Source: Atopobium massiliense
Lineage (GTDB): Bacteria; Actinomycetota; Coriobacteriia; Coriobacteriales; Atopobiaceae
Reading direction: 5' to 3'
NCBI GenBank assembly: GCA_900343135.1
Contig: OPYK01000010.1
Coordinates: 1 to 64,000, forward strand
DNA length: 64,000 nt
The position numbers were made by a program, and so were the translations under genes. Of the stretch, positions 1-64,000 are shown piece after piece (within the stretch, counting starts at the first letter, position 1; each line of letters begins with the position of its first letter). Below the pieces are notes generated by a model that was not told the origin of the DNA, did no database searches, and saw only the letters and a program-made list of their open reading frames with translations.

Positions 1-161
1 ATATGCTGATATTTTTACACACTTTTTGTCCAGGTGAAAAATTCGATTTTTTTGAATTGTTTACGAAAAATCGGCTGTTTACCTGGGCAAACAACCGATT
101 TTATACACACTTTTTGTCCTATAGCTCTCTTTTTATTGTTTTGAAAAATTGCATAAAAATA

Positions 162-202
162 GGCAGAAACACATACCTATCCATCAGGTATATATTTCTG
201 CC
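162..202. other. Strong imperfect hairpin
   Basis: GGCAGAAA at 162-169 pairs with TTTCTGCC at 195-202 and ATACCT at 173-178 pairs with AGGTAT at 186-191, with three-base internal loops opposite each other. It is flanked by A-rich sequence rather than a clear T-run, so it is not a textbook terminator on either strand. It could be part of a small structured RNA or the end of an upstream transcript outside the window. Confidence 0.6.
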
Positions 203-239
203 AATTAAAAAAGTCTACGTGAAAAAAGACAGAACTACA

Positions 240-328
<89 letters not shown>

Positions 329-812
329 AAGGATTTTGTCAGTCTTTTCATGGCTTGTCAACCTTTTATGCTAATTTTTCTTGTGCTAATTATACAAGAA
401 AAAATCTATATTGACTAGCCTTTATATATTGTATATTTGTTATTTTTACTCGTCTATTTTCATTACGCTCCCATCTAGCTTCATTACGTGTTGTATACAA
501 TGAAGCTTTGCTTTTGAACACTGAAACTATTGCTCTGTACTCTGAAACTTTGATTTAGAGCATCATATTATTTCTTACTATATTATGCTTGTAATACTGT
601 ATATCCCCACTTCACAGGGTGGGTGCAAAGTGTGTGCACTTTTTAACGTTAACATCCTGTGCACTCAACCCTAGAGCGTTGATATCTTCCCTCAAACAGC
701 AAAATCACACTCAAAAACCGCGAGAACCCAGCTTAAAGCTGCTTCGCATTAAACCTTTTAACGATAGCCCTCGCTAAACCCTGCTACATAAGGGCAAAAA
801 TGCACCCACCTA

Positions 813-2303
813 TTAAGCCCTTGACATCAATACGACACTCTCGACGTGTGGCGTATGGGGAAACATGTCCACAGGCGTGATGCTGCGTGGCACATACCCG
901 TGCGCATAAAACTCATGAAGGTCGCGCTCTTGCGTAACCGGGTTGCATGAAATGTAAACAATGCAGGTAGGAGCTAGTGCGCAGGCTCCGGCAATAAATT
1001 CTGGCGTGGAACCAGCGCGCGGTGGATCCATGATAATAGCATCAAAGCGAGGGCGATCGTCGTTGTTCATCGCTGTCGCCTCATCCTCGTGCGAAAGCTC
1101 CGATGTTACTGAGGATGCGTAAACGAAATTCTGCATAAAATGGGTGGCATCATCGAGTGAATAGACGGCGCGCGATCGCAAATGGTTGAGTTTTCGATTT
1201 CTTCGTGCGCGTTCGATTGAGTCTTCTACCTGGTCTATTCCTACAACAACTGCATCTTCAATTTGGCTTGCTAAACAAATGCCAATTGTGCCGCACCCGC
1301 AATAGGCATCCATGACACGCAGCATACCTTGTGTATGCTGGTTTTTAGCCGCCTTATTGGGCTTTAGGTTATCGGATTTTCGTGCAGGTAGAGCACTCTT
1401 TTGGCAGAGTGTACGCACACCGTCAATAGCCACCTGGTAGAGAATTTCTGTTTGCTGAGGGTTGGTTTGGAAAAAACTGCAGGGGCCTATTTCAAACGTG
1501 CACCCTAAAAGCTTATCGCGTATTTTTCCCGGTCCAAATAGCGTCGTCGTATACGTTCCCAGCATCGCATTGGTGTTGCGTGCGTTTACGTTTTGTACAA
1601 TGGTGGTGAGCTGCGGATATGCGCTCAGTATAGCACGGACAAGCATCTTTTTCTGAGGAAAATTGCGCGTATGGGTAACCAACACCAGCATGCTCTCGTT
1701 GTAGTGCTTGCTTATGCGTAAAATTGCATGGCGAAGCTCACCTGTACAAGTGTCTTCGTTATACGCGCTAACTCCCAGTTCTGCTGCCTTATATGCAATA
1801 AAGTTGAGAATATCGCGCGCCTGTGGCGCTTCTGAGGGACAGTGTGTACACGGAATAATGGCATGCGTACCCGGTGCATAGAAGCCGCACGCGAGAGGCT
1901 GTATGTGGCGTGTACGACTGTCGCGACGCGCGTGCGTTGTGCGCGCATTTCGCATGGTACCTGCATCACGCACATCACGTGTTTTCTGCGCGTGTCTGTC
2001 TGTACGCGCCTCGGCAAATGGCGTTGCAACTTTATAGCGAAATCCACAAGGTTGCACCCCGTCTTTATATTCCATACCAATAATGGGGTTTAACGTGCAT
2101 GAATGCTGCTTTATCCATGGGTTAAAAAGCTCATGCATACTGCGATTTTTTTCGCGAAGCTGCTCTGCATACGGCATAGCTAGCCATGGACATCCGCAGT
2201 AATCGCACGTGTTGTTCCGTTGGCCGTTCTGCTTTGTGCGACGCTGCACACTAGGCGTTGAGCTGCGGTGGTGTGGTGTGGTGGAGGGGTGAGCGTGTTT
2301 CAT
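813..2303 (-). CDS. RlmD/TrmA-family RNA (uracil-5-)-methyltransferase
   Basis: A SAM-dependent methyltransferase of the TrmA/RlmC/RlmD family (COG2265), which makes 5-methyluridine in 23S rRNA or tRNA. The C-terminal half has the Rossmann SAM motif (DAYCGCGTIG), the DPPRAG motif and the family signature ISCNP containing the catalytic cysteine, followed by the general-base region. The IGPCSFFQTNPQQTE stretch is also diagnostic. The N-terminal part carries a cysteine cluster (CDYCGCPW, later a single C before LNPIIG) typical of the [4Fe-4S]-binding members; no N-terminal TRAM domain is apparent. I place the start at the ATG at 2303 because it follows AAGGA at a good distance; an upstream frame to 2432 has no ribosome site and unlikely composition. 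About 496 residues. Which RNA and base is modified cannot be told from sequence alone. Confidence 0.88.
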   Translation of the reverse strand: MKHAHPSTTPHHRSSTPSVQRRTKQNGQRNNTCDYCGCPWLAMPYAEQLREKNRSMHELFNPWIKQHSCTLNPIIGMEYKDGVQPCGFRYKVATPFAEARTDRHAQKTRDVRDAGTMRNARTTHARRDSRTRHIQPLACGFYAPGTHAIIPCTHCPSEAPQARDILNFIAYKAAELGVSAYNEDTCTGELRHAILRISKHYNESMLVLVTHTRNFPQKKMLVRAILSAYPQLTTIVQNVNARNTNAMLGTYTTTLFGPGKIRDKLLGCTFEIGPCSFFQTNPQQTEILYQVAIDGVRTLCQKSALPARKSDNLKPNKAAKNQHTQGMLRVMDAYCGCGTIGICLASQIEDAVVVGIDQVEDSIERARRNRKLNHLRSRAVYSLDDATHFMQNFVYASSVTSELSHEDEATAMNNDDRPRFDAIIMDPPRAGSTPEFIAGACALAPTCIVYISCNPVTQERDLHEFYAHGYVPRSITPVDMFPHTPHVESVVLMSRA

Positions 2304-2618
2304 GGTAATCCTTATGGAATGCAAAATGTATAGCACGTAGAGCCTGCATAGCAAAATCCGTATAACAAAAAATGCATAACTGCACGCGTGCATGAGCCAG
2401 CCACGAGCCGTGCACCCAAGCCAGCTCCGCATGGGACTTGCATACTCTTTATCCTACAGGTTGCATGCAAAAACGGTGACAAATGCATATCTTATCAATA
2501 AAACCATACGCTCAGCGCAAAAGTTAGCTCGTTTGGCGAGTAGTGCGCATCATGCGCGCCAACTATTGCTAGTCTATGCATAAGTGTTACCCATTCGTTG
2601 TTTGTGCGAGGAGGAATT
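2304..2618. other. Divergent intergenic spacer
   Basis: This spacer separates the methyltransferase (minus) from the EF-G-like gene (plus) and should hold both promoters. No pair of hexamers stands out with good spacing. A short palindrome-rich patch (TGCGCATCATGCGCGCC) lies at about 2546-2562. Nothing else recognisable is seen. Confidence 0.4.
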
Positions 2619-4694
2619 ATGGCAGGCGAAGCACGAAAAGTTAAAAATCTAGCTCTTGTTGGACAAGGTGGCGTCGGAAAGACAATGCTCGCCGAGGCTG
2701 CGCTTCATTTAAGCGGAAAAACTACGCGGTTAGGTGGCCACGCTGGAACAAAGCCTACACTTGATTACGATAGTGAAGAGGGTGCACGCGGTTTTTCAAT
2801 CTCAACAACAATTGCCCCAATTACCTGGCGATCCTCGCAAATTAACGTGCTTGATGCGCCGTGCTATCCCGACTTTGTGGGAGATGCATATGGTGCCCTT
2901 GCTGCAGCCGAAACAGCCGTGTTTGTTGTTGACGCAGCTACGGGCGCTGGCGCTATTACCACGCGCCTGTGGTATGCCGCCGAGGAGCTTTCGCTTGCCC
3001 GCGCACTGTTTATTAACCGCCTCGATAGAAGCGACGCCAATTGGGACACCGCCCTTGAACAGGCACGGAGCCTGTTTGGCGCGCGCCTGGTACCGGTTAC
3101 CATGCCCATGGGTTCTCATGACAATTTTACAGGTATTATCGACGTTATTCACATGTGCGCGCGTCATTTAAACAACGGCACATTGGTTGAAGAGGAAATT
3201 CCTTCGGAATATCAAGCTCAGGCAGCTGCAGCCCGCGCTCAGCTTATTGAGTTTGTGGTGGAAATAGACGATAACCTTATGATGAAATATCTCGAGGGTG
3301 AGCCAATTGAGCAAGATGAGCTTGAGAGCTTGCTTGGACGCGCTATTGCCGCGCGTTCGTTTGTGCCAGTATTTGCGGGCGCATGCGTGAAAGAGGAGGG
3401 TGTAACTTCACTTCTTAACGCTATCGACGAGTGGTTCCCAACTATGCAAGACTTTGGTAGGGTACCGCTGGTAAACGGCGAGGAGCTCGACATTTCGCCC
3501 GACGACACGCGTCCTGTTGCGTTTGTATTTAAGTCGCTCAACGATCAGCAAAATGGCAAGCTTTCGTTTGTAAAAGTGCTGGCAGGTACCCTTACGCCTT
3601 CGTGCGAGCTTATTTGTGCGCGTACCCGCAAAACGGAGCGCCTTGGCCATTTGTATAGCATGTGCGGCCGCGAGCTGCAGGACCTGAGCGAAGTTGCCGC
3701 AGGTAACGTGTGTGTTGTGCCAAAGCTTGATGTTCAAACGGGCGACACGCTGTCTACAACCGGAAAGGTTGAGGCTGCGGCGTTTAGGTTCCCCAACTCC
3801 CTGTATCGTGTTGCAATCGAGGCTGATGAGCGCACCAGTGAGGGCAAGGTGTTTGCATTTATCGAGAAAAGCGCTGCTTCCGATCCAACACTGTCGGTAG
3901 ACCGCAACGAAGAAACGGGCCAAACTATTGTAAGTGCTATTGGAGAAGCGCAGGTATCCGTGTTGCTTGAGCGTCTTGAGGCGCGTTGTGGCTTAAAGGC
4001 GCACATCGTTTCTATGCGCATTGCGTACCGTGAAACGATTCGTCGCGTTGCAAGTGCGCAGGGGCGTTACAAAAAGCAAACGGGTGGAGCTGGTCAGTAC
4101 GGCGATTGTTGGCTGCGTGTTGAGCCAAATCCAAATAATGGTTATAAATTTGTAGACGAGGTTGTTGGCGGACACATTCCACGTGGGTTTATTCCGGCGA
4201 TTGATAAGGGCGTACAAGAGTGCATGCGCGAGGGTGTTCTTGCAGGATATCCCATGATCGACCTTAGTTGTGCTGTGTACGAAGGCTCGTATCACCCGGT
4301 TGATTCAAATGAAATGGCGTTTAAGACGGCAGCACGCATTGGCTTCCAAAAGGCGGCTATGCAGGCGGAACCCGTGTTGCTCGAGCCTATGGCGCATCTT
4401 ACCATTACCGTTCCCGAAAGCTACGCGGGCTCAGTTATGGGCGATATTTCTGCTTCGCGCGGACGTGTTGAGGGTATGACGGCGGCTGAGGGTCGCGGGT
4501 ACGTTGGGTATACGTCAATTGAAGCGACGGTGCCATATGCCGAGGTAGTAGACTATTCAACTCGCTTACGCTCACTATCTCGTGGTACGGGCGAATTTAC
4601 CCTTACGCTTACGGGCTATGAGCAGGTGCCTCACGATGTACAAACACGTCTTGCTGAGGCGTATGCAAAGCGCAGAAGCGAAGGCCGCGGCTAG
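2619..4694 (+). CDS. EF-G-like translation-factor GTPase (EF-G2 type)
   Basis: A 691-residue paralogue of elongation factor G with all domains in order: GTPase domain (residues ~8-270), beta-barrel domain II, and domains III-V including a domain IV with GQYGDCWLRV and PRGFIPAIDKG. The P-loop is GQGGVGKT (15-22) and the guanine-specificity motif is NRLD, where classical EF-G has NKxD. The G3 motif reads DAPCYPDF (79-86) in place of DTPGHVDF, so the histidine that positions the hydrolytic water is Tyr83. EF-G-like proteins of this class are common in Actinomycetota alongside a true fusA; ribosome-dependent translocase activity is doubtful and the role is unknown. The ATG at 2619 is chosen because GAGGAGG lies just upstream; the frame also opens at 2598. 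A Rho-independent terminator follows. Confidence 0.85.
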   Translation: MAGEARKVKNLALVGQGGVGKTMLAEAALHLSGKTTRLGGHAGTKPTLDYDSEEGARGFSISTTIAPITWRSSQINVLDAPCYPDFVGDAYGALAAAETAVFVVDAATGAGAITTRLWYAAEELSLARALFINRLDRSDANWDTALEQARSLFGARLVPVTMPMGSHDNFTGIIDVIHMCARHLNNGTLVEEEIPSEYQAQAAAARAQLIEFVVEIDDNLMMKYLEGEPIEQDELESLLGRAIAARSFVPVFAGACVKEEGVTSLLNAIDEWFPTMQDFGRVPLVNGEELDISPDDTRPVAFVFKSLNDQQNGKLSFVKVLAGTLTPSCELICARTRKTERLGHLYSMCGRELQDLSEVAAGNVCVVPKLDVQTGDTLSTTGKVEAAAFRFPNSLYRVAIEADERTSEGKVFAFIEKSAASDPTLSVDRNEETGQTIVSAIGEAQVSVLLERLEARCGLKAHIVSMRIAYRETIRRVASAQGRYKKQTGGAGQYGDCWLRVEPNPNNGYKFVDEVVGGHIPRGFIPAIDKGVQECMREGVLAGYPMIDLSCAVYEGSYHPVDSNEMAFKTAARIGFQKAAMQAEPVLLEPMAHLTITVPESYAGSVMGDISASRGRVEGMTAAEGRGYVGYTSIEATVPYAEVVDYSTRLRSLSRGTGEFTLTLTGYEQVPHDVQTRLAEAYAKRRSEGRG

Positions 4695-4726
4695 GATTAG
4701 CACCTACAAACTGCAAAAACGACAGG

Positions 4727-4754
4727 CGGCGCGTACTGTTGTGCGCGCCGTTTT
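4727..4754 (+). terminator. Rho-independent terminator after EF-G-like gene
   Basis: CGGCGCG at 4727-4733 pairs perfectly with CGCGCCG at 4744-4750, with a 10-base loop and a TTTT tail. It lies 33 bases after the stop codon. Confidence 0.8.
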
Positions 4755-4760
4755 GTATTG

Positions 4761-4793
4761 CGGCATCATCCCGGCATCATCCCGGCATCATCC
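4761..4793. repeat. Three tandem copies of an 11-bp unit
   Basis: CGGCATCATCC is repeated exactly three times without interruption, directly after the terminator and ~115 bases before the next start codon. Confidence 0.9.
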
Positions 4794-4906
4794 CTGCATG
4801 GAGCATATTCTGCTGCATCTTCAACCATATTTCATTAATCTGTATGTGCTATGCTTTACATATCTTTTGAGTTATGCGTTATGTTATAAAGGAGCGTATA
4901 CATCGT

Positions 4907-6223
4907 ATGGACGTAGGCCCATCACTTATACTTACGGTTCTTCTTACCCTGGCAAACGGCTATTTTTCCATGGCGGAAATGGCGCTGTCTACGGCAAAGC
5001 GCGTGCTGCTTGAGCATGAGGCGCAGGAAGGGAACATACCAGCCGGGCGTGTGTTGCTTATCACGAAAAACGAAAGCGATTTTCTCGCCGCTATTCAGGT
5101 GGGCATTACGCTCCTTGGGTTTTTGAGTTCGGCGCTTGCAGCAACGAGCCTGTCCGAGCCGCTTGCCTGTGTGTTTCGTAATTTTGGCTGGTCGGCGCAG
5201 GTATCATACATCGTTGCAACTGCATGTATTACGCTTATCGTTTCGTATTTTTCCATTGTTATTGGCGAACTTGTCCCCAAACGCATCGCGCTTTCAAATC
5301 CCGAGGCTATTGCCAAATCGGTGAGTGGCTTTATGACCCATTTTCTTATGGTTTCGCGTCCGCTTGTGGTGCTTACGTCGGTTGGTGCGCAGGCAATTTC
5401 TAAAATTATTGGCGTTTCCAATGAGCACAACAGGCAAGATGCATCCGAGGACGAAATTCGCTATTTGGTTAACGATTCGGGCGAGTTGTCCGATGAAGAA
5501 AAGTCGATGATTCATGATATTTTCGACCTTGCCGATACCATTGCGCGTGAGGTGATGATTCCACGCGTTGATATGTGCGCGCTTGAAGACACCTCAACCG
5601 TGGAAGATGTGCTGAGCACGATGCGCACAACAGGCTATTCGCGCGTACCCATTTATCACGGGGAAGTTGACCACATTGTGGGCATTGCGCACATTAAAGA
5701 TTTGATAGCTGCGCTGTTGGATAAGCACGCGTCCGCACAACCTATCAGCGGTTTTATTCGCGAAGCCGATTTTTACCCCGACACGAAGGACATTATTCCG
5801 CTGCTTTCGGAAATGCGCTCGTCGCACGACCAAATGGTTATTGTGGTTGATGAGTATGGCGGCACGGCAGGTATTATTACTATTGAGGATATTGTTGAGG
5901 AAATCGTGGGCGAAATTGAGGACGAATTTGACCCCGACAACAAGTATCTAACCAAGTTGGCACCCAACAAATGGCTGGTAGATGGCCGTTTTTCAGTGGA
6001 CGATGCGCGCGAGTTGGGCTGGCCTATTGAAGACGACCCCGATTATGAAACCATTGCGGGGTTTGTGCTTAATTTGGCGGACGGCTTGCCTGCGCCTGGC
6101 GATGTGTTTATTCATGAAGGCTATGAATTTCGCGTACAATCGATGCGCCGTACGCGCGTTTCCACCGTGCGTGTGCGTGCGCTCCCAGCGCCGCCTGTGG
6201 CAGACGACGCAAAGCAAGAGTAA
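4907..6223 (+). CDS. CNNM/CorC-family membrane protein (hemolysin family)
   Basis: A ~438-residue protein with the standard order of this family: an N-terminal DUF21/CNNM transmembrane domain (residues ~1-180, four hydrophobic segments, with [12 protein letters not shown] and [10 protein letters not shown] conserved), a pair of CBS domains (~205-325, including [15 protein letters not shown] and [26 protein letters not shown]) and a C-terminal CorC/HlyC domain (~340-425). Family members are linked to magnesium or other divalent-cation export or homeostasis; the old name hemolysin does not imply toxicity. The ATG at 4907 follows AAAGGAG by 12 bases, a little long; the frame also opens at 4874. 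It is the second gene in this window tied to divalent cations by family, the others being at 13-16 kb. Confidence 0.88.
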
Positions 6224-6376
6224 TGCCAGGGAAACGTGCGTGTGTTGCATGCACACCGCGCCGCACGTTCCCGCACATTGGTGCACATATAACGGTAAAA
6301 TGTAGCAGCTCGTCGTTATTAGTGCGATTGTGTTGTACCATATAGGTACGGTTTGGTGTTTATCGAAAGGAAGCGT

Positions 6377-7378
6377 ATGGACGCTCAAGCAATTCAGCCA
6401 ATTTCTATTACTAAGGTTGAAATTGATTCGCAATACTTTACAGCTCATATTCGCATTGGTGAAGAAACACCGCTATTTACCTGCGACGACCTTGAGGCAA
6501 CCACGCGCATTTACGACATTATGCCGCACATTATTGAGCACGCGTGTGTAGGTGATGCGTCTGATACGTTTAAGGACGTTATGGGCAATACCGAGCTTGC
6601 GCACCTGCTTGAGCATGTGTGTGTTGAACTGCTGAGCCAAACCGACATTGCTGGTGATGTTCCTGCTGGTAAAACCTTTATTTCGCCCAATGTAAACCGC
6701 GGTTACGTGTTGCAATTTACCTGTAGCGACGATGCGCTGGTGGCAGCTGCATTTGCAAGCGCCGTGTGGATTATGAACTGGGCATTTTCGGGCGCGGCAG
6801 GAAGCACGCCTAATTGTGAAGCAATTGTTCAGGCAATTGTTGCAATGGTGGGTGAGTTGAACAGTTCAAATACGATTGAGCTTACCGATGACGAACTCGA
6901 AGCATACGTGCAGGAGCACGCCATGTGGAGCGCCGATGCGCTGGAGCTTTTGCATAAGAGCTTATGCGCGGCTGATGCGTCTGCCGATGGTGCGGCTGAG
7001 GTTGATGCGCTTGATGCGGCTGATGCGCCGGTCGATGGTGCAGCTGAGGTTGACGCGGTTAATTCTCCCATTAAAGAGGACGCAGATGCGCCTGCTGCTG
7101 CGTGCACATCGGATAATGCCGAGGTAGAAGAGGGTGTTACTGCAGTAGAAAGCAACCCTACACCTGCCGTTGATAGTCAACACGAAACTAACAACGAAAC
7201 CATTAGCGAAACCAACTACAAGAATGTTCACGAGAATGGTAACGAGGATCAGCAAGATGCCGACGATGTGCATTCACAAAAAGCGCCTTTTGCAACACAG
7301 CCGTTGCGCGCCGACGCCATTTCGCTAAGCGATGTTAGCCAGGAGCTGCACATTCCTCGTTCAAAACGCGTGCGCTAA
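6377..7378 (+). CDS. Unknown protein with CphA-N-like domain and Ala/Asp-rich tail
   Basis: A 333-residue protein of unknown function. Residues ~1-175 form a compact domain; the segment NTELAHLLEHVCVELLSQ is reminiscent of the N-terminal domain of cyanophycin synthetase, which has a similar HLxEHVxLEL helix. No ATP-grasp or Mur-ligase domain follows, so it cannot be a full cyanophycin synthetase. From about residue 185 the sequence is low-complexity: two near-identical ADGAAEVDALDAADAP-type repeats, then an acidic Asn/Glu-rich stretch, ending in a short basic tail (PRSKRVR). AAAGGAAG precedes the ATG at 6377. It stands alone between the CNNM gene and the ABC exporter. The CphA-N assignment rests on motif resemblance only. 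Confidence 0.6.
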   Translation: MDAQAIQPISITKVEIDSQYFTAHIRIGEETPLFTCDDLEATTRIYDIMPHIIEHACVGDASDTFKDVMGNTELAHLLEHVCVELLSQTDIAGDVPAGKTFISPNVNRGYVLQFTCSDDALVAAAFASAVWIMNWAFSGAAGSTPNCEAIVQAIVAMVGELNSSNTIELTDDELEAYVQEHAMWSADALELLHKSLCAADASADGAAEVDALDAADAPVDGAAEVDAVNSPIKEDADAPAAACTSDNAEVEEGVTAVESNPTPAVDSQHETNNETISETNYKNVHENGNEDQQDADDVHSQKAPFATQPLRADAISLSDVSQELHIPRSKRVR

Positions 7379-7704
7379 CCGTTTGGCGGCACTTTTAGCA
7401 CCGTGCGTCGTGCTCAGCAAATGCACATGGGCGCACACGACCGCGCACCCAGGCGTGTTTGTACGTTTTTGCATGTAGTTGTACATTCGTACACGTATGC
7501 ACAATAACGCACGTATTTTTTACATGAACATATTTGCACGTATATGTAGGCATATCTATACGTATGCGTACGTATGTTTCCACGTTTTGCAGCGTGCCAG
7601 AGCTAGCCGCACGGGCCGCCGCAGCGCCCTTGGCGCGCGTGCCATGTGCACAACCTGCTACATATATTTGTTCTCCACACACGTCATTTAGAAATGAGGT
7701 ATCC
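7379..7704 (+). other. Spacer with ACGTATG-rich alternating sequence
   Basis: About 325 bases with no gene. From roughly 7440 to 7580 it is dominated by ACGTATG, TGTACGT and GTATGCGTACGT variants, giving many small palindromes and alternating purine-pyrimidine stretches. A promoter for the ABC pair is expected here but no hexamer pair is convincing. The exporter ribosome site is at 7694-7700. Confidence 0.5.
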
Positions 7705-9522
7705 GTGAGCACAGCTTCCCTTCATGCCGATAAGCACGCTAATAAGCGCGCCGATAAGCGCCTGAGCACCGCAGATGTTATTAGTACACTTGCGCGCAGC
7801 ATTCGAGCGTATCGCGCAGCGTCTATTGCAACGCCTGTATGCGTGCTTCTTGAAGTTGCGTGTGAGTGCTTTATTCCGTTTTTTACTGCGCAGCTTATCG
7901 CGGATATCCAGCGGGGTGCAGCGCTTATGCACGTTGTGCAATCGGGCTTGCGGCTGTGTGGCGTGTCGCTTGTGGCGCTGCTTGTGGGCTGTATGGCGGG
8001 CTATTTTTGCTCATAGGCGTCGGCGGGCTTGGCAAAAAACCTGCGTCATGATATTTTTAACGCGGTTCAGCATTTTTCGTTTGCGCAGATAGGAGCCTAT
8101 TCGCAATCGGGGCTCGTTACGCGCCTTACCACCGACGTTACCAACGTACAAATTTCGTACATGCTGCTTATTCGTCTTGCCGTGCGCGCTCCCATCCTGT
8201 TCTTCTTCGCGCTGGTTAGCGCCACTATAATGGCGGGTGCGTTTTCGGTTGTTTATATTTTTGCCGCCACGTTTTTGGCGTGCGCACTCATGGGTATTAT
8301 TCGCGTTGCTGGTCGTATTTTTAGACGTGTATTTCCTCAATATGACGAGCTTACGCAATCGGTTGAGGAAACCGTAAGCGGCATTCGTGTGGTAAAAAGT
8401 TACACGCGCGAGCCTTACGAGTACCAGCGTTTTAGCCAAAAAGCACAGGCATTATATAGCGAATTTATTGGTGCACAGCGCATTGTGGCGCTCAATAATC
8501 CCGCCATGAACTTTGCAATTTACGGCATGTTTGCGGCTATGGTGTATTTTGGCAGCTATGTAATTATTACCTCGCAATCAACCCTGCTTAATGTGGGTCA
8601 ACTTTCAGCGCTTATTACCTATGGTTTTCAAATTTTAATGAGTTTAATGATGTTGTCGTTTGTGTTTGTGCAAACGTCGCTGTCTGAGGAAAGCGCGCAG
8701 CGTATTTGCGAAGTGCTGCGCGAAGAGAGCGAGATAACCAACCCTGCGCATCCGCTGTATACCGTGCCGTCTGGCAGCATCGATTTTGAGAACGTGTCGT
8801 TTAAATATACAAAAGATGCACGTCATCGTGCGTTAAAAAACGTAACCTTGCATATTGCTGCGGGCGAAACGATTGGTGTGTTGGGTATGACGGGATCTGC
8901 AAAGTCAACGTTGGTTGAGCTTATCGCTCGCCTGTACGACGTAACCGAAGGCTGTATTCGTGTAGGCGGAAACGACGTGCGCGCCTACGACATTGCAACA
9001 TTGCGCCAGGCAATTGGCTTTGTGCTGCAGAAAAACATGCTGGTAAGTGGCACTATTGCCGAAAATTTGCGCTGGGGCAACCGAGGCGCCACGCGTGAGG
9101 ATATGCGCGCGGCATGTGCTATGGCTGCTGCCGACGAGTTTATACATCGGCTTAACGACGGCTATGACACCCATGTTGAACAGGGAGGATCCAATTTTTC
9201 AGGCGGGCAAAAACAGCGCTTGTGTATTGCGCGTGCTCTGCTTAAACAACCCAAGATTTTAATTTTGGACGATTCAACCAGTGCTGTTGATACAAAAACC
9301 GATGCACACATTCGCACGGCGTTGGCAGCGGCATATCCAACCACCACCAAAATTATTATTTCGCAGCGTGTTTCATCCATTCAAGATGCAAACAGGATAG
9401 TGGTTATGGACAGAGGGTGTATTTCTGCTGTTGGAACCCATGAAGAGCTGCTACGAACGAGCGCAATTTACAAGGAAACGTATTGTTCGCAAACACGTGT
9501 TGAAGATGGAGGTGAGGCGTAA
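7705..9522 (+). pseudogene. ABC exporter half-transporter, interrupted by in-frame TAG
   Basis: First half of a heterodimeric type IV ABC exporter (transmembrane domain, then nucleotide-binding domain). The GTG at 7705 follows GAAATGAGG. The frame reads 103 codons, hits TAG at 8014-8016, then continues in the same frame as normal exporter sequence (ASAGLAKNLRHDIFN) to 9522; family members read through this spot as GYFxxxASAGxAxxLR, so the TAG occupies an ordinary coding position and a single change from CAG, AAG or GAG would explain it. The NBD has signature FSGGQKQR and Walker B ILILDDSTS with Asp replacing the catalytic Glu, as in the degenerate half of heterodimers. Its Walker A is GMTGSAKST, with Ala where Gly is expected. 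The TTG at 8029 lacks a ribosome site. As read, this gene would yield a truncated peptide unless the stop is suppressed or is a sequence error. Confidence 0.8.
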
Positions 9523-11597
9523 TGAAACATACGGTAAACCAGGCACATGCATGTGCAAGCGAAACGGCAACGCTGTGCGCACACGAGCGCACAAACGCCC
9601 ACGTCGATGTGCACGAAGATACTCCTGAAACCACTCAGCCCAAAACCCCTGAAACCACCAACGCCAACACCTGCGCATATGCCCCCGCAACCAAGGACAC
9701 TCCACAGCGCCGAAGTCGCCACATATCGCGCGGCACTATGATGCGTCTTGCACGTATGTGTTTTGAGTTTTACCCCGTGATGCTTGTTGGTATTGTTGTA
9801 ATTATTGTTGGTAATGCGCTGCTCACCACTGTACCCAACCTCTTTATGCAGCAGGCGTTTGTATGCCTTGAGCAGCACTGGAACGATGGTGCCTGGATGG
9901 CTGCTGCACCTGTTATTCGAGATATTACCATGTGGCTTATCATTGTGTATATTGTTACGCTTATAACCAATATTGCGAGTACGCAAATGTGTGTGTATTT
10001 TACTGAGGGCACCATTACCAAGCTGCGCAAAAGAATGTTCAAACACATGGAGAGCCTGCCCATTTCATATTTTGATACGCATAAACACGGCGATATTATG
10101 TCGATGTATACAAACGATGTTGACGCCATTAGACAGATGCTGCTTCAGAGCCTGCCCAACCTGTTGGCTACGCTTGTGTGCATGGTTTCGCTTATTTGCA
10201 TCATGATGTATTACAGCATTCCGATGATGAGCGTGGTGTGCGTGGGCGTGGTGCTTAATGTTGCTGCAACGAAGTACATTGGTTCAAAAAGCGCGCGTTA
10301 CTTTTTAGCACAGCAACGCTATGTGGGCGCGTGCGAAGGATTTGCGCAAGAGGCAATGAGCACGCTGCGGGTGGTAAAAACATTTACGCACGAAGATCAA
10401 ACGCTTGCAGCCTTTGACGCGGTAAATAACGAGCTCTACGAGGCATCACGCAAAGCACATTTGTGTGCATGTTTGCTTCCGCCTGTTATTTTTAACATTG
10501 GTAATATAACCTACGTGTTGGTTGCGCTGGCAGGAGGCATTGCGCTGCTGGTGCATATGCCAAACCTCAGCCTATCGGGAAGTGCGCTTACGCTTGCCGT
10601 GGTAATTCCATTTTTAAATATGACGCGGCAGTTTGTTGGACAAATTGGTCAAATTTCAAACCAAATTAATGCAACGGTTATGGGCTTTGCGGGCATGGCA
10701 CGCATATTTGCGCTGTTCGACACCCCATGTGAGCGCGATGAGGGCAACGTGTGTTTGGTAAATACGTGCGAGCACTGTGGTCAAATTGTCGAAACAAACC
10801 AACACACAGGCGTGTGGGCATGGAAACAGCCCGCCGCTGAGGGTACCTCGCAGCTCACCGCGCTTCGCGGGGAAGTTATCTTAGACCACGTGAACTTTTC
10901 GTACGACGGTGAACATACCGTGCTGCATGACATTTCGATTACGGCGCAGGCGGGCAAAAAAATTGCATTTGTTGGTGCTACCGGTGCCGGTAAAACCACC
11001 ATTACCAATCTTCTCAACCGTTTTTATGATATATCTGCAGGTACCATTAGGTATGATGGCATCAACCTTACTAGCATACAAAAGGCGGCGCTGCGTCGCT
11101 CGCTGGGCATTGTGCTGCAGGATGTACATTTGTTTACGGGTAGTGTGATGGATAATATTCGCTATGGCAATCTTGATGCCACCGATGATGAATGCATACA
11201 GGCAGCAAAGCTCACAGGCGCCGACAGTTTTATTGTGCGCCTGCCCGAAGGGTATAATACGCAGCTTACTGCAGGTGCCGCGCAGCTGAGCCAAGGTCAG
11301 CGGCAGCTTATAAGCATCGCGCGTGCAGCTGTTGCCGACCCGCCCGTTATGATTTTGGACGAAGCAACAAGCTCGATAGATACGCACACCGAGGAGATTG
11401 TGCAATACGGTATGGATGCACTTATGCGAGGTAGAACCACTTTTGTTATTGCTCACAGGCTGTCGACGGTGCGCAATGCCGACGAAATTATCGTGCTCGA
11501 CCACGGCAGGATTATTGAGCGCGGCTCGCACGCTGAGCTTTTAAGACAGAAGGGCGTGTATTACCAGCTGTATACCGGCGCTTTTGAGCTTGAATAA
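9522..11597 (+). CDS. ABC exporter half-transporter, catalytic partner
   Basis: Second half of the heterodimeric exporter, 691 residues. The ATG overlaps the previous TAA by one base, so the pair is translationally coupled. After a hydrophilic ~70-residue N-terminal extension rich in Thr, His and Ala comes a six-helix transmembrane domain (~75-390), a linker with CEHCG and GVWAWK, and an NBD with Walker A GATGAGKTT, signature LSQGQRQL, Walker B VMILDEATSS with the catalytic Glu, and the H-loop FVIAHRLST. It supplies the functional catalytic residues that its partner lacks, the usual asymmetric arrangement (as in BmrCD, LmrCD and TM287/288). Substrate unknown; drugs, peptides or lipids are all possible. 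If the first half is really broken, this gene would be orphaned. Confidence 0.9.
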   Translation: MKHTVNQAHACASETATLCAHERTNAHVDVHEDTPETTQPKTPETTNANTCAYAPATKDTPQRRSRHISRGTMMRLARMCFEFYPVMLVGIVVIIVGNALLTTVPNLFMQQAFVCLEQHWNDGAWMAAAPVIRDITMWLIIVYIVTLITNIASTQMCVYFTEGTITKLRKRMFKHMESLPISYFDTHKHGDIMSMYTNDVDAIRQMLLQSLPNLLATLVCMVSLICIMMYYSIPMMSVVCVGVVLNVAATKYIGSKSARYFLAQQRYVGACEGFAQEAMSTLRVVKTFTHEDQTLAAFDAVNNELYEASRKAHLCACLLPPVIFNIGNITYVLVALAGGIALLVHMPNLSLSGSALTLAVVIPFLNMTRQFVGQIGQISNQINATVMGFAGMARIFALFDTPCERDEGNVCLVNTCEHCGQIVETNQHTGVWAWKQPAAEGTSQLTALRGEVILDHVNFSYDGEHTVLHDISITAQAGKKIAFVGATGAGKTTITNLLNRFYDISAGTIRYDGINLTSIQKAALRRSLGIVLQDVHLFTGSVMDNIRYGNLDATDDECIQAAKLTGADSFIVRLPEGYNTQLTAGAAQLSQGQRQLISIARAAVADPPVMILDEATSSIDTHTEEIVQYGMDALMRGRTTFVIAHRLSTVRNADEIIVLDHGRIIERGSHAELLRQKGVYYQLYTGAFELE

Positions 11598-11699
11598 GGC
11601 CTGTGGGTGTCGGCTTGCATACGTTACGCACGCTCGCACTGCCCGCGCGTGGCTGTATGCCGTGTACTTTTAGCAGTCAGCATGCGTGGCTATTTAATC

Positions 11700-11730
11700 T
11701 TGCGCCACAGTGCGGTAAACTTAGTATAAT
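11700..11730 (+). promoter_or_regulatory. Candidate sigma-A promoter for the YtxH gene
   Basis: A perfect -10 hexamer TATAAT lies at 11725-11730, 45 bases before the start codon. The best upstream partner is TTGCGC at 11700-11705 with 19-bp spacing, so the -35 is weak. Confidence 0.5.
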
Positions 11731-11775
11731 TATGCGCAAACTAACGCTCGTTATGAGCATCACTAAGGAGGAACC

Positions 11776-12174
11776 ATGAGTACAAAGGGAACACTCGGAT
11801 TTATAGCGGGTAGCATTGTGGGCATTGCCGCTGGCGTTGCAGTTGGCGTGTTGCTGGCGCCTCGTTCGGGCGAAGAAAGCCGTGCTATGGCAGCCGACGC
11901 TATCAACGACGCGTGGGATAATGCGCGCGACAGCTACGAGCGCAATTCAAGTCGTGTTTCATGCAAAATTAATGCTATGCGTCCTGCTATTGATGCTACA
12001 ACCGATGAGCTGCGTGCAAAGGTAGATAGGGCACGCGAGCGCATGGATATGCTCCGCAGTTCGCTTTCCGAAGCCGTAAGCAGCGCTGTTGCTCAGGATG
12101 CAAGCGATGCAGACGCCGCACATGGCGAAGGCGCTCATATCGAAGTAGTAGAGCCCACCAACGTTTCTGCATAA
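11776..12174 (+). CDS. YtxH-domain small membrane protein
   Basis: A 132-residue protein with one N-terminal glycine-rich membrane segment (residues ~7-27) directly followed by LLAPRSGEESR, the signature of the YtxH (gas-vesicle-like) family. The rest is a predicted amphipathic helix, rich in Ala, Glu and Arg, likely coiled coil. Family members are envelope-associated and often stress-induced; no biochemical activity is known. CTAAGGAGG lies just before the ATG and a TATAAT box lies upstream, suggesting strong expression. The PRC-barrel gene starts 20 bases after its stop, so the two probably form an operon. Confidence 0.85.
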   Translation: MSTKGTLGFIAGSIVGIAAGVAVGVLLAPRSGEESRAMAADAINDAWDNARDSYERNSSRVSCKINAMRPAIDATTDELRAKVDRARERMDMLRSSLSEAVSSAVAQDASDADAAHGEGAHIEVVEPTNVSA

Positions 12175-12194
12175 CACCAGTTGGACGTTGTATT

Positions 12195-13019
12195 GTGCCT
12201 ACTATTACCATTTCAAAACTGATGGGCGCGCGTGTGTTTTGCCTGCAAAAGCACGATAAACGCACAGCGCGCTCTCCTTTTTCACAACAAACAAATAACG
12301 CTCCCGCACGAGCACACGATGTAGCTGCGGTGTCTAAAGAACACCCCAAGGAGCTTGGGCGCGTGCATTATGCGGTATTTAGTGCCGACGCACGCACGCT
12401 GCTCGGCTTTTTTGTTAAGCGCAAAGACGTGCTTGGCATGGTAAAGCTGCGCGACGCATTTGTTGCGCTTGATGGTATTGTTGCGCGCGGCAATGAACTA
12501 TACGTTAAACACGACGCAATGTATCACGATGCAGCCGCGCAAAAGCGTCTTACGTCGTCGTGGGATACGTGCCTTATGTTGCAGGGTATGGATGTTATTA
12601 CCACTAATGGCGAGGAGCTTGGGCACATTATTGATGTTGCCGTGGACATGCCGCACGGTGCGGTTGTTGAGCTTCACATAAACGACGGTAGTGTTGCAAC
12701 TGCTATGGTAGGGCACATAAGCGCGCCTCAGTGCAGCTTTGTTGCGTATGATAATGGTCACGTAGTTCTTAACGATGCGCAGGTTGGTCGCAATTTAAGT
12801 GGCGGGCTTGCAGGTAAGGCGGGCGTTGGCTATGCAAAAGCTAAGGTTGAGGGCAAAAAACTCGCCCAAGTTGTGGCACAAAAAATAGACGACGTTGCGC
12901 CTGCCGACGTGCGTGCCGAAAAGGTGCGCGATGCTGGCCATGCAGTTGGAAAACAGCTTGGCAAATCAAAGCGCATGTTTGGTAGTTTTATTGACGAATT
13001 TAATAAGGCGTCTAAGTAA
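12195..13019 (+). CDS. PRC-barrel domain protein
   Basis: A 274-residue soluble protein. Two segments look like PRC-barrel folds: residues ~55-105 (VHYAVFSADARTLLGFFVKR) and ~125-185 (MDVITTNGEELGHIIDVAVD). The C-terminal ~90 residues are a Lys/Ala-rich tail. PRC-barrel domains occur in RNA-maturation and photosynthetic-reaction-centre proteins and in many uncharacterised envelope proteins; here the role is unknown. The start is the GTG at 12195, with only a weak ribosome site (GGACG), consistent with coupling to the YtxH gene 20 bases upstream. A second PRC-barrel-type sequence begins the MgtE-like protein at 16 kb. Confidence 0.7.
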   Translation: MPTITISKLMGARVFCLQKHDKRTARSPFSQQTNNAPARAHDVAAVSKEHPKELGRVHYAVFSADARTLLGFFVKRKDVLGMVKLRDAFVALDGIVARGNELYVKHDAMYHDAAAQKRLTSSWDTCLMLQGMDVITTNGEELGHIIDVAVDMPHGAVVELHINDGSVATAMVGHISAPQCSFVAYDNGHVVLNDAQVGRNLSGGLAGKAGVGYAKAKVEGKKLAQVVAQKIDDVAPADVRAEKVRDAGHAVGKQLGKSKRMFGSFIDEFNKASK

Positions 13020-13063
13020 GCTGCTTGCGCGTGCGAACTGCCTGGCCATACCCCATGCCTAAT

Positions 13064-13075
13064 GCACCATGGTGC
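13064..13075. other. Palindrome between convergent genes
   Basis: GCACCATGGTGC is a perfect 12-bp palindrome in the 55-base gap between the PRC-barrel gene and the convergent NRAMP-like gene. It lacks a T-run, so a terminator role is uncertain. Confidence 0.4.
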
Positions 13076-14451
13076 TAATACCCCATAACCTCCATGGCAA
13101 ACATAATAATCGTAAGAATGGTTACGCTTACAATAGTAAACCAGGTAAGCAGCGTCCAGGCGTGCGTGTTGGCATATTTGCCCATAATAAAGCTGTCTTG
13201 CGCAATGTGCACCATGCATAGCAGCAACACAGGAAGCAAAATACCATTAATGACCTGCGCCACCATCATAATGCCAAATAAATCGATATTTGGAATAAGC
13301 ACAACCACTACAGAAATAATCAAAATGGCAGTAATAATGCCGCGATATGCAGGGGCTTCTTGCCATGAGCAGTCGCTGCCGCGCTCCCAACCAAATGCTT
13401 CGCAAATACCGCTTGCCGTAATGCCAGGTAGCACGCATGCGGCCAAAAACGACGCGCCAATAAGACCTGTACCAAACAGTATGGTTGCATACTCACCTGC
13501 AAGTGGAGCTAACGCAATGGCGGCATCCTCGGCGGTGGTTACCACAATGCCCGCGCGGTAAAGTACAGCTCCCGTTACTAAAATAATAAACCAGCTAATG
13601 GCCGATGCCACTACAGCTCCGGTAATGGTGTCTATACGCTGGTAGGGGATGTCTTCCTCGCGCGCATTTTTGTCAACAACATTTGATTGAGCAAGAAAAA
13701 TCATCCAGGGTGCAATGGTGGTACCCACGTTAGCTACCAGCAGTGATAGGTATTGCGGGTGGAGGGTAATTTGCGGAATGATGGTGTCGTGCAGCGCCTG
13801 CGACCAATCGGGCGCAACCATAAAACCGGCGATAACGTAGGTTGCAAACACACAGCTAATTGCGAGCAATATTTTTTCGATAGAACGATAACTACCAGTC
13901 ATGGTAAGCACCCAAATAAAGAGAGCGCTAAGCGGCACCGAAACGCCAATGGGTATGCCAAACAGCGCCATGCCCGAGGCAATGCCAGCAAATTCGGACA
14001 GCGTAACAGTTGTGTTTGAGATAAGAAGCGCAATCATAGCGATGGCGCTTTTGCGGATACCAAACTGTTCGCGGATAAGCGACGCAAAGCCTTTACCGGT
14101 AACGCACCCCATGCGAGCTGCGGTTTCTTGCACCACAATGAGCAAAAAACACATGATAGGAACCGTCCACAGCTGACCAAAGCCAAACAATGCACCGGCG
14201 TTTGAATAGGTTGCAACACCGCCGGCATCAGCGCCTGCCAATGCAGCCACCATGCCCGGGCCCATTGCTAACAGCACTCGACGCGCGTTAAGTCGATGGC
14301 GCTGTTTGCGCGGTTTTTGGGCCGGTTGTGCTGGTTGCACCTGCGAGCCGTTTGGTTGCGACTGTTGTGGCTGCAGGCTGCCTGGTCGCGCCTGCGTTTG
14401 AGCTGCTTGAGGCTGGTGTTGCTGCCGAGATCGTTGGGGCTTCTCTGTCAT
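13075..14451 (-). CDS. NRAMP-related transporter, NRMT-like (Mg2+/Mn2+ candidate)
   Basis: A 458-residue polytopic transporter of the SLC11/NRAMP superfamily with a Gln/Pro-rich cytoplasmic N-terminus (~50 residues). The metal-site motifs differ from classical NRAMPs: helix 1 reads DAGG (residues 75-78) where DPGN is usual, and helix 6 reads TTIAPWM (244-250) where the metal-coordinating AxxMPH is usual, so the selectivity-conferring Met becomes Ala247 and the His becomes Trp249. The NRAMP-related magnesium transporters, typified by an Eggerthella lenta protein, are distinguished by loss of this methionine and transport hydrated Mg2+; this protein fits that pattern by inspection. The ATG at 14451 is one base from the stop of the upstream MgtE-like gene, so the two are co-translated. 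Start chosen over an upstream in-frame codon because GTGGGG precedes it. Confidence 0.8.
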   Translation of the reverse strand: MTEKPQRSRQQHQPQAAQTQARPGSLQPQQSQPNGSQVQPAQPAQKPRKQRHRLNARRVLLAMGPGMVAALAGADAGGVATYSNAGALFGFGQLWTVPIMCFLLIVVQETAARMGCVTGKGFASLIREQFGIRKSAIAMIALLISNTTVTLSEFAGIASGMALFGIPIGVSVPLSALFIWVLTMTGSYRSIEKILLAISCVFATYVIAGFMVAPDWSQALHDTIIPQITLHPQYLSLLVANVGTTIAPWMIFLAQSNVVDKNAREEDIPYQRIDTITGAVVASAISWFIILVTGAVLYRAGIVVTTAEDAAIALAPLAGEYATILFGTGLIGASFLAACVLPGITASGICEAFGWERGSDCSWQEAPAYRGIITAILIISVVVVLIPNIDLFGIMMVAQVINGILLPVLLLCMVHIAQDSFIMGKYANTHAWTLLTWFTIVSVTILTIIMFAMEVMGY

Positions 14452-14452
14452 A

Positions 14453-16333
14453 TTAACCCCACACAATCGTTGGAATAATGGCGAGCACGCACACAATGTA
14501 CACGCAGCAGCTTATTGCCATCGAAATGCTTGAGAGGGCAAAACCCGAGGTATCGAGGTTACGCGCGTCGCGCATGCGCAACACTTTAAGATAAATTGGC
14601 GCGGTGATAAACGACAACGCAACGCTCACCATACACGAGATAAAGCAGACAACAAGCGAGCTTGCAGTATTGAGCATGCCAAGTTCCTGAGTAAAGGCTT
14701 GGAATACCAGCATAAACAACATAAAGAGCACCACAAATACCAGTGCAATGCCAATGCATTTTACAAAAAACCCCAGGTCGGATGGGGTAGAGGGGTCGTC
14801 GGGGTCGTTTTCGAGATAAAAATTGGTAACGTGGGAAATTGACGTGTCGGCAAGTATGAGGCACACGGGCGCCATAAGCGTGGAACATAAAAGCGTGAGG
14901 TCAAAGGATGTTTTCATATAGAGCGCGGGCGCAATAAACGACAGGTTACCCAGGGCGCACGCAAGCAGCGCGCAGGCGCAAACGAGCCACGCGCACATCC
15001 AATTGGTGTGACGCCACAGCCACACAAGGGCACTGCGCGAGCGGGCGCCTTCGCCGTCTGCAGAGCTTGCACCTGCAATTTGCAGGTCTTCCTCATGTTC
15101 TTCTTCCATAACATCAAGCGCGTCGTCTACGGTAACAATACCAAGCAGGCGTTTGTTGTCGTCGCACACGGGCATGGCCAGCAGGTTATATTTGGCAATG
15201 TTCTCGGCCACTTCTTCTTGGTCGTCGTCGGGGCTTACGCAAATAACATCGCTTGTAGCAATGTCTTTAAGCACGGTAGTGCTTTCGTGCACAATAAGTT
15301 GGTTGAGCGTAACCACGCCTACCAGGCGTTTCTCGTCGTCTTCAAGGTATATATAGTGAACTGTTTCGAAGTCGTCGTCCAGCGACTTAAGCACATCTGC
15401 TGCATCGGCAACCGTTTTTGTTTCGTTAAGGCGCACAACTTCCGACGTCATAATACGACCGGCGGTGTCCTCGCGATAGCCCAAAAGTTGGCGAATAGCT
15501 TTGCGCTCTTTTACGCCCATAAGCCTCAGCAGCTTTTCTGCCTTGTCGTAATCGAGCTCACTTACCAGCTCAGCGGCATCGTCGGGGTCCATTTCGCTTA
15601 ACATGCGCGACGCATCTTTTTCGGGCAGCTCGTCCATAATTTCGGCGGCCATGGTATCGTCGTCAAACTCCGCCATAGCGTCGGCTGCACGCTCGTCGTC
15701 TAGCTGCGCAAACACCTGCCCGCGCAGGCGCGGGTCGAGGCGCTCCAAAATGTCGGCAATGTCCGCAGGATGCAGTCCATCAAGCGTTTTGTGTGAAACA
15801 CTCAGCTTTACCTCCGACAAGTTGCGGTCGAGCAAATCCATGTAGTTCCACGCGATAATTTTTTCGGGAAGCGGCTTTCCCATTGCTTTTGCAATGGCAA
15901 GTGCAAGGGTTTCAAGCGCGGGTGAAAGTGAACGCAAAATACCGCGTATGCCCACCTCAGCGCCCAAAAGACGCAGCTGCGCCCAGCTTGTATCCGAGAG
16001 TTTAAGGTCGTTTACGCGCACAATGCACATGCCGCGCGTGTCTACAATTTGCTTATTAAGCAGGTCGCGTGCAATAAGAACCTCGTCGGGCTGCAGGTAA
16101 GAAAAACGAATGTCGGTTGAAATAACCTTAAGGTGAATTTCCGATTCGGAGTAGTTTTCTACATATTTGCGCCACGAAATCATAAATGGCGTTTTACCAG
16201 GGCCTTCAACAGCAAGCGCGGTAATGCGCGGGAACACTTCGCCCGTAGCTATACCCAGGTCGTTAACACGGCCTATCTTGGTTCCGTTGGCGTCGAAAAC
16301 AGGATTGCCAAGAAGTTGAGAGAGGTAAATCAT
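14453..16333 (-). CDS. MgtE-sensor-like CBS protein with divergent membrane domain
   Basis: A 626-residue protein. Order: two PRC-barrel-like segments (~1-155), an MgtE N-domain of Asp-rich helical repeats (~185-290; HPADIADILERLDP, DPDDAAELVSELD, LLGYREDTAGRIMT), two CBS domains (~295-420), an acidic linker, then about five membrane segments (~455-626). The cytoplasmic part is a clear MgtE Mg2+-sensing module. The membrane part is not: the conserved MgtE helix with PxxxGxxGNxGxQ is missing, replaced by unrelated sequence (PALYMKTSFDLTLL). It may therefore be a sensor or regulator of its partner rather than a channel. The start at 16333 follows AAGGAG; it is 150 bases away from the phosphodiesterase. 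It is tightly coupled (1-base gap) to the NRAMP-like gene downstream. Confidence 0.75.
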   Translation of the reverse strand: MIYLSQLLGNPVFDANGTKIGRVNDLGIATGEVFPRITALAVEGPGKTPFMISWRKYVENYSESEIHLKVISTDIRFSYLQPDEVLIARDLLNKQIVDTRGMCIVRVNDLKLSDTSWAQLRLLGAEVGIRGILRSLSPALETLALAIAKAMGKPLPEKIIAWNYMDLLDRNLSEVKLSVSHKTLDGLHPADIADILERLDPRLRGQVFAQLDDERAADAMAEFDDDTMAAEIMDELPEKDASRMLSEMDPDDAAELVSELDYDKAEKLLRLMGVKERKAIRQLLGYREDTAGRIMTSEVVRLNETKTVADAADVLKSLDDDFETVHYIYLEDDEKRLVGVVTLNQLIVHESTTVLKDIATSDVICVSPDDDQEEVAENIAKYNLLAMPVCDDNKRLLGIVTVDDALDVMEEEHEEDLQIAGASSADGEGARSRSALVWLWRHTNWMCAWLVCACALLACALGNLSFIAPALYMKTSFDLTLLCSTLMAPVCLILADTSISHVTNFYLENDPDDPSTPSDLGFFVKCIGIALVFVVLFMLFMLVFQAFTQELGMLNTASSLVVCFISCMVSVALSFITAPIYLKVLRMRDARNLDTSGFALSSISMAISCCVYIVCVLAIIPTIVWG

Positions 16334-16383
16334 GCAGCACTCCTTATGCAACGGCGTCGCGTATTGTATGCACGCTAGATGTA

Positions 16384-16398
16384 CAGATAACCTATCTG
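16384..16398. promoter_or_regulatory. Short inverted repeat upstream of the metal-transport pair
   Basis: CAGATA-ACC-TATCTG lies about 50 bases before the MgtE-like start codon, in the right place for an operator or 5' leader hairpin. A related half-site, CTACAGATATAAG, lies 15 bases further on. No M-box or other known Mg riboswitch could be recognised in the ~175-base spacer. Confidence 0.3.
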
Positions 16399-16509
16399 CA
16401 ATGTAATAGTCTACAGATATAAGGCGCCTATTAAGCTTGCATGGGGTGTGCAAACTAAACAGATTGATTTAATTCTACACGTGTTTGGACGTATGATGCA
16501 AAGTGGGTG

Positions 16510-16962
16510 CTAGAGTTCGATAATTTCTGCAGACTCTACAACACCATCGCTGGTATATATGCGCCCCATGGTGGCACCACGGGCGCTACGTGGGTAGGTA
16601 GTGCTGCCCGGATTCATAACCAGGGTATTTGTTTTGCTATCGCGTTCAATAAATGGCACATGTGTGTGACCACAAATGGCAACATCGCATACCAACAGAT
16701 CAAGACGCTCACGATAGTGACACACCTGCCAGCGCAGGCCGCTTAAAAAGAATTTGGTGAGTGATGTTACCGAGGGGCCATAATCAAAACAAAAGTCGTT
16801 GTTGCCTTTTGCCATATAAAACGGAGCCATAGTTGACAGTACCCGAAAATCGGTAAGCGAACACATATCGCCCGCGTGCACAATGGCATCCGCGCCTTTA
16901 AGCTGCGCCATAAGCTCGTCACTTAAGGTGCCGTGGGTATCAGAAATGATGTCGATGCGCAT
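16510..16962 (-). CDS. YfcE/MJ0936-family metallophosphoesterase
   Basis: A 150-residue calcineurin-like phosphodiesterase. All metal motifs are present in order: DTHG (N-terminal), GDM, GNND and GHTH followed by NPGS. Proteins of this size and layout are usually broad phosphodiesterases of the YfcE type needing Mn2+ or Ni2+; the natural substrate is unknown. The ATG at 16962 is chosen since AAGGAG lies five bases upstream; a GTG two codons earlier would overlap the ribosome site. It is transcribed in the same direction as the MgtE-like/NRAMP pair, 176 bases ahead of it, and may or may not share their transcript. Confidence 0.88.
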   Translation of the reverse strand: MRIDIISDTHGTLSDELMAQLKGADAIVHAGDMCSLTDFRVLSTMAPFYMAKGNNDFCFDYGPSVTSLTKFFLSGLRWQVCHYRERLDLLVCDVAICGHTHVPFIERDSKTNTLVMNPGSTTYPRSARGATMGRIYTSDGVVESAEIIEL

Positions 16963-17344
16963 AGACACTCCTTAGAACACGGTGCTCGTACTTTGTCCTT
17001 ACTTTGTTTTTATATGCAAGATAAATTATAGCTAAGGGAAGCGCACGTGGCTCTTTTTTGTCTCGCGATTTTACGCCCTTATATGGACGTGACTCATGTT
17101 GGGGCTAAGCGCTGTTTGAAAACTCGAAATAAAAAGGTGGAAATCCACCCTAATTTTTCGTGGTGGCGATTATGTGATAAGTAAAAGAGATTAGGGGTTA
17201 CGGACAAAAAGTTGGGTAGCTTGTCGCACAAGTGATTGCGGGTTGGTGTGCGCACATGCATTGCTGAACGTGCTGCTGCGTGTGCCATGCTGGGTGTACC
17301 GCACCCGCGTGCATCCCCGCGTACCAGGGATTACATGCCACGCG
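16963..17344. other. Spacer between LytTR regulator and phosphodiesterase
   Basis: About 380 bases with no gene. It holds the terminator at 17131-17149 and, just inside the region distal to it, GGACAAAAAGT at 17202-17212, the reverse complement of a motif seen twice in the first 120 bases of the window. The promoter of the phosphodiesterase gene should lie between 16970 and 17100. Confidence 0.5.
17131..17149 (-). terminator. Rho-independent terminator after the LytTR gene
   Basis: On the minus strand GGTGGA-TT-TCCACC is followed by TTTTT. The stem is short (6 bp, extendable by flanking pairs) but the layout is classical. It sits ~195 bases after the response-regulator stop. On the plus strand the same hairpin is followed by CTAATTTTT, so it may act in both directions. 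Confidence 0.6.
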
Positions 17345-18088
17345 CTAAATACCAAGCGCGCGTTTAAGCGTAACCACGCGTCTGCGCGAAACGGGAATCT
17401 TTTTGTCTTCTTCACCCTTAATACCAAGCTGGAGCACGCCGCTTGCAATAACCTCAACATCCTCAATTTGGTTGAGGTTTACGATGTAGCCGCGGTGCAC
17501 GCGGAAAAATCCGTGCCCGGCAAGACGTGCTTCAAATTTTGCAAGCGAAACGGTTGATAAAAAGCGCTCGTCAAAGGTATATACGCAGGTGTAATCGTCG
17601 CGGGCTTCAATGTAGCGTATGGTTGAAATGGGGATAAGTACTTTGCGGCCACCCTTTTCAACGGGAAGACGGTCGGGGAGGGTGTTGGGCGGTGCTAAGG
17701 GTGAGAGGTGTTTTTCAACCTTGTCGAGGGCGCGTTGCAGCCTGTCCATGTCGATGGGCTTCATAAGATAGTCAACAGCATCTACATCAAAGGCTTCAAG
17801 TGCATATTCGCTGTACGCGGTTACAAATACAAGTGCAGGAGGGTTGTTAAGCTTGTGAAACGCTGCTGCAAGCTGCATACCAGACGTTTTTGGCATCGAA
17901 ATATCAAGAAAAATAACGTTGAGCGCATCGGTTGCAGAATCTTTGCTGTGAATAAGCGCATCAACCGCTTCGCGTGCACTGCTTGCCTCTTCGATAAGAG
18001 TTACTCGCTGGGTTTGCTCAAGCAAATAGCGTAACTCTGAGCGCGCGGGTGCCTCATCATCTACGATAAGTGCGTTGAGTGTAAGCAT
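17345..18088 (-). CDS. LytTR-family response regulator
   Basis: A 247-residue response regulator. The receiver domain (~1-125) has the acidic pocket (IVDDE), the phospho-accepting Asp in VIFLDISMPKTSG, and the conserved Thr and Lys (FVTAYS, LMKPID). After a ~25-residue linker comes a LytTR DNA-binding domain (~145-245; IRYIEARDDYTCVYT, FFRVHRGYIVNLNQIEDVE). GGGAGG precedes the ATG. It pairs with the LytS-type kinase encoded 210 bases upstream on the same strand. LytTR regulators commonly control cell-wall, biofilm, bacteriocin or pyruvate-uptake genes; the target here is not evident. Confidence 0.92.
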   Translation of the reverse strand: MLTLNALIVDDEAPARSELRYLLEQTQRVTLIEEASSAREAVDALIHSKDSATDALNVIFLDISMPKTSGMQLAAAFHKLNNPPALVFVTAYSEYALEAFDVDAVDYLMKPIDMDRLQRALDKVEKHLSPLAPPNTLPDRLPVEKGGRKVLIPISTIRYIEARDDYTCVYTFDERFLSTVSLAKFEARLAGHGFFRVHRGYIVNLNQIEDVEVIASGVLQLGIKGEEDKKIPVSRRRVVTLKRALGI

Positions 18089-18298
18089 GTATGTCCTCCC
18101 TTTAACGCTGATAGGCGCATGCTTTTGTGCTATACGTACACGCGAGGCGTATGGTCACGTGGCTTGTACATGCATGTGTTATGTGTGGTTGCCATGTGCG
18201 CACGCGCATCAACAATGCCCTATTATAACGCACTTATGGGCAAAACGGTTGTCAATGGTAACAAGTTGGTAGCTGGATGCCTGCAATCGTGTTGTGCG

Positions 18299-19792
18299 CT
18301 AATGTTTGCTCTCTTCGCTTGCGTGCCCTACGTGGAACTGAGCGTTGCCTGCCGCGGCATCACATAGTCGCAGCGTAACGCTGGTGCCTTCGTTCACTTT
18401 GCTAACAATTTCAACGCCTGAGCCGGGCGCATAAAAACGCTCAATCCTATCGGCAACATTGCGCAGGGCAATACCTGTGCCTTGGTTGCGTGCAGCTGTT
18501 TTGCGCGGCGCACCCGTTGGCATAAACGATGTTTTTGCAGCTTTAAGGAGTTGTTGCGCCGCAACATCGCTCATTCCCAAACCGTCGTCGGTTACCGAAA
18601 GCAAGACGTCGTTATCGTCTACTGCGGCCTGAATATCAATGTGCAGCGGCATATCGTCGCGCATGGCATGGCGAACGGCGTTTTCAACAATGGGCTGCAA
18701 AATAAAGCCTGGTACCAGCATCGATTTGCAGCGTTCGTCGATGTGCTCCATTTTAATAATGCGATCTTCACCAAAGCGTGCTTTTTCAATTTGCAAATAG
18801 CGGCTTGTTTGTGTGAGCTCCTCAGAAAGCTCCACCAGTGTTTGGGAGCTTTCAAGCGTATGGCGGTAAAACGACGAAAAATCGCGCAACAGTTCACGAG
18901 CTTTTTCGGGATTGGTGCGCGTAAACGATGCAATTGTGTTGAGTGTGTTAAACAAAAAATGAGGATTTATCTGCGCTTGAAGCGCTTTAAGCTCGGCTCT
19001 GGCGGTAAGCTCCTCCTGCCTATCAAGCTCATACACCGAAAGTTGTGTGCTCAACAGTTCGGCTAAGCCGCGCACAATAGTAAGTTGCGTGTGATTAATG
19101 TCGCGGCCATGCGCGTAGTAAAGTTTAAGCGTACCAACGGGACGCTCGGCAACAATGAGGGGAGCAACAATGCCTGCTTGAAAGCCTTTATATGGTAATT
19201 TGCGCATATCATGCACACGTACGGAAGGGTGTGTGCCCGCGCTACTTGTGTTGCTCGCGGTATCAGTCGCATGAGGAGTATTGGTGTGTAGGGGAGCAAT
19301 GTGCTGTGCAATGTCGCGCGTCCACTCTTCTTGATTGGCAATAGTAAACGTTTGCACTCGTTTGCTTTCGAGCACGTGCGCAACAGCGTCGCTAATAGGT
19401 AGTCCTACCTGCGATATTGGCGTTTCGCTTCCTACATAGGCAAGCGTCGTTTCGGTGTTAGTCATGGCAATTGCACGTGCGCCGGTTTCCGAAAGCAGCA
19501 GTTGACACACGGCGTTGCAGCTTTCCTCCGAAAGTCCGTCGGCCATATGCGAAAGGGCAGCCGATGCAATACGCAAGGTGCGTTCGGTAGCTTCTGAGCG
19601 GTAGTCGTGAGGCGTAAACATACGTGCGCCGCTCCACACAATAATAAGCGCAAGGCCGCAACCAGCAATAATGGCACTTATTACATGGCTATAAATAATT
19701 GCGAGTGAGAGCATGCACAAAAACAAAACGCTGCACGCAAGTAGCACAATAAATCGGATGGTGATATATGTTTCAGTGCGACGAGTTGACAT
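18299..19792 (-). CDS. LytS-type sensor histidine kinase
   Basis: A ~497-residue kinase. Two N-terminal membrane helices (~15-65) are followed by a GAF-like sensor domain (~85-240, containing a Ser/Thr/His-rich insert), then the HisKA_7TM-independent LytS/YehU catalytic core: INPHFLFNTLN carries the phospho-accepting His, and the HATPase has the N-box QPIVENAVRHAM and G-box DDGLGM and GIALRNVADR. The short membrane part is unlike LytS itself, which has a multi-helix 5TM domain, so the signal is probably sensed by the GAF domain in the cytoplasm. The ATG at 19792 is chosen over 19807 because GAAAGGG lies upstream. Cognate regulator is the downstream LytTR gene. Confidence 0.9.
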   Translation of the reverse strand: MSTRRTETYITIRFIVLLACSVLFLCMLSLAIIYSHVISAIIAGCGLALIIVWSGARMFTPHDYRSEATERTLRIASAALSHMADGLSEESCNAVCQLLLSETGARAIAMTNTETTLAYVGSETPISQVGLPISDAVAHVLESKRVQTFTIANQEEWTRDIAQHIAPLHTNTPHATDTASNTSSAGTHPSVRVHDMRKLPYKGFQAGIVAPLIVAERPVGTLKLYYAHGRDINHTQLTIVRGLAELLSTQLSVYELDRQEELTARAELKALQAQINPHFLFNTLNTIASFTRTNPEKARELLRDFSSFYRHTLESSQTLVELSEELTQTSRYLQIEKARFGEDRIIKMEHIDERCKSMLVPGFILQPIVENAVRHAMRDDMPLHIDIQAAVDDNDVLLSVTDDGLGMSDVAAQQLLKAAKTSFMPTGAPRKTAARNQGTGIALRNVADRIERFYAPGSGVEIVSKVNEGTSVTLRLCDAAAGNAQFHVGHASEESKH

Positions 19793-19905
19793 GCGCGGCC
19801 CTTTCAAATACCTACGTCAATGCTTGTAGTGTACACGAAAGGGCGCGTATGTGCATAGATTATGTCGCGTTTTTTATGTGCGCTATGGTGTGCATAACGC
19901 TGTAA

Positions 19906-20625
19906 TTAGTTATTTTCCTGCTTAATAAAACGGTCAAAATGGCAGGCAGCTAGCACGCGATATACCTGATAACCAATGGCGTAGATAACAACACCTTCGC
20001 CAATACCGATAGTAACAACACCAAATATATACATAAACACATAGGAGTTATCGAGTGCAATGGTGGTAAATGGAATAGTGTAAAAGCCAAGACCGCTGAG
20101 CAACAGGGGCAAATATGCAGGAACGATAAGGGCGTTTGCAACAACGGGGCCGGCAAGTGCAAGCAGCGGACGATTTCTGTAGTGCCAGGTAAACCATGCA
20201 CCAAGGGCGGTGGCAAAGGAGCCAAATACAACGTCGAGCAAACCTAGTGCTCCGGCTCCGCTTACTGTGATGTTAATGATGTTGGCAAGCACGCATCCAA
20301 GCGTAAGTCCGCCAATGGCTTCGGGCATAAAAAGCGCAAGTACGCACACGGCTTCTGACACGCGGAATTGGATGGGTCCCCACGCAAGACCGCTTAATGC
20401 AAGTAGGCAAATAAGCGTAAGTGCGCAGTTGAGCGCTGCAATAAGCGCAATGCGTACCACCGTGTGCGACGTCATGTGCTGCAGCGATGCCTGCGGAGCT
20501 TGCGGTGCTTGCTGCGTTGGGTTGGAGCTGTGGGAATGTGTGGCACCTGTGCCGTTTTGGCAGCACGCAGGGGTTTTCCCAGAACCCTGCGTATGAGCAG
20601 ATGCGGCGGTTGTTGAATTGTTCAT
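19906..20625 (-). CDS. queT: QueT-family transporter (ECF S component, queuosine precursor)
   Basis: A 239-residue integral membrane protein. After a ~50-residue low-complexity N-terminus (Ser/Thr/Gln/Ala, with a CC pair) come six predicted membrane helices. IALIAALNCALTLICLL, IQFRVSEAVCVLALFMPEAIGGL and GCVLANIINITVSG match the QueT family, substrate-binding subunits thought to import queuosine precursors through a shared energy-coupling-factor module. The start at 20625 follows AAGGAGG by eight bases. No ECF ATPase or T component is in the window. QueT genes are often under a preQ1 riboswitch; I looked upstream and found only GGG-TAATAAAA-CCC before the ribosome site, which does not fit the consensus. 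Confidence 0.85.
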   Translation of the reverse strand: MNNSTTAASAHTQGSGKTPACCQNGTGATHSHSSNPTQQAPQAPQASLQHMTSHTVVRIALIAALNCALTLICLLALSGLAWGPIQFRVSEAVCVLALFMPEAIGGLTLGCVLANIINITVSGAGALGLLDVVFGSFATALGAWFTWHYRNRPLLALAGPVVANALIVPAYLPLLLSGLGFYTIPFTTIALDNSYVFMYIFGVVTIGIGEGVVIYAIGYQVYRVLAACHFDRFIKQENN

Positions 20626-21076
20626 CAACACAACCTCCTTTAATTGGGTTTTATTACCCGTTTATTGTAAATGGAGATATGTGATATGTGTGCGCGCGCG
20701 CCGTGTACGTAAAAACTACGTAATTTTGCGCGCGTGGGGATGAGTATGCAAAAACCTGCAGATACGGCGCCCGTACGACGCCCGCGCGATGGAGTTGCAC
20801 CGCGTGTGCACATAAGCTGCGGCCGCGTGTGCACGTGCTGCTGCGTATGCATGTGGTTGCACATACAGCGCATAACCGTGGCAAATATTGCATAAAATGG
20901 GGAGGTGCATACTATATAGTTTATGCCTCGCATGAGCCATGTAATGTTTACTTAGTGCAGATAGTAGTAGCTCTACTTGCGCGAACATTCAACGGCGTTA
21001 TCATGTACTATCACGTTATAGGCGGTAGTATATACTGTAAATATGTCGCTGTTTTATGCAAATGAAAGTGAGTAGC
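20626..21076. other. Divergent spacer queT / yitT
   Basis: About 450 bases without a gene. 20690-20880 is rich in alternating CG/TG steps (TGTGCGCGCGCGCC, GTGTGCACGTGC) and small palindromes such as TACGTAaaaacTACGTA (20706-20721). 20900-21060 is more AT-rich and carries the likely yitT promoter (TATATACTGTAAATATG near 21030-21046), though no clear hexamer pair stands out. Confidence 0.45.
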
Positions 21077-21994
21077 ATGGAAGCCATTCAAGATCGTCTT
21101 GATAAACACGAGGTTGAGATTGGTAATCGCGCCGCAGAAAAGCGCGACCACCCAGGAAAGCGTAAGTTTTTCATTATTCTCAACATTGGGCTCTTTATAA
21201 ACGCGCTTGGCATCATGTGCTTTAAAGCGCCCAATCATTTTGCAATGGGCGGCACGTCGGGCATGTCAATTATTTTGGCAAATTTGTTCCCGCAGCTTCA
21301 TTTAAGTGCCTTTATTTGGTTTTTTAACATTCTCCTTGTTGTTTTAGGCCTTATTTTTCTCGATAAAAAAACGGTGGGTTGGTCGGTGTATTCGTCCATC
21401 GCGCTTTCGGTGTATGTAACGCTGCTTGAGTATGCGTTTCCAATGACGCAGCCACTTACCAACGATACCCTGCTTGAGCTGGCGTTTGCTGTGCTTTTAC
21501 CTGCAACAGGAAGCGCCATTGCGTTTAACATTGGCGCATCTACTGGCGGCACCGATATTTTGGCTATGATTCTCAAAAAGTATACCGCGGTCGAAATTGG
21601 TAAAGCATTAATGCTGGTAGACGCTATTATCGTTGCTGTTTCGGCGTGGCTTTTTGGTCCGCGCATTGGTCTTTATTGTATCTTGGGTCACATTTGCAAG
21701 GCGTTTGTGGTAGATACGGTTATCGAATCGGTAAGCGTGCGTAAAGTGTGCACGATTATTAGTAAACGTCCTGATGACGTGCTTGAATTTTTGGTAAAGG
21801 AGCTGCACCGTACTGCCACCGTGCGCAACGAGTTTGGCGGTTTTTCGGGTGAGCCTGAAGTTGAACTGGTGAGCGTGCTTACGCGCCGTGAAGCTGCCCG
21901 TCTAATGCTCTACCTGCGTCGCAACGATCCCGAAGCATTTACTACCATTGTAAATAGCACCGAAATCGTTGGTCGTGGCTTTAAGGGCTTTTAG
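21077..21994 (+). CDS. YitT/DUF2179-family membrane protein
   Basis: A ~305-residue protein: hydrophilic N-terminus, five membrane segments (~35-205; FKAPNHFAMGGTSGMSIIL, NIGASTGGTDILAMIL are hallmark YitT sequences) and a C-terminal soluble DUF2179 domain (~215-300; VSVLTRREAARLMLYLRRNDPEAF). The family is widespread in Firmicutes and Actinomycetota; the function is not established. Start: the ATG at 21077 has GAAAGTGAG upstream; ATGs at 21056 and 21062 are possible alternatives. The TAG stop overlaps the TAA of the convergent PAP2 gene. Confidence 0.85.
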   Translation: MEAIQDRLDKHEVEIGNRAAEKRDHPGKRKFFIILNIGLFINALGIMCFKAPNHFAMGGTSGMSIILANLFPQLHLSAFIWFFNILLVVLGLIFLDKKTVGWSVYSSIALSVYVTLLEYAFPMTQPLTNDTLLELAFAVLLPATGSAIAFNIGASTGGTDILAMILKKYTAVEIGKALMLVDAIIVAVSAWLFGPRIGLYCILGHICKAFVVDTVIESVSVRKVCTIISKRPDDVLEFLVKELHRTATVRNEFGGFSGEPEVELVSVLTRREAARLMLYLRRNDPEAFTTIVNSTEIVGRGFKGF

Positions 21995-22740
21995 TTACGA
22001 GCTTTTACATCTGGTGTCCGTGCAGCCTTTTTTGCGTGCTTTGCTGGCGTATGCGCCGCGCCAAGCTCTTTTTCGAGCATAAAGAGGGGTGCAATTATTT
22101 TGGTGTACACCGCCAGCCAGGCAAGCGATACACAAAAGCCGGCAATAACGTCGGAAGCATAGTGAACGCCCAGGTAAATGCGGCTCAGACCAACGGCGCC
22201 GATGCAGAGCGAAAACCCAATGGTGCACAAATACTTTACAAAGGCATCTTTTTCGTAGCGCCACACCATCCACACCAACAAGCCATAAAATGCCATCGCT
22301 ATCATTGAATGCCCTGATGGAAAGCTATATCCTGTTTCGCTAATGAGGCGAAAGCCTTCGGGGCGCGGTCTGTGCACGAGCTCTTTGAGCAGCAGATTAA
22401 GCACACACACAAGTGCAAGATTTACCGCCGCGCAGGCACCGGGTCGTTTGCCGGGCGCAAAGGCTTCAACGGCAAGAAGCATAATCACGAGCACAACAGG
22501 AAGGGCAAGCTCGGATATTGATTGCATGATAGGCGTAAGCCATGCCTGCCGCATGTGCACAACTACCAGCACATACGCCGAGTTATCGAGCGCGAGTACC
22601 TCGCCTGCGTGCACGTGTTTAAGAAGCGAGAGAAATAAAATTGTCGCCGCAAATCCAAGAATAATGAGGACGTTGTTACACGCATGCACGTAGAGCATGT
22701 GAAGGGCGCGCCGTATGCTATGAGCAAGCGAGAATTTCAT
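21991..22740 (-). CDS. PAP2-family phosphatase
   Basis: A 249-residue membrane phosphatase. The three PAP2 motifs are all present: KELVHRPRP, SFPSGHS and SRIYLGVHYASDVIAG, set among about six membrane helices. Such enzymes dephosphorylate lipid phosphates (phosphatidate, undecaprenyl or phosphatidylglycerol phosphate); which one is unclear. The C-terminal ~25 residues are basic. The ATG at 22740 is favoured, with CGAAAG upstream; a longer frame opens at 22791. The gene ends in a 4-base overlap with the convergent YitT stop. Confidence 0.88.
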   Translation of the reverse strand: MKFSLAHSIRRALHMLYVHACNNVLIILGFAATILFLSLLKHVHAGEVLALDNSAYVLVVVHMRQAWLTPIMQSISELALPVVLVIMLLAVEAFAPGKRPGACAAVNLALVCVLNLLLKELVHRPRPEGFRLISETGYSFPSGHSMIAMAFYGLLVWMVWRYEKDAFVKYLCTIGFSLCIGAVGLSRIYLGVHYASDVIAGFCVSLAWLAVYTKIIAPLFMLEKELGAAHTPAKHAKKAARTPDVKARN

Positions 22741-23120
22741 ATGGTGTCTTTCGTGTGGAGCTGCTGCCAATGAGGATGCAACAGGCTGCATCTGCTAAAA
22801 CTGCTCACGCATGGTACAACTGGTATACCAGCTCAGGTGCTACAGATGCCTGCAGCGACTGGCAATTAGTGCGTGTGCCTGCGGTTTTGTGCAGGCTTGT
22901 GCGCGAGCATGTGTGTGATCAGTATACTACAGCGTCTGCATATAAAACACGCGTGTAACCTAAAGAAATCGTTAGGATTCTTGCGGTTACACGCATGAGG
23001 GACGCATGAGAGCATGTGCTTAGGCTGCCTAGGCTGAGCATTCAATGGCAAAATCATGGCGCGATGCGCCTGCGGCCTCGTATGAACCAACCTATGGCTG
23101 AGTTGTGACCTACTTGCAGC
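22741..23120. other. Spacer between PAP2 and trxA
   Basis: About 380 bases, no gene seen. It contains the 12-bp palindrome CTGGTATACCAG near 22819-22830, in the promoter region of the PAP2 gene, and the hairpin at 22951-22994 listed separately. Confidence 0.5.
22941..22994 (-). terminator. Probable terminator of trxA
   Basis: GCGTGTAACC at 22951-22960 is perfectly complementary to GGTTACACGC at 22985-22994; the loop can itself fold (CCTAA/TTAGG). On the minus strand the stem is followed by GTGTTTTATAT. It lies 127 bases after the thioredoxin stop. Confidence 0.55.
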
Positions 23121-23438
23121 TTAGAGATGTGCGTTAATCTCGGCAACAAGCTCGTCTTTTGGCATATTGCCTACGAGAGAATGCACTACTTCGCCATTCT
23201 TAAACAGCATAACCGTAGGAATAGAAACAATTTGAAAACGCTGTGCGAGCTCGGGCTCTTCGTCTACATTGCATTTGTATACTGCAAGGCTATTGCTCAT
23301 TTCGTCGCTAATTTCTTCGATAACCGGGCCGAGCGCACGGCAGGGACCGCACCAGGTTGCCCAAAAATCAACAAGAACGGGCAGGTCGGAGCTGGTAATA
23401 ATGGAATCAAAATCGGAAGACGTAATTGCCTGTGCCAT
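23121..23438 (-). CDS. trxA: Thioredoxin
   Basis: A 105-residue single-domain thioredoxin with the redox site WCGPC in FWATWCGPCRALGPV, the conserved Asp in VDFW, the cis-proline region IPTVMLFKNGE and usual length. It acts as a cytosolic protein disulfide reductant. CAAGGAG lies upstream of the ATG. It is transcribed alone; a hairpin ~130 bases downstream probably ends the message. No thioredoxin reductase is in the window. Confidence 0.97.
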   Translation of the reverse strand: MAQAITSSDFDSIITSSDLPVLVDFWATWCGPCRALGPVIEEISDEMSNSLAVYKCNVDEEPELAQRFQIVSIPTVMLFKNGEVVHSLVGNMPKDELVAEINAHL

Positions 23439-23883
23439 AAAAACTCCTTGTTACATGTACTTACGTACGGTTTACTTGCGTTGTACTTGGCTTATACCCC
23501 ATTTCCTCGTGGTATTTCAGCGACGTGTGCCAAAATAATGGAAATATGTGCATACCATGCGCCCGCATGCCCATGAGGAAGCCGAAACGCTCTTGCTAAA
23601 CCCTTTATGCTCGGAATACACGTGCATGTGCATGCGGTATAGGGGTAGTGTAGCGCGTTTGTAACCGTTTGCGCAATATGCGTACGCTGCACATATGTAC
23701 CAGCCCGCGCGCGCAGCACCTGTGCGGCGTTTATTGCATGCTGGCGGGTGTATTGCGTGGTTGAGATTATAATGGATGCACGGAGTTGTGTTTGCAACTC
23801 AACACAACAATACCCATGGAGTTATGGGATGGCTTTTTGGGTGGCTTTAGATACCGTTTTAACGCGTAAGGAAGGTGTCGTGC
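23439..23883. other. Divergent spacer trxA / unknown gene
   Basis: About 445 bases. Much of 23560-23760 is GTGCGC/GCATGT-type alternating sequence. A good -10 hexamer TATAAT lies near 23769-23774 on the plus strand (GAGATTATAATGGATGC) without a convincing -35. Nothing else is recognised. Confidence 0.45.
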
Positions 23884-24468
23884 ATGACAACGCTTACAGA
23901 TGCGCAGGTAGGTGGGGCAGTAACGCCGCTAGCCTCTGCAACACCAGCAACTTCTGCAACACCCCAAACTCCCAAAACTTCTGCACAGCGAGCGGCGGAT
24001 ATGCGTGCTTCAGGTGTTTCGGCAGCGTGCGTGCGCAAAACCACAGCCGAGCTTACGGCATGTATAAATGCAGGTATTGCGGTATACGAAAACGGCCTGG
24101 CGTCGTTTGTGGTGTTGCAAACCAGTGCACCTTCGGCTGAGCAAACCCACGCATTTCGCGCGGCAGCTATCGCGCTTGGTTATGCGCCCGACAACCTGTG
24201 CGTGCTTGTTGCCCCGGCCGATGTTTTGCCTGGTACTATGCGTCAAGCCATTGCAAGTATAAGCCCCATGGAGCTTGTTGCTGCCGATGCTGCAGCTGCC
24301 GAGCTGGTGCGCGCTGCATTTGAGCTTTCAAGCCCACTTTCTTACAATTGCGCACTTGAGGTGTTTGGAATACGTGTTGTTGCGTTTGAGCATTTTGGTG
24401 AAGACATGCACGATGCCGCTGCCAAAAAGCGCAATTGGCTGGCATTAAAAGGTCTTTCTTGCAGGTAG
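23884..24468 (+). CDS. Unknown protein
   Basis: A 194-residue protein that I do not recognise. The first ~35 residues are low-complexity (Ala/Thr/Pro). The remainder looks like a folded alpha/beta domain with an Ala-rich helical middle; notable stretches are GIAVYENGLASFVVLQ, IALGYAPDNLCVLVAPADVLPG and LSYNCALEVFGIRVVAFEHFGEDM. No membrane segment, signal peptide or catalytic motif is evident. AAGGAAGG lies eight bases before the ATG at 23884, supporting a real gene. It stands alone between trxA (opposite strand) and pgi. Confidence 0.7.
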   Translation: MTTLTDAQVGGAVTPLASATPATSATPQTPKTSAQRAADMRASGVSAACVRKTTAELTACINAGIAVYENGLASFVVLQTSAPSAEQTHAFRAAAIALGYAPDNLCVLVAPADVLPGTMRQAIASISPMELVAADAAAAELVRAAFELSSPLSYNCALEVFGIRVVAFEHFGEDMHDAAAKKRNWLALKGLSCR

Positions 24469-24705
24469 ATGGCTTGCAGCGGGTTCGCGCCAGCCGTACA
24501 CCGCATGTATAAAACCGCATACAATATGCAGCCGTTGTGCCTTTCTTTGCTGCGCCTAAAATTATCCGCTTGTGTAAACGTTTGTGCGCTACACTTAGAA
24601 ACTAGTGAAATGAGTGCAATGAGCGTGTTTCAAAAACGTCTATTTGTGTATAACGTGTCCTACATTTCCATACGATTGTAATGAAATTGCAGCAAAGGAG
24701 TGCAT

Positions 24706-26430
24706 ATGCCATTTCCACCAGAACCAACAGTTAGACCTACCGATCCAACTCAAACAAATGCGTGGAAGAAGCTATCAGACCACTACAACACATTAAAAAC
24801 CGCAGGTATATCTATGCGCGACTGGTTTGCACAAGACCCTTCGCGTGTACAGGAATTTACATTTACGGTTGGCGATCTGCATATCGATCTTTCAAAAAAT
24901 ATTATTACTTCAACCACCAAAAATTTGCTTTTTGAACTTGCACGTGAGCTTCATATTGACGAGCGCAAAAAGGCAATGTTTGCAGGTGAACACATTAATA
25001 CCACCGAAGATCGTGCGGTATTGCACACGGCGCTTCGTCGCCCCATGGAGGACGAAGGCAAGCTTATTGTTGATGGCCAGGACTGCGTAAAAGACGTGCG
25101 CTACGAGCTTAACCGCATGTATGCATTTGCTGAGCGCGTGCGCCTTGGTCAGTGGACGGGCGTAAGCGGCAAGGCTATTACCGACATTGTGTCGATTGGT
25201 ATTGGCGGCAGCGATTTGAGCCCGGTTATGGTGTACGAAGCGCTTAAGCCCTACGTACAAGAGGGCCTGCGCGTTCACTATGTATCCAATATCGACCCGT
25301 GCGATATGTACGAAAAAACGCACAGATTAAACCCCGAAACCACGCTGGTTATTGTTGTATCAAAAACGTTTACGACGCTCGAAACCATGACAAACGCTCG
25401 TGTTGCGCGCACGTGGCTGCTCGACGCCCTTCGCAAACAGGGCGCGATTACCACTAAAGACGATGAAGCGCGCGCGATTGCACACCACTTTGTTGCCGTG
25501 TCTACCAATCTTGAGCTGGTGCAGCAGTTTGGTATTTCGCCCGACTGCACGTTTGGTTTTTGGAATTGGGTAGGCGGCCGTTATTCGGTGGATTCTGCCG
25601 TTGGTTTGTCGCTTATGATTGCTTGCGGTGTTCAGGCGTTTGAGGAGTTCTTGCACGGTTTTCATGCTGTTGATGAGTACTTTTACTCAACACCACTCGA
25701 AGAAAACGCCATCATGCTCATGGGCTTGCTTAACGTGTGGTACACCAATTTCTTTGGTGCATCGTCGCATGCGGTATTGCCTTACAGCCAGTATCTCCAT
25801 CGTTTTGCTGCGTATTTGCAGCAGCTCACCATGGAGTCAAACGGTAAATCTACTCGTTGGGATGGCACGCCTGTTACCTGCAACACGGGTGAGATTTTTT
25901 GGGGCGAGGCTGGTACCAATGGTCAGCACGCGTTCTATCAGCTCATTCACCAGGGCACGCATCTCATTCCTGCCGATTTTATTGCGTTTGCCAATACCGC
26001 TCATGCAACACAAGATGGCAATCAAGACATTCACGAGCTGTTTTTGGCTAACTTCCTTGCGCAGACAAAGGCGCTTGCGTTTGGTAAAACGGCTGATGAG
26101 GTTCGTGCAGAAGGCACGCCTGAGTGGATGGTTCCTGCCCGCGTGTTTAGCGGCAACAAGCCAACTACCTCTATTTTTGGCAAGGAGCTTAACGCGTTTA
26201 GCGTAGGCGAGCTTATCGCACTGTACGAACACATTGTGTTTGTAGAGGGTAGCGTATGGGGCATCGATTCGTTTGACCAATGGGGCGTTGAGCTTGGCAA
26301 ACAGCTTGCAAAACAGATTGTTCCTGCGTTCCACGACAAAGATGCGCTCAGCAAACAAGACGCATCCACGCAGAGTCTCCTTGCGTTTTACCATTCGTGC
26401 AGGAGCTATGCTCATACCATGCAAAAGTAG
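24706..26430 (+). CDS. pgi: Glucose-6-phosphate isomerase
   Basis: A 574-residue phosphoglucose isomerase, interconverting glucose 6-phosphate and fructose 6-phosphate. Family signatures are complete: [33 protein letters not shown], the [18 protein letters not shown] block, [25 protein letters not shown] and the C-terminal [16 protein letters not shown] with the catalytic Lys. Length matches the large bacterial/eukaryotic type. The ATG at 24706 follows AAAGGAG. It is monocistronic as far as can be seen: 240 bases precede it and the SRP RNA gene follows 55 bases later with its own -10 box. Confidence 0.97.
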
Positions 26431-26472
26431 GTTCAAGGGCACATCTGCGCGCAAAAACTGGTAAAGTTACAG

Positions 26473-26478
26473 TATAGT
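26473..26478 (+). promoter_or_regulatory. -10 element for SRP RNA
   Basis: TATAGT lies eight bases before the first base of the SRP RNA stem. No good -35 hexamer is seen at 17-bp spacing. Confidence 0.4.
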
Positions 26479-26485
26479 TGCAACA

Positions 26486-26603
26486 TGCAAGTGTGTCTGA
26501 TGGGCTCGGGCGGCACTATGTTTCGAACCTGGTCAGGGTCGGAAGACAGCAGCCATAAGATGCCTCTAGTGGGTGTCCGATCCCATCAGGCGCACTTGCA
26601 TTT
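26486..26603 (+). ncRNA. ffs: Signal recognition particle RNA (small, 4.5S type)
   Basis: The conserved helix-8 core is unmistakable: GAACCTGGTCAGG, GGAAGACAGCAGCC. The ends are complementary (TGCAAGTG...CGCACTTGCA, and CTGATGGG pairing with CCCATCAG), giving the single long hairpin of the bacterial small SRP RNA, about 115 nt, followed by a T-run (TTTTTTG) that serves as terminator. With Ffh it targets membrane proteins to SecYEG. The apical tetraloop is GGAA, as expected for Ffh binding. Confidence 0.93.
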
Positions 26604-26702
26604 TTTGTACCGATTTTATCGGGCACGTTGCTGCGTACTCGCGTACCTGCGCACCTGCGTTGCTGCGCGTGCATGTAGTGTGTATCAGATGAATGGTGGT
26701 TC

Positions 26703-27350
26703 ATGAATATCATATCGGCACTTATCGAACTAATCAAAAATCCGCGTCATGCTATTGCAGCTGCGCTTGCGGCCGGTCCCATTGCGGCATACGGTCTTGT
26801 ATTCGTTATTATTTTTGTTGAAACAGGCGTTGTATTTTTCCCCTTTTTACCAGGCGATTCGTTGCTTTTTATTTCGGGCTACTTTGCGCATAACGGCGGC
26901 TTCGATTTAATGAGCTTGCTTGCTGTTGCGTGGGCGGCAGCCATCCTGGGCGACCAGCTCAATTTTGTTATTGGCCACTATTTTGGCAGCGCGATTATTG
27001 CTTCGGGCAAAGTAAAAGCAATGTCGCCCGAGCACATTGCACATGCTGAGGCGTTTTTGGCAAAATGGGGCAAGCTTGCTATTTTTCTGGGTAGATTTTT
27101 CCCCTTTATCCGCACGTTTGTGCCGTTCATTGCGGGCGTAGGCAAGATGCATTGGCACAATTTTGTGGTATTTAACGTGCTCGGCGGCGTTGTGTGGTCG
27201 AGCGTGTTTATCCTACTTGGCTATTTCTTTGGTGGCGTTCCATACGTTCAGAACCATTTTGAGCTGCTTGTGGTGGGGATTATTGGAATTTCGGTATTAC
27301 CCATGATTGTTGGATTTATTCGCACGCAGCTTTTGGCACGCAAAAAATAG
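26703..27350 (+). CDS. DedA-family membrane protein
   Basis: A 215-residue protein with the VTT/DedA domain: FVETGVVFFPFLPGDSLLF near the N-terminus, a GDQLNFVIGHYFG segment and GRFFPFIRTFVPFIAGVGKM, plus a C-terminal pair of membrane helices. DedA proteins are implicated in undecaprenyl-phosphate or phospholipid flipping and membrane homeostasis. The ATG at 26703 has GAATGGTGG upstream, a modest ribosome site. Downstream is dnaX after 145 bases. Confidence 0.9.
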   Translation: MNIISALIELIKNPRHAIAAALAAGPIAAYGLVFVIIFVETGVVFFPFLPGDSLLFISGYFAHNGGFDLMSLLAVAWAAAILGDQLNFVIGHYFGSAIIASGKVKAMSPEHIAHAEAFLAKWGKLAIFLGRFFPFIRTFVPFIAGVGKMHWHNFVVFNVLGGVVWSSVFILLGYFFGGVPYVQNHFELLVVGIIGISVLPMIVGFIRTQLLARKK

Positions 27351-27495
27351 CTGGTAACATGGCTAAACCATGCGCGCATATGCCTGCGTGTGCGCACCTG
27401 CGTGTGCGCGTTGTGCCATGTGATAGAAAAGCAAGCCATTATGCGCCGGTCGTAGCACAGATGGTTGTGCACATGAGGTAGAGGGTGATGGTGTT

Positions 27496-29511
27496 TTGGA
27501 GTCGTTATATACAACATATCGTCCGCGTACGTTTACCGAGGTAGTGGGGCAGCAACACGTTGTTGCAACACTTACGCACGCTGTTACGCACAACAAAATT
27601 GCGCACGCATATTTGTTTTGCGGGCCGCGTGGTACGGGCAAAACAACCATGGCGCGCCTGCTTGCTAAGGCGCTTACCTGCACACATACAACCAATCATC
27701 TGCCGTGTGGTGCCTGTGATGCGTGTTTGCAAATTGCACGTGCGCAGCACCCCGATGTGCTTGAGCTCGACGCTGCTTCGCGTACCGGTGTTGACAACGT
27801 GCGCGAAGAAATTCTCAACCGCGTGAGCTATGCTCCTGTTGTTGCGCCCTATAAAATTTTTATTATCGACGAAGTTCACATGCTTACAACCGCGGCGTTT
27901 AATGCGCTGCTCAAAACCATCGAAGAGCCGCCCGCGCACGTTATTTTTATTATGTGCACTACCGAGCCGCAAAAAATTCCCGAAACAATTTTGAGCCGTG
28001 TTCAGCGTTTTGATTTCCACAGTGTTGCTGCAAACGACATGTTTGAGCACCTAAAACACGTATGCGCGAGCGAACACATACAAGCTACCGACGATGCCAT
28101 ATGGGCTATCGTGCATCACGCGCAAGGCGGCATGCGCGATGCGCTGTCGAGTTTGGAGCAGGTGAGTGTGTTTGGCTCGGGCTCTATAGACGCCACGCTT
28201 GTGCGCACGATGTTTGGCGAAACGCAGGACGATGCTCTTGCGCGTCTTACCTGTGCACTGTTAGATGCACGCATGGCGGATGTGTTTCGTTGTGTGTGTA
28301 ATTTTGCCGATACGGGCGAAGATTTATTGCGCTGTGCCCGCGATTTAGCTGCGTTTTTGCGCGACGTATATGCCTGGTATTTGTATGCTACGGCAGCAGG
28401 CGGCGCTGGGGCGGCTGCTGCGACCGATGCGCCTCTTGCAGGCGGGCTTATTAGCTCGTCGCGTAGCGCTGATATGCTGCGCGATTGCAGCAGTCATATC
28501 ACCAGCGAGGAGCAGGCGTTATCGCTGTTATCACATCTAACCGATTTAATTCTTGCGCTTAAAACTGCAGATAATAGGCGTCTTTTGTTTGAATTATTCT
28601 GCTGCAAAATGGCGCTTGAGCACAAAGCGACCCTGCCTGGTGCGCGTCCCGTTGCGAGTGCATCCGCACCTGCTGCTGCACCGCGCCCTGCGCGCGCGCC
28701 TGCTACGCGCCCCGTTGTGGCACATGCTGCTGCACCAGCACCAGCACCAGCGCCAGCGGTTTCTGCTCTGCCGTCACGACCTGCGGCGCAACCCGCACCC
28801 GCGGCTCCCGCTATGCCAACGCAACCTGCACCTGCTGCCGCACCACGTCCTGTGGCGCAATCTGCGCCTGCGGCTGCTTCGCAGCAATCGCCTCAACAGC
28901 GCTGGGAGCACATACTTGCTAGCATGCAGCAGCAAAATCCTGCAACCGGTGCACTGTTGTTGCAGTCGCAGCTTGTGTCAGATGATGCTGATACGCTTGT
29001 TGTAAAACTTCCTGTAGGCTCGGCATTTACCATTAAAATGTTGAGCGACCCAGCAACGCAAGCGCAGCTATATGCCTGGACAACACCAGTGTTTGGCAAA
29101 AAGCGTATCTCATTTGTTGAAAGCTCCGCGCCCGCGCCTGTGTCTAAAGCAGCAGCAGCGCCCCAGGTAGCGGCAGTTTCGCCTACACCTGCACCAGGTT
29201 CAAAGCCCACGCCCGCGCCACAACCTGCACCACAACCAAAGCCACAACCAACACCTCAGCCGGTGCAAACAAGCAGTATGCGTGCGTCTCAAGCGCCAAC
29301 ACCAGCGCAGCAGGCTACAAAGCTACAAGTTGAGGCGACGGCTCCTACTTCGGCCACACAAACACCTCAAGTGCAGGTATCTGGCGTACGTGCTCCCTCA
29401 AAAAAAGAAGAAGCCATTTTAGCGATGCTTACCGAGGTATTTGGCGACAACGTGCGTGCTACCATTACCCCTGCAGAAAACGGCAAACAACCTGCGCAAA
29501 CACAACAGTAA
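27496..29511 (+). CDS. dnaX: DNA polymerase III subunit gamma/tau
   Basis: A 671-residue clamp-loader ATPase. Domain I has Walker A GPRGTGKTT, the zinc-binding cysteines (CGACDACLQ), LELDAASRTGVDNVREEI and Walker B IIDEVHM; the SRC motif is SRVQRFDF. Domains II-III follow to ~residue 375. Residues ~385-460 and ~545-625 are very long Ala/Pro-rich linkers flanking a small folded segment (~460-540). The start appears to be the TTG at 27496 (MESLYTTYRPRTF fits the family exactly) with GAGGGTGA upstream; no in-frame ATG is nearby. A run of seven A at about 29400 near the 3' end is too late to be a programmed gamma frameshift. Upstream of ybaB and recR, the usual order. Confidence 0.95.
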   Translation: MESLYTTYRPRTFTEVVGQQHVVATLTHAVTHNKIAHAYLFCGPRGTGKTTMARLLAKALTCTHTTNHLPCGACDACLQIARAQHPDVLELDAASRTGVDNVREEILNRVSYAPVVAPYKIFIIDEVHMLTTAAFNALLKTIEEPPAHVIFIMCTTEPQKIPETILSRVQRFDFHSVAANDMFEHLKHVCASEHIQATDDAIWAIVHHAQGGMRDALSSLEQVSVFGSGSIDATLVRTMFGETQDDALARLTCALLDARMADVFRCVCNFADTGEDLLRCARDLAAFLRDVYAWYLYATAAGGAGAAAATDAPLAGGLISSSRSADMLRDCSSHITSEEQALSLLSHLTDLILALKTADNRRLLFELFCCKMALEHKATLPGARPVASASAPAAAPRPARAPATRPVVAHAAAPAPAPAPAVSALPSRPAAQPAPAAPAMPTQPAPAAAPRPVAQSAPAAASQQSPQQRWEHILASMQQQNPATGALLLQSQLVSDDADTLVVKLPVGSAFTIKMLSDPATQAQLYAWTTPVFGKKRISFVESSAPAPVSKAAAAPQVAAVSPTPAPGSKPTPAPQPAPQPKPQPTPQPVQTSSMRASQAPTPAQQATKLQVEATAPTSATQTPQVQVSGVRAPSKKEEAILAMLTEVFGDNVRATITPAENGKQPAQTQQ

Positions 29512-29585
29512 CTGGCGGCATACGCGTGCGCGGTATAGAGCGATGCTTGTAAGTCTTACATGTGCGCTTAGTTTACGTAAAAACG

Positions 29586-29612
29586 TTGGTGGCAAAAAAA
29601 TAGAGATACAAT
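29586..29612 (+). promoter_or_regulatory. Candidate promoter for ybaB-recR
   Basis: TTGGTG at 29586-29591 and TACAAT at 29607-29612 are separated by 15 bp, in the 263-base dnaX-ybaB gap. Spacing is short, so this is tentative. Confidence 0.35.
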
Positions 29613-29774
29613 AGCATATGTACCATGTGTTCTGTGCGTTCGTGCAGACAGATTGGTGCCAGTCTACACATAGGTTGTGTACGACTTGCGCGGCACTCGC
29701 AGCATGGCATGTGCAGCGTGGCGTACGCGCATGCGGTTTGTCCGTGTAGTACTAACGAACTAAAGGAGCTACAT

Positions 29775-30083
29775 ATGAACATGCAGCAAATGATGAAACA
29801 GGCTCAAACAATGCAAAAGCGCCTGATGGACGCCCAAAGCAAGCTTAAGGAAATACCGGTGAGTGCGTCTGCAGGTGGCGGCATGGTAAAGGTTGAGGGC
29901 ACGGCAGATGGCCACATTACCTCAATTGTGCTCGACCCCGATGCACTTAATCCCGAGGATGTTGAACTTCTTCAGGATAGTATTTTGGCAGCGGTGAGCG
30001 AGTGCTTAACTCGCGCACAACAAACTGCCGACCAGCAAATGGGTGCCATTACCGGCGGCATGAATATTCCGGGTCTATTTTAG
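29775..30083 (+). CDS. YbaB/EbfC nucleoid-associated protein
   Basis: A 102-residue YbaB/EbfC protein: MQQMMKQAQTMQKRLMDAQ coiled N-terminus, central VSASAGGGMVKVEGTADGHI strands, and the MGAITGGMNIPGLF C-terminus diagnostic for the family. It forms dimers that bind DNA and is nearly always encoded between dnaX and recR, as here. AAAGGAG precedes the ATG at 29775. Confidence 0.95.
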   Translation: MNMQQMMKQAQTMQKRLMDAQSKLKEIPVSASAGGGMVKVEGTADGHITSIVLDPDALNPEDVELLQDSILAAVSECLTRAQQTADQQMGAITGGMNIPGLF

Positions 30084-30091
30084 GTGCACGT

Positions 30092-30691
30092 ATGCAACAA
30101 TCGTGTGCTGCACTGCAATGTGTGCTCGATGAGTTTGGTAAACTGCCTGGTATAGGCCCCAAATCGGCGGCACGTATTGCATATTTTTTAATGGAACAAC
30201 CAACGCAAGATGCAACGCGTTTAGCTCAGGCAATAATTCGTCTTAAAGATGAGGTGCATTTTTGCCCGGTGTGTTTTACCTATGCCACCGACGATTTATG
30301 CACGTACTGCAGCGATTCTTCGCGCGACACCACCACAATTTGTGTGGTTGCCGAGCCAAAAGACGTTGCCGCCATCGAAAACACCCATGCTTACCACGGG
30401 TTATATCACGTGCTTGGCGGCGTTATTTCGCCTATGGACAATATTGGACCTGAGGAGCTGCACGTAGCGGAGCTTACACGGCGTCTTGCAAATCAAACGG
30501 TACACGAGGTTATTTTAGCAACGAGTCCAAATGTTGAGGGCGAAACCACTGCTATATATCTTGCGCGGTTACTTAAACCCTTAGGGGTAACCACAACGAG
30601 GCTTGCAAGTGGGCTTCCGGTTGGTGGCGACCTTGAATATGCGGACGAAGTTACGTTAGGGAGAGCTATTGAGGCACGCCGTGAGCTATAA
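30092..30691 (+). CDS. recR: Recombination mediator RecR
   Basis: A 199-residue RecR. The N-terminal helix-hairpin-helix (LGKLPGIGPKSAARIAYFL-like), the four-cysteine zinc motif CPVCFTYATDDLCTYC, the Toprim domain (ICVVAEPKDVAAIENTHAYHGLYHVLGG) and the C-terminal Walker-like block are all present. It works with RecF/RecO to load RecA at gaps. It starts nine bases after ybaB and its last 11 bases overlap the next gene. Confidence 0.96.
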   Translation: MQQSCAALQCVLDEFGKLPGIGPKSAARIAYFLMEQPTQDATRLAQAIIRLKDEVHFCPVCFTYATDDLCTYCSDSSRDTTTICVVAEPKDVAAIENTHAYHGLYHVLGGVISPMDNIGPEELHVAELTRRLANQTVHEVILATSPNVEGETTAIYLARLLKPLGVTTTRLASGLPVGGDLEYADEVTLGRAIEARREL

Positions 30692-31583
30692 CCAATCAAC
30701 ACATCGCACACAACCCAGCCATGCGCGCAGCAGCCGGCCGGCACAAAGCCCGGTTTCGTCTGGTTTTGCGCCAGGCGCGCAGGTGCCAGGCGCTGAGGCG
30801 CCGGCTGGGCAGCAGGCAATTTCGCAGCTCCAAGCAGGTGCTGGTGCAAAAATCGAAACGCGTCGTACGGCTCGCGTTCTTGCGCACAATTCAAACGTGC
30901 AACGCACACGCACAAAGCAGCATGCCCGCGTGCTTAACGAAGCAAAAAACATGCATGTATCGGCAGATAAGCTTTCGCGGCTTACGGGTCGTGCGCGCAG
31001 GAATCTTATGCAAATGGCAGCATATTCGCGTGAGCATACGGCCGCTGATACGCAGCCAAAGGTGCCGATGCCGCTGTATAAAAAGCTTATCGTTATTGTA
31101 TGTTCACTCGTTAGTTTATGTGTTGTTGCGGCGATAATTTGGGTTGCTTCTATTGCTCTTGAGCCCGATGAACCTCAAGAACGGCTTGCTCCCGAAGCAG
31201 AAACGCAGCAGGCTCAAAGTGACGAAAACATTATTTATCGTGGGCTTACGTATTATATTGAGCAGGGCAATGACGGCGTGTATACGCTTATGTCAGCGCC
31301 AAAAAAAGGCTCGCAAGATGCCACAGCACTTTGCAAGCTTAGTGGTACACCCGTTCAGATGTTATTGTATAATGGCGCGCTTGTTATACCAGAAAATAAG
31401 AGCGATGGAACGTGGGATATTATTGCTTACACGATGGGGTTAGGCGCTGAACCAACGCAGGTTACCGACAAAGACGGCGCTGCCCTTGTAAAACAGGGGA
31501 GCATTTCTCGCGTGAAGCTTGAAGGAGCAAGCCTTCACGTTACCGACGATGCGGGTAAAGAAACCACCGTTATGCTGGGATAA
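30681..31583 (+). CDS. Unknown single-pass membrane protein
   Basis: A 300-residue protein I cannot assign. Residues ~1-135 are hydrophilic, Gln/Ala/Arg-rich and probably cytoplasmic; one strong membrane helix (KLIVIVCSLVSLCVVAAIIW) follows at ~140-165; residues ~170-300 look like a small extracytoplasmic beta domain (YYIEQGNDGVYTLMSAP, GDAGKETTVML-type strands). The GTG at 30681 overlaps recR by 11 bases and has GAGG six bases upstream, so translation is probably coupled to recR; a TTG at 30669 is an alternative. Topology is type II (N-in). Nothing suggests a role in recombination beyond the coupling. Confidence 0.65.
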   Translation: MSYNQSTHRTQPSHARSSRPAQSPVSSGFAPGAQVPGAEAPAGQQAISQLQAGAGAKIETRRTARVLAHNSNVQRTRTKQHARVLNEAKNMHVSADKLSRLTGRARRNLMQMAAYSREHTAADTQPKVPMPLYKKLIVIVCSLVSLCVVAAIIWVASIALEPDEPQERLAPEAETQQAQSDENIIYRGLTYYIEQGNDGVYTLMSAPKKGSQDATALCKLSGTPVQMLLYNGALVIPENKSDGTWDIIAYTMGLGAEPTQVTDKDGAALVKQGSISRVKLEGASLHVTDDAGKETTVMLG

Positions 31584-31626
31584 TGCTGTGAGCATCACAA
31601 TTCATTCAAAACTTCTAAATTAACAC

Positions 31627-31656
31627 TAGACAAACAGGCTCCATTACAGGTATTAT
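31627..31656 (+). promoter_or_regulatory. Sigma-A promoter for tRNA-Asp
   Basis: TAGACA (31627-31632) and TATTAT (31651-31656) with an 18-bp spacer, ending 19 bases before the tRNA 5' end. Confidence 0.65.
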
Positions 31657-31675
31657 AGCATCTGCAACTACGCAC

Positions 31676-31752
<77 letters not shown>

Positions 31753-31764
31753 TTCGAATATGCA

Positions 31765-31792
31765 AGCTCCGGGTAACTCCGGAGCTTTTTTT
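31765..31792 (+). terminator. Rho-independent terminator after tRNA-Asp
   Basis: AGCTCCGG at 31765-31772 pairs with CCGGAGCT at 31779-31786, loop of six bases, followed by seven T. Confidence 0.92.
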
Positions 31793-31949
31793 GTATCCGT
31801 ATAGGCTGTTGTGCATAGGCGATTGTACACAGACTATTGTGTACACGCTGCTGTGTTAACGCCGCTGCTACCAGTCAGTTTGCCACCTTTCGGTTATGCT
31901 GCGCGGCTGCGTAGTTATCCTGTTGTCTATCGTAAGAGGTATCTGTAAC

Positions 31950-32717
31950 GTGCTCGATACAACGCGTCCTCAGCATGCATGCACCACCTGCAATAAGCTG
32001 GCTGTATTCGACCTTGATGGAACTATCATAGATACACAATCGGGCGCCTGTTTTGCTCGCTATTTGTTTCAGCACCGCCTGCTGTCGCTGCTGGATAGTC
32101 TTCGTCTTGTGTGGTGGGCGTTTTGCTACGTGTTTCACGTGCCTACAAATCAGGCAAAGGCGCGCAGCATTTTGTTTAATCGACTTGTTGGCATGTCTCA
32201 GCATGGTGTCGCTCAGCTTATGCACGATTTTCACGAGCAGGTGCTCGCGCATCATTATCTTCCGCAAGCGCTGAAGGAAATTTCCAAGCGACAACAAGAG
32301 GGCTGCACCATTTTGGTTGTGTCGGCTACGTTTTACAGCATTGCCAAGCAGGTGTGCGATAATTTGGGGCTCGACGGCGTTATTGCAACGCGCATGGTGT
32401 ACGATGCCAATAATTGTGTAACAAACCAGGTAGATGGCGTAGTTATTGAGGGCGACGAAAAAGTGCTCGGCGTAAAGCGATGGATTGCACAGCATGTAGC
32501 GTCTGCGCATGGCGCACGTGAGCAAGGTACGGATGGTTTGCCTGCGTGTGATCCTTCCGCTTCGTGCCTGCCTGTTCCTCTTTATGCGTATGGCGACCAC
32601 CACTCCGACAAGCACCTACTTCGTTTTGCTCAGCATGCATGTGCTGTTAATCCCGATAGGTCGCTTCGTGCTATTGCGCGCCATGAAGGTTGGGATATTG
32701 TTGAGTGGACAAAATAA
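31950..32717 (+). CDS. HAD-IB family phosphatase (SerB-like)
   Basis: A ~255-residue haloacid-dehalogenase hydrolase of subfamily IB. Motif I is VFDLDGTIIDT, motif II is VVSAT, the motif III lysine is in EKVLGVKRW and motif IV is YGDHHSD. The cap is a helical insertion typical of SerB-like enzymes; the substrate could be a phosphoserine, a prenyl or lysophospholipid phosphate. A Ser/Pro/Cys-rich loop (~205-220) precedes motif IV. I prefer the GTG at 31950, with AAGAGGT upstream, to the ATG at 31896, which lacks a ribosome site. The MutY-like gene overlaps or abuts its 3' end. Confidence 0.82.
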   Translation: MLDTTRPQHACTTCNKLAVFDLDGTIIDTQSGACFARYLFQHRLLSLLDSLRLVWWAFCYVFHVPTNQAKARSILFNRLVGMSQHGVAQLMHDFHEQVLAHHYLPQALKEISKRQQEGCTILVVSATFYSIAKQVCDNLGLDGVIATRMVYDANNCVTNQVDGVVIEGDEKVLGVKRWIAQHVASAHGAREQGTDGLPACDPSASCLPVPLYAYGDHHSDKHLLRFAQHACAVNPDRSLRAIARHEGWDIVEWTK

Positions 32718-33729
32718 GAGCCATACCAGCAAGCCCGCTGCCACTACAGATGCAGCCTTCGCACCTGCAACCATCCCAAACGCAATTAACCCTTCGCCCA
32801 CATCGCTTTGTCGCAGCGCGATTGCAGGACGCACGAATATAGGTGTGTGTTCACGCGACCAACTTTACCAGCTTATTTACAAAATTTCTCAAGCTGCCGA
32901 TACGTTGTACCGCGATTTTCCGTGGCGCAACACAACCGACCCCTATGCCATTTGGATTTCTGAGGTTATGTTGCAGCAAACGCAAACTGCGCGTGTGGCG
33001 CTGCGCTGGCAGGAATGGCTTGAGCAATTTCCTACGGTTGACGTGCTTGCACAAGCGCAAACTGCCGACGTGCTACGTGCTTGGCAGGGTATGGGCTATA
33101 ACCGTCGCGCGCTGTATGTGCTGAAAACCGCACAAATCATTTCGGCGCACGGTGGCGTTTTTCCGCAAACCACAGCCGAGCTTGTGCAGCTTCCAGGTAT
33201 TGGAGCTGCAACAGCAGCTGGTATCTGCGCATTTGCGTGGAATCGTCATTGCGCGTATCTCGAAACCAACGTGCGATCTGTGTTATTGCACGAGCTTTTT
33301 CCCCACGAAGACCAGGTATCCGACCGTGAGCTCATTACATTTGTTGATGCGCTTTGCCCCGACGATGCCCCGCGCACGTCACGCGCATTGCATACACCGC
33401 GCATGTGGAATTACGCACTTCTCGATTATGGCGTGTGGCTCAAGCAGCACGTAAGCAATCCTTCGCGGCGTTCGCGCAGCTATACAAAGCAGTCGAAGTT
33501 TGAGGGCAGCCATCGCCAAAAACGTGCGGCACTTGTGCGCATATTGCTTGATAGCCGTGCGGCAAACGATTCGCATGCTATGACTACGGCGCGCGCATGT
33601 GAGCTTTTGTGTGATGAAGAAGTGCGCGCTGGACGCTCTCCAGTAAGCGAGGACTATGTTGAGCAGCTGCTCTGCGAGCTGCGTGCGCAAGATTTTTGCA
33701 CCTTTTGCGATGGAAGCTGGCAGGTATAG
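32683..33729 (+). CDS. MutY-like DNA glycosylase lacking the iron-sulfur cluster
   Basis: A HhH-GPD base-excision glycosylase resembling MutY: FPWRNTTDPYAIWISEVMLQQTQT (with the catalytic Glu), LRAWQGMGYNRRA and the hairpin LPGIGAATAAGI. Two departures are clear. The position of the catalytic Asp (usually LDxNVxRV) reads LETNVRSV, so it is Glu. The C-terminal CX6CX2CX5C cluster-binding loop is absent; after NYALLDYGVWLKQ the sequence is basic and cysteine-free. The MutY NUDIX-like OG-recognition domain is also missing, replaced by a short winged-helix-like tail (~270-345). It may excise adenine opposite 8-oxoG or act on another lesion. Start uncertain: the ATG at 32683 lacks a ribosome site; TTG codons at 32698 and 32701 follow GAAGG. 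It overlaps the HAD gene. Confidence 0.75.
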   Translation: MKVGILLSGQNKSHTSKPAATTDAAFAPATIPNAINPSPTSLCRSAIAGRTNIGVCSRDQLYQLIYKISQAADTLYRDFPWRNTTDPYAIWISEVMLQQTQTARVALRWQEWLEQFPTVDVLAQAQTADVLRAWQGMGYNRRALYVLKTAQIISAHGGVFPQTTAELVQLPGIGAATAAGICAFAWNRHCAYLETNVRSVLLHELFPHEDQVSDRELITFVDALCPDDAPRTSRALHTPRMWNYALLDYGVWLKQHVSNPSRRSRSYTKQSKFEGSHRQKRAALVRILLDSRAANDSHAMTTARACELLCDEEVRAGRSPVSEDYVEQLLCELRAQDFCTFCDGSWQV

Positions 33730-33782
33730 CGCACGCGGCGTGCAATGACCTGCGCAGGAGTGTACATTCAAAAACATTTATC

Positions 33783-33813
33783 AAAAAAATTATTAAAAAA
33801 ATTTTCAAAAAAA
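33783..33813. promoter_or_regulatory. Three phased A7 tracts upstream of nrdF
   Basis: Seven-A runs start at 33783, 33795 and 33807, each 12 bp apart and each followed by TT. Phased A-tracts bend DNA and can act as UP elements. They lie ~115 bases before the nrdF start, upstream of the expected promoter. The following stretch, ACATCAACATATTGTGG (33869-33885), loosely resembles half of an NrdR box but is not convincing. Confidence 0.45.
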
Positions 33814-33926
33814 TTTAGGCATGCAAGCTGCGGCTGAATAACAACATGCAGTATAGGGTATCCTTGTTTACATCAACATATTGTGGTAGGGTACTGTACC
33901 TGTTACCGCATTTTGAAAGGAAGGGT

Positions 33927-34982
33927 ATGTCACAATCAACGCCGCTTACTAATTCAGCTGTTTCTTCATCGTATGCCCGCGCGTTTGCATCGTCGCAGTC
34001 GCCTGTTGAGTTTGCGTATGAGCCGCACGCTGCGCACATGCGTGCCATTAACTGGAACCGCATTGTCGACGATAAGGACCTCGAAGTATGGAATCGTGTA
34101 ACGCAAAATTTTTGGCTACCCGAAAATATTCCCGTTTCGAACGATTTGCCCTCGTGGAATACGCTCGATGAGCGCTGGCAGCAGCTTATTATTCGCACGT
34201 TTACGGGCTTAACACTGCTTGATACGGTGCAGGCGTCTGTTGGCGACGTTGCACAGATTCGTCACGCGATTACCGACATCGAACAGGCAAACTACGCCAA
34301 CTTTGCGTTTATGGTTGCGGTACATGCGCGCAGCTACGGCACTATTTTTTCTACTTTGTGCTCAAGTGAACAAATAGACGAGGCACAGGCTTGGGTTGTA
34401 CATAACGACGCTTTGCAGGCGCGTGCACAAGCGCTTATTCCATACTACACGCAGGACGACGCGCTAAAAAGCAAAGTGGCGGCGGCTCTTATGCCCGGAT
34501 TTTTGCTGTATGGTGGCTTTTACCTGCCGTTTTATTTGTCGGCTCGCGGCAAGCTTCCCAACACGTCCGATATGATTCGCCTTATTTTGCGCGATAAAGT
34601 TATGCACAACTATTACAGTGGCTATAAATATCAGCAAAAACTTAAGCGCCTGGCAGCAGACGAGCAAGCAGCCATGAAGGAGTTTGTGTTTGACCTGCTC
34701 TACCACCTTATTGATCTTGAAAAGACCTATCTGTGCGAGTTGTACGATGGTTTTGACTTGGCGGACGATGCCATTGCGTTTAGTTTGTATAATGCAGGCA
34801 AGTTTTTGCAAAATCTTGGATACGACTCACCCTTTACTGCGCAAGAAACGCACATTGAGCCTGAGGTATTTGCGCAGCTCTCTGCCCGTGCCGACGAAAA
34901 CCACGATTTCTTTAGCGGGAGCGGTTCTTCGTACGTAATAGGAACGGCGGAGGAAACAACCGACGAGGATTGGGAATTTTAG
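33927..34982 (+). CDS. nrdF: Ribonucleotide reductase radical subunit, class Ie (VPK) type
   Basis: A 351-residue R2 subunit, closest in layout to class Ib NrdF. Three of the four metal-ligand glutamates are replaced: FMVAVHARSY has Val130 where FMESVH has Glu, LMPGFLLYGGFY has Pro190 where LESFLFYSGFY has Glu, and LRDKVMHNYYSGYKYQ has Lys224 where RDEAVHGYY has Glu. Asp99, His133 and His227 remain, as does Tyr137, the radical tyrosine position. Val-Pro-Lys at these places defines one group of class Ie enzymes, first described in Mesoplasma, which use a metal-free DOPA radical made from this tyrosine with NrdI. GAAAGGAAG precedes the ATG at 33927; an upstream frame to 33846 is not used. First gene of nrdF-nrdI-nrdE; nrdI follows with no gap. 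Confidence 0.93.
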   Translation: MSQSTPLTNSAVSSSYARAFASSQSPVEFAYEPHAAHMRAINWNRIVDDKDLEVWNRVTQNFWLPENIPVSNDLPSWNTLDERWQQLIIRTFTGLTLLDTVQASVGDVAQIRHAITDIEQANYANFAFMVAVHARSYGTIFSTLCSSEQIDEAQAWVVHNDALQARAQALIPYYTQDDALKSKVAAALMPGFLLYGGFYLPFYLSARGKLPNTSDMIRLILRDKVMHNYYSGYKYQQKLKRLAADEQAAMKEFVFDLLYHLIDLEKTYLCELYDGFDLADDAIAFSLYNAGKFLQNLGYDSPFTAQETHIEPEVFAQLSARADENHDFFSGSGSSYVIGTAEETTDEDWEF

Positions 34983-35465
34983 ATGAACATCGTTTATTTT
35001 TCGTCTACATCGGAAAACACGCACCGGTTTGTGCAAAAGCTGCGTTTTGATGCACCGAGCGGCTCGGCTATTTCTCCGCGTGCCTTGCGCATACCGATAG
35101 ACCCATCCGTGCAGCTTGAGGTACATGAACCCTACATTCTTATTTGTCCTACGTATGCGGGCGGCGGCACGTCCCGCTGCGGCAAGGTGGATACAACGGG
35201 TGCTGTTCCCAAGCAGGTAATTCACTTTCTTAACAAGTATGAAAATCGCTCACTGTGCCGCGCGGTTATTAGCAGCGGAAACACCAATTTTGGTGACAGT
35301 TTTGCGATTGCTGGACCAATTATTGCACACAAGGTTGGTGTACCGCTCATTTTTCAGTTTGAACTTTCGGGAACTATGGAAGATGTTGCGCTTGTTTCAC
35401 AACTTGTGACCGAAGAAATAACAATTGAGCAGGCGCAGAATGCCTGCACGCACGTCAAACGATAG
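34983..35465 (+). CDS. nrdI: NrdI flavodoxin-like protein
   Basis: A 160-residue flavodoxin-like NrdI. The FMN-phosphate loop is FSSTSENTHRFVQKL; the isoalloxazine loops include ICPTYAGGG and SGNTNFGDSFAIAG, all typical. NrdI supplies superoxide to activate the R2 subunit in class Ib and, as known for class Ie, drives the conversion of tyrosine to DOPA. The ATG directly follows the nrdF TAG, and nrdE starts eight bases after its stop. It is slightly longer than many NrdI proteins. Confidence 0.95.
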   Translation: MNIVYFSSTSENTHRFVQKLRFDAPSGSAISPRALRIPIDPSVQLEVHEPYILICPTYAGGGTSRCGKVDTTGAVPKQVIHFLNKYENRSLCRAVISSGNTNFGDSFAIAGPIIAHKVGVPLIFQFELSGTMEDVALVSQLVTEEITIEQAQNACTHVKR

Positions 35466-35473
35466 GAACGCAT

Positions 35474-37849
35474 ATGAGTACATCAACCAACACGCAAACC
35501 GACATGGCACAAGCCACCGTGTCAACCACTACCAACACGTCCGCCAACGCCCGTGACATTACACCCGAAAGCGCAGCTACCGTAGCTACCGCAGCGCCTA
35601 CCGTCGATACCGCCGCTATCGCTGCAGCTACAGATACAGCTGCACGCGACGCCTCATACATTTCGCTCAACGCGCTTACACGCTTTAAGACGCCCGACGG
35701 CCGTTTTAACTTTTCTGCAGATAAAGAGGCGTGCAAGCGCTATATCGAGCAAGAAATTATGCCGCGTATTATGCACTTTGAAAGCCTGCCAGCGCGCCTT
35801 GCGTACATGGTGCAGCACAACTATTACGACCACACTGTTATAAATGCATATAGTACGCCATTTATCCAAAAATTGTACGCCATTGCAGCCGAGGAGCATT
35901 TTGAATTTACGAGCCTTATGGGTGCGATGAAGTTTTACATTGCGTATGCGCTGCACACCGATGATGGCGCGCAGATTTTGGAGCAATTTGAAGACCGCGT
36001 GGTTATGTGCGCAATGTTTTTGGCGAACGGCAATGAAGAGCTTGCAAAACAGCTGGTTAAAGACATGATGGCGAATCGTTTTCAGCCAGCAACGCCCACC
36101 TTTTTGAACGCGGGCAAAAAGCGTCGTGGCGAATACATTTCGTGCTATTTGCTTCGCGTTGAAGACACCATGGAATCTATCGCACGCGGTATTAGCACCA
36201 GTTTGCAGCTTTCAAAGCGCGGGGGTGGTGTAGCGCTGTGCCTTACCAACCTGCGCGAAACAGCCGCGCCCATCAAGGGGTTTGAAAACCAGGCAAGCGG
36301 CGTTGTGCCCGTCATGAAGCTGCTCGAGGACACGTTTTCGTATGCAAACCAGCTTGGCCAGCGTCAGGGTGCCGGAGCTGTGTATTTGCATGCGCATCAC
36401 CCCGACATTATGCGTTTTTTGGATACAAAGCGCGAAAATGCCGACGAAAAAGTGCGCATTAAGTCGCTCAGTTTGGGTGTTGTTATCCCCGATGTAACGT
36501 TTCGTCTTGCTCAACAAAATAAGGATATGGCGCTTTTTTCGCCTTACGATGTAAAGCGCGAGTACAATGTGGCGCTATCCGATTTGTCGGTGAGCGAAAA
36601 GTACGACGAGCTGTGTGCCAACCCCCGCATTCACAAAACGTACATAAGCGCGCGTAAGTTTTTCCAAACCATTGCTGAGCTGCAGTTTGAGTCGGGCTAT
36701 CCCTACATTATGTTTGAAGACACCGTTAACTATTGCAACCCGCACAAGCGTGCCGGCCGTATTGTGATGTCTAATTTGTGCTCCGAGATTGCGCAGGTAT
36801 CAACCCCGTCTTCGTACACCGAAGATTTAAGCTTTACGCACGTGGGCGTTGACGTGTGCTGCAATTTAGGCTCAATTAATATTGCCCGCGCTATGGACGA
36901 CGCGCCGCACTTTGGCAGTCTTGTTCGCCACGCCATTTTTGCCCTCGATAGGGTGAGCCGCTCTTCCGATTTGGCGTGCGCGCCTTCGGTTAAAAAAGGC
37001 AACAATCTTAACCATGCCGTTGGGCTTGGTGCAATGAACCTGCACGGCTTTTTGGCAACGCACCACATCTATTACAACTCGCCCGAGGCGGTAGACTTTG
37101 TGGACATGTTTTTCTATGCCATGGCCTACCACGCGTTTAGCGCATCGTGCGACCTCGCGCAAACCTACGGGTCGTTTAGCGAGTTTTCCAACTCGGAGTA
37201 TGCCGATGGCAGCTATTTCGATAAGTACACAGGTGCCGACACAGCTCCTTCAACACCTCGTGTACGTGCGCTTTTAGCTGAGCTTGGCCTTACGCTTCCA
37301 ACTCGTGACGATTGGGTTTCTTTGGTCGAAAAAATCAAGGTCCGCGGGCTTGCCAATGCGCACCTTATGGCTGTTGCTCCTACGGGTTCGATTAGCTATC
37401 TTTCGAGCTGCACGCCTAGTTTACAGCCTGTAGTAAGCGCTGTTGAAACACGTAAAGAGGGCAAAATCGGCCGCGTGTACGTTCCCGCCTACAACATTAC
37501 CAATGACAACTATCGCTATTATCAAGATGGTGCATATGAAGTGGGCTACCAAGCCATTATTAACATTGTTGCCGCGGCGCAAAAGCACGTTGACCAGGCA
37601 ATTTCGCTTACGCTGTTTATGACGTCGCAGGCCACAACGCGCGATTTAAACAAGGCGTACATTTACGCGTTTAAAAAGCGGTGTAAATCAATTTATTACG
37701 TGCGCATTCGTCAGGATGTGCTTGAAGGCAGCGAGCATCTCGAAAACGACGAAGTTATTGCAGGCAGTGCTGATGGCGCAGCTGGTAATAGTTCGAGCGG
37801 GAACTTTGTGTGCACGGGTTCGAGTGAGTGTCAGGTGTGCATGATTTAG
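35474..37849 (+). CDS. nrdE: Ribonucleotide reductase catalytic subunit (class Ib/Ie R1)
   Basis: A 791-residue R1 subunit reducing ribonucleoside diphosphates. The substrate site shows YISCYLL (active Cys), the NPHKRAGRIVMSNLCSEI block with Asn-x-Cys-x-Glu, PTGSISYLSSC, the radical-path tyrosines in CKSIYYVRIRQ and the C-terminal CQVCMI redox pair for glutaredoxin/thioredoxin. No N-terminal ATP-cone, as usual for NrdE. The first ~60 residues are an unusual Thr/Ala-rich low-complexity extension before YISLNALTRFK, where NrdE homologues normally begin. AGGAACG lies before the ATG. A large inverted repeat follows the stop. Confidence 0.95.
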   Translation: MSTSTNTQTDMAQATVSTTTNTSANARDITPESAATVATAAPTVDTAAIAAATDTAARDASYISLNALTRFKTPDGRFNFSADKEACKRYIEQEIMPRIMHFESLPARLAYMVQHNYYDHTVINAYSTPFIQKLYAIAAEEHFEFTSLMGAMKFYIAYALHTDDGAQILEQFEDRVVMCAMFLANGNEELAKQLVKDMMANRFQPATPTFLNAGKKRRGEYISCYLLRVEDTMESIARGISTSLQLSKRGGGVALCLTNLRETAAPIKGFENQASGVVPVMKLLEDTFSYANQLGQRQGAGAVYLHAHHPDIMRFLDTKRENADEKVRIKSLSLGVVIPDVTFRLAQQNKDMALFSPYDVKREYNVALSDLSVSEKYDELCANPRIHKTYISARKFFQTIAELQFESGYPYIMFEDTVNYCNPHKRAGRIVMSNLCSEIAQVSTPSSYTEDLSFTHVGVDVCCNLGSINIARAMDDAPHFGSLVRHAIFALDRVSRSSDLACAPSVKKGNNLNHAVGLGAMNLHGFLATHHIYYNSPEAVDFVDMFFYAMAYHAFSASCDLAQTYGSFSEFSNSEYADGSYFDKYTGADTAPSTPRVRALLAELGLTLPTRDDWVSLVEKIKVRGLANAHLMAVAPTGSISYLSSCTPSLQPVVSAVETRKEGKIGRVYVPAYNITNDNYRYYQDGAYEVGYQAIINIVAAAQKHVDQAISLTLFMTSQATTRDLNKAYIYAFKKRCKSIYYVRIRQDVLEGSEHLENDEVIAGSADGAAGNSSSGNFVCTGSSECQVCMI

Positions 37850-37862
37850 CCTGGTAATTAAT

Positions 37863-37907
37863 GCACATGCCGCGCGTGGCCAGCTTTGTGCTGCGCGTGG
37901 CATGTGC
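37863..37907 (+). terminator. Inverted repeat after nrdE
   Basis: GCACATGCC at 37863-37871 pairs with GGCATGTGC at 37899-37907; the internal sequence CAGctttgtgCTG can extend the fold. There is no T-run, so it may stabilise the mRNA 3' end rather than terminate by itself. Confidence 0.45.
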
Positions 37908-37963
37908 CCTGGCCGTGTTACCCTGGCTCAGGGGGCGCGCCGCGCGTAAAACCTACCTTCCGC

Positions 37964-38008
37964 AACATGTACGCACGTAACATGTACGCACGTACCATTT
38001 ACGCACGT
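37964..38008. repeat. Three 15-bp tandem repeats at the DeoR gene end
   Basis: AACATGTACGCACGT occurs at 37964-37978 and 37979-37993, with a two-mismatch copy (ACCATTTACGCACGT) at 37994-38008. The last copy supplies the stop and final codons of the DeoR-family gene on the minus strand. Confidence 0.9.
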
Positions 38009-38859
38009 AACACGGGCGTTCCTGTTTGTTGCAGGCGCATCAGCACGTCGGCATCTTTGCAATCGGTAATAACGGCAGAAAAATCGGTAATGCTCGCAAA
38101 ACGATAACTCATTTTTCTGGTAAATTTCTCTTTATTTGCAAGCAAAAATGTATATGAAGCATTATGAATAACTTTTTCTTTTACCGAGCCACTGTCTATA
38201 TCGCCCGCAGTAACCGCCATGGTTTCGAGGTTAATTGCTCCGGCACCAATAAACGCTTTGGCAAACAACAGGGGTTCTAGCAGGCTAATTGTTTCGGAGC
38301 CAACAAATCCGTTAAGTGCAATGTTCAAAAAGCCGCCCGTTGCCAGCGTAGTAATGTGCGGCGCGTTTGCCAAAATTTTAAGCACGTCAAGCATGTTGGT
38401 GGTAACAATCGCGCGCTTGTTGCCTTGTGCTAAAAGCGTTGCAATTTCAATATTGGTACGTGATAGGTCGAGAAACACCGAATCCCCGTCGTTTATCTCA
38501 AAATACGCGCGCCGTGCAACTGCACGTATTCCTTCTGTTTGGTCGTCCTCAACGCACTCATCATCAGTGTCTTCATGCGCATCTTGTGGCTCTAGGGGAA
38601 GCGCCTCGGTAAGTGAAGGTATTGGCTCGAGGTTTGATATATGGTGCTCGGCAAGATACGACGTTACGCGCTCGGTATCTTCGCTAATAAGCGCGCCACC
38701 ATACACGCGTTTGCATAAACCCATATGTGCCAAATGCTGCAGATCTTTTCGGATGCTATCAACACTTACCTGGTATTTTTCGGCAAGAGTGTCCACCTCT
38801 ACACGTCCGCGTGTATAGAGGATGCGCAGTATATCAACGTGACGTTCTTGTCGAAACAA
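37999..38859 (-). CDS. DeoR/GlpR-family sugar-phosphate-responsive regulator
   Basis: A ~286-residue repressor. N-terminal winged helix-turn-helix (ERHVDILRILYTRGRVEVDTLAEKYQVSVDSIRKDLQHL...CKRVYGGAL) is the DeoR signature. The C-terminal DeoRC effector domain (DGDSVFLDLSRTNIEIATLL, IVTTNMLDVLKIL, GFVGSETISLL, AFIGAGAINLE, LLANKEKF) binds phosphorylated sugars. An acidic insert (~85-105) separates the two. The TTG at 38859 is preferred: AAAGGAG lies five bases upstream and the protein then begins at the usual place; the ATG at 38874 is the alternative. It is divergent from the PTS-transketolase-deoC cluster, which it very probably controls. Confidence 0.87.
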   Translation of the reverse strand: MFRQERHVDILRILYTRGRVEVDTLAEKYQVSVDSIRKDLQHLAHMGLCKRVYGGALISEDTERVTSYLAEHHISNLEPIPSLTEALPLEPQDAHEDTDDECVEDDQTEGIRAVARRAYFEINDGDSVFLDLSRTNIEIATLLAQGNKRAIVTTNMLDVLKILANAPHITTLATGGFLNIALNGFVGSETISLLEPLLFAKAFIGAGAINLETMAVTAGDIDSGSVKEKVIHNASYTFLLANKEKFTRKMSYRFASITDFSAVITDCKDADVLMRLQQTGTPVLRA

Positions 38860-39193
38860 ACCAACTCCTTTCATTACCCTTATTGTAATGTACTTGCTCA
38901 TCATACAAGGCATATGCACGTGTTTTACAACTAAATTGGATAACTAGATTGAATATACAAACGTGGCATGCGGCTTAAAGCATGCCCTGCATTCAACCGT
39001 TCAGCCCATAAACAGGAACAAACAATAAAAAAATGTGGCAATTTTACGGAAATACTGATAAACTACACAGTGTGGCGCGGGTTTGTGCACCCGTATGCGT
39101 GCAACGCAAGCTGCAAAAACCTGCAGCAACCTGCATGTACGAGGGGCACCATAAACCAACCAATCGTAGATGCTACATCGATAGGAGTGTTAT
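38860..39193. promoter_or_regulatory. Divergent control region of DeoR gene and PTS cluster
   Basis: This 330-base gap should contain both promoters and the DeoR operators. Visible elements: an inverted repeat GGCATGC-GGCTTAAA-GCATGCC at 38965-38986, and an AT-rich stretch 39020-39070 with TTTTACGG...GATAAACT as a possible plus-strand promoter. The IIA gene ribosome site is TAGGAG at 39180-39185. No obvious catabolite-response element. Confidence 0.45.
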
Positions 39194-39643
39194 ATGACGA
39201 TGGAAGATATGCTCAGTCTTACCAATATTTGCATTGTTGATGCATGTAAAGACTGGCAGGACGCGGTGCATGTTGCTGTGCAGCCGCTGGTAAACGGTGG
39301 TTTTGTCACGCCTGCGTATATCGACGGGATTATCGAAAATACGCATAAGTTCGGGTCGTATTTTGTGCTAGCTCCCAACCTGGCGCTTCTTCACGCGCGC
39401 CCCGAGCAAGGTGTTATACATCAGCAGCTTGCCGTGTGTGTGGTGCGTAAGGGCGTTGTGTTTAAGGAGGGCGACGATCCGGTGTCCGTGCTCGTAACGC
39501 TTGCAGCGGAAAATCCAAACGACCATATCGATGTTATGCGCACTATTGCAACTCTGTTTGCCGATCCTGCCAACATCGAAGCGGTGGCGAAGGCTCCTGA
39601 CGTGCAAGCCGTCTACGATTTATTTGTTCGTGCTCCTCAATAA
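39194..39643 (+). CDS. PTS IIA component, ascorbate/SgaA-like
   Basis: A 149-residue PTS EIIA of the mannitol/fructose-type fold, most like UlaC/SgaA. The phosphorylatable His is in APNLALLHARPEQGV, matching the APxVALPHARPxxGV family pattern. It receives phosphate from HPr and passes it to the IIB Cys encoded at 41.3 kb. TAGGAG precedes the ATG. First gene of the cluster, 26 bases ahead of the IIC ATG. Confidence 0.9.
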   Translation: MTMEDMLSLTNICIVDACKDWQDAVHVAVQPLVNGGFVTPAYIDGIIENTHKFGSYFVLAPNLALLHARPEQGVIHQQLAVCVVRKGVVFKEGDDPVSVLVTLAAENPNDHIDVMRTIATLFADPANIEAVAKAPDVQAVYDLFVRAPQ

Positions 39644-39669
39644 GGGTGCACAGAAGAAAGGGGTGTGTG

Positions 39670-41098
39670 ATGGCTATTCTCGACGCCAGCTATTTTGGTT
39701 GGATTGCTTGCGTGCCTTGGTTTGGCGCTGCAAGGGAAACCTATCGAGGATATTATCAAGGGAACGCTTAAAACCATCGTTGGTTTTCTTGTTTTGGGCG
39801 CTGGTGCTGGATTCTTGCTTAGCAGCTCGCTTAATGCGTTTGGCCAGGTATTTAACTATGCGTTTAACATGCAAGGCGTTGTGCCAAATAACGAAGCCGT
39901 TGTTGCAGACGCGCTCAAGAACTTTGGTGTAAGCTCGGCAATTATTATGGCTGTTGGTATGGTGCTTAACATCGTGCTCGCACGTTTTTCGCGCATGCGG
40001 TACATCTTCCTTACCGGTCACCACACGCTGTACATGGCATGCATGATTGCTGTTATTTTGGGTGGAGCCGGCCATCTTGAAGGCTGGATGCTCTATCTTG
40101 CCGGCGGCTGCTTGCTTGCATTTATCATGGTTCTATCTCCTGCATACTGCCAGGTAACCTTCCGCAAAGTAACAGGTAGCAACGCCGTTGCTTTGGGTCA
40201 CTTGGGTGGTCTTGGCTACTGGGCTGCAGGTATGGTTGGTCGTCTTTTTGCAAACGACCCCAAGCGTCAAAGCACCGAGGAAATCAATTTCCCCAAGCGC
40301 CTCATTTTCCTGCGCGACACAACGGTTTCCATTGGTCTTACCATGGCATTTTTGTTCATCGTGGTAACGGGTATTGCCGTTGGCCGTGGTTTGCTGGTAG
40401 AAGGTCCTGCACTCTTTGCTGCCGACCCTGCTGCATTCCAAGCACAATTTGGTGCCCTTAAAGACCTTATGAACATTGGCTCCGAAACTAAAGTTAACTG
40501 GTTTGTATGGGCGCTTACCGGCGGTTTGGCATTTGCCGGTGGCGTTTACATTATCTTGAGTGGTGTACGTTTAATTATTGGCGAAATCGTGCCTGCATTT
40601 AAAGGTATTGCCGACAAGCTTGTTCCTGGCGCAAAGCCTGCACTCGACTGCCCTGTTGCCTTTACCTACGCTCCAAACGCGGTTACCATCGGCTTTTTGA
40701 GCTCGTTTGTAGGCGGCATTGTTGGTTTGTTTGTACTGGGTGGCATTAACGCTGCGCTTCCTGTTGCACTTATTCTTCCTGGTGTTGTACCTCACTTCTT
40801 CTGTGGTGCAACCGCAGGTGTATTTGGTAATGCCGAAGGTGGTATTAAAGGCTGCGTAGCTGGTGCGTTTGTACACGGTTTGCTTATTACGTTCTTGCCT
40901 GCAATTTGCATGCCTGTATTTAATGCGCTCGGTTATTCTGGTGCAACCTTCTCCGATGCCGACTTCTCGTGGATGGGTATTGTATTTGGCAACGTTATTA
41001 ATTTTGCAAACGGCACGCTGCTTATGCTGGTATGCGTTGTTGTATACCTTATCCCCATTATTTATAACTTCGTTGCACCTAAAAAAGAGGAAGCATAA
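39670..41098 (+). pseudogene. PTS IIC component, UlaA/SgaT family, apparent 5' frameshift
   Basis: An ascorbate-type PTS permease of about 475 residues with ~11 membrane segments (IIKGTLKTIVGFLVLGAGAGFLL, FLTGHHTLYMACMIAVIL, FAPNAVTIGF-type YAPNAVTIGF, PHFFCGATAGVFGN). The only start with a strong ribosome site (AAAGGGG) is the ATG at 39670, but its frame (MAILDASYFG) ends early; the permease frame begins after a TGA at 39668-39670 and reads WLFSTPAILVGLLACLG. Family members read ..L-S-TPAILVGL.., so adding two bases near 39679-39682 (CTCTCG instead of CTCG) restores MAILSTPAILVG. This is a real 2-bp slip, a sequence error, or initiation at the TTG at 39695, which has no ribosome site. The rest of the gene is intact and normal. 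Confidence 0.8.
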
Positions 41099-41160
41099 CA
41101 CGAGGTTATCGACGGGTGCTATGCGTGCAACGCTGTCGCGTTAACACCTTTTGTACGTGC

Positions 41161-41194
41161 AAAAAGCCGGCGCGTCAACTGCGTCGGCTTTTTT
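41161..41194 (+). terminator. Intra-cluster terminator between IIC and IIB
   Basis: AAAAAGCCGGCGC at 41161-41173 pairs with GCGTCGGCTTTTT (41180-41192, one G-T pair), followed by a T-run to 41194. It lies ~60 bases after IIC and 115 bases before IIB, so IIB and the genes after it may be partly attenuated or have their own promoter. Confidence 0.85.
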
Positions 41195-41308
41195 ATACGC
41201 TCGCCGAAAATTTTGCACGCCGCTGCATGAATATGTGCTAGCAGTAGTAAACTTTATGACATGGGTGTTCCATAGTGCACCACCAACACATTTATCAAAG
41301 GAGATACA

Positions 41309-41596
41309 ATGAGTGTACGTAAAATTTTGTGCTGTTGCGGCTCCGGTTTGGGTTCTAGCCTTATCGTTCACATGAACGCCGAAGACGTTGTTAAAAAGCT
41401 TGGTCACCCAGAAATTGAGGTAGACCACACCACCATTTCCGACATCAACCCATCAGCTGCCGATTTATTTGTTGTTGGCAACGATCTTAAAGACTTTATT
41501 ACCAATGTAGACGACGACCGCAAAGTTGTGTTGGTTAATATTCTCGACAAAGCAGAGCTTGAAGCAAAACTTACCGACGCTATTGAGTCGCACTAA
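41309..41596 (+). CDS. PTS IIB component, ascorbate/SgaB-like
   Basis: A 95-residue PTS EIIB of the lactose/ascorbate type. The phosphocysteine loop is ILCCCGSGLGSSLIV. It takes phosphate from the IIA His and transfers it to the substrate entering through IIC. AAGGAG precedes the ATG. The three PTS parts are separate polypeptides, as in the ula system. Confidence 0.92.
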   Translation: MSVRKILCCCGSGLGSSLIVHMNAEDVVKKLGHPEIEVDHTTISDINPSAADLFVVGNDLKDFITNVDDDRKVVLVNILDKAELEAKLTDAIESH

Positions 41597-41860
41597 TCAG
41601 CCGTTTGTGTATACCAGCTGTTAGTTTATAGAGCGTGCCGTAGAGTAACCATCAGGTTTAATGTAACTACCAGGTGGTTTTGCGTTTTTTTGCGTAAATT
41701 ACCGTGCGGTTAGCTCGTCTTGCGTACATGCGGGTATAGTAACTATGTGTACAGGTTTGCGCACGTAATTGTGCAGTGTAATGCAGCTCGTGTGCCCTGT
41801 ACTCATACTCGTTGTTGCGTGCTTATGCACAAAAGAATTGGTACAAGTAAGGAGTAATTG
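41597..41860. other. Spacer between IIB and transketolase
   Basis: A 264-base gap, long for an operon. No strong terminator; ACCAGGTGGT (41668-41677) is a short inverted repeat followed by T-rich sequence. An internal promoter for the transketolase genes is plausible but no hexamer pair is convincing. The downstream ribosome site is AAGGAG at about 41849. Confidence 0.4.
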
Positions 41861-42817
41861 GTGGAAAAACAAGAGTTGAAACAGGTTGAGCTTCTTGCCA
41901 CGAAGCTGCGCCGTGATGTTCTTGCCATGCTGCAAAAGCGTGGATATGGCCACGTTGGTGGATCGCTTTCTTTGGCAGATTTATATGCTGTGTTGTATAC
42001 CAAGCACCTTCGTCATCGTAGCGATAACCCTACATGGGATGGTCGCGACCGTATTGTGTTGTCCAAAGGGCATGCAGGTCCGGTTATGTATTCGTGCCTT
42101 GCAGAAGAAGGTTATTTTCCTGGAGAATGGCTCTTTACGCTTAACGATGGCGGTACGCGTTTGCCATCGCACACCGACCGCTTAAAAACACCTGGTGTTG
42201 ATGCAACAACAGGTTCGCTTGGTCAGGGAACATCGGTTGCCGCAGGTATTGCCTATGCACTGCACCTGCAGCATAAAGACAACTACACCTATCTTATTGT
42301 GGGTGATGGCGAGCTTAACGAAGGTCAGTGCTGGGAAGCGTTTGAGTTTATTGCAGCTCACCGCCTTAGTAATTGCATTGTTTTTATCGACAACAACAAA
42401 AAGCAGCTCGATGGTAGCTGCGAAGACATTTTGTACCCGTTTGATTACACCGAAAAAATGAAGGCGTTTGGTTTTATGGCGCAATGTGTAAATGGTCAGG
42501 ATGCCGAGGCACTCGACTGCGCCATTCAACGTGCAAAAGACAATAAATCGTCGGCGAATGCTATTGTGCTCGACACCATTAAGGGCGCTGGCATTCCATA
42601 TTTTGAAAATGCCGAAATGAACCACTCAATGAAGTGGAACAACGACGAAATTAATGCTGCCACCGATGAGGCGATTGCAGGGTTTGACCAGCGCATTGCT
42701 GCTCTTGCGTTTGAGCTTAACGGACAGTCAAAGGCATGTCCATGTTCTGGTGATGATGATACACAGGCACGTGCATGCACCGCACGCATTCAATGTGATG
42801 AAGGAGGCGAGGCATAA
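41861..42817 (+). CDS. Transketolase, N-terminal (thiamine-pyrophosphate) subunit
   Basis: A 318-residue split transketolase N subunit. The TPP-binding domain shows GHVGGSLSLADLYAVLY, KGHAGPVMYSCLAEEGYF, the GSLGQGTSVAAGIA block and the metal/TPP motif GDGELNEGQCWEAFEFIAAHRLSNCIVFIDNN. Together with the next gene it forms a full enzyme moving two-carbon units between ketoses and aldoses. The GTG at 41861 follows AAGGAG by six bases; TTG at 41858 is in frame but too close. Ends in a 1-base overlap with the C subunit gene. The last ~20 residues are Cys/Arg-rich and extra. Confidence 0.95.
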   Translation: MEKQELKQVELLATKLRRDVLAMLQKRGYGHVGGSLSLADLYAVLYTKHLRHRSDNPTWDGRDRIVLSKGHAGPVMYSCLAEEGYFPGEWLFTLNDGGTRLPSHTDRLKTPGVDATTGSLGQGTSVAAGIAYALHLQHKDNYTYLIVGDGELNEGQCWEAFEFIAAHRLSNCIVFIDNNKKQLDGSCEDILYPFDYTEKMKAFGFMAQCVNGQDAEALDCAIQRAKDNKSSANAIVLDTIKGAGIPYFENAEMNHSMKWNNDEINAATDEAIAGFDQRIAALAFELNGQSKACPCSGDDDTQARACTARIQCDEGGEA

Positions 42818-43776
42818 TGGCTACTCGTGCACACGATTTTGGCGCAAAAGGCACAGCCTATCGCGACGCCGTTGTACATACCCTGCTTGAGCTTATGGAA
42901 CATAACGATAAAGTGTTATGTTTGGATGCCGACTTGGGCGGCGCAAGCGGTACTCTTGCCATTGCCAAACAACGTCCTTCTCAATTTATCGATTTGGGTA
43001 TTGCCGAGCAAAACATGATGGGCATGGCTGCAGGTATGAGCTCAGAAGGCTACATTCCGTTTTGTCACACCTTTGGACCGTTTGCTACACGCCGCTGCTT
43101 CGACCAAATTTTCCTTGCTGGCGGCTATTCGCACAACACAATTAATATTTGGGGCTCCGACCCTGGCTTTACCGCAGGAGCAAACGGTGGTACCCACACT
43201 ACCTGGGAAGATGTTGCGCTCATGCGCATGATTCCTCAAAGCGTAGTAGTAGATGCTGCAGATGCCGTTCAAATGGCGTGGATTCTTAAAGAATTTGCAT
43301 CGCGCCCCGGTGTTAACTATGTGCGCAGTGGTCGTAAAGACGCCTATAAAATTTATGAAGAGGGCTCAACCTTTGAGCTTGGCCGCGGCACAATTTTGCG
43401 TGAGGGCACCGATGTGCTCATCGTTTCGGCAGGTCAGCTTCTTAAAGATGCTATGGACGCAGCAAACACGCTTGCAGATGAGGGTGTTTCGGTAGAGCTT
43501 ATTGATATGTTTTGTATAAAACCATTCGATACCGAGCTGCTCTTATCTGAAGCCGCAGGTAAAAAGGCTGTTGTGACGTTTGAAAACCACAGCATTGAAG
43601 GCGGGCTTGGAAGCATTTGTGCAGAAACGCTCATGGAAGCGGGTGTACATGTACCCTTTAAGCGTCATGGCGTATACGAAGAGTTTGGCCAGGTAGGTAC
43701 TGCATCGTGGCTGCAAGCTGCGTTCCACCTTACTAGCGACGATTTGGTACACACCGTTCACACGCTGCTTGCGTAA
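42817..43776 (+). CDS. Transketolase, C-terminal (pyrimidine-binding) subunit
   Basis: A 319-residue split transketolase C subunit. The pyrimidine domain carries the catalytic Glu in DLGIAEQNMMGMAAGMSSEGYIPFCHTFGPF, followed by the FDQI and NVWGSD-type blocks and the C-terminal domain VVTFENHSIEGGLGSICAETL. ATG overlaps the upstream TAA (TAATG), so the subunits are co-translated. A terminator follows 46 bases after the stop. Confidence 0.95.
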   Translation: MATRAHDFGAKGTAYRDAVVHTLLELMEHNDKVLCLDADLGGASGTLAIAKQRPSQFIDLGIAEQNMMGMAAGMSSEGYIPFCHTFGPFATRRCFDQIFLAGGYSHNTINIWGSDPGFTAGANGGTHTTWEDVALMRMIPQSVVVDAADAVQMAWILKEFASRPGVNYVRSGRKDAYKIYEEGSTFELGRGTILREGTDVLIVSAGQLLKDAMDAANTLADEGVSVELIDMFCIKPFDTELLLSEAAGKKAVVTFENHSIEGGLGSICAETLMEAGVHVPFKRHGVYEEFGQVGTASWLQAAFHLTSDDLVHTVHTLLA

Positions 43777-43821
43777 AGCTCTGCGCGGCTCAGCTGCTCT
43801 AGCTGCGAATTAGCATGTTGT

Positions 43822-43861
43822 AAAACCATCTACGCGCTATCTGCTCCGTAGATGGTTTTTT
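43822..43861 (+). terminator. Terminator or attenuator before deoC
   Basis: AAAACCATCTACG (43822-43834) pairs perfectly with CGTAGATGGTTTT (43847-43859), loop 12, with continuing T. It lies between the transketolase genes and deoC, whose ribosome site follows almost at once, so deoC expression depends on read-through or conditional termination. Confidence 0.88.
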
Positions 43862-43886
43862 ATACGTTTTAACAAAAGGAGTTGCT

Positions 43887-44528
43887 ATGAAACCACTTTC
43901 TGCGTACATCGACCACACAAATCTTAAGCAAAACGCTACCGCACACGACATTAAAACGCTGTGCGAAGAGGCAGCAGCTCATGGCTTTAAAACGGTTGCC
44001 ATTAACAGCTACTGGACTCGCCATGCTGCCGCGTGGCTTGCGGGCACGAATGTGGGCATAACCACATGTATTGGTTTTCCTTTAGGGGCTTCGAGTAGCG
44101 CTGCTAAGGCGTTTGAAGCGCACCAGGCAGTGCTTGATGGTACCAGCGAAATCGATATGGTAATTAATGTGAGCGAGCTTGTAGCAGGCAATTATGATGC
44201 GTGCACAGCCGACATTAAAGCTGTGGTTGATGCTGCAGATGGTGTGCCCGTTAAAGTAATTCTTGAGTGCTGCTTGCTTGATGATGAGCATATTGTTGCT
44301 GGGTGTGAGTGTGCTCTACGTGCAGGTGCAGCGTTTGTTAAAACTTCAACGGGCTTTTCTTCTGCGGGTGCAACCGTACACGATGTGGCTCTTATGCGCA
44401 AAACAGTTGGATCGCGCTGCAAGGTTAAAGCGGCAGGCGGTATACACACTCGTGACGAAGCGCTTGCCATGATAGAGGCAGGTGCCGACCGCATTGGTGC
44501 TAGCGCTTCTATCGCAATATGCGCGTAG
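43887..44528 (+). CDS. deoC: Deoxyribose-phosphate aldolase
   Basis: A 213-residue class I aldolase splitting 2-deoxyribose 5-phosphate into glyceraldehyde 3-phosphate and acetaldehyde. YIDHTNLKQNAT begins the barrel, the Schiff-base Lys is in FVKTSTGF and the second lysine region is KAAGGIHT; EIDMVINVSEL and VKVILECCLL are conserved strands. AAAAGGAG precedes the ATG. It is the last gene of the PTS-transketolase cluster and converges on lemA. Confidence 0.96.
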   Translation: MKPLSAYIDHTNLKQNATAHDIKTLCEEAAAHGFKTVAINSYWTRHAAAWLAGTNVGITTCIGFPLGASSSAAKAFEAHQAVLDGTSEIDMVINVSELVAGNYDACTADIKAVVDAADGVPVKVILECCLLDDEHIVAGCECALRAGAAFVKTSTGFSSAGATVHDVALMRKTVGSRCKVKAAGGIHTRDEALAMIEAGADRIGASASIAICA

Positions 44529-44540
44529 CACCAACACAAG

Positions 44541-44580
44541 TTGGTTAATTGAGTCGGTTAATTAATTAAGCCGGTTAATT
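44541..44580. repeat. Three CGGTTAATT-type direct repeats
   Basis: TGGTTAATT, TCGGTTAATT and CCGGTTAATT start at 44542, 44554 and 44571 in the 50-base gap between deoC and lemA; the last overlaps the lemA stop. Confidence 0.75.
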
Positions 44581-45139
44581 AAAAGCGTACGCTTGGTGCT
44601 GTGCGTGCAGCTTCGTTTGTTACTTCAAACCCGGTGCGTGGGGTAAATTTTGAGCCGGCCACAATATTGCCAGGAAACGTGGTAATTGCGTTGTTGTATG
44701 TAAGTACGCAATCGTTGTAGCTCATGCGCGCATAGCTAATCTTATCTTCGGTATCAGAAAGTTCCGACTGCAGCTGCTGAAAGTTTGTATTTGCTTTAAG
44801 GTCGGGGTAGCTTTCTGCTACAGCAAACAAGTGCGTAAGCGTGTTGGTAAGCATGTTTGAGGCTTCCATTTTTTCTTGCGGTGTGCGCGCTGCATTAAGC
44901 GCGCCGCGTGCTTTGGTAACTTCTTCGAGCGTGTTCGACTCGTGTGACGCATAGCCTTTTACAGTTTCGACCAAATTAGGAATGAGATCGTTTCTGCGCT
45001 GGAGCTGCGTATCGATAGTTTGCCATGCGTTGTCACAACGGTTGCGTGCAGACACAATGCCGTTATACAAGGACACGTACAAACAAATAAGTGCAACAAC
45101 AATAACAGCGAGCACAACAAGGTAAATGACAGGTTCCAT
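44579..45139 (-). CDS. LemA-family membrane protein
   Basis: A 186-residue LemA protein: a single N-terminal membrane helix (~4-26) followed by a four-helix cytoplasmic or extracytoplasmic bundle with the family blocks IVSARNRCDNAWQTIDTQLQRRNDLIPNLVETVKGYASHE, ESYPDLKANTNFQQLQSELSDTEDKISYARMSYNDCVLTYNN and FPGNIVAGSKFTPR. Function is unknown; often paired with a TPM-domain or M48 protease gene, which is not adjacent here. AAGGGAT precedes the ATG; a TATACT -10 box lies ~30 bases upstream. Confidence 0.93.
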   Translation of the reverse strand: MEPVIYLVVLAVIVVALICLYVSLYNGIVSARNRCDNAWQTIDTQLQRRNDLIPNLVETVKGYASHESNTLEEVTKARGALNAARTPQEKMEASNMLTNTLTHLFAVAESYPDLKANTNFQQLQSELSDTEDKISYARMSYNDCVLTYNNAITTFPGNIVAGSKFTPRTGFEVTNEAARTAPSVRF

Positions 45140-45543
45140 GGTGATCCCTTCTGATAGGTTGATGGCATTAGTATACCAGGTTTTTGATACAGAACGAATG
45201 TGCGTATACGTTGCGATGAAACATCACGAATTACCTAGAAAACCATCAACAAAAAAATAGCCAAATGCGTGTTACGAGAAGCAATTAGTATATCTCTGCA
45301 GGCAGAATGCGTGCGCCTAGGTGCTGTCACCATACTGCCCGCGTGCTGCCTAGAAGTAGCGCGTATCAAACGTACTGTCGGTACCTTGCACCTCAAGCAT
45401 GTCGTTCATATAAATTATGTGGATGTGCGCGCACACCTCTGTACAGATATAAAAACTTTGATAAACTTTATGAGCTTTAGTCCCTAGCTGTCACTAGGGA
45501 GATACCATAGCCTACTCGCCCATACGCGAAAGGAAGTCCTACC
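45140..45543. other. Divergent spacer lemA / rpmE
   Basis: About 400 bases. The lemA -10 is TATACT on the minus strand (45170-45175). The rpmE leader contains a small hairpin TCCCTAG-CTGTCA-CTAGGGA (about 45480-45499) 45 bases before the start codon, a possible site for leader-level control of a ribosomal-protein gene. The middle of the spacer (45260-45430) shows nothing recognisable. Confidence 0.45.
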
Positions 45544-45999
45544 ATGAAGCAAGGTATCCATCCTAATTATGTGGAGTGCACCGTGCGTTGTACCTGCGGT
45601 AACACGTGGAAAACGCGCTCTACAAAACCAGAACTTACTATCGATTTATGCGATAAGTGCCACCCGTTCTACACTGGTCAGCAAAAGCTGGTAGACACCG
45701 GTGGACGTGTTCAGCGCTTCTCAAGCAAATTTGGTGGCGCTGCTGCTGCACAGCTTAAAGCTGCCGAAGAGGCAAAAGCTGCTCGTGCTGCTAAAGCTGC
45801 TGAAGATGCTGCTGCTAAGAAGGCTGCTGCAGAAGAAAAAGCTGCGGCAAAAGCAAAGCGTGCTGCTGAGTTTGAAAAGAAAGCCGCTGCTAAAGCTGCT
45901 AAAGAAGCCGAAGCTGCAGAGGCTGCAGAGGCAAAAGCTGCTGAGGCTCAAGATGGCGCTGAAGCTGCTGCAGAAGAAAAAGCTACTGACGCTCAATAG
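45544..45999 (+). CDS. rpmE: 50S ribosomal protein L31 with long Ala/Lys/Glu tail
   Basis: Residues 1-66 are a normal zinc-type bL31: [20 protein letters not shown], then [25 protein letters not shown], with the four metal-binding cysteines. A further ~85 residues are almost wholly Ala, Lys, Glu and Arg, predicted to be one long charged helix; normal L31 is 65-80 residues. Codon choice in the tail (GCT, AAA, GAA) is uniform, hinting at repeat-driven growth. AAAGGAAG precedes the ATG. A terminator follows at 46070. Confidence 0.94.
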
Positions 46000-46069
46000 C
46001 TATAAAGACGTGTGCTCACCTGCATCAACGTCTTAAATCTGTGTCTTGTTTTAAGCAAGTATGTGTATG

Positions 46070-46102
46070 AGCACCTATGATGTAAATCGTAGGTGCTTTT
46101 TT
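46070..46102 (+). terminator. Terminator after rpmE
   Basis: AGCACCTA (46070-46077) pairs with TAGGTGCT (46090-46097); the interior GAT-gtaa-ATC extends the stem. Six T follow. Confidence 0.9.
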
Positions 46103-46154
46103 GTATGATTTGATGATGTACCTTTGTTTTTGTACCTGTATATAAGGAGCATTC

Positions 46155-47219
46155 ATGCGCGATAAACTCGAAAAGCTCATTGCAGCTTATGCCGAGCTCG
46201 AAAAGAAGATGGTCGATCCAGCTGTTGTTGCCGACCAAAAAGAATATACTCGCATTGCAAAAGAGCACGCTCATCAAAGTGAGCTTGTTGCCCTAGCAAA
46301 AGAATATATTGCAGCGCTTGATGACATTGAAGCCGCAAAAGAGATGCTCCACGAAGCGTCTAGCGATGAGCGCGAGATGTTACAAGCCGATATTGCTGCA
46401 AATGAAGAAAAACTTCCTGCCCTCGAAGATGACATTAAAATAATGCTTATACCAGGCGATCCTAACGATGAAAAAGATACCATCGTTGAAATTCGCGCGG
46501 CTGCGGGTGGCGATGAGGCGGCTATATTTGCTGGTGATTTGTACAAAATGTACGAGCGCTTTGCTGATAGCAAGCACTGGAAAATTGAGGTGCTTTCCTC
46601 AAGCCCATCTGAAGCAGGCGGATTTAAGACCATTGAGTTTAAGATGCTTGGCGACAAGGTATATTCGGTAATGAAATACGAATCGGGTGTTCACCGCGTG
46701 CAGCGCGTACCAAAAACCGAAAGTCAGGGGCGCATTCAAACATCTACAGCTACGGTTGCGGTTTTGCCCGAAGCCGACGAAATCGATGTACAAATCGATC
46801 CCACCGATTTGCGTATCGACACCTATTGCGCATCGGGACCTGGTGGTCAGTGCGTTAACACCACGTATTCTGCTGTGCGTATTACGCACCTACCAACCAA
46901 CACTGTGGTTCAGTCGCAAGATCAGCGCTCACAAATTCAAAACCGCGAAGTGTGTATGCAAATGCTGCGTGCGCGTCTCTACGAAATGGAGCTCGAAAAA
47001 CAGCAGGCAGAGCAGGGTGCTGAGCGTTTATCGCAAATTGGTCGTGGTAATCGTTCCGAAAAAATTAGAACGTACAACCAGCCGCAAGACCGCGTAACCG
47101 ATCACCGTATTGGCTTTAACTCCACGTACAACGGCGTGTTGCTGGGCGATAATCTTATTAATGTTATTGAAGCCTTGGCCGCAGCCGAGCGCGCAGAAAA
47201 ACTTGCGCGCGCCGTGTAA
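46155..47219 (+). CDS. prfA: Peptide chain release factor 1
   Basis: A 354-residue RF1, which reads UAA and UAG. The N-terminal coiled domain is followed by EIRAAAGGDEAAIFAGDLYKMY, the recognition domain with VQRVPKTESQGRIQTSTATVAVLPE, and the catalytic GGQ loop as SGPGGQCVNTTYSAVRITH; the residue after GGQ is Cys where His or Ser is common. The glutamine is the target of PrmC encoded next. AAGGAG precedes the ATG. Presence of RF1 argues against genome-wide reassignment of UAG, relevant to the amber codon in the ABC exporter gene. Confidence 0.96.
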   Translation: MRDKLEKLIAAYAELEKKMVDPAVVADQKEYTRIAKEHAHQSELVALAKEYIAALDDIEAAKEMLHEASSDEREMLQADIAANEEKLPALEDDIKIMLIPGDPNDEKDTIVEIRAAAGGDEAAIFAGDLYKMYERFADSKHWKIEVLSSSPSEAGGFKTIEFKMLGDKVYSVMKYESGVHRVQRVPKTESQGRIQTSTATVAVLPEADEIDVQIDPTDLRIDTYCASGPGGQCVNTTYSAVRITHLPTNTVVQSQDQRSQIQNREVCMQMLRARLYEMELEKQQAEQGAERLSQIGRGNRSEKIRTYNQPQDRVTDHRIGFNSTYNGVLLGDNLINVIEALAAAERAEKLARAV

Positions 47220-47249
47220 AGCCCTGGTTTTTGTTCATAGGCATGTATC

Positions 47250-48890
47250 ATGAGTACCAATCCTACCACCGCGCAGCCCGCAGCCGCACCTGCAGCCCCA
47301 GCACCAGCGTCACCATCATCCACGTGGACCATTCGCCGTATGATGACATGGACGCAGGGTTTTCTTGCTGCTCATCACGATGAGCACCCGCGTCTATCAA
47401 GCCAGTGGCTTATTTGCGCAGCTACCAAGCTTACGCGCGTTGAGCTCTTTTTAAACTTTGATAGAGTGCTCACAAACGATGAGCTTGCGTGCATGCACAA
47501 GCTGGTAGCCGCCCGTGCTGAAGGCAAGCCGCTCCAATATATTACGGGCGAAATGGCGTTTCGGCACATCGTGCTGCGCTGCGAGGAGCAGGTACTTATC
47601 CCGCGCCCCGAAACCGAAATGCTCGTTGAATATGCCCTAAACAAGCTTACGATTTTACACACCGCGCCGCACACACCCGTTATCCTCGAAATAGGCACAG
47701 GAAGTGGCTGCATTGCGCTTAGTATTGCAAGTGAGCTCGAGCATAGCCACGTTACCGCAACCGATTCGTCGCCCTTTGCCTGCAGCTTGGCGCAGCGCAA
47801 CACCCATGCGCTTGGGCTTGATAGCGCTGTTGACATTATTGAAACCTCATACGCTGATGGTGTATCGCCCCAGCTTAAAGGCAATGTTGATGCGCTTATT
47901 AGCAACCCGCCCTATATTCCATCGGCAGTTGTTGATACGCTTACAAGCGAGGTGCGCGATTTTGAACCGCACGCTGCGCTTGATGGCGGCACAGATGGGC
48001 TGCGCGTATTTCGCGGGCTTCTTGAACTTGTGCCCACGTACGTGCGTCCCGGTGGCTTTTTTTGCGTTGAGCTGTTTGAAGACAACGTGCAAACCGCCGC
48101 GCAACTCTGTAGGCAATCAAATTTATTTTCTACGGTAGAAGTAACCAAAGATTTAGCTGGTAGAAGTCGCTTTATTATCGCAACAACAAAAGGAGATATT
48201 ACCGCTATGACCAAAGAGGAATGCGAGCGCGCACAAGCCCGCCAAGCTAAACGTATTGCCGTTAATCAAAACACGCCCGACCCTGCCGTTGTGAAGCGCG
48301 CCTGCGACTGCCTTGCCAACCAGGGCGTTATCATTGTGCCCACCGATTCGGTGTATGGGATTGGCTGCGCTGCAACCAAGGATAACCCCGGTCTTCGTCG
48401 AACATTTGATATTAAGCACCGCGATTACGCGCAAACGCTCCCGTGGCTTGTTGCCGATGCGAGTGCCCTTGACACCTACGGAATAGATGTGCCTACCTGG
48501 GCATATGCACTTGCGCATGAGTTTTGGCCGGGCGCGCTTACCTTAGTTGTTAAGGCAAACGATAAGGTGGGCGTTGAGTATCAGCACGCTGCAACGCACA
48601 CTATTGCTCTGCGCCTGCCCAACTCCGAGGTAGTTCGTGCACTTGCGCGCGGGTGTGGCTGCCCGCTTGCCATTACAAGCGCAAACACGCACGGTAGCTC
48701 GGCTGCCGTTTCGGGCGACACCATTGAGCCGCGCCTTTTGGATGAGGTTGATTTGGCTCTTGACGCAGGTAGTGCCCCTATTGGCACGGCGTCTACCATT
48801 GTTGATTGTACGCACGAGGAGCCTAAACTCCTGCGCGTAGGGGCAATTTCGCCCGAGGACATCTATCGCGTGGTATCGTCGGCGCTTTAG
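47250..48890 (+). CDS. Fused release-factor glutamine methyltransferase (PrmC) and TsaC
   Basis: A single 546-codon frame joining two normally separate enzymes. Residues ~28-315 are PrmC/HemK: N-domain helices, SAM motif ILEIGTGSGCIALSIA and catalytic NPPY (ISNPPYIPS), methylating the GGQ glutamine of RF1/RF2. Residues ~335-546 are TsaC/YrdC/Sua5: VIIVPTDSVYGIGCAA, FDIKHRD, WPGALTLVV, RLPNSEVVRAL and PLAITSANTHGSSA, making threonylcarbamoyl-AMP for tRNA t6A. No stop separates them. A strong ribosome site (AAAGGAG at ~48188-48194) and in-frame ATG at 48207 (codon 320) suggest TsaC can also be made alone. The first ~25 residues are Ala/Pro-rich. Starts 30 bases after prfA. Confidence 0.9.
   Translation: MSTNPTTAQPAAAPAAPAPASPSSTWTIRRMMTWTQGFLAAHHDEHPRLSSQWLICAATKLTRVELFLNFDRVLTNDELACMHKLVAARAEGKPLQYITGEMAFRHIVLRCEEQVLIPRPETEMLVEYALNKLTILHTAPHTPVILEIGTGSGCIALSIASELEHSHVTATDSSPFACSLAQRNTHALGLDSAVDIIETSYADGVSPQLKGNVDALISNPPYIPSAVVDTLTSEVRDFEPHAALDGGTDGLRVFRGLLELVPTYVRPGGFFCVELFEDNVQTAAQLCRQSNLFSTVEVTKDLAGRSRFIIATTKGDITAMTKEECERAQARQAKRIAVNQNTPDPAVVKRACDCLANQGVIIVPTDSVYGIGCAATKDNPGLRRTFDIKHRDYAQTLPWLVADASALDTYGIDVPTWAYALAHEFWPGALTLVVKANDKVGVEYQHAATHTIALRLPNSEVVRALARGCGCPLAITSANTHGSSAAVSGDTIEPRLLDEVDLALDAGSAPIGTASTIVDCTHEEPKLLRVGAISPEDIYRVVSSAL
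48188..48209 (+). promoter_or_regulatory. Internal ribosome site for the TsaC half
   Basis: AAAGGAG is followed 12 bases later by ATG at 48207-48209, in frame within the PrmC-TsaC gene and exactly at the junction between the domains. Confidence 0.65.
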
Positions 48891-49065
48891 TTGCTGCAGC
48901 AGTTTTATAGGTTGTGCGTAAATCAAAATATCGCCCAAAAAAGTTAGTATACGTGGTAATCTATAGTGCGATTGAGGCACTATACGCACGCGCTTAAGCA
49001 CCTTGCGCCTGCACGGCTATGCTACCTGCAGGCACATACACGGCGGCGTTTACGAGGGGAGATTT

Positions 49066-49527
49066 ATGAAGATAGCAATTGGTTCCGACCATGCTGGGTT
49101 TATTCAAAAACCCGATATAATTGCATGGCTAAAAGAACAAGGTCACACCGTGATAGATTGTGGTCCCAAAACAGACGATCGTTGTGATTACCCCGATTTT
49201 GCAGATAAGGTTGCTCGTTTAGTAGCGTCAAATCAAGCAGATCGAGGTATTTTAATATGTGGAACAGGTATTGGCATGGCTCTGTGCGCCGATAAAGTTG
49301 CTGGTGTACGTGCTGCCTGCTTGCAAACGCCCCAGTTTGCGCATTTGTTCCGCGAGCACAACAACGGCAACGTGCTGTGCCTTTCCGGCCGCTTTGTTTC
49401 ACTTGAAACCAATAAAGAAATTATTACCGAGTTTTTAACTACTGAATTTGCAGGTGGTCGTCATAGTGGGCGCGTCGATAAAATTATGCGCGAAGATAAT
49501 GATCAATTTTGCGGTGTTGACTGCTAG
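49066..49527 (+). CDS. rpiB: Ribose-5-phosphate isomerase B
   Basis: A 153-residue RpiB/LacAB-family isomerase, interconverting ribose 5-phosphate and ribulose 5-phosphate. KIAIGSDHAGF begins the protein; the anion-hole loop is GILICGTGIGMALCADKVAGVRAA with the catalytic Cys. GAGGGGAG precedes the ATG at 49066. It links to the transketolase and DeoC functions encoded upstream, but a 175-base gap separates it from tsaC. Confidence 0.93.
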   Translation: MKIAIGSDHAGFIQKPDIIAWLKEQGHTVIDCGPKTDDRCDYPDFADKVARLVASNQADRGILICGTGIGMALCADKVAGVRAACLQTPQFAHLFREHNNGNVLCLSGRFVSLETNKEIITEFLTTEFAGGRHSGRVDKIMREDNDQFCGVDC

Positions 49528-49581
49528 CACTCCGCAAAGGCATATACCTGCACATACCAGCGCGCACTGCATTTACCCACA

Positions 49582-49598
49582 CGTATACCAGGTATACG
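49582..49598. promoter_or_regulatory. Perfect palindrome upstream of upp
   Basis: CGTATACC-A-GGTATACG is a perfect 8-1-8 inverted repeat 110 bases before the upp start. Related GGTATACC cores occur near the PAP2 and lemA promoters, so this may be an operator of a shared regulator. Confidence 0.35.
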
Positions 49599-49708
49599 AC
49601 GTGCCACATGTACTTGCACCAAAGCGCGCCATCGTCTTGTAACAGACGTGTACAAATAGGCAAAAAACAGCGTACAGCACGGTGCTGCACCTGGCATAAG
49701 GAGGATAC

Positions 49709-50350
49709 ATGGAATTTGATACGAGTCGATTTACTGTAATTAATCACCCACTAGTTCAGCATAAGCTGCACATTTTGCGCAACAAAGACACCTCAACCAA
49801 GCAGTTCCGCGAGCTGGTAACCGAGCTTGCAATTTTTGAGGGCTACGAGGCTATGCGCGATTTTCCGCTCGAAGACGTAACGGTTGAAACGCCGCTTGAA
49901 GCTACTACCTGCAAGCGTATTGCCGGCAAAAAGGTTGCCATTATTCCTATTTTGCGTGCAGGATTGGGTATGGTAGATGGTATTTTGCAGCTCACGCCTT
50001 CCGCGCGCGTTGGTCATGTTGGCATGTATCGCGACCCCGAAACTCACGAGCCTCACCAGTATTACTGCAAGTTCCCCGAGGATATCGAAAACCGCACCTG
50101 CCTTGTGGTTGACCCCATGCTTGCAACGGGTGGCTCACTTACTGCTGCTATTCAGTTTTTGCGCGAGGCAGGCGTAAAAGACATTCGCGCGCTTGTGCTG
50201 GTAGCTGCACCTGAGGGTATTAAAGCAACGCTCGATTTTGATAAAGACGTTCATCTGTACACCTGCGCCGTTGACCGCGAGCTTAATTCGCACGCGTACA
50301 TTCTTCCTGGTTTGGGTGATGCGGGCGACCGTATTTACGGCACAAAATAG
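49709..50350 (+). CDS. upp: Uracil phosphoribosyltransferase
   Basis: A 213-residue Upp converting uracil and PRPP to UMP (pyrimidine salvage). [25 protein letters not shown] opens the protein, the PRPP loop is [11 protein letters not shown], and the uracil-binding C-terminus is [23 protein letters not shown] precedes the ATG. Its product line feeds the nucleotide pool reduced by NrdEF. Confidence 0.97.
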
Positions 50351-50906
50351 TGCGCATGCTGCCACATGCTGCCACGTGTAGCTGCGTGTAGCTGCGTGTA
50401 GCTAGTTTACGCGATGGCGTCACCTATAATTATGCATATGCATTAAACACGCTATAGCCTTGGGGCTCTAGCGTGTTTTTTGTGCACGCAAACCCCTCGA
50501 AGCGCGTGCATCTACTTGTGCGCTGCGTGCGCCTGCCTGTGCGCTTGCCTGTGTGCCCCGTGCGCCACACCCGCTCCGATCGCCCCAACGCCCCGCTCGC
50601 GCGCTTACAGCGAGCGTTCAGGTATGTGAAACATTAATAACCTGATGCCAAGATTAAATAGCCTTTTCGTCCAGCGAAAAAATCTCCAATTTTACCGATA
50701 AGCATGAGTTTTGTCGCGTCTGGAATAATTCCACGTGAATGCACCCGTACGCGTGATTTGTGTATGCTTTATGTTACCGCCCATCATTTATGATTGAACT
50801 TGTAGACAACCACGACCGTGAATACTAACCTTTATAGCTTGAGAATGTATTGTGCTTGTGCTCATGTCGTGGATGTTAAAAGCATGCGATGTTCGAAAGA
50901 AGTTGT
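50351..50906. other. Spacer between upp and the ATP synthase operon
   Basis: About 555 bases. It contains a GTAGCTGCGT short repeat (50376-50404), a TATAAT (50425-50430), the terminator at 50445-50481, CTTTTCGTCCAGCGAAAA (50663-50680, resembling the repeated motif at 21-40), and TTGAAC near 50794 as a possible -35 for the atp operon. No gene is seen. Confidence 0.5.
50445..50481 (+). terminator. Terminator after upp
   Basis: AACACGCTA (50446-50454) pairs with TAGCGTGTT (50469-50477), followed by T to 50481. A TATAAT 15 bases upstream raises the odd possibility of a very short transcript, but a upp terminator is simpler. Confidence 0.85.
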
Positions 50907-51296
50907 ATGAGTATGATGCTGGCGCTAGCAGGGGTTTTCCTCGCTACGATAGTGAGTTTATGTGTTACGCATATCTGCGTTTGGTTTTGTATGTACGCAG
51001 TACGTTTACACATGGCTGCGTCCGCACGCGCACTGCAAGATACTGCAGCGCCTTCCCGCACTCAGCACGCAACACAGCAAAATATGTCGCTTCGCATAGT
51101 GTACGCAGCTCTTGTGCTTATGAGTTCGTTTTGCGTAACCTGTGGCATTGTTGTGGCGATATATTGCATGGTTTCGATACATGTGCTCGCTTTAAGCATG
51201 ACAGCCGTGTGCGCCTGGATACTATATGTAATTGTATATATCGCGCATGCTACCGTCGTGCACAACAGCACACCTTATGTAAGAAGGAAGGGGTGA
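50907..51296 (+). CDS. Putative AtpI-like membrane protein
   Basis: A ~129-residue protein with three to four membrane segments (FLATIVSLCVTHICVWFCMY, VYAALVLMSSFCVTCGIVVAIY, LSMTAVCAWILYVIVYIA), encoded just before atpB. Position and topology fit AtpI / F0 subunit I, which helps assemble the c-ring or supplies Mg2+, but sequence similarity cannot be judged by eye. It is Cys- and Met-rich. The ATG at 50907 follows GAAAGAAG; 50889 and 50913 are alternatives. Ends three bases before atpB. Confidence 0.6.
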   Translation: MSMMLALAGVFLATIVSLCVTHICVWFCMYAVRLHMAASARALQDTAAPSRTQHATQQNMSLRIVYAALVLMSSFCVTCGIVVAIYCMVSIHVLALSMTAVCAWILYVIVYIAHATVVHNSTPYVRRKG

Positions 51297-51299
51297 GCA

Positions 51300-52100
51300 G
51301 TGAATCCACTTTCACACTTATCAGAAGCAATGGATGAGCTAATTAACAGTTTTATGGCTCAACCTATTGTGGGAACAACAACCGCTGGTATAACGCAATA
51401 CATTTTTTGGATGTTCGTGGCCATTGCAATTTTTGTTACCGTTATCTTTCGTTTCAAAAAAAGACAAGGTAGCAGCTTTGTTCCGCACGGTATCTTTGTA
51501 AATCTCATTGAGTTTGCTGTTGATTTCGTGCGTAACGATGTATGCAAGGGCGTGCTTGGAGCAACATGGAAGAGTCATTTTCCATTTCTTGCAAGCATCT
51601 TCTTTTTTGTGCTCTTTAATAACCTGTTGGGTCTTATACCGGGCTGTAAGCCTGGTACAGGTACCATGGGTGTAACCACAGCTGTTGCAACCTGCTCGTT
51701 TTGTTATTTTGTATACGTGGGTTGCAAGCTCAAGGGCGTATGGGGTTACATAAAGAGTTTGGCTCCAGAGGGCGTGCCGTTTATCTTACGCATCTTGTTG
51801 GGTATCATCGAGGCATTTTCTACCTTCCTGCGCCTAATTACACTTGCTGTTCGTTTGTTCTGCAATATGTTTGCAGGTCACATCGTGATGGGCACGTTTG
51901 CAGTTCTCGCAGCGCTGTTCGTAGAACCACTTCTCGAGCAGTTTACAATTCAGGCTCTTGCAAATGCATCTACCTCCATTTTTTGGGTGGCAATTCTATT
52001 TGCAATCTACCTTGTTGAAATGTTGGTAGCGGTTATTCAGGCGTATGTGTTTACGCTTCTTTCGGCCGTATACATTCAATTGGTTGAGTCTGAGCACTAA
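51300..52100 (+). CDS. atpB: ATP synthase F0 subunit a
   Basis: A 266-residue subunit a with five to six membrane helices. The essential Arg lies in LRLITLAVRLFCNMFAGHIVMG; FFVLFNNLLGLIPG is the other conserved block. It forms the proton half-channels against the c-ring. Starts at GTG 51300 with GAAGGAAGGGG upstream. Confidence 0.96.
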   Translation: MNPLSHLSEAMDELINSFMAQPIVGTTTAGITQYIFWMFVAIAIFVTVIFRFKKRQGSSFVPHGIFVNLIEFAVDFVRNDVCKGVLGATWKSHFPFLASIFFFVLFNNLLGLIPGCKPGTGTMGVTTAVATCSFCYFVYVGCKLKGVWGYIKSLAPEGVPFILRILLGIIEAFSTFLRLITLAVRLFCNMFAGHIVMGTFAVLAALFVEPLLEQFTIQALANASTSIFWVAILFAIYLVEMLVAVIQAYVFTLLSAVYIQLVESEH

Positions 52101-52185
52101 CAGGGTATTACAAGACAACCACACTGTAGCTGTCTGGTGATAAATAACGTCGCTCAACGTGAGAGCGAATAACCAAGGAGGAACC

Positions 52186-52380
52186 GTGGCTATTTTCGGT
52201 TATGCAATTTGTGTTTTGTCTGCAGCATTGGGTATTGGTCTTTCTGCTGCAACAGCAATGAAGTCAATGGCACGTCAGCCCGAAGTTCAAGGCCGTCTGT
52301 TTACTGTCTTTATTCTTGCTTCTGCATTTATTGAAGCATTGGCACTTATCGGCTTTGTTGTAACGCTTATCGTTCACTAA
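52186..52380 (+). CDS. atpE: ATP synthase F0 subunit c
   Basis: A 64-residue two-helix hairpin. Helix 1 ends in the polar loop MARQPE; helix 2 has the ion-binding Glu in ASAFIEALALIGFVV. There is no helix-1 Gln or the Glu-Ser/Thr pair of Na+-binding c subunits, so proton use is likely. It is short: most are 70-85 residues. The GTG at 52186 follows AAGGAGGAACC perfectly; the frame is open upstream to 52159. Confidence 0.93.
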   Translation: MAIFGYAICVLSAALGIGLSAATAMKSMARQPEVQGRLFTVFILASAFIEALALIGFVVTLIVH

Positions 52381-52419
52381 GTATATTTACGCGCATATGG
52401 TAATAGAAGGAGGCACAAT

Positions 52420-53034
52420 ATGAAAACGGGTTCAAAGGTTGCCTGTCGTACGATGGGTGCAGTTGCCTTCGTATGTGTATGTACGCTGAATAGTACCGTA
52501 GCATTTGCTGAGACACCAAGCGGTGCAGATATTTTGCTGCCAAAGATTGCAGAATTTATTCCCGCTCTTGTTGCATTTCTTGTTATCTGGTTTGTGATGG
52601 CAAAGTTTGCCTGGCCACAGATTGTTTCGATGATGGAAAAGCGTGAGCTTAAAATCAAAGGCGATCTCGATTCGGCCGAAAAACTCAAAACGCAAGCCGC
52701 AAAAGACAAAAAACAGGCTGAGGACCTTGTTGCACAAGCGCAGGTAAAAGCAGCTGATATTGTTGCGCGTGCGCGTCGTGAAGCAGAAGAAGAGCGCGCA
52801 CACATTGTAAGTGACGCACAAGCTCACGCAGCTGGACTTATGGAAAAGTCGCGTGATGCAATTGCAAACGAGCGCCACAAAGCGACCGTTGAACTTTCAG
52901 GCTTTGTTGTCGATCTTTCGGTTGAAATTGCAAGCAAAATTATTGGTTCGGGCATGACTATCGAAGATCAGCGTAAGCTAGCTGAGCGTTGTCTGGAAGA
53001 AGTTGGAGCTCAACATGATGAAGACCAAGCATAG
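52420..53034 (+). CDS. atpF: ATP synthase F0 subunit b
   Basis: A 204-residue b subunit. A membrane helix (~41-60, PALVAFLVIWFVMAKFAW) leads into a long Ala/Lys/Glu coiled coil that forms the peripheral stalk. Unusually an extra hydrophobic segment with signal-peptide character (TMGAVAFVCVCTLNSTVAFA, ~11-30) precedes it. AGGAGG precedes the ATG. Its last 20 bases overlap atpH. Confidence 0.95.
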   Translation: MKTGSKVACRTMGAVAFVCVCTLNSTVAFAETPSGADILLPKIAEFIPALVAFLVIWFVMAKFAWPQIVSMMEKRELKIKGDLDSAEKLKTQAAKDKKQAEDLVAQAQVKAADIVARARREAEEERAHIVSDAQAHAAGLMEKSRDAIANERHKATVELSGFVVDLSVEIASKIIGSGMTIEDQRKLAERCLEEVGAQHDEDQA

Positions 53035-53488
53035 CGAAAGCTTAAAAGCAGAAGAGTATGCTCGTGCCTTGCTTGATGCAGCTTCAAGTGAGGGCCGTCA
53101 AAACGATGACCTGGTACAATGGCGTCATGCCGGCAAGTTTTCGCGCGAAGTGTTTGAAGTAATTCATGCGATGTGCAACGCGGGCGATCTCAACCTCGTT
53201 AAACTCGTTGAATCTATGTATAAGCACTTGCTTGACACCCGTGATTCAACCGTGTTTGTAACGGTAACAACGGCAGTACCCATGGACGACAACCTGCGCG
53301 AAAAAGTGCGTGCGCACATGGAAAAGCAGGTTAACTCTAGCGTGTTCCTTGTTGAACGCGTTGACAAGAACATTATCGGCGGTATTATCGTTGAGTCGCA
53401 GGGGAACAGGTATGATGCATCAGTGCGTTCACAGCTTGCACGCATACGTAAAGAGTTGTCCCAAGCCTATCAAGGAAAAGAGATGTAA
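53015..53488 (+). CDS. atpH: ATP synthase F1 subunit delta
   Basis: A 157-residue delta subunit linking b to the F1 head. The helical N-domain ([11 protein letters not shown]) and the C-terminal [31 protein letters not shown] block are diagnostic. The ATG at 53015 (GGAG six bases upstream) overlaps atpF; 53003 (TTG) and 53018 are alternatives. Its TAA overlaps the atpA ATG. Confidence 0.93.
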
Positions 53489-55143
53489 TGACCGACAATA
53501 TTAGTTCCGATGCAATTATCAAGGAGCTTCGCGAGCAGCTCTCTCAGATAAGCGATACGGTCGATCGTCAGCAAGCTTCCTTGGTTGTTGAAGTTGGCGA
53601 TGGTATTGCCTACATCAATGGTCTTAAATCGGCAATGGCAGGTGAGCTTTTGCAGTTTACGAGCAGCTCATCGGGTAAATCGGTGTATGGTCTTGCTCAA
53701 AATCTTGATGAGGACCAAATTGGTGCCGTACTATTTGGCGATGTTAATTCCATCCGTGAGGGCGATGAATGCCGCACAACTGGTCATGTTATGGATATTC
53801 CTGTTGGACACGCCATGCTCGGCCGCGTGGTGAACCCCTTAGGCGAGCCCATTGATGGCTTGGGAGTTATTCCCACCACCCATCGTCGCCCAATCGAGTT
53901 TAAGGCGCCTGGCATTATGGAGCGCCAGCCAGTGTGCGAGCCAGTTCAAACCGGACTCGTTGCTATCGACGCAATGGTGCCCATTGGCCGCGGTCAGCGT
54001 GAGCTTATCATCGGCGACCGTAAAACTGGTAAAACGGCTATTGCCATCGATTCAATCGTAAACCAAAAGAACTCTGACACCATTTGTATTTATGTTGCTA
54101 TTGGCCAGAAGGCGTCTACCGTTGCTGCTATTCGTCACGTTCTTAAAGATAAGGGCGTGCTCGATAAAACCATTATCGTTGCAGCTACGGCAGCCGATTC
54201 CGCGCCGTTGCAGTACATTGCACCTATGGCAGGCGCAGCAATTGGTGAGTACTTTATGTATAACGACAAAAACGGTCATCCTGCTGATGCGACGCATCCG
54301 GGCGGACACGTACTTGTAATTTACGACGACCTGTCTAAGCAGGCAGTTGCATATCGTCAGATGTCGCTTACGCTGCACCGTCCACCAGGACGTGAAGCCT
54401 ACCCAGGCGATATTTTCTATCTGCACTCACGTTTGCTTGAGCGTGCCTGCAAGCTCTCCGACGAGCTTGGTGCAGGTTCACTTACCGCACTTCCAATTAT
54501 CGAAACGCAGGAAGGCGACGTATCGGCCTACATTCCAACGAATGTTATTTCAATTACCGATGGTCAAATTTACCTGCAGTCGAACCTCTTCTTCCAGGGT
54601 CAGCGCCCTGCAGTAGATGTTGGTATTTCGGTTTCTCGTGTTGGTGGTGCTGCGCAAATTAAAGCAATGAAGCAGGTTGCCGGTACGCTGCGTCTTGACC
54701 TTGCAAGTTATCGTGAAAAACAGGCGTTTTCGCAGTTTGGCTCCGACCTCGATGCTACAACGCAATACCAGCTTAACCACGGTGCGCACATGACCGAGCT
54801 GCTTAAGCAGCCGCGTTACAGTGCTCTTGACGTGCGCGATCAGGTTATTGCTATCTTTGCGGCAAAAGAGGACTTTCTCGATGATATCGACCTCAACCAC
54901 GTAACGCTCTTTAGAGACGAGCTTGCCGATTATATGCAGCGCGAGCATGTTGCCCTGCGCGATGAGCTGCTTGTTTCAAAGATATCCGATGAGATGGCTT
55001 CAAAGCTCAAAGATGCAATTGGTGAGTTTAAGAAATCGTTCCTCACGAAGCATCCTAACAAGGAAGTGCTCGTCGACGTGTCTGAGCAGGCAGAATACAC
55101 CAAGGCGGCTCAGCAAGCTGAAGAGGACGAGGGTCAGGAGTAA
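53488..55143 (+). CDS. atpA: ATP synthase F1 subunit alpha
   Basis: A 551-residue alpha subunit with P-loop [10 protein letters not shown], the IGQKAS and [23 protein letters not shown]-type blocks and the arginine finger region ([16 protein letters not shown]). Non-catalytic nucleotide-binding subunit of the hexamer. Acidic C-terminal tail (~35 residues) is a little longer than in E. coli. Confidence 0.98.
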
Positions 55144-55149
55144 GCGCTC

Positions 55150-56067
55150 ATGGCAAACCTTCGTGAATTACATAGGCGCATGACTTCGATTTCATCGACC
55201 ATGCAAATTACCAGAACGATGTCGATGATTTCCACCGCCCGTATTCAACGCGCGCTTGCGGCGTCCCAGTCGGCAACAGCATACAAAGATGCTATTACCA
55301 ACATGTTGTCGCACGTAGCCGCGGCTGCGCAAGGCAAGGTGTCGCATCCGTTGCTTACCGTTCATGAACAAGAAAAGCACGTGTTGTTTGTGCTTGTTGC
55401 GTCTGATAGGGGTTTGGCTGGCGGATTTAACATCACGCCGCAGCGTATGGTTGAGCGGCAGATTGCTCAACTTACTGCAGAAGGCAAGCGCGCGTCGCTT
55501 ATCACCTGTGGTAGAAAGCCAACCGAGTACTTCGCGTACCGTGGTCACAAGCCGCAGCTGTCGTTTGTGGGGATGTCGTCTGAGCCAACCGCCGATGAGG
55601 CGTCGCGTATTTCGTCATACATTATTGACGGCTACACCGAAGGCGAAATCGACCGTGTTGTGTTGTTGTACTGGCATGCAAAAAACCGCGTTGACCAGGT
55701 GCTTGTAAACGAGCAGCTGCTGCCTATATCGGCGAGTGAACTTGTTATGCCAAACAACCCGCGTACTGACGAGGCATTGAGCCGTGTAGCTGCAAGTACG
55801 TTTGTTGAGTACGATTTTGAGCCGTCTGCTCACGAGGTGTTGTACGATCTGTTGCCTGCGTACGTAAAAACCGTTATCTACCACGCGCTTCTCGACTCAG
55901 CAGCAGCAGAACATGGTGCTCGCCGTCGTGCGATGCAATCGGCAACCGATAACGCACAGGAAGTGCTCGGCAAGCTTAGTCGCACGTATAACCGTGAGCG
56001 TCAAGGTGCAATTACTACGGAGTTAAACGAAATTATTGGTGGAGCTTCCGCATTGGAGGACAACTAG
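55150..56067 (+). CDS. atpG: ATP synthase F1 subunit gamma
   Basis: A 305-residue rotor subunit. N-terminal helix MANLRELHRRMTSISSTMQITRTMSMISTARI and C-terminal MQSATDNAQEVLGKLSRTYNRERQGAITTELNEI are the coiled axle; the middle is the usual alpha/beta domain starting VLFVLVASDRGLAGGFN. Six bases after atpA. Confidence 0.97.
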   Translation: MANLRELHRRMTSISSTMQITRTMSMISTARIQRALAASQSATAYKDAITNMLSHVAAAAQGKVSHPLLTVHEQEKHVLFVLVASDRGLAGGFNITPQRMVERQIAQLTAEGKRASLITCGRKPTEYFAYRGHKPQLSFVGMSSEPTADEASRISSYIIDGYTEGEIDRVVLLYWHAKNRVDQVLVNEQLLPISASELVMPNNPRTDEALSRVAASTFVEYDFEPSAHEVLYDLLPAYVKTVIYHALLDSAAAEHGARRRAMQSATDNAQEVLGKLSRTYNRERQGAITTELNEIIGGASALEDN

Positions 56068-57546
<1,479 letters not shown>

Positions 57547-57593
57547 CGCGCGTGCGCACGGTGCGGCTTGATGCGGCATAAGAAGGAGTAGTT

Positions 57594-58031
57594 ATGGCTC
57601 AGCTGAGCTGTCAATTTGTTCGTCCCGATAAACTCATTTATAACGGCTATGTAGCAAGCCTTATCCTTGCAACACAGGATGGCGAGCTTGGTGTGTGGCC
57701 TGGTCATGCCAGCGCAATTGTATCGCTGGGCGATGGGGTAGTGCGCCTGCATCACCTCGAAGACGACGGTGGTGAAACCGATAAAGTTGTTGTATCGGGT
57801 GGTTATGCCGAAATTAATCCAAACGGCGTTATTATTCTTGCGTCGCACGCGCGCCTGGTAGATGATATTGAGCGCGATGTTGTGCTTGAAACCCGTCAGG
57901 AAGCGTTTGACAAACTCAACGAAATTGACGAAAAAGACAACAGACGTGCCTACTATCAAAAGAAAGTTGCTTGGTGCAATATGTTGCTTCGCGAAGAGCA
58001 GCATGCGCGCGAAGAAGAAGGCGTACGCTAG
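57594..58031 (+). CDS. atpC: ATP synthase F1 subunit epsilon
   Basis: A 145-residue epsilon subunit: beta-sandwich (CQFVRPDKLIYNGYVASLIL, DGELGVWPGHASAIVSLG) then two C-terminal helices that can inhibit ATP hydrolysis. AGAAGGAG precedes the ATG. Last gene of the operon; a terminator follows. Confidence 0.95.
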   Translation: MAQLSCQFVRPDKLIYNGYVASLILATQDGELGVWPGHASAIVSLGDGVVRLHHLEDDGGETDKVVVSGGYAEINPNGVIILASHARLVDDIERDVVLETRQEAFDKLNEIDEKDNRRAYYQKKVAWCNMLLREEQHAREEEGVR

Positions 58032-58114
58032 CTGGCGGTAACCTGCGCACTCATGCTATTCAGTTACGCGGTGCGCGCTGTACTGTGCTGCACTACCATG
58101 CATTTATTTGTACG

Positions 58115-58144
58115 AAAAGCCGTGGGTCATACCGCGGCTTTTTT
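58115..58144 (+). terminator. Terminator of the atp operon
   Basis: AAAAGCCGTGG (58115-58125) pairs with CCGCGGCTTTT (58132-58142; one G-T), with T-run to 58144. Confidence 0.92.
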
Positions 58145-58224
58145 GTATAAATCGTGAAGGCAACTGCGCGCGATCCTGTAACCAGCGATTATGCCTGAAT
58201 CTACAACCTTTCAACACGAATAAC

Positions 58225-58245
58225 CATAGAGTTAGCATAGAGTTA
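58225..58245. repeat. Tandem CATAGAGTTA repeat
   Basis: CATAGAGTTA occurs at 58225-58234 and 58236-58245, an 11-bp period just upstream of the murA promoter; possible binding site. Confidence 0.6.
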
Positions 58246-58260
58246 AACGTTGCGGACGTA

Positions 58261-58289
58261 TTGTGTTACATTTTGTTGTATCGTATAGA
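58261..58289 (+). promoter_or_regulatory. Candidate promoter for murA
   Basis: TTGTGT (58261-58266) and TATAGA (58284-58289) with an exact 17-bp spacer, 32 bases before the start codon. Confidence 0.6.
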
Positions 58290-58320
58290 TGCAAGCGTTG
58301 TATCGGTGTAAGGAGGGCAT

Positions 58321-59601
58321 GTGGAAGTCATACGCGTTGAAGGCGGATATCCCATTTCAGGAGAAGTTACTGTTGAAGGGGCAAAAAACTCCGTACTCAA
58401 ACTTATGGCGGCTTCTATTTTGGCACCCGGAAAAACCGTGTTGTCAAATGTTCCCAATATTTCCGACGTGCACGTTATGGGTAAAGTGCTCACGTATCTT
58501 GGCGCAAGTATTACCGTTATTAACGAGCACGAGCTCGAAATTGACACCACCAACGTGCACAAATACGACGCACCCTATCATCTCGTTGCACAAATGCGTG
58601 CGTCAACTGCCGTGCTTGGCCCCTTGCTTGGGCGCTTTAAGCGCGCAACGGTAGCCATGCCAGGCGGCTGCAACATTGGTGCACGTAAAATTGACATGCA
58701 CATTTTGGGGCTTGAAGCCCTGGGTGTTTCGTTCGAAATTACGCACGGCAACATTCATGCAACAATTCCAAACGGGCTGCACGGTGCCACTATTAAGCTG
58801 GAATTTCCTAGTGTTGGCGCTACCGAAAACCTCATGATGGCGTCGGTGCATGCTACGGGCACTACCATCATCGAAAACGCTGCCCGCGAGCCCGAAATTG
58901 TCGATCTTGCAAACTTTTTGTGCGAAATGGGTGCTCACATAACTGGCGCCGGAACACCAATTATTGAGGTAAAGGGTGTTGATCACGAACTTTCATGCGT
59001 TCCTCACCATGTGGTTGTGGGCGATCGCATCGAAGCCGGTACGTTTATTTCCATTGGTGGCTTATGTAAAGATCCTGTGGTGGTAAAGGGTTTTAATCCT
59101 CAACATTTGTCGCTCGTGCTTAAAAAATACGAGCTTATGGGTATGAATATTGAGTATGGCACCAATTGGGTGCGCGTAAGTCGCGATCGTGATTTGCAAT
59201 CGGTAGACATCCAAACGCTGCCGTACCCCGGTTTTCCAACCGATATGCAAGCGCAAACGGTGTGTTTGCTCGCGCTTGCCAATAATAGCTCGGTTGTAAC
59301 CGAAAACGTATTTGAAAACCGCTTTATGTTTGCAAGTGAGTTGCAGCGTATGGGTGCGCAGATACGTATTGAGGGACACCATGCAGTTATCCACGGCATT
59401 CGCAAGTTTTCGGCTGCGTGTGTAAAGTCGCCCGATTTACGCGGCGGTGCTGCGCTGGTCATGGCAGGGCTTGTTGCCGACGGCTATACAACCGTTTCGC
59501 AAATTGCGCACATCGATAGGGGCTACGAGCGCTTTGTTGAAAAACTGCAGGGGCTTGGTGCATCAATCGCACGCATTGAGGTGCCAGATGAGGAGGAATA
59601 A
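58321..59601 (+). CDS. murA: UDP-N-acetylglucosamine 1-carboxyvinyltransferase
   Basis: A 426-residue MurA, adding enolpyruvate from PEP to UDP-GlcNAc in the first committed step of peptidoglycan synthesis. VEGAKNSVLKLMAAS has the conserved Lys-Asn; the fosfomycin-target Cys is in PGGCNIGARKIDMHILGLEALG; the C-terminal RGGAALVMAGLVADG and HIDRGYERFVEKLQGLGA blocks are typical. GTG start after AAGGAGG. It follows the atp operon but has its own promoter and lies after the terminator. Confidence 0.96.
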   Translation: MEVIRVEGGYPISGEVTVEGAKNSVLKLMAASILAPGKTVLSNVPNISDVHVMGKVLTYLGASITVINEHELEIDTTNVHKYDAPYHLVAQMRASTAVLGPLLGRFKRATVAMPGGCNIGARKIDMHILGLEALGVSFEITHGNIHATIPNGLHGATIKLEFPSVGATENLMMASVHATGTTIIENAAREPEIVDLANFLCEMGAHITGAGTPIIEVKGVDHELSCVPHHVVVGDRIEAGTFISIGGLCKDPVVVKGFNPQHLSLVLKKYELMGMNIEYGTNWVRVSRDRDLQSVDIQTLPYPGFPTDMQAQTVCLLALANNSSVVTENVFENRFMFASELQRMGAQIRIEGHHAVIHGIRKFSAACVKSPDLRGGAALVMAGLVADGYTTVSQIAHIDRGYERFVEKLQGLGASIARIEVPDEEE

Positions 59602-59690
59602 CTAACCTCGCCCACCTTATGTGCACGCTACGTGCATAGCAGTACACATGCGCGAGAAAACTGCAAACCCGCGCCGCGCACAAAACGCGT

Positions 59691-59714
59691 ATAGTACTGT
59701 ATACATAATACTGT
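59691..59714. promoter_or_regulatory. Repeat-rich promoter of the DtxR-family gene
   Basis: ATAGTACTGTATACATAATACTGT contains TACTGT twice 15 bp apart and TATA palindromic parts, 25 bases before the start codon. It could be the -10 region plus an autoregulatory operator. Confidence 0.3.
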
Positions 59715-59738
59715 TCGGCTGTGTTTAGGAGAGGAATC

Positions 59739-60161
59739 ATGGCTAAACCATTTGAGGGCATCAGTCATAGGCTTACTATGGCAAGCGAAGATTATCTTGA
59801 AACTATTTATCGCATTATGCGTTCGAACAACTCGTTTAACGGTATTCGCTCGGTAGATATTGCCGAGCAGCTTGGCGTGTCAAAAGCAAGCGTGAGCAAG
59901 GCGTTAAGCCAGCTTAAAGAGCATGGTTATGTTGAGAAAAACCACTACGGCCGCGTGCAGCTTACCAGCGTAGGTCTTGAGTATGCCACCCACATTTGGC
60001 GTGCTCACTGCATGATTCGCAGCTTTTTGGAGCACGACCTTGGCGTTGTGCGTGATGTTGCCGACGAAGAGGCGTGCTTAATGGAACATGCAATTTCTCT
60101 TGATACGCAGAATAAATGGCTAAGTTATCTTGAGGACCAAGGAATCACAATAGAGGAGTAA
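59739..60161 (+). CDS. DtxR/MntR-family metal-dependent regulator
   Basis: A 140-residue repressor of MntR size (no C-terminal SH3-like domain). N-terminal winged HTH: MASEDYLETIYRI, IAEQLGVSKASVSKALSQLKEHGYVEK. Dimer/metal domain: WRAHCMIRSFLEHDLGVVRDVADEEACLMEHAIS, with Asp and Glu in the first helix and Cys, Glu and His residues in the places where MntR and IdeR ligate Mn2+ or Fe2+. It may govern metal uptake, perhaps including the NRAMP-like gene at 13 kb. AGGAGAGG precedes the ATG at 59739. Confidence 0.9.
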   Translation: MAKPFEGISHRLTMASEDYLETIYRIMRSNNSFNGIRSVDIAEQLGVSKASVSKALSQLKEHGYVEKNHYGRVQLTSVGLEYATHIWRAHCMIRSFLEHDLGVVRDVADEEACLMEHAISLDTQNKWLSYLEDQGITIEE

Positions 60162-60379
60162 GATAGTGCATGGCGCATATGCTTCATGCATCATCATGGC
60201 GTGCAACACTATAGCACGTGTTGTCATTAGTTTTGGTTGTTTGTCCGGGTGAGTATTCAGGCTATGCGCACCTACAGGCGTGTAAGCTGCGCTTGTTTGC
60301 GTGTGCATGCAATACATGCATTGTTTTATACATCAGTATGCATTGCTTGTGCACGCCTGTTCACTCGAAAGGATACACC

Positions 60380-61297
60380 ATGAAGGCACTTATTCCCGCT
60401 GCAGGGCTCGGCACACGTTTTTTACCTGCCACAAAAGTAACCCCTAAGGAACTCTTGCCCGTTCTCAATAAACCCGTTATTCAATATGTTGTCGAAGAGG
60501 CGCTTGAGCCCGAAGGCACCGACGGCGTTGTTATCATTAATTCACACGATAAACCCCAAATAGACGCCTATTTTAAGCCCGTGGTTGCGCTCGATTCCAT
60601 TCTTGAGGAGCGTCATAAAGACGAAATGGCAAAGCTCGTCAAGCAAAGCGAAGCCCTGCCCATCTCCATTGTGTATCAAGACGAGCCGCGCGGGCTTGGC
60701 CACGCGGTGTGGTGTGCTCATGAACTTACGCAAGGCGAGCGCTTTTTTGTGCTGCTTGGCGATTATTTTGTTCCCGATCGCAAGATGTGCGTGCGTATGA
60801 AGCAGGTATCCGATGCCCACAACGGTGCGTCGGTTATTGCCGTGGCGCGCGTCCCCGAAGACCAAGTAAGCCGCTATGGTATTATTGCGGGCGAGCAGGT
60901 AGAAACCCTGCCCGGCTATGAAAGTGCATCTGGCGACGAAGAAGGTTGCATTTGGAAAGTTACCGGATTGGTAGAAAAACCAAAGGTAGAAGACGCACCG
61001 AGCCATCTTTTTATTGTTGGTAGATATCTATTAAGCCCGCGCGTTATGGAGCTTCTTGAAACACAAGGTATTGGTGCTGGTGGCGAAATTCAGCTTACCG
61101 ACGCAATGCAGCGCGTGCTTGCCGAAGAAGAAATGTATGCCCTGGTTATTGATATCCATGAGGGCTGCGATACAGGAACGCCTGCGGCGTGGGCGGCAAC
61201 AAATGCGCGTATGGCTCTTAACGACCCATCCGTGCGCGATGCATTTATAGAAGCACTTTGTTTAGATAATTCAACAAACCTATCAGCGCTGTTATAA
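60380..61297 (+). CDS. galU: UTP-glucose-1-phosphate uridylyltransferase
   Basis: A 305-residue GalU making UDP-glucose. Nucleotide loop IPAAGLGTRFLPATKVTPKELLPVLNKPVIQYVVEEA, Mg-binding FVLLGDYFVP, VEKPKVEDAPSHLFIVGRYLL and IQLTDAMQ motifs all match. CGAAAGGA precedes the ATG at 60380. Provides precursor for cell-surface sugars. The phosphohexomutase homologue follows 149 bases later. Confidence 0.96.
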   Translation: MKALIPAAGLGTRFLPATKVTPKELLPVLNKPVIQYVVEEALEPEGTDGVVIINSHDKPQIDAYFKPVVALDSILEERHKDEMAKLVKQSEALPISIVYQDEPRGLGHAVWCAHELTQGERFFVLLGDYFVPDRKMCVRMKQVSDAHNGASVIAVARVPEDQVSRYGIIAGEQVETLPGYESASGDEEGCIWKVTGLVEKPKVEDAPSHLFIVGRYLLSPRVMELLETQGIGAGGEIQLTDAMQRVLAEEEMYALVIDIHEGCDTGTPAAWAATNARMALNDPSVRDAFIEALCLDNSTNLSALL

Positions 61298-61344
61298 CGC
61301 CGAGTTGTAAATTGGCATGCGCCTGGTAATGCAGGAGCTCTGCG

Positions 61345-61420
61345 GCGTAGGCGCACGGCAGTGTAGCCGCGTTGCTGTGCATGTGCGGCGGATGCGTAGG
61401 CGCGCCTGCAGCGTAGGCGC
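61345..61420. repeat. Three GCGTAGGCGC copies
   Basis: The 10-mer occurs at 61345, 61394 and 61411 in the galU / mutase-like gap. Confidence 0.7.
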
Positions 61421-61446
61421 GTGTGCTGGTATGGTTGAGGTTTGGT

Positions 61447-62922
61447 ATGGTTGTTGTACATTTTGGTACAAATGGATGGCACGGACGATTTAGTGATTCG
61501 TGCACCTTGCAGGCAACATATAGCGTTGCGCGTACATTAGCGGCTGCGCTTGTGGCACGCGGGCTTGTGCGTGTGCTTGTTGGGTTTGATACGCGTGAGC
61601 AATCACGGCTGCGTGCAGAGCTGGTAGCTGCAACGCTGCTTACTTGTGGCGTGCGTCCAAGTATTATGGACAGTTTTCACACAACGCCTGCGGTAAGCTG
61701 GCTGTGCGCGCACGGCAACTACGATTGCGCTGTTATACTTACCGGCGGCGATTACGCAGCTTCGTATGGTGGTATGGTGCTGCGTGGTAGTGATGGCGGT
61801 CTTATCGATCAATCCATTGTGCGTGAGCTTGATGGTGAAATTGAACAAGAAATTCCACAAGAGGTGTCTGCGCTTGTTGAAAACGCAGCTCAAGGTTTGT
61901 ATGAGCGCATAGACCGCGTGCATGATACGTCGGCGTATACAAATGCAGTGTTGCAATTTGATAGCGAGCTTGCGGGCGTAGAGTCTGATGCAAAGCTTGG
62001 TGCAGATCCTGCTGTTTGCACAGCTCAACCCACAAAAAACCCTCTTCGCGTGGTGGTTGATTCAATGCACGGCGCAACATCAGCAAGCGCGCCGCGCGTT
62101 ATTGAAGCTATTGGCTGCAGTGTTATACCGCTTCGCCAAAGTCCTCTGCAAGATTTTGGCGGTGTTCACCCCAGACCCATTAAGCCTTGGACAAATCCCG
62201 CCTACCGCGCGCTGCAGGAATATCAGGCAGCAGCAGCTATTTCGTTTGATGGCGATGGCATGCGTATGAGCCTTGTTGATAGCGAGGGTCATCATGTGCC
62301 GCTCCATATTATTGGGCCGTGCATTCTCGATTATTTGGTAGCTCATTGTCACAAAACGGGACGCGTGGTAACCACCCAGGCGAGTAGTGTGCGTCTTTCT
62401 AGGTATGCGCAGCGTTTGGGGCTCGAAGTTACCTGCGTGCCTGTTGGATTTAATCGCATTTATGACGAAATTTGTGAAGGTGACGTGTTGCTTGCCTGCG
62501 ACGAGTATGGCGGCGTATGTGTGCCTGCGTTTGCGCGTGAGCGTGATGCGTTGCTTGCCGCCCTTCTTTTTATGCGATTTATGCAGCTACAAACCGCGCC
62601 TTTGCATCAAATTGTTCAACATTACACCGATATGCTTGGTCACATGGATTACACGCGAAAAGACATTGAGCTTAATCCTGCGGCAATGCAAACCTTTACC
62701 ACGATGCTGCCCGGGCTTAACCCCGCGCAGGTAGCAGGTGCAAAACCGGTTGATGTGAGCCATGCCGACGGGCTTCGTTTAGGCTTTGCCGACGGTTCGT
62801 GGATTTTGCTTCGTCCGTCGCGTACGGAAATGCGCGTGCGTATTTATGCCGAAGCGCCAAGCCTTGGTCGAAGACAAGAGCTGCTGCGCGCCGCGTGTGA
62901 CATCGCCCAATCCCAGCTGTAA
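61447..62922 (+). CDS. Phosphohexomutase homologue lacking the catalytic serine motif
   Basis: A ~491-residue protein with the four-domain layout of alpha-D-phosphohexomutases (HFGTNGWHGRF start; FDGDGMRM metal-loop region; CDEYGGVCVP sugar loop; RPSRTEMRVRIYAEA phosphate loop). The key motifs are altered: the phosphoserine TASHNP is replaced by LTGGDYAASYGG, DGDxDR reads DGDGMR, GEESGG reads DEYGGV and RPSGTEP reads RPSRTEM. It is therefore unlikely to be an active phosphoglucomutase, and may be a pseudoenzyme with a binding or regulatory role, or bind an altered substrate. Open and intact throughout, so not a decaying gene. The ATG at 61447 follows TTGAGG; 61423 is an alternative. Confidence 0.75.
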   Translation: MVVVHFGTNGWHGRFSDSCTLQATYSVARTLAAALVARGLVRVLVGFDTREQSRLRAELVAATLLTCGVRPSIMDSFHTTPAVSWLCAHGNYDCAVILTGGDYAASYGGMVLRGSDGGLIDQSIVRELDGEIEQEIPQEVSALVENAAQGLYERIDRVHDTSAYTNAVLQFDSELAGVESDAKLGADPAVCTAQPTKNPLRVVVDSMHGATSASAPRVIEAIGCSVIPLRQSPLQDFGGVHPRPIKPWTNPAYRALQEYQAAAAISFDGDGMRMSLVDSEGHHVPLHIIGPCILDYLVAHCHKTGRVVTTQASSVRLSRYAQRLGLEVTCVPVGFNRIYDEICEGDVLLACDEYGGVCVPAFARERDALLAALLFMRFMQLQTAPLHQIVQHYTDMLGHMDYTRKDIELNPAAMQTFTTMLPGLNPAQVAGAKPVDVSHADGLRLGFADGSWILLRPSRTEMRVRIYAEAPSLGRRQELLRAACDIAQSQL

Positions 62923-62953
62923 CGTACTGCCGCCTATTGCGGCTTATCGCGCA

Positions 62954-62993
62954 TACCGCAGCTTATTGCAGCTTACCGCAGCTTACCGCAGCG
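62954..62993. repeat. Four TACCGCAGCT decamer repeats
   Basis: Units at 62954, 62964 (two mismatches), 62974 and 62984 (one mismatch). The last unit encodes the end of the ABC ATPase gene on the minus strand. Confidence 0.85.
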
Positions 62994-63684
62994 CAGCATA
63001 CAGCGCGTCACTGGTGGGGTGTTCCATCTTTTGCTTTATCGCGCCATCTTGCAATAGATATGCCGTTTCGGCAGCACTTGCTACTGCTAAATCGTGTGAA
63101 ACGAGCACAACAGTGGTGTTGTAGCGCTCGCGTAAGCTTCTAATAAGCGTAAGTATTGCGCCGCCCGTACGTGTATCGAGCGATGCTGTGGGCTCATCTG
63201 CAAAAATTACCCGTGGTTTCATAATAAACGCACGTGCAATTGCTACGCGCTGTTGTTCTCCCCCCGAAAGCGTTTCTACAGCACTGCGTTTTTTCTCAAA
63301 CAAATTGAGTTCCTGCAGCAGGCACTCCACTGCATGCATGTCCACATGTCTTTTGCTGAGCCGTACTGGTAACAGTATGTTATCGAGTACATTAAGCGAA
63401 GGTATAAGACAAAAATTTTGAAATATAAAGCCCACGTTGGCGCGGCGATGTTCTGCCAGCTTTGATGGGGGCATGGTTTCAATATTTGTTCCGCATAAGC
63501 AGATGCTACCGCTTGATGGCTTGTAGAGGCCTGCCAGGCAGTATAAAAGTGTTGTTTTACCCGAGCCGCTTGCTCCAACAATACTTACAAACTCCCCTTC
63601 GTTTATGGTAAGTGATATATCGCGTAGCACGAGCTGGTTGCCAAATGTTTTTGTAACCCCTTGCGCTGTAATAATGTTGCCCAT
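62983..63684 (-). CDS. ABC transporter ATP-binding protein, LolD/MacB type
   Basis: A 233-residue ATPase of the MacB/LolD/FtsE group. Walker A GASGSGKTT, Q-loop FQNFCLIPSLNVLDN, signature LSGGEQQRVAIARA, Walker B VIFADEPTASLD and H-loop VLVSHDLAVA are all intact. It pairs with an FtsX-like permease, whose C-terminal end is encoded upstream on the same strand at 63808-64000. TAGGAG precedes the ATG at 63684; a longer frame opens at 63741. Substrate unknown: lipoproteins, peptides or antimicrobials are typical. Confidence 0.92.
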   Translation of the reverse strand: MGNIITAQGVTKTFGNQLVLRDISLTINEGEFVSIVGASGSGKTTLLYCLAGLYKPSSGSICLCGTNIETMPPSKLAEHRRANVGFIFQNFCLIPSLNVLDNILLPVRLSKRHVDMHAVECLLQELNLFEKKRSAVETLSGGEQQRVAIARAFIMKPRVIFADEPTASLDTRTGGAILTLIRSLRERYNTTVVLVSHDLAVASAAETAYLLQDGAIKQKMEHPTSDALYAALR

Positions 63685-63692
63685 TGCTGCTC

Positions 63693-63800
63693 CTATCGTA
63701 ATAGCGTGATGTTTGAATTCGCCATGGTTGAAGAACTGCATGTATTTTGTTCAATGTCCGCGCGCATGTATATGCAGTGACACATGTTCACTTCGTGCAA
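63693..63800 (-). CDS. Possible small ORF between permease and ATPase
   Basis: A 35-codon frame from TTG at 63800 (or GTG/ATG shortly after) to TAG at 63693-63695, which ends inside the ATPase ribosome site. AAAGGAG lies just upstream, at the permease stop. The peptide (VNMCHCIYMRADIEQ...) has three cysteines and no known family. It might be a translational-coupling leader or chance. Confidence 0.25.
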   Translation of the reverse strand: MHEVNMCHCIYMRADIEQNTCSSSTMANSNITLLR

Positions 63801-63807
63801 TACTCCT

Positions 63808-64000
63808 TTAATCGTTTGCGCGCAAAAGAGCACGTATTTCTGTTGTGTGTATGCTCAATACAGTAAGTAGTGCCAAACAGCAAAGCATAAACCAGCCGCA
63901 TACAAGCACAATGCAGCCGCTATGCATGTCAAACGAAAGTACAGGATATACGCCAAGCAGCGTGCAGCATACCATGTTTGAGAAGAAACTTATAATGATG
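63808..64000 (-). CDS. ABC permease, C-terminal fragment (cut by window end)
   Basis: The last 64 codons of a membrane protein read from the window edge to TAA at 63808-63810. Two hydrophobic stretches (MVCCTLLGVYPVLSF and CIVLVCGWFMLCCLALLTVL) end in a short basic tail (EIRALLRAND), as expected for the final helices of an FtsX/MacB-like permease. It precedes the ATP-binding gene by 124 bases on the same strand. Confidence 0.65.
   Translation of the reverse strand, partial: IIISFFSNMVCCTLLGVYPVLSFDMHSGCIVLVCGWFMLCCLALLTVLSIHTTEIRALLRAND

Follow-up and report, generated by a model that had tools for sequence, protein, structure and literature searches.

Gene Organization of the nrdFIE Locus

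The window, a stretch of 64,000 nucleotides from an Atopobium massiliense contig, carries three ribonucleotide reductase (RNR) genes on its plus strand: nrdF (33927..34982), encoding a class Ie (VPK) R2 radical subunit, nrdI (34983..35465), encoding a flavodoxin-like activase, and nrdE (35474..37849), encoding a class Ib/Ie catalytic subunit (R1). The nrdF reading frame is open, with a product of 351 residues, and nrdI and nrdE are both intact and score above their family cut-offs (TIGR00333, 149.5 bits vs. 74.65, with PF07972, for NrdI; TIGR04170, 972.6 bits vs. 750, for NrdE), in agreement with the original prediction that the full operon is intact. NrdE ends in a C-terminal Cys-x-x-Cys (...SECQVCMI), and translation may begin at a start codon further downstream than the one given here. 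VPK enzymes are typically encoded in the order nrdF-nrdI-nrdE seen here, which nearly all VPK genomes share and which was not encountered with the QSK type (John et al., 2025; PMC11846895). On the 3' side of nrdE, a family-conserved block (37999-44525) encodes DeoR, PTS IIA/IIC/IIB, a split transketolase and a DeoC-like aldolase.

Residues at the Metal Site and Class Assignment

Three metal-ligand Glu are replaced in the window NrdF, by V130 (GTT, codon at 34314), P190 (CCC, 34494) and K224 (AAA, 34596), while D99 (34221), H133 (34323), Y137 (34335) and H227 (34605) are retained, and every one of these codons lies where the original prediction had put it when it proposed that carboxylates were lost and these four residues kept. 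In alignments of related loci, the signature DVHYPKH was shared by the window NrdF and the proteins of Mesoplasma, Spiroplasma, Mycoplasma, Streptococcus ictaluri and Lactobacillus, whereas the class Ib NrdFs read in the same alignments, that of E. coli K-12 included, all had Glu at the three sites (DEHYEEH). The class Ie proteins of Gardnerella, Bifidobacterium and Actinomyces (Bifidobacteriaceae and Actinomycetaceae) displayed DQHYSKH in the locus alignments, and pairwise alignment with the window NrdF gave DEHYAEH for three remote R2s from the host's order. The window protein has neither the three Glu of a class Ib R2 nor the Gln/Ser/Lys of the QSK type, and carries the Val/Pro/Lys of the VPK type at the three ligand sites. 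DVHYPKH marks a clade with 100/100 support in the NrdF tree, and the pattern is therefore not due to chance. This VPK clade of 11 rows includes the window protein and is separate from the QSK and class Ib proteins.

Comparison with solved structures pointed in the same direction, with 6ebo/7mmp (~605 bits) and 6gp2 (579 bits) as the top matches and E. coli NrdF at 379 bits, so that class Ie structures outscore E. coli NrdF by ~200 bits. These top matches are R2 proteins of Aerococcus urinae and Mesoplasma florum, for which the metal-free state has been proven by experiment. In the radical structure of Mesoplasma florum R2e, the residues that move or form bonds include D88, Q91, Y126, Y163, L183, F187 and K213 (PMC7615503), and all seven (7/7 checked) are conserved in the window NrdF at a constant offset of +11, as D99, Q102, Y137, Y174, L194, F198 and K224. 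The DOPA-site network residues D99, Q102, Y137 and K224 are among them, an observation that concerns the residues and not the modification. The class Ie assignment originally proposed is thus borne out by the residues, the nearest solved relatives and the position in the VPK clade.

Regulatory Sequences Upstream of nrdF

A tandem pair of 16-bp NrdR-box-like sequences, TAACAACATGCAGTAT and CATCAACATATTGTGG, lies directly before nrdF (33839..33886, plus strand), with starts at 33839 and 33871, 32 bp apart. Scored against an NrdR-box consensus, the pair reached 21, which was tied best in the window and was obtained at 4 of the 255,814 placements tested on both strands; its sum was equalled by one other plus-strand pair, whose weaker half was poorer, and by two minus-strand pairs. 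A putative sigma-70-type promoter (TTGTTT - 17 bp - TAGGGT, approximately 33865..33893, plus strand) was recognized by reading the sequence, and its spacer overlaps the second box. The same promoter layout (TTGAAG - 17 - TAGACT) precedes the nrdF of a second carrier of the operon, designated G367 and described below, and the best tandem NrdR-like pair in the G367 stretch also lies before its nrdF. In the stretch of the present genome that contains nrdDG, the best such pair is found at the 5' end of nrdD. With an nrdR gene present in the genome, these motifs suggest that nrdFIE and nrdDG are probably both under NrdR control.

Ribonucleotide Reductases and Metal Transport in the Genome

A search of the genome for further RNR genes detected one class I R2, the window NrdF, with no second NrdF, and one class III nrdD followed by nrdG; no NrdJ was found above the cut-off apart from a cross-match to NrdE. 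The genome is estimated to be 95.5% complete, making these absences provisional, as a second RNR could be missing from the assembly. Provisionally, therefore, nrdFIE is the only class I RNR of this genome, beside the class III nrdDG.

The original prediction had also placed nrdF next to atypical metal-transport genes and proposed a metal-sparing lifestyle, and neither claim was upheld. The only Nramp gene of the genome (13075-14496, minus strand) lies ~19.5 kb from nrdF. Its best structure match, at 467 bits vs. 112 bits for the next, was 7qia, the Eggerthella lenta NRMT magnesium transporter, and it contains the motifs DAGG and TTIAPW; on these motifs and the structure match, a manganese-type Nramp was rejected. 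The binding-site residues of NRMT, Gly, Thr and Ala (PMC8806188), are present in the window protein, suggesting that it is likely to be an NRMT-type transporter that takes up magnesium rather than manganese. The Nramp gene overlaps a gene for a PRC-MgtE_N-CBS protein (14453-16453, minus strand). Two TroA/ZnuA-type (Zn/Mn-type) ABC importers were found in the genome, neither of them above an equivalog cut-off that would fix the metal. NrdG is a radical-SAM type activase and needs an iron-sulfur cluster. Together, the magnesium-type Nramp, the two Zn/Mn-type importers and the dependence of NrdG on iron-sulfur leave a metal-sparing lifestyle unsupported, and metal saving would at most be limited to aerobic ribonucleotide reduction.

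Distribution and Genomic Context of nrdFIE

When the window NrdF was used as a query against 397 genomes of the host's order, 57 gave any R2 match, and a close R2e was found in only two, the present genome and G367, which belongs to another family and whose NrdF is 82% identical. The remaining class I R2 matches were remote (~24-30% identity), and all 29 loci that were read were not class Ie; in three further genomes from the genus of G367, the sole class I R2 match was a remote one. The two operons share 82.6% (NrdF), 58.8% (NrdI) and 74.8% (NrdE) identity, and they are sisters in both trees (99/99 for NrdF, 100/99 for NrdE), within a VPK clade made up otherwise of Bacillota and Mycoplasmatota. 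Support is weak (82/66 for NrdF, 80/80 for NrdE) for the fork that joins the window to genes on Lactobacillus plasmids. Of 128 VPK sequences, 93 were previously assigned to Mycoplasmatales and 24 to Lactobacillales, with the remaining 11 elsewhere (John et al., 2025; PMC11846895). G367 also encodes an IsdE-like haem ABC importer ~1.5 kb upstream of its nrdFIE (L250:3893-6838).

The upstream (dnaX-recR-mutY) and downstream (deoR-PTS-transketolase) flanks of the window operon are both native to the host family, and in the relatives that were read these flanks are separate, for example on different contigs in genome G218. The GC content of nrdFIE (0.49-0.51) is like that of its neighbours and its GC3 (0.48-0.56) matches the host, and a recent transfer judged by composition was accordingly rejected. 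A phage or viral origin was also discarded, as no phage record reached 60% identity to the window NrdF and all 80 viral-contig loci read were class Ib (DEHYEEH). The presence of PTS genes 2 kb downstream of nrdFIE on plasmid pHL20_1 raised the idea that PTS genes were transferred together with nrdFIE, but the PTS-transketolase block of the window is native to the family (its PTS IIC is 90% identical in G218) and gave no match on the pHL20_1 stretch, which led us to discard this idea.

VPK nrdFIE operons are also carried by plasmids in three Lactobacillus species (L. gasseri, L. paragasseri and L. crispatus) and by one L. kitasatonis contig (L194:8010-11584, L195:5983-9557, L196:7858-11432 and L002). 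Across these four species the copies have 98.8-99.3% DNA identity over ~3575 bp, which suggests that the metal-free RNR spread recently by plasmid; a literature search found no paper on such plasmid spread.

Discussion

We propose, with a probability of about 0.9, that nrdFIE of the window is a class Ie (VPK) RNR that uses a metal-free DOPA radical, is the only class I RNR of its genome, and was acquired by transfer. What the analysis shows directly is the NrdF sequence, its residues, the operon, the phylogeny and the distribution. By analogy with characterised relatives that are ~79% identical, the window NrdF would be active and carry the metal-free DOPA radical, and the route from a NrdI-derived oxidant through the DOPA radical to NrdE has been demonstrated in VPK relatives (PMC11846895; PMC7615503). 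In the window enzyme, O2 would oxidise reduced NrdI and the oxidant (superoxide/HO2) would be delivered into NrdF, where hydroxylation of Tyr137 would give DOPA, and oxidation of the DOPA a stable radical, with no metal involved; Lys224 and Asp99 are expected to organise the site in which Glu residues would otherwise hold metal. NrdE would then receive the radical and reduce ribonucleoside diphosphates, and the supply of dNTPs would be split between nrdFIE and the anaerobic NrdDG, probably under NrdR.

Two other views of the enzyme have to be weighed. The NCBIfam label reads class 1b, and His133, His227 and Asp99 are still there, as might be expected of a class Ib protein that has atypical ligands yet still works with Mn or Fe; however, all three Glu are replaced, one of them by Lys, as in the R2e that is metal-free by crystallography, Glu is kept in every class Ib sequence read, and the nearest solved relatives are class Ie, which leaves this view scarcely credible. 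It is also very unlikely that nrdF is an inactive remnant in an organism that depends on class III RNR alone. The genome does contain nrdDG, and with this query a class I R2 was found in only 57 of the 397 genomes of the order, but the three reading frames are intact, the functional residues are kept at 7 of 7 positions checked, the promoter and NrdR-like boxes are conserved, and comparison with G367 indicates purifying selection (dN 0.20 and dS 2.24 for nrdE, dN 0.28 and dS 3.17 for nrdI, with dS near saturation).

As to origin, because R2e is confined to 2 of the 397 genomes, and the other class I R2s of the order are remote and, in the 29 read, not class Ie, the simplest reading of these sequences is that nrdFIE was gained by horizontal transfer. 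A rival on this point, though not on the class of the enzyme, is that the common ancestor of the order already had nrdFIE and that almost every lineage has since lost it. The two carriers group as sisters, and the base composition of the operon fits the host, both consistent with ancestry; the carriers are nevertheless only two, spread over two families, their pair falls among Bacillota and Mycoplasmatota, and the three other genomes of G367's genus have only the remote match, so we regard ancestral origin as unlikely. Building on horizontal transfer, we tentatively suggest, as a possibility held at well below even odds, that an order nearly without class Ib/Ie RNR acquired a metal-free nrdFIE on one or more occasions, the source being a pool that is also found on plasmids of human-associated lactobacilli, allowing O2-compatible DNA synthesis without Mn or Fe in the RNR.

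The window operon extends metal-free RNR to a lineage in which it is very rare, and as the only class I RNR of its genome it offers a test case for whether a class Ie enzyme supports aerobic growth under metal starvation. Seen alongside the plasmid copies, the operon points to class Ie as a mobile trait, in keeping with the exchange among distant genomes that John et al. (2025; PMC11846895) put forward.

Enzymes of this type are known and were described recently, and the window NrdF adds a VPK class Ie member from an unusual host. Among solved structures, its best match is the Aerococcus urinae class Ie R2 (6ebo, 7mmp series), with which it shares the V-P-K triad and a near-identical active-site stretch (NFAFMV-G/A-VHARSYGTIFSTLC) in an alignment covering residues 19-351 of the window protein; the Aerococcus protein differs in being ~80% identical, in its Lactobacillales host, and in having Gly where the window NrdF has Ala131. 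The Mesoplasma florum class Ie R2 (6gp2, 6gp3, 8bt3, 8bt4) has the same seven functional residues at the +11 offset, but comes from a different host lineage and is more distant in sequence. The QSK R2 of Gardnerella vaginalis (8rag, 8rah), in which DOPA was shown (PMC11846895), is likewise class Ie with three Glu replaced, but has a Q-S-K triad, a nrdHIEF operon and only 53-54% identity to the window NrdF. In contrast, E. coli K-12 class Ib NrdF has the fold family and the NrdI partner in common with the window protein, but retains the three Glu ligands and is 54% identical.
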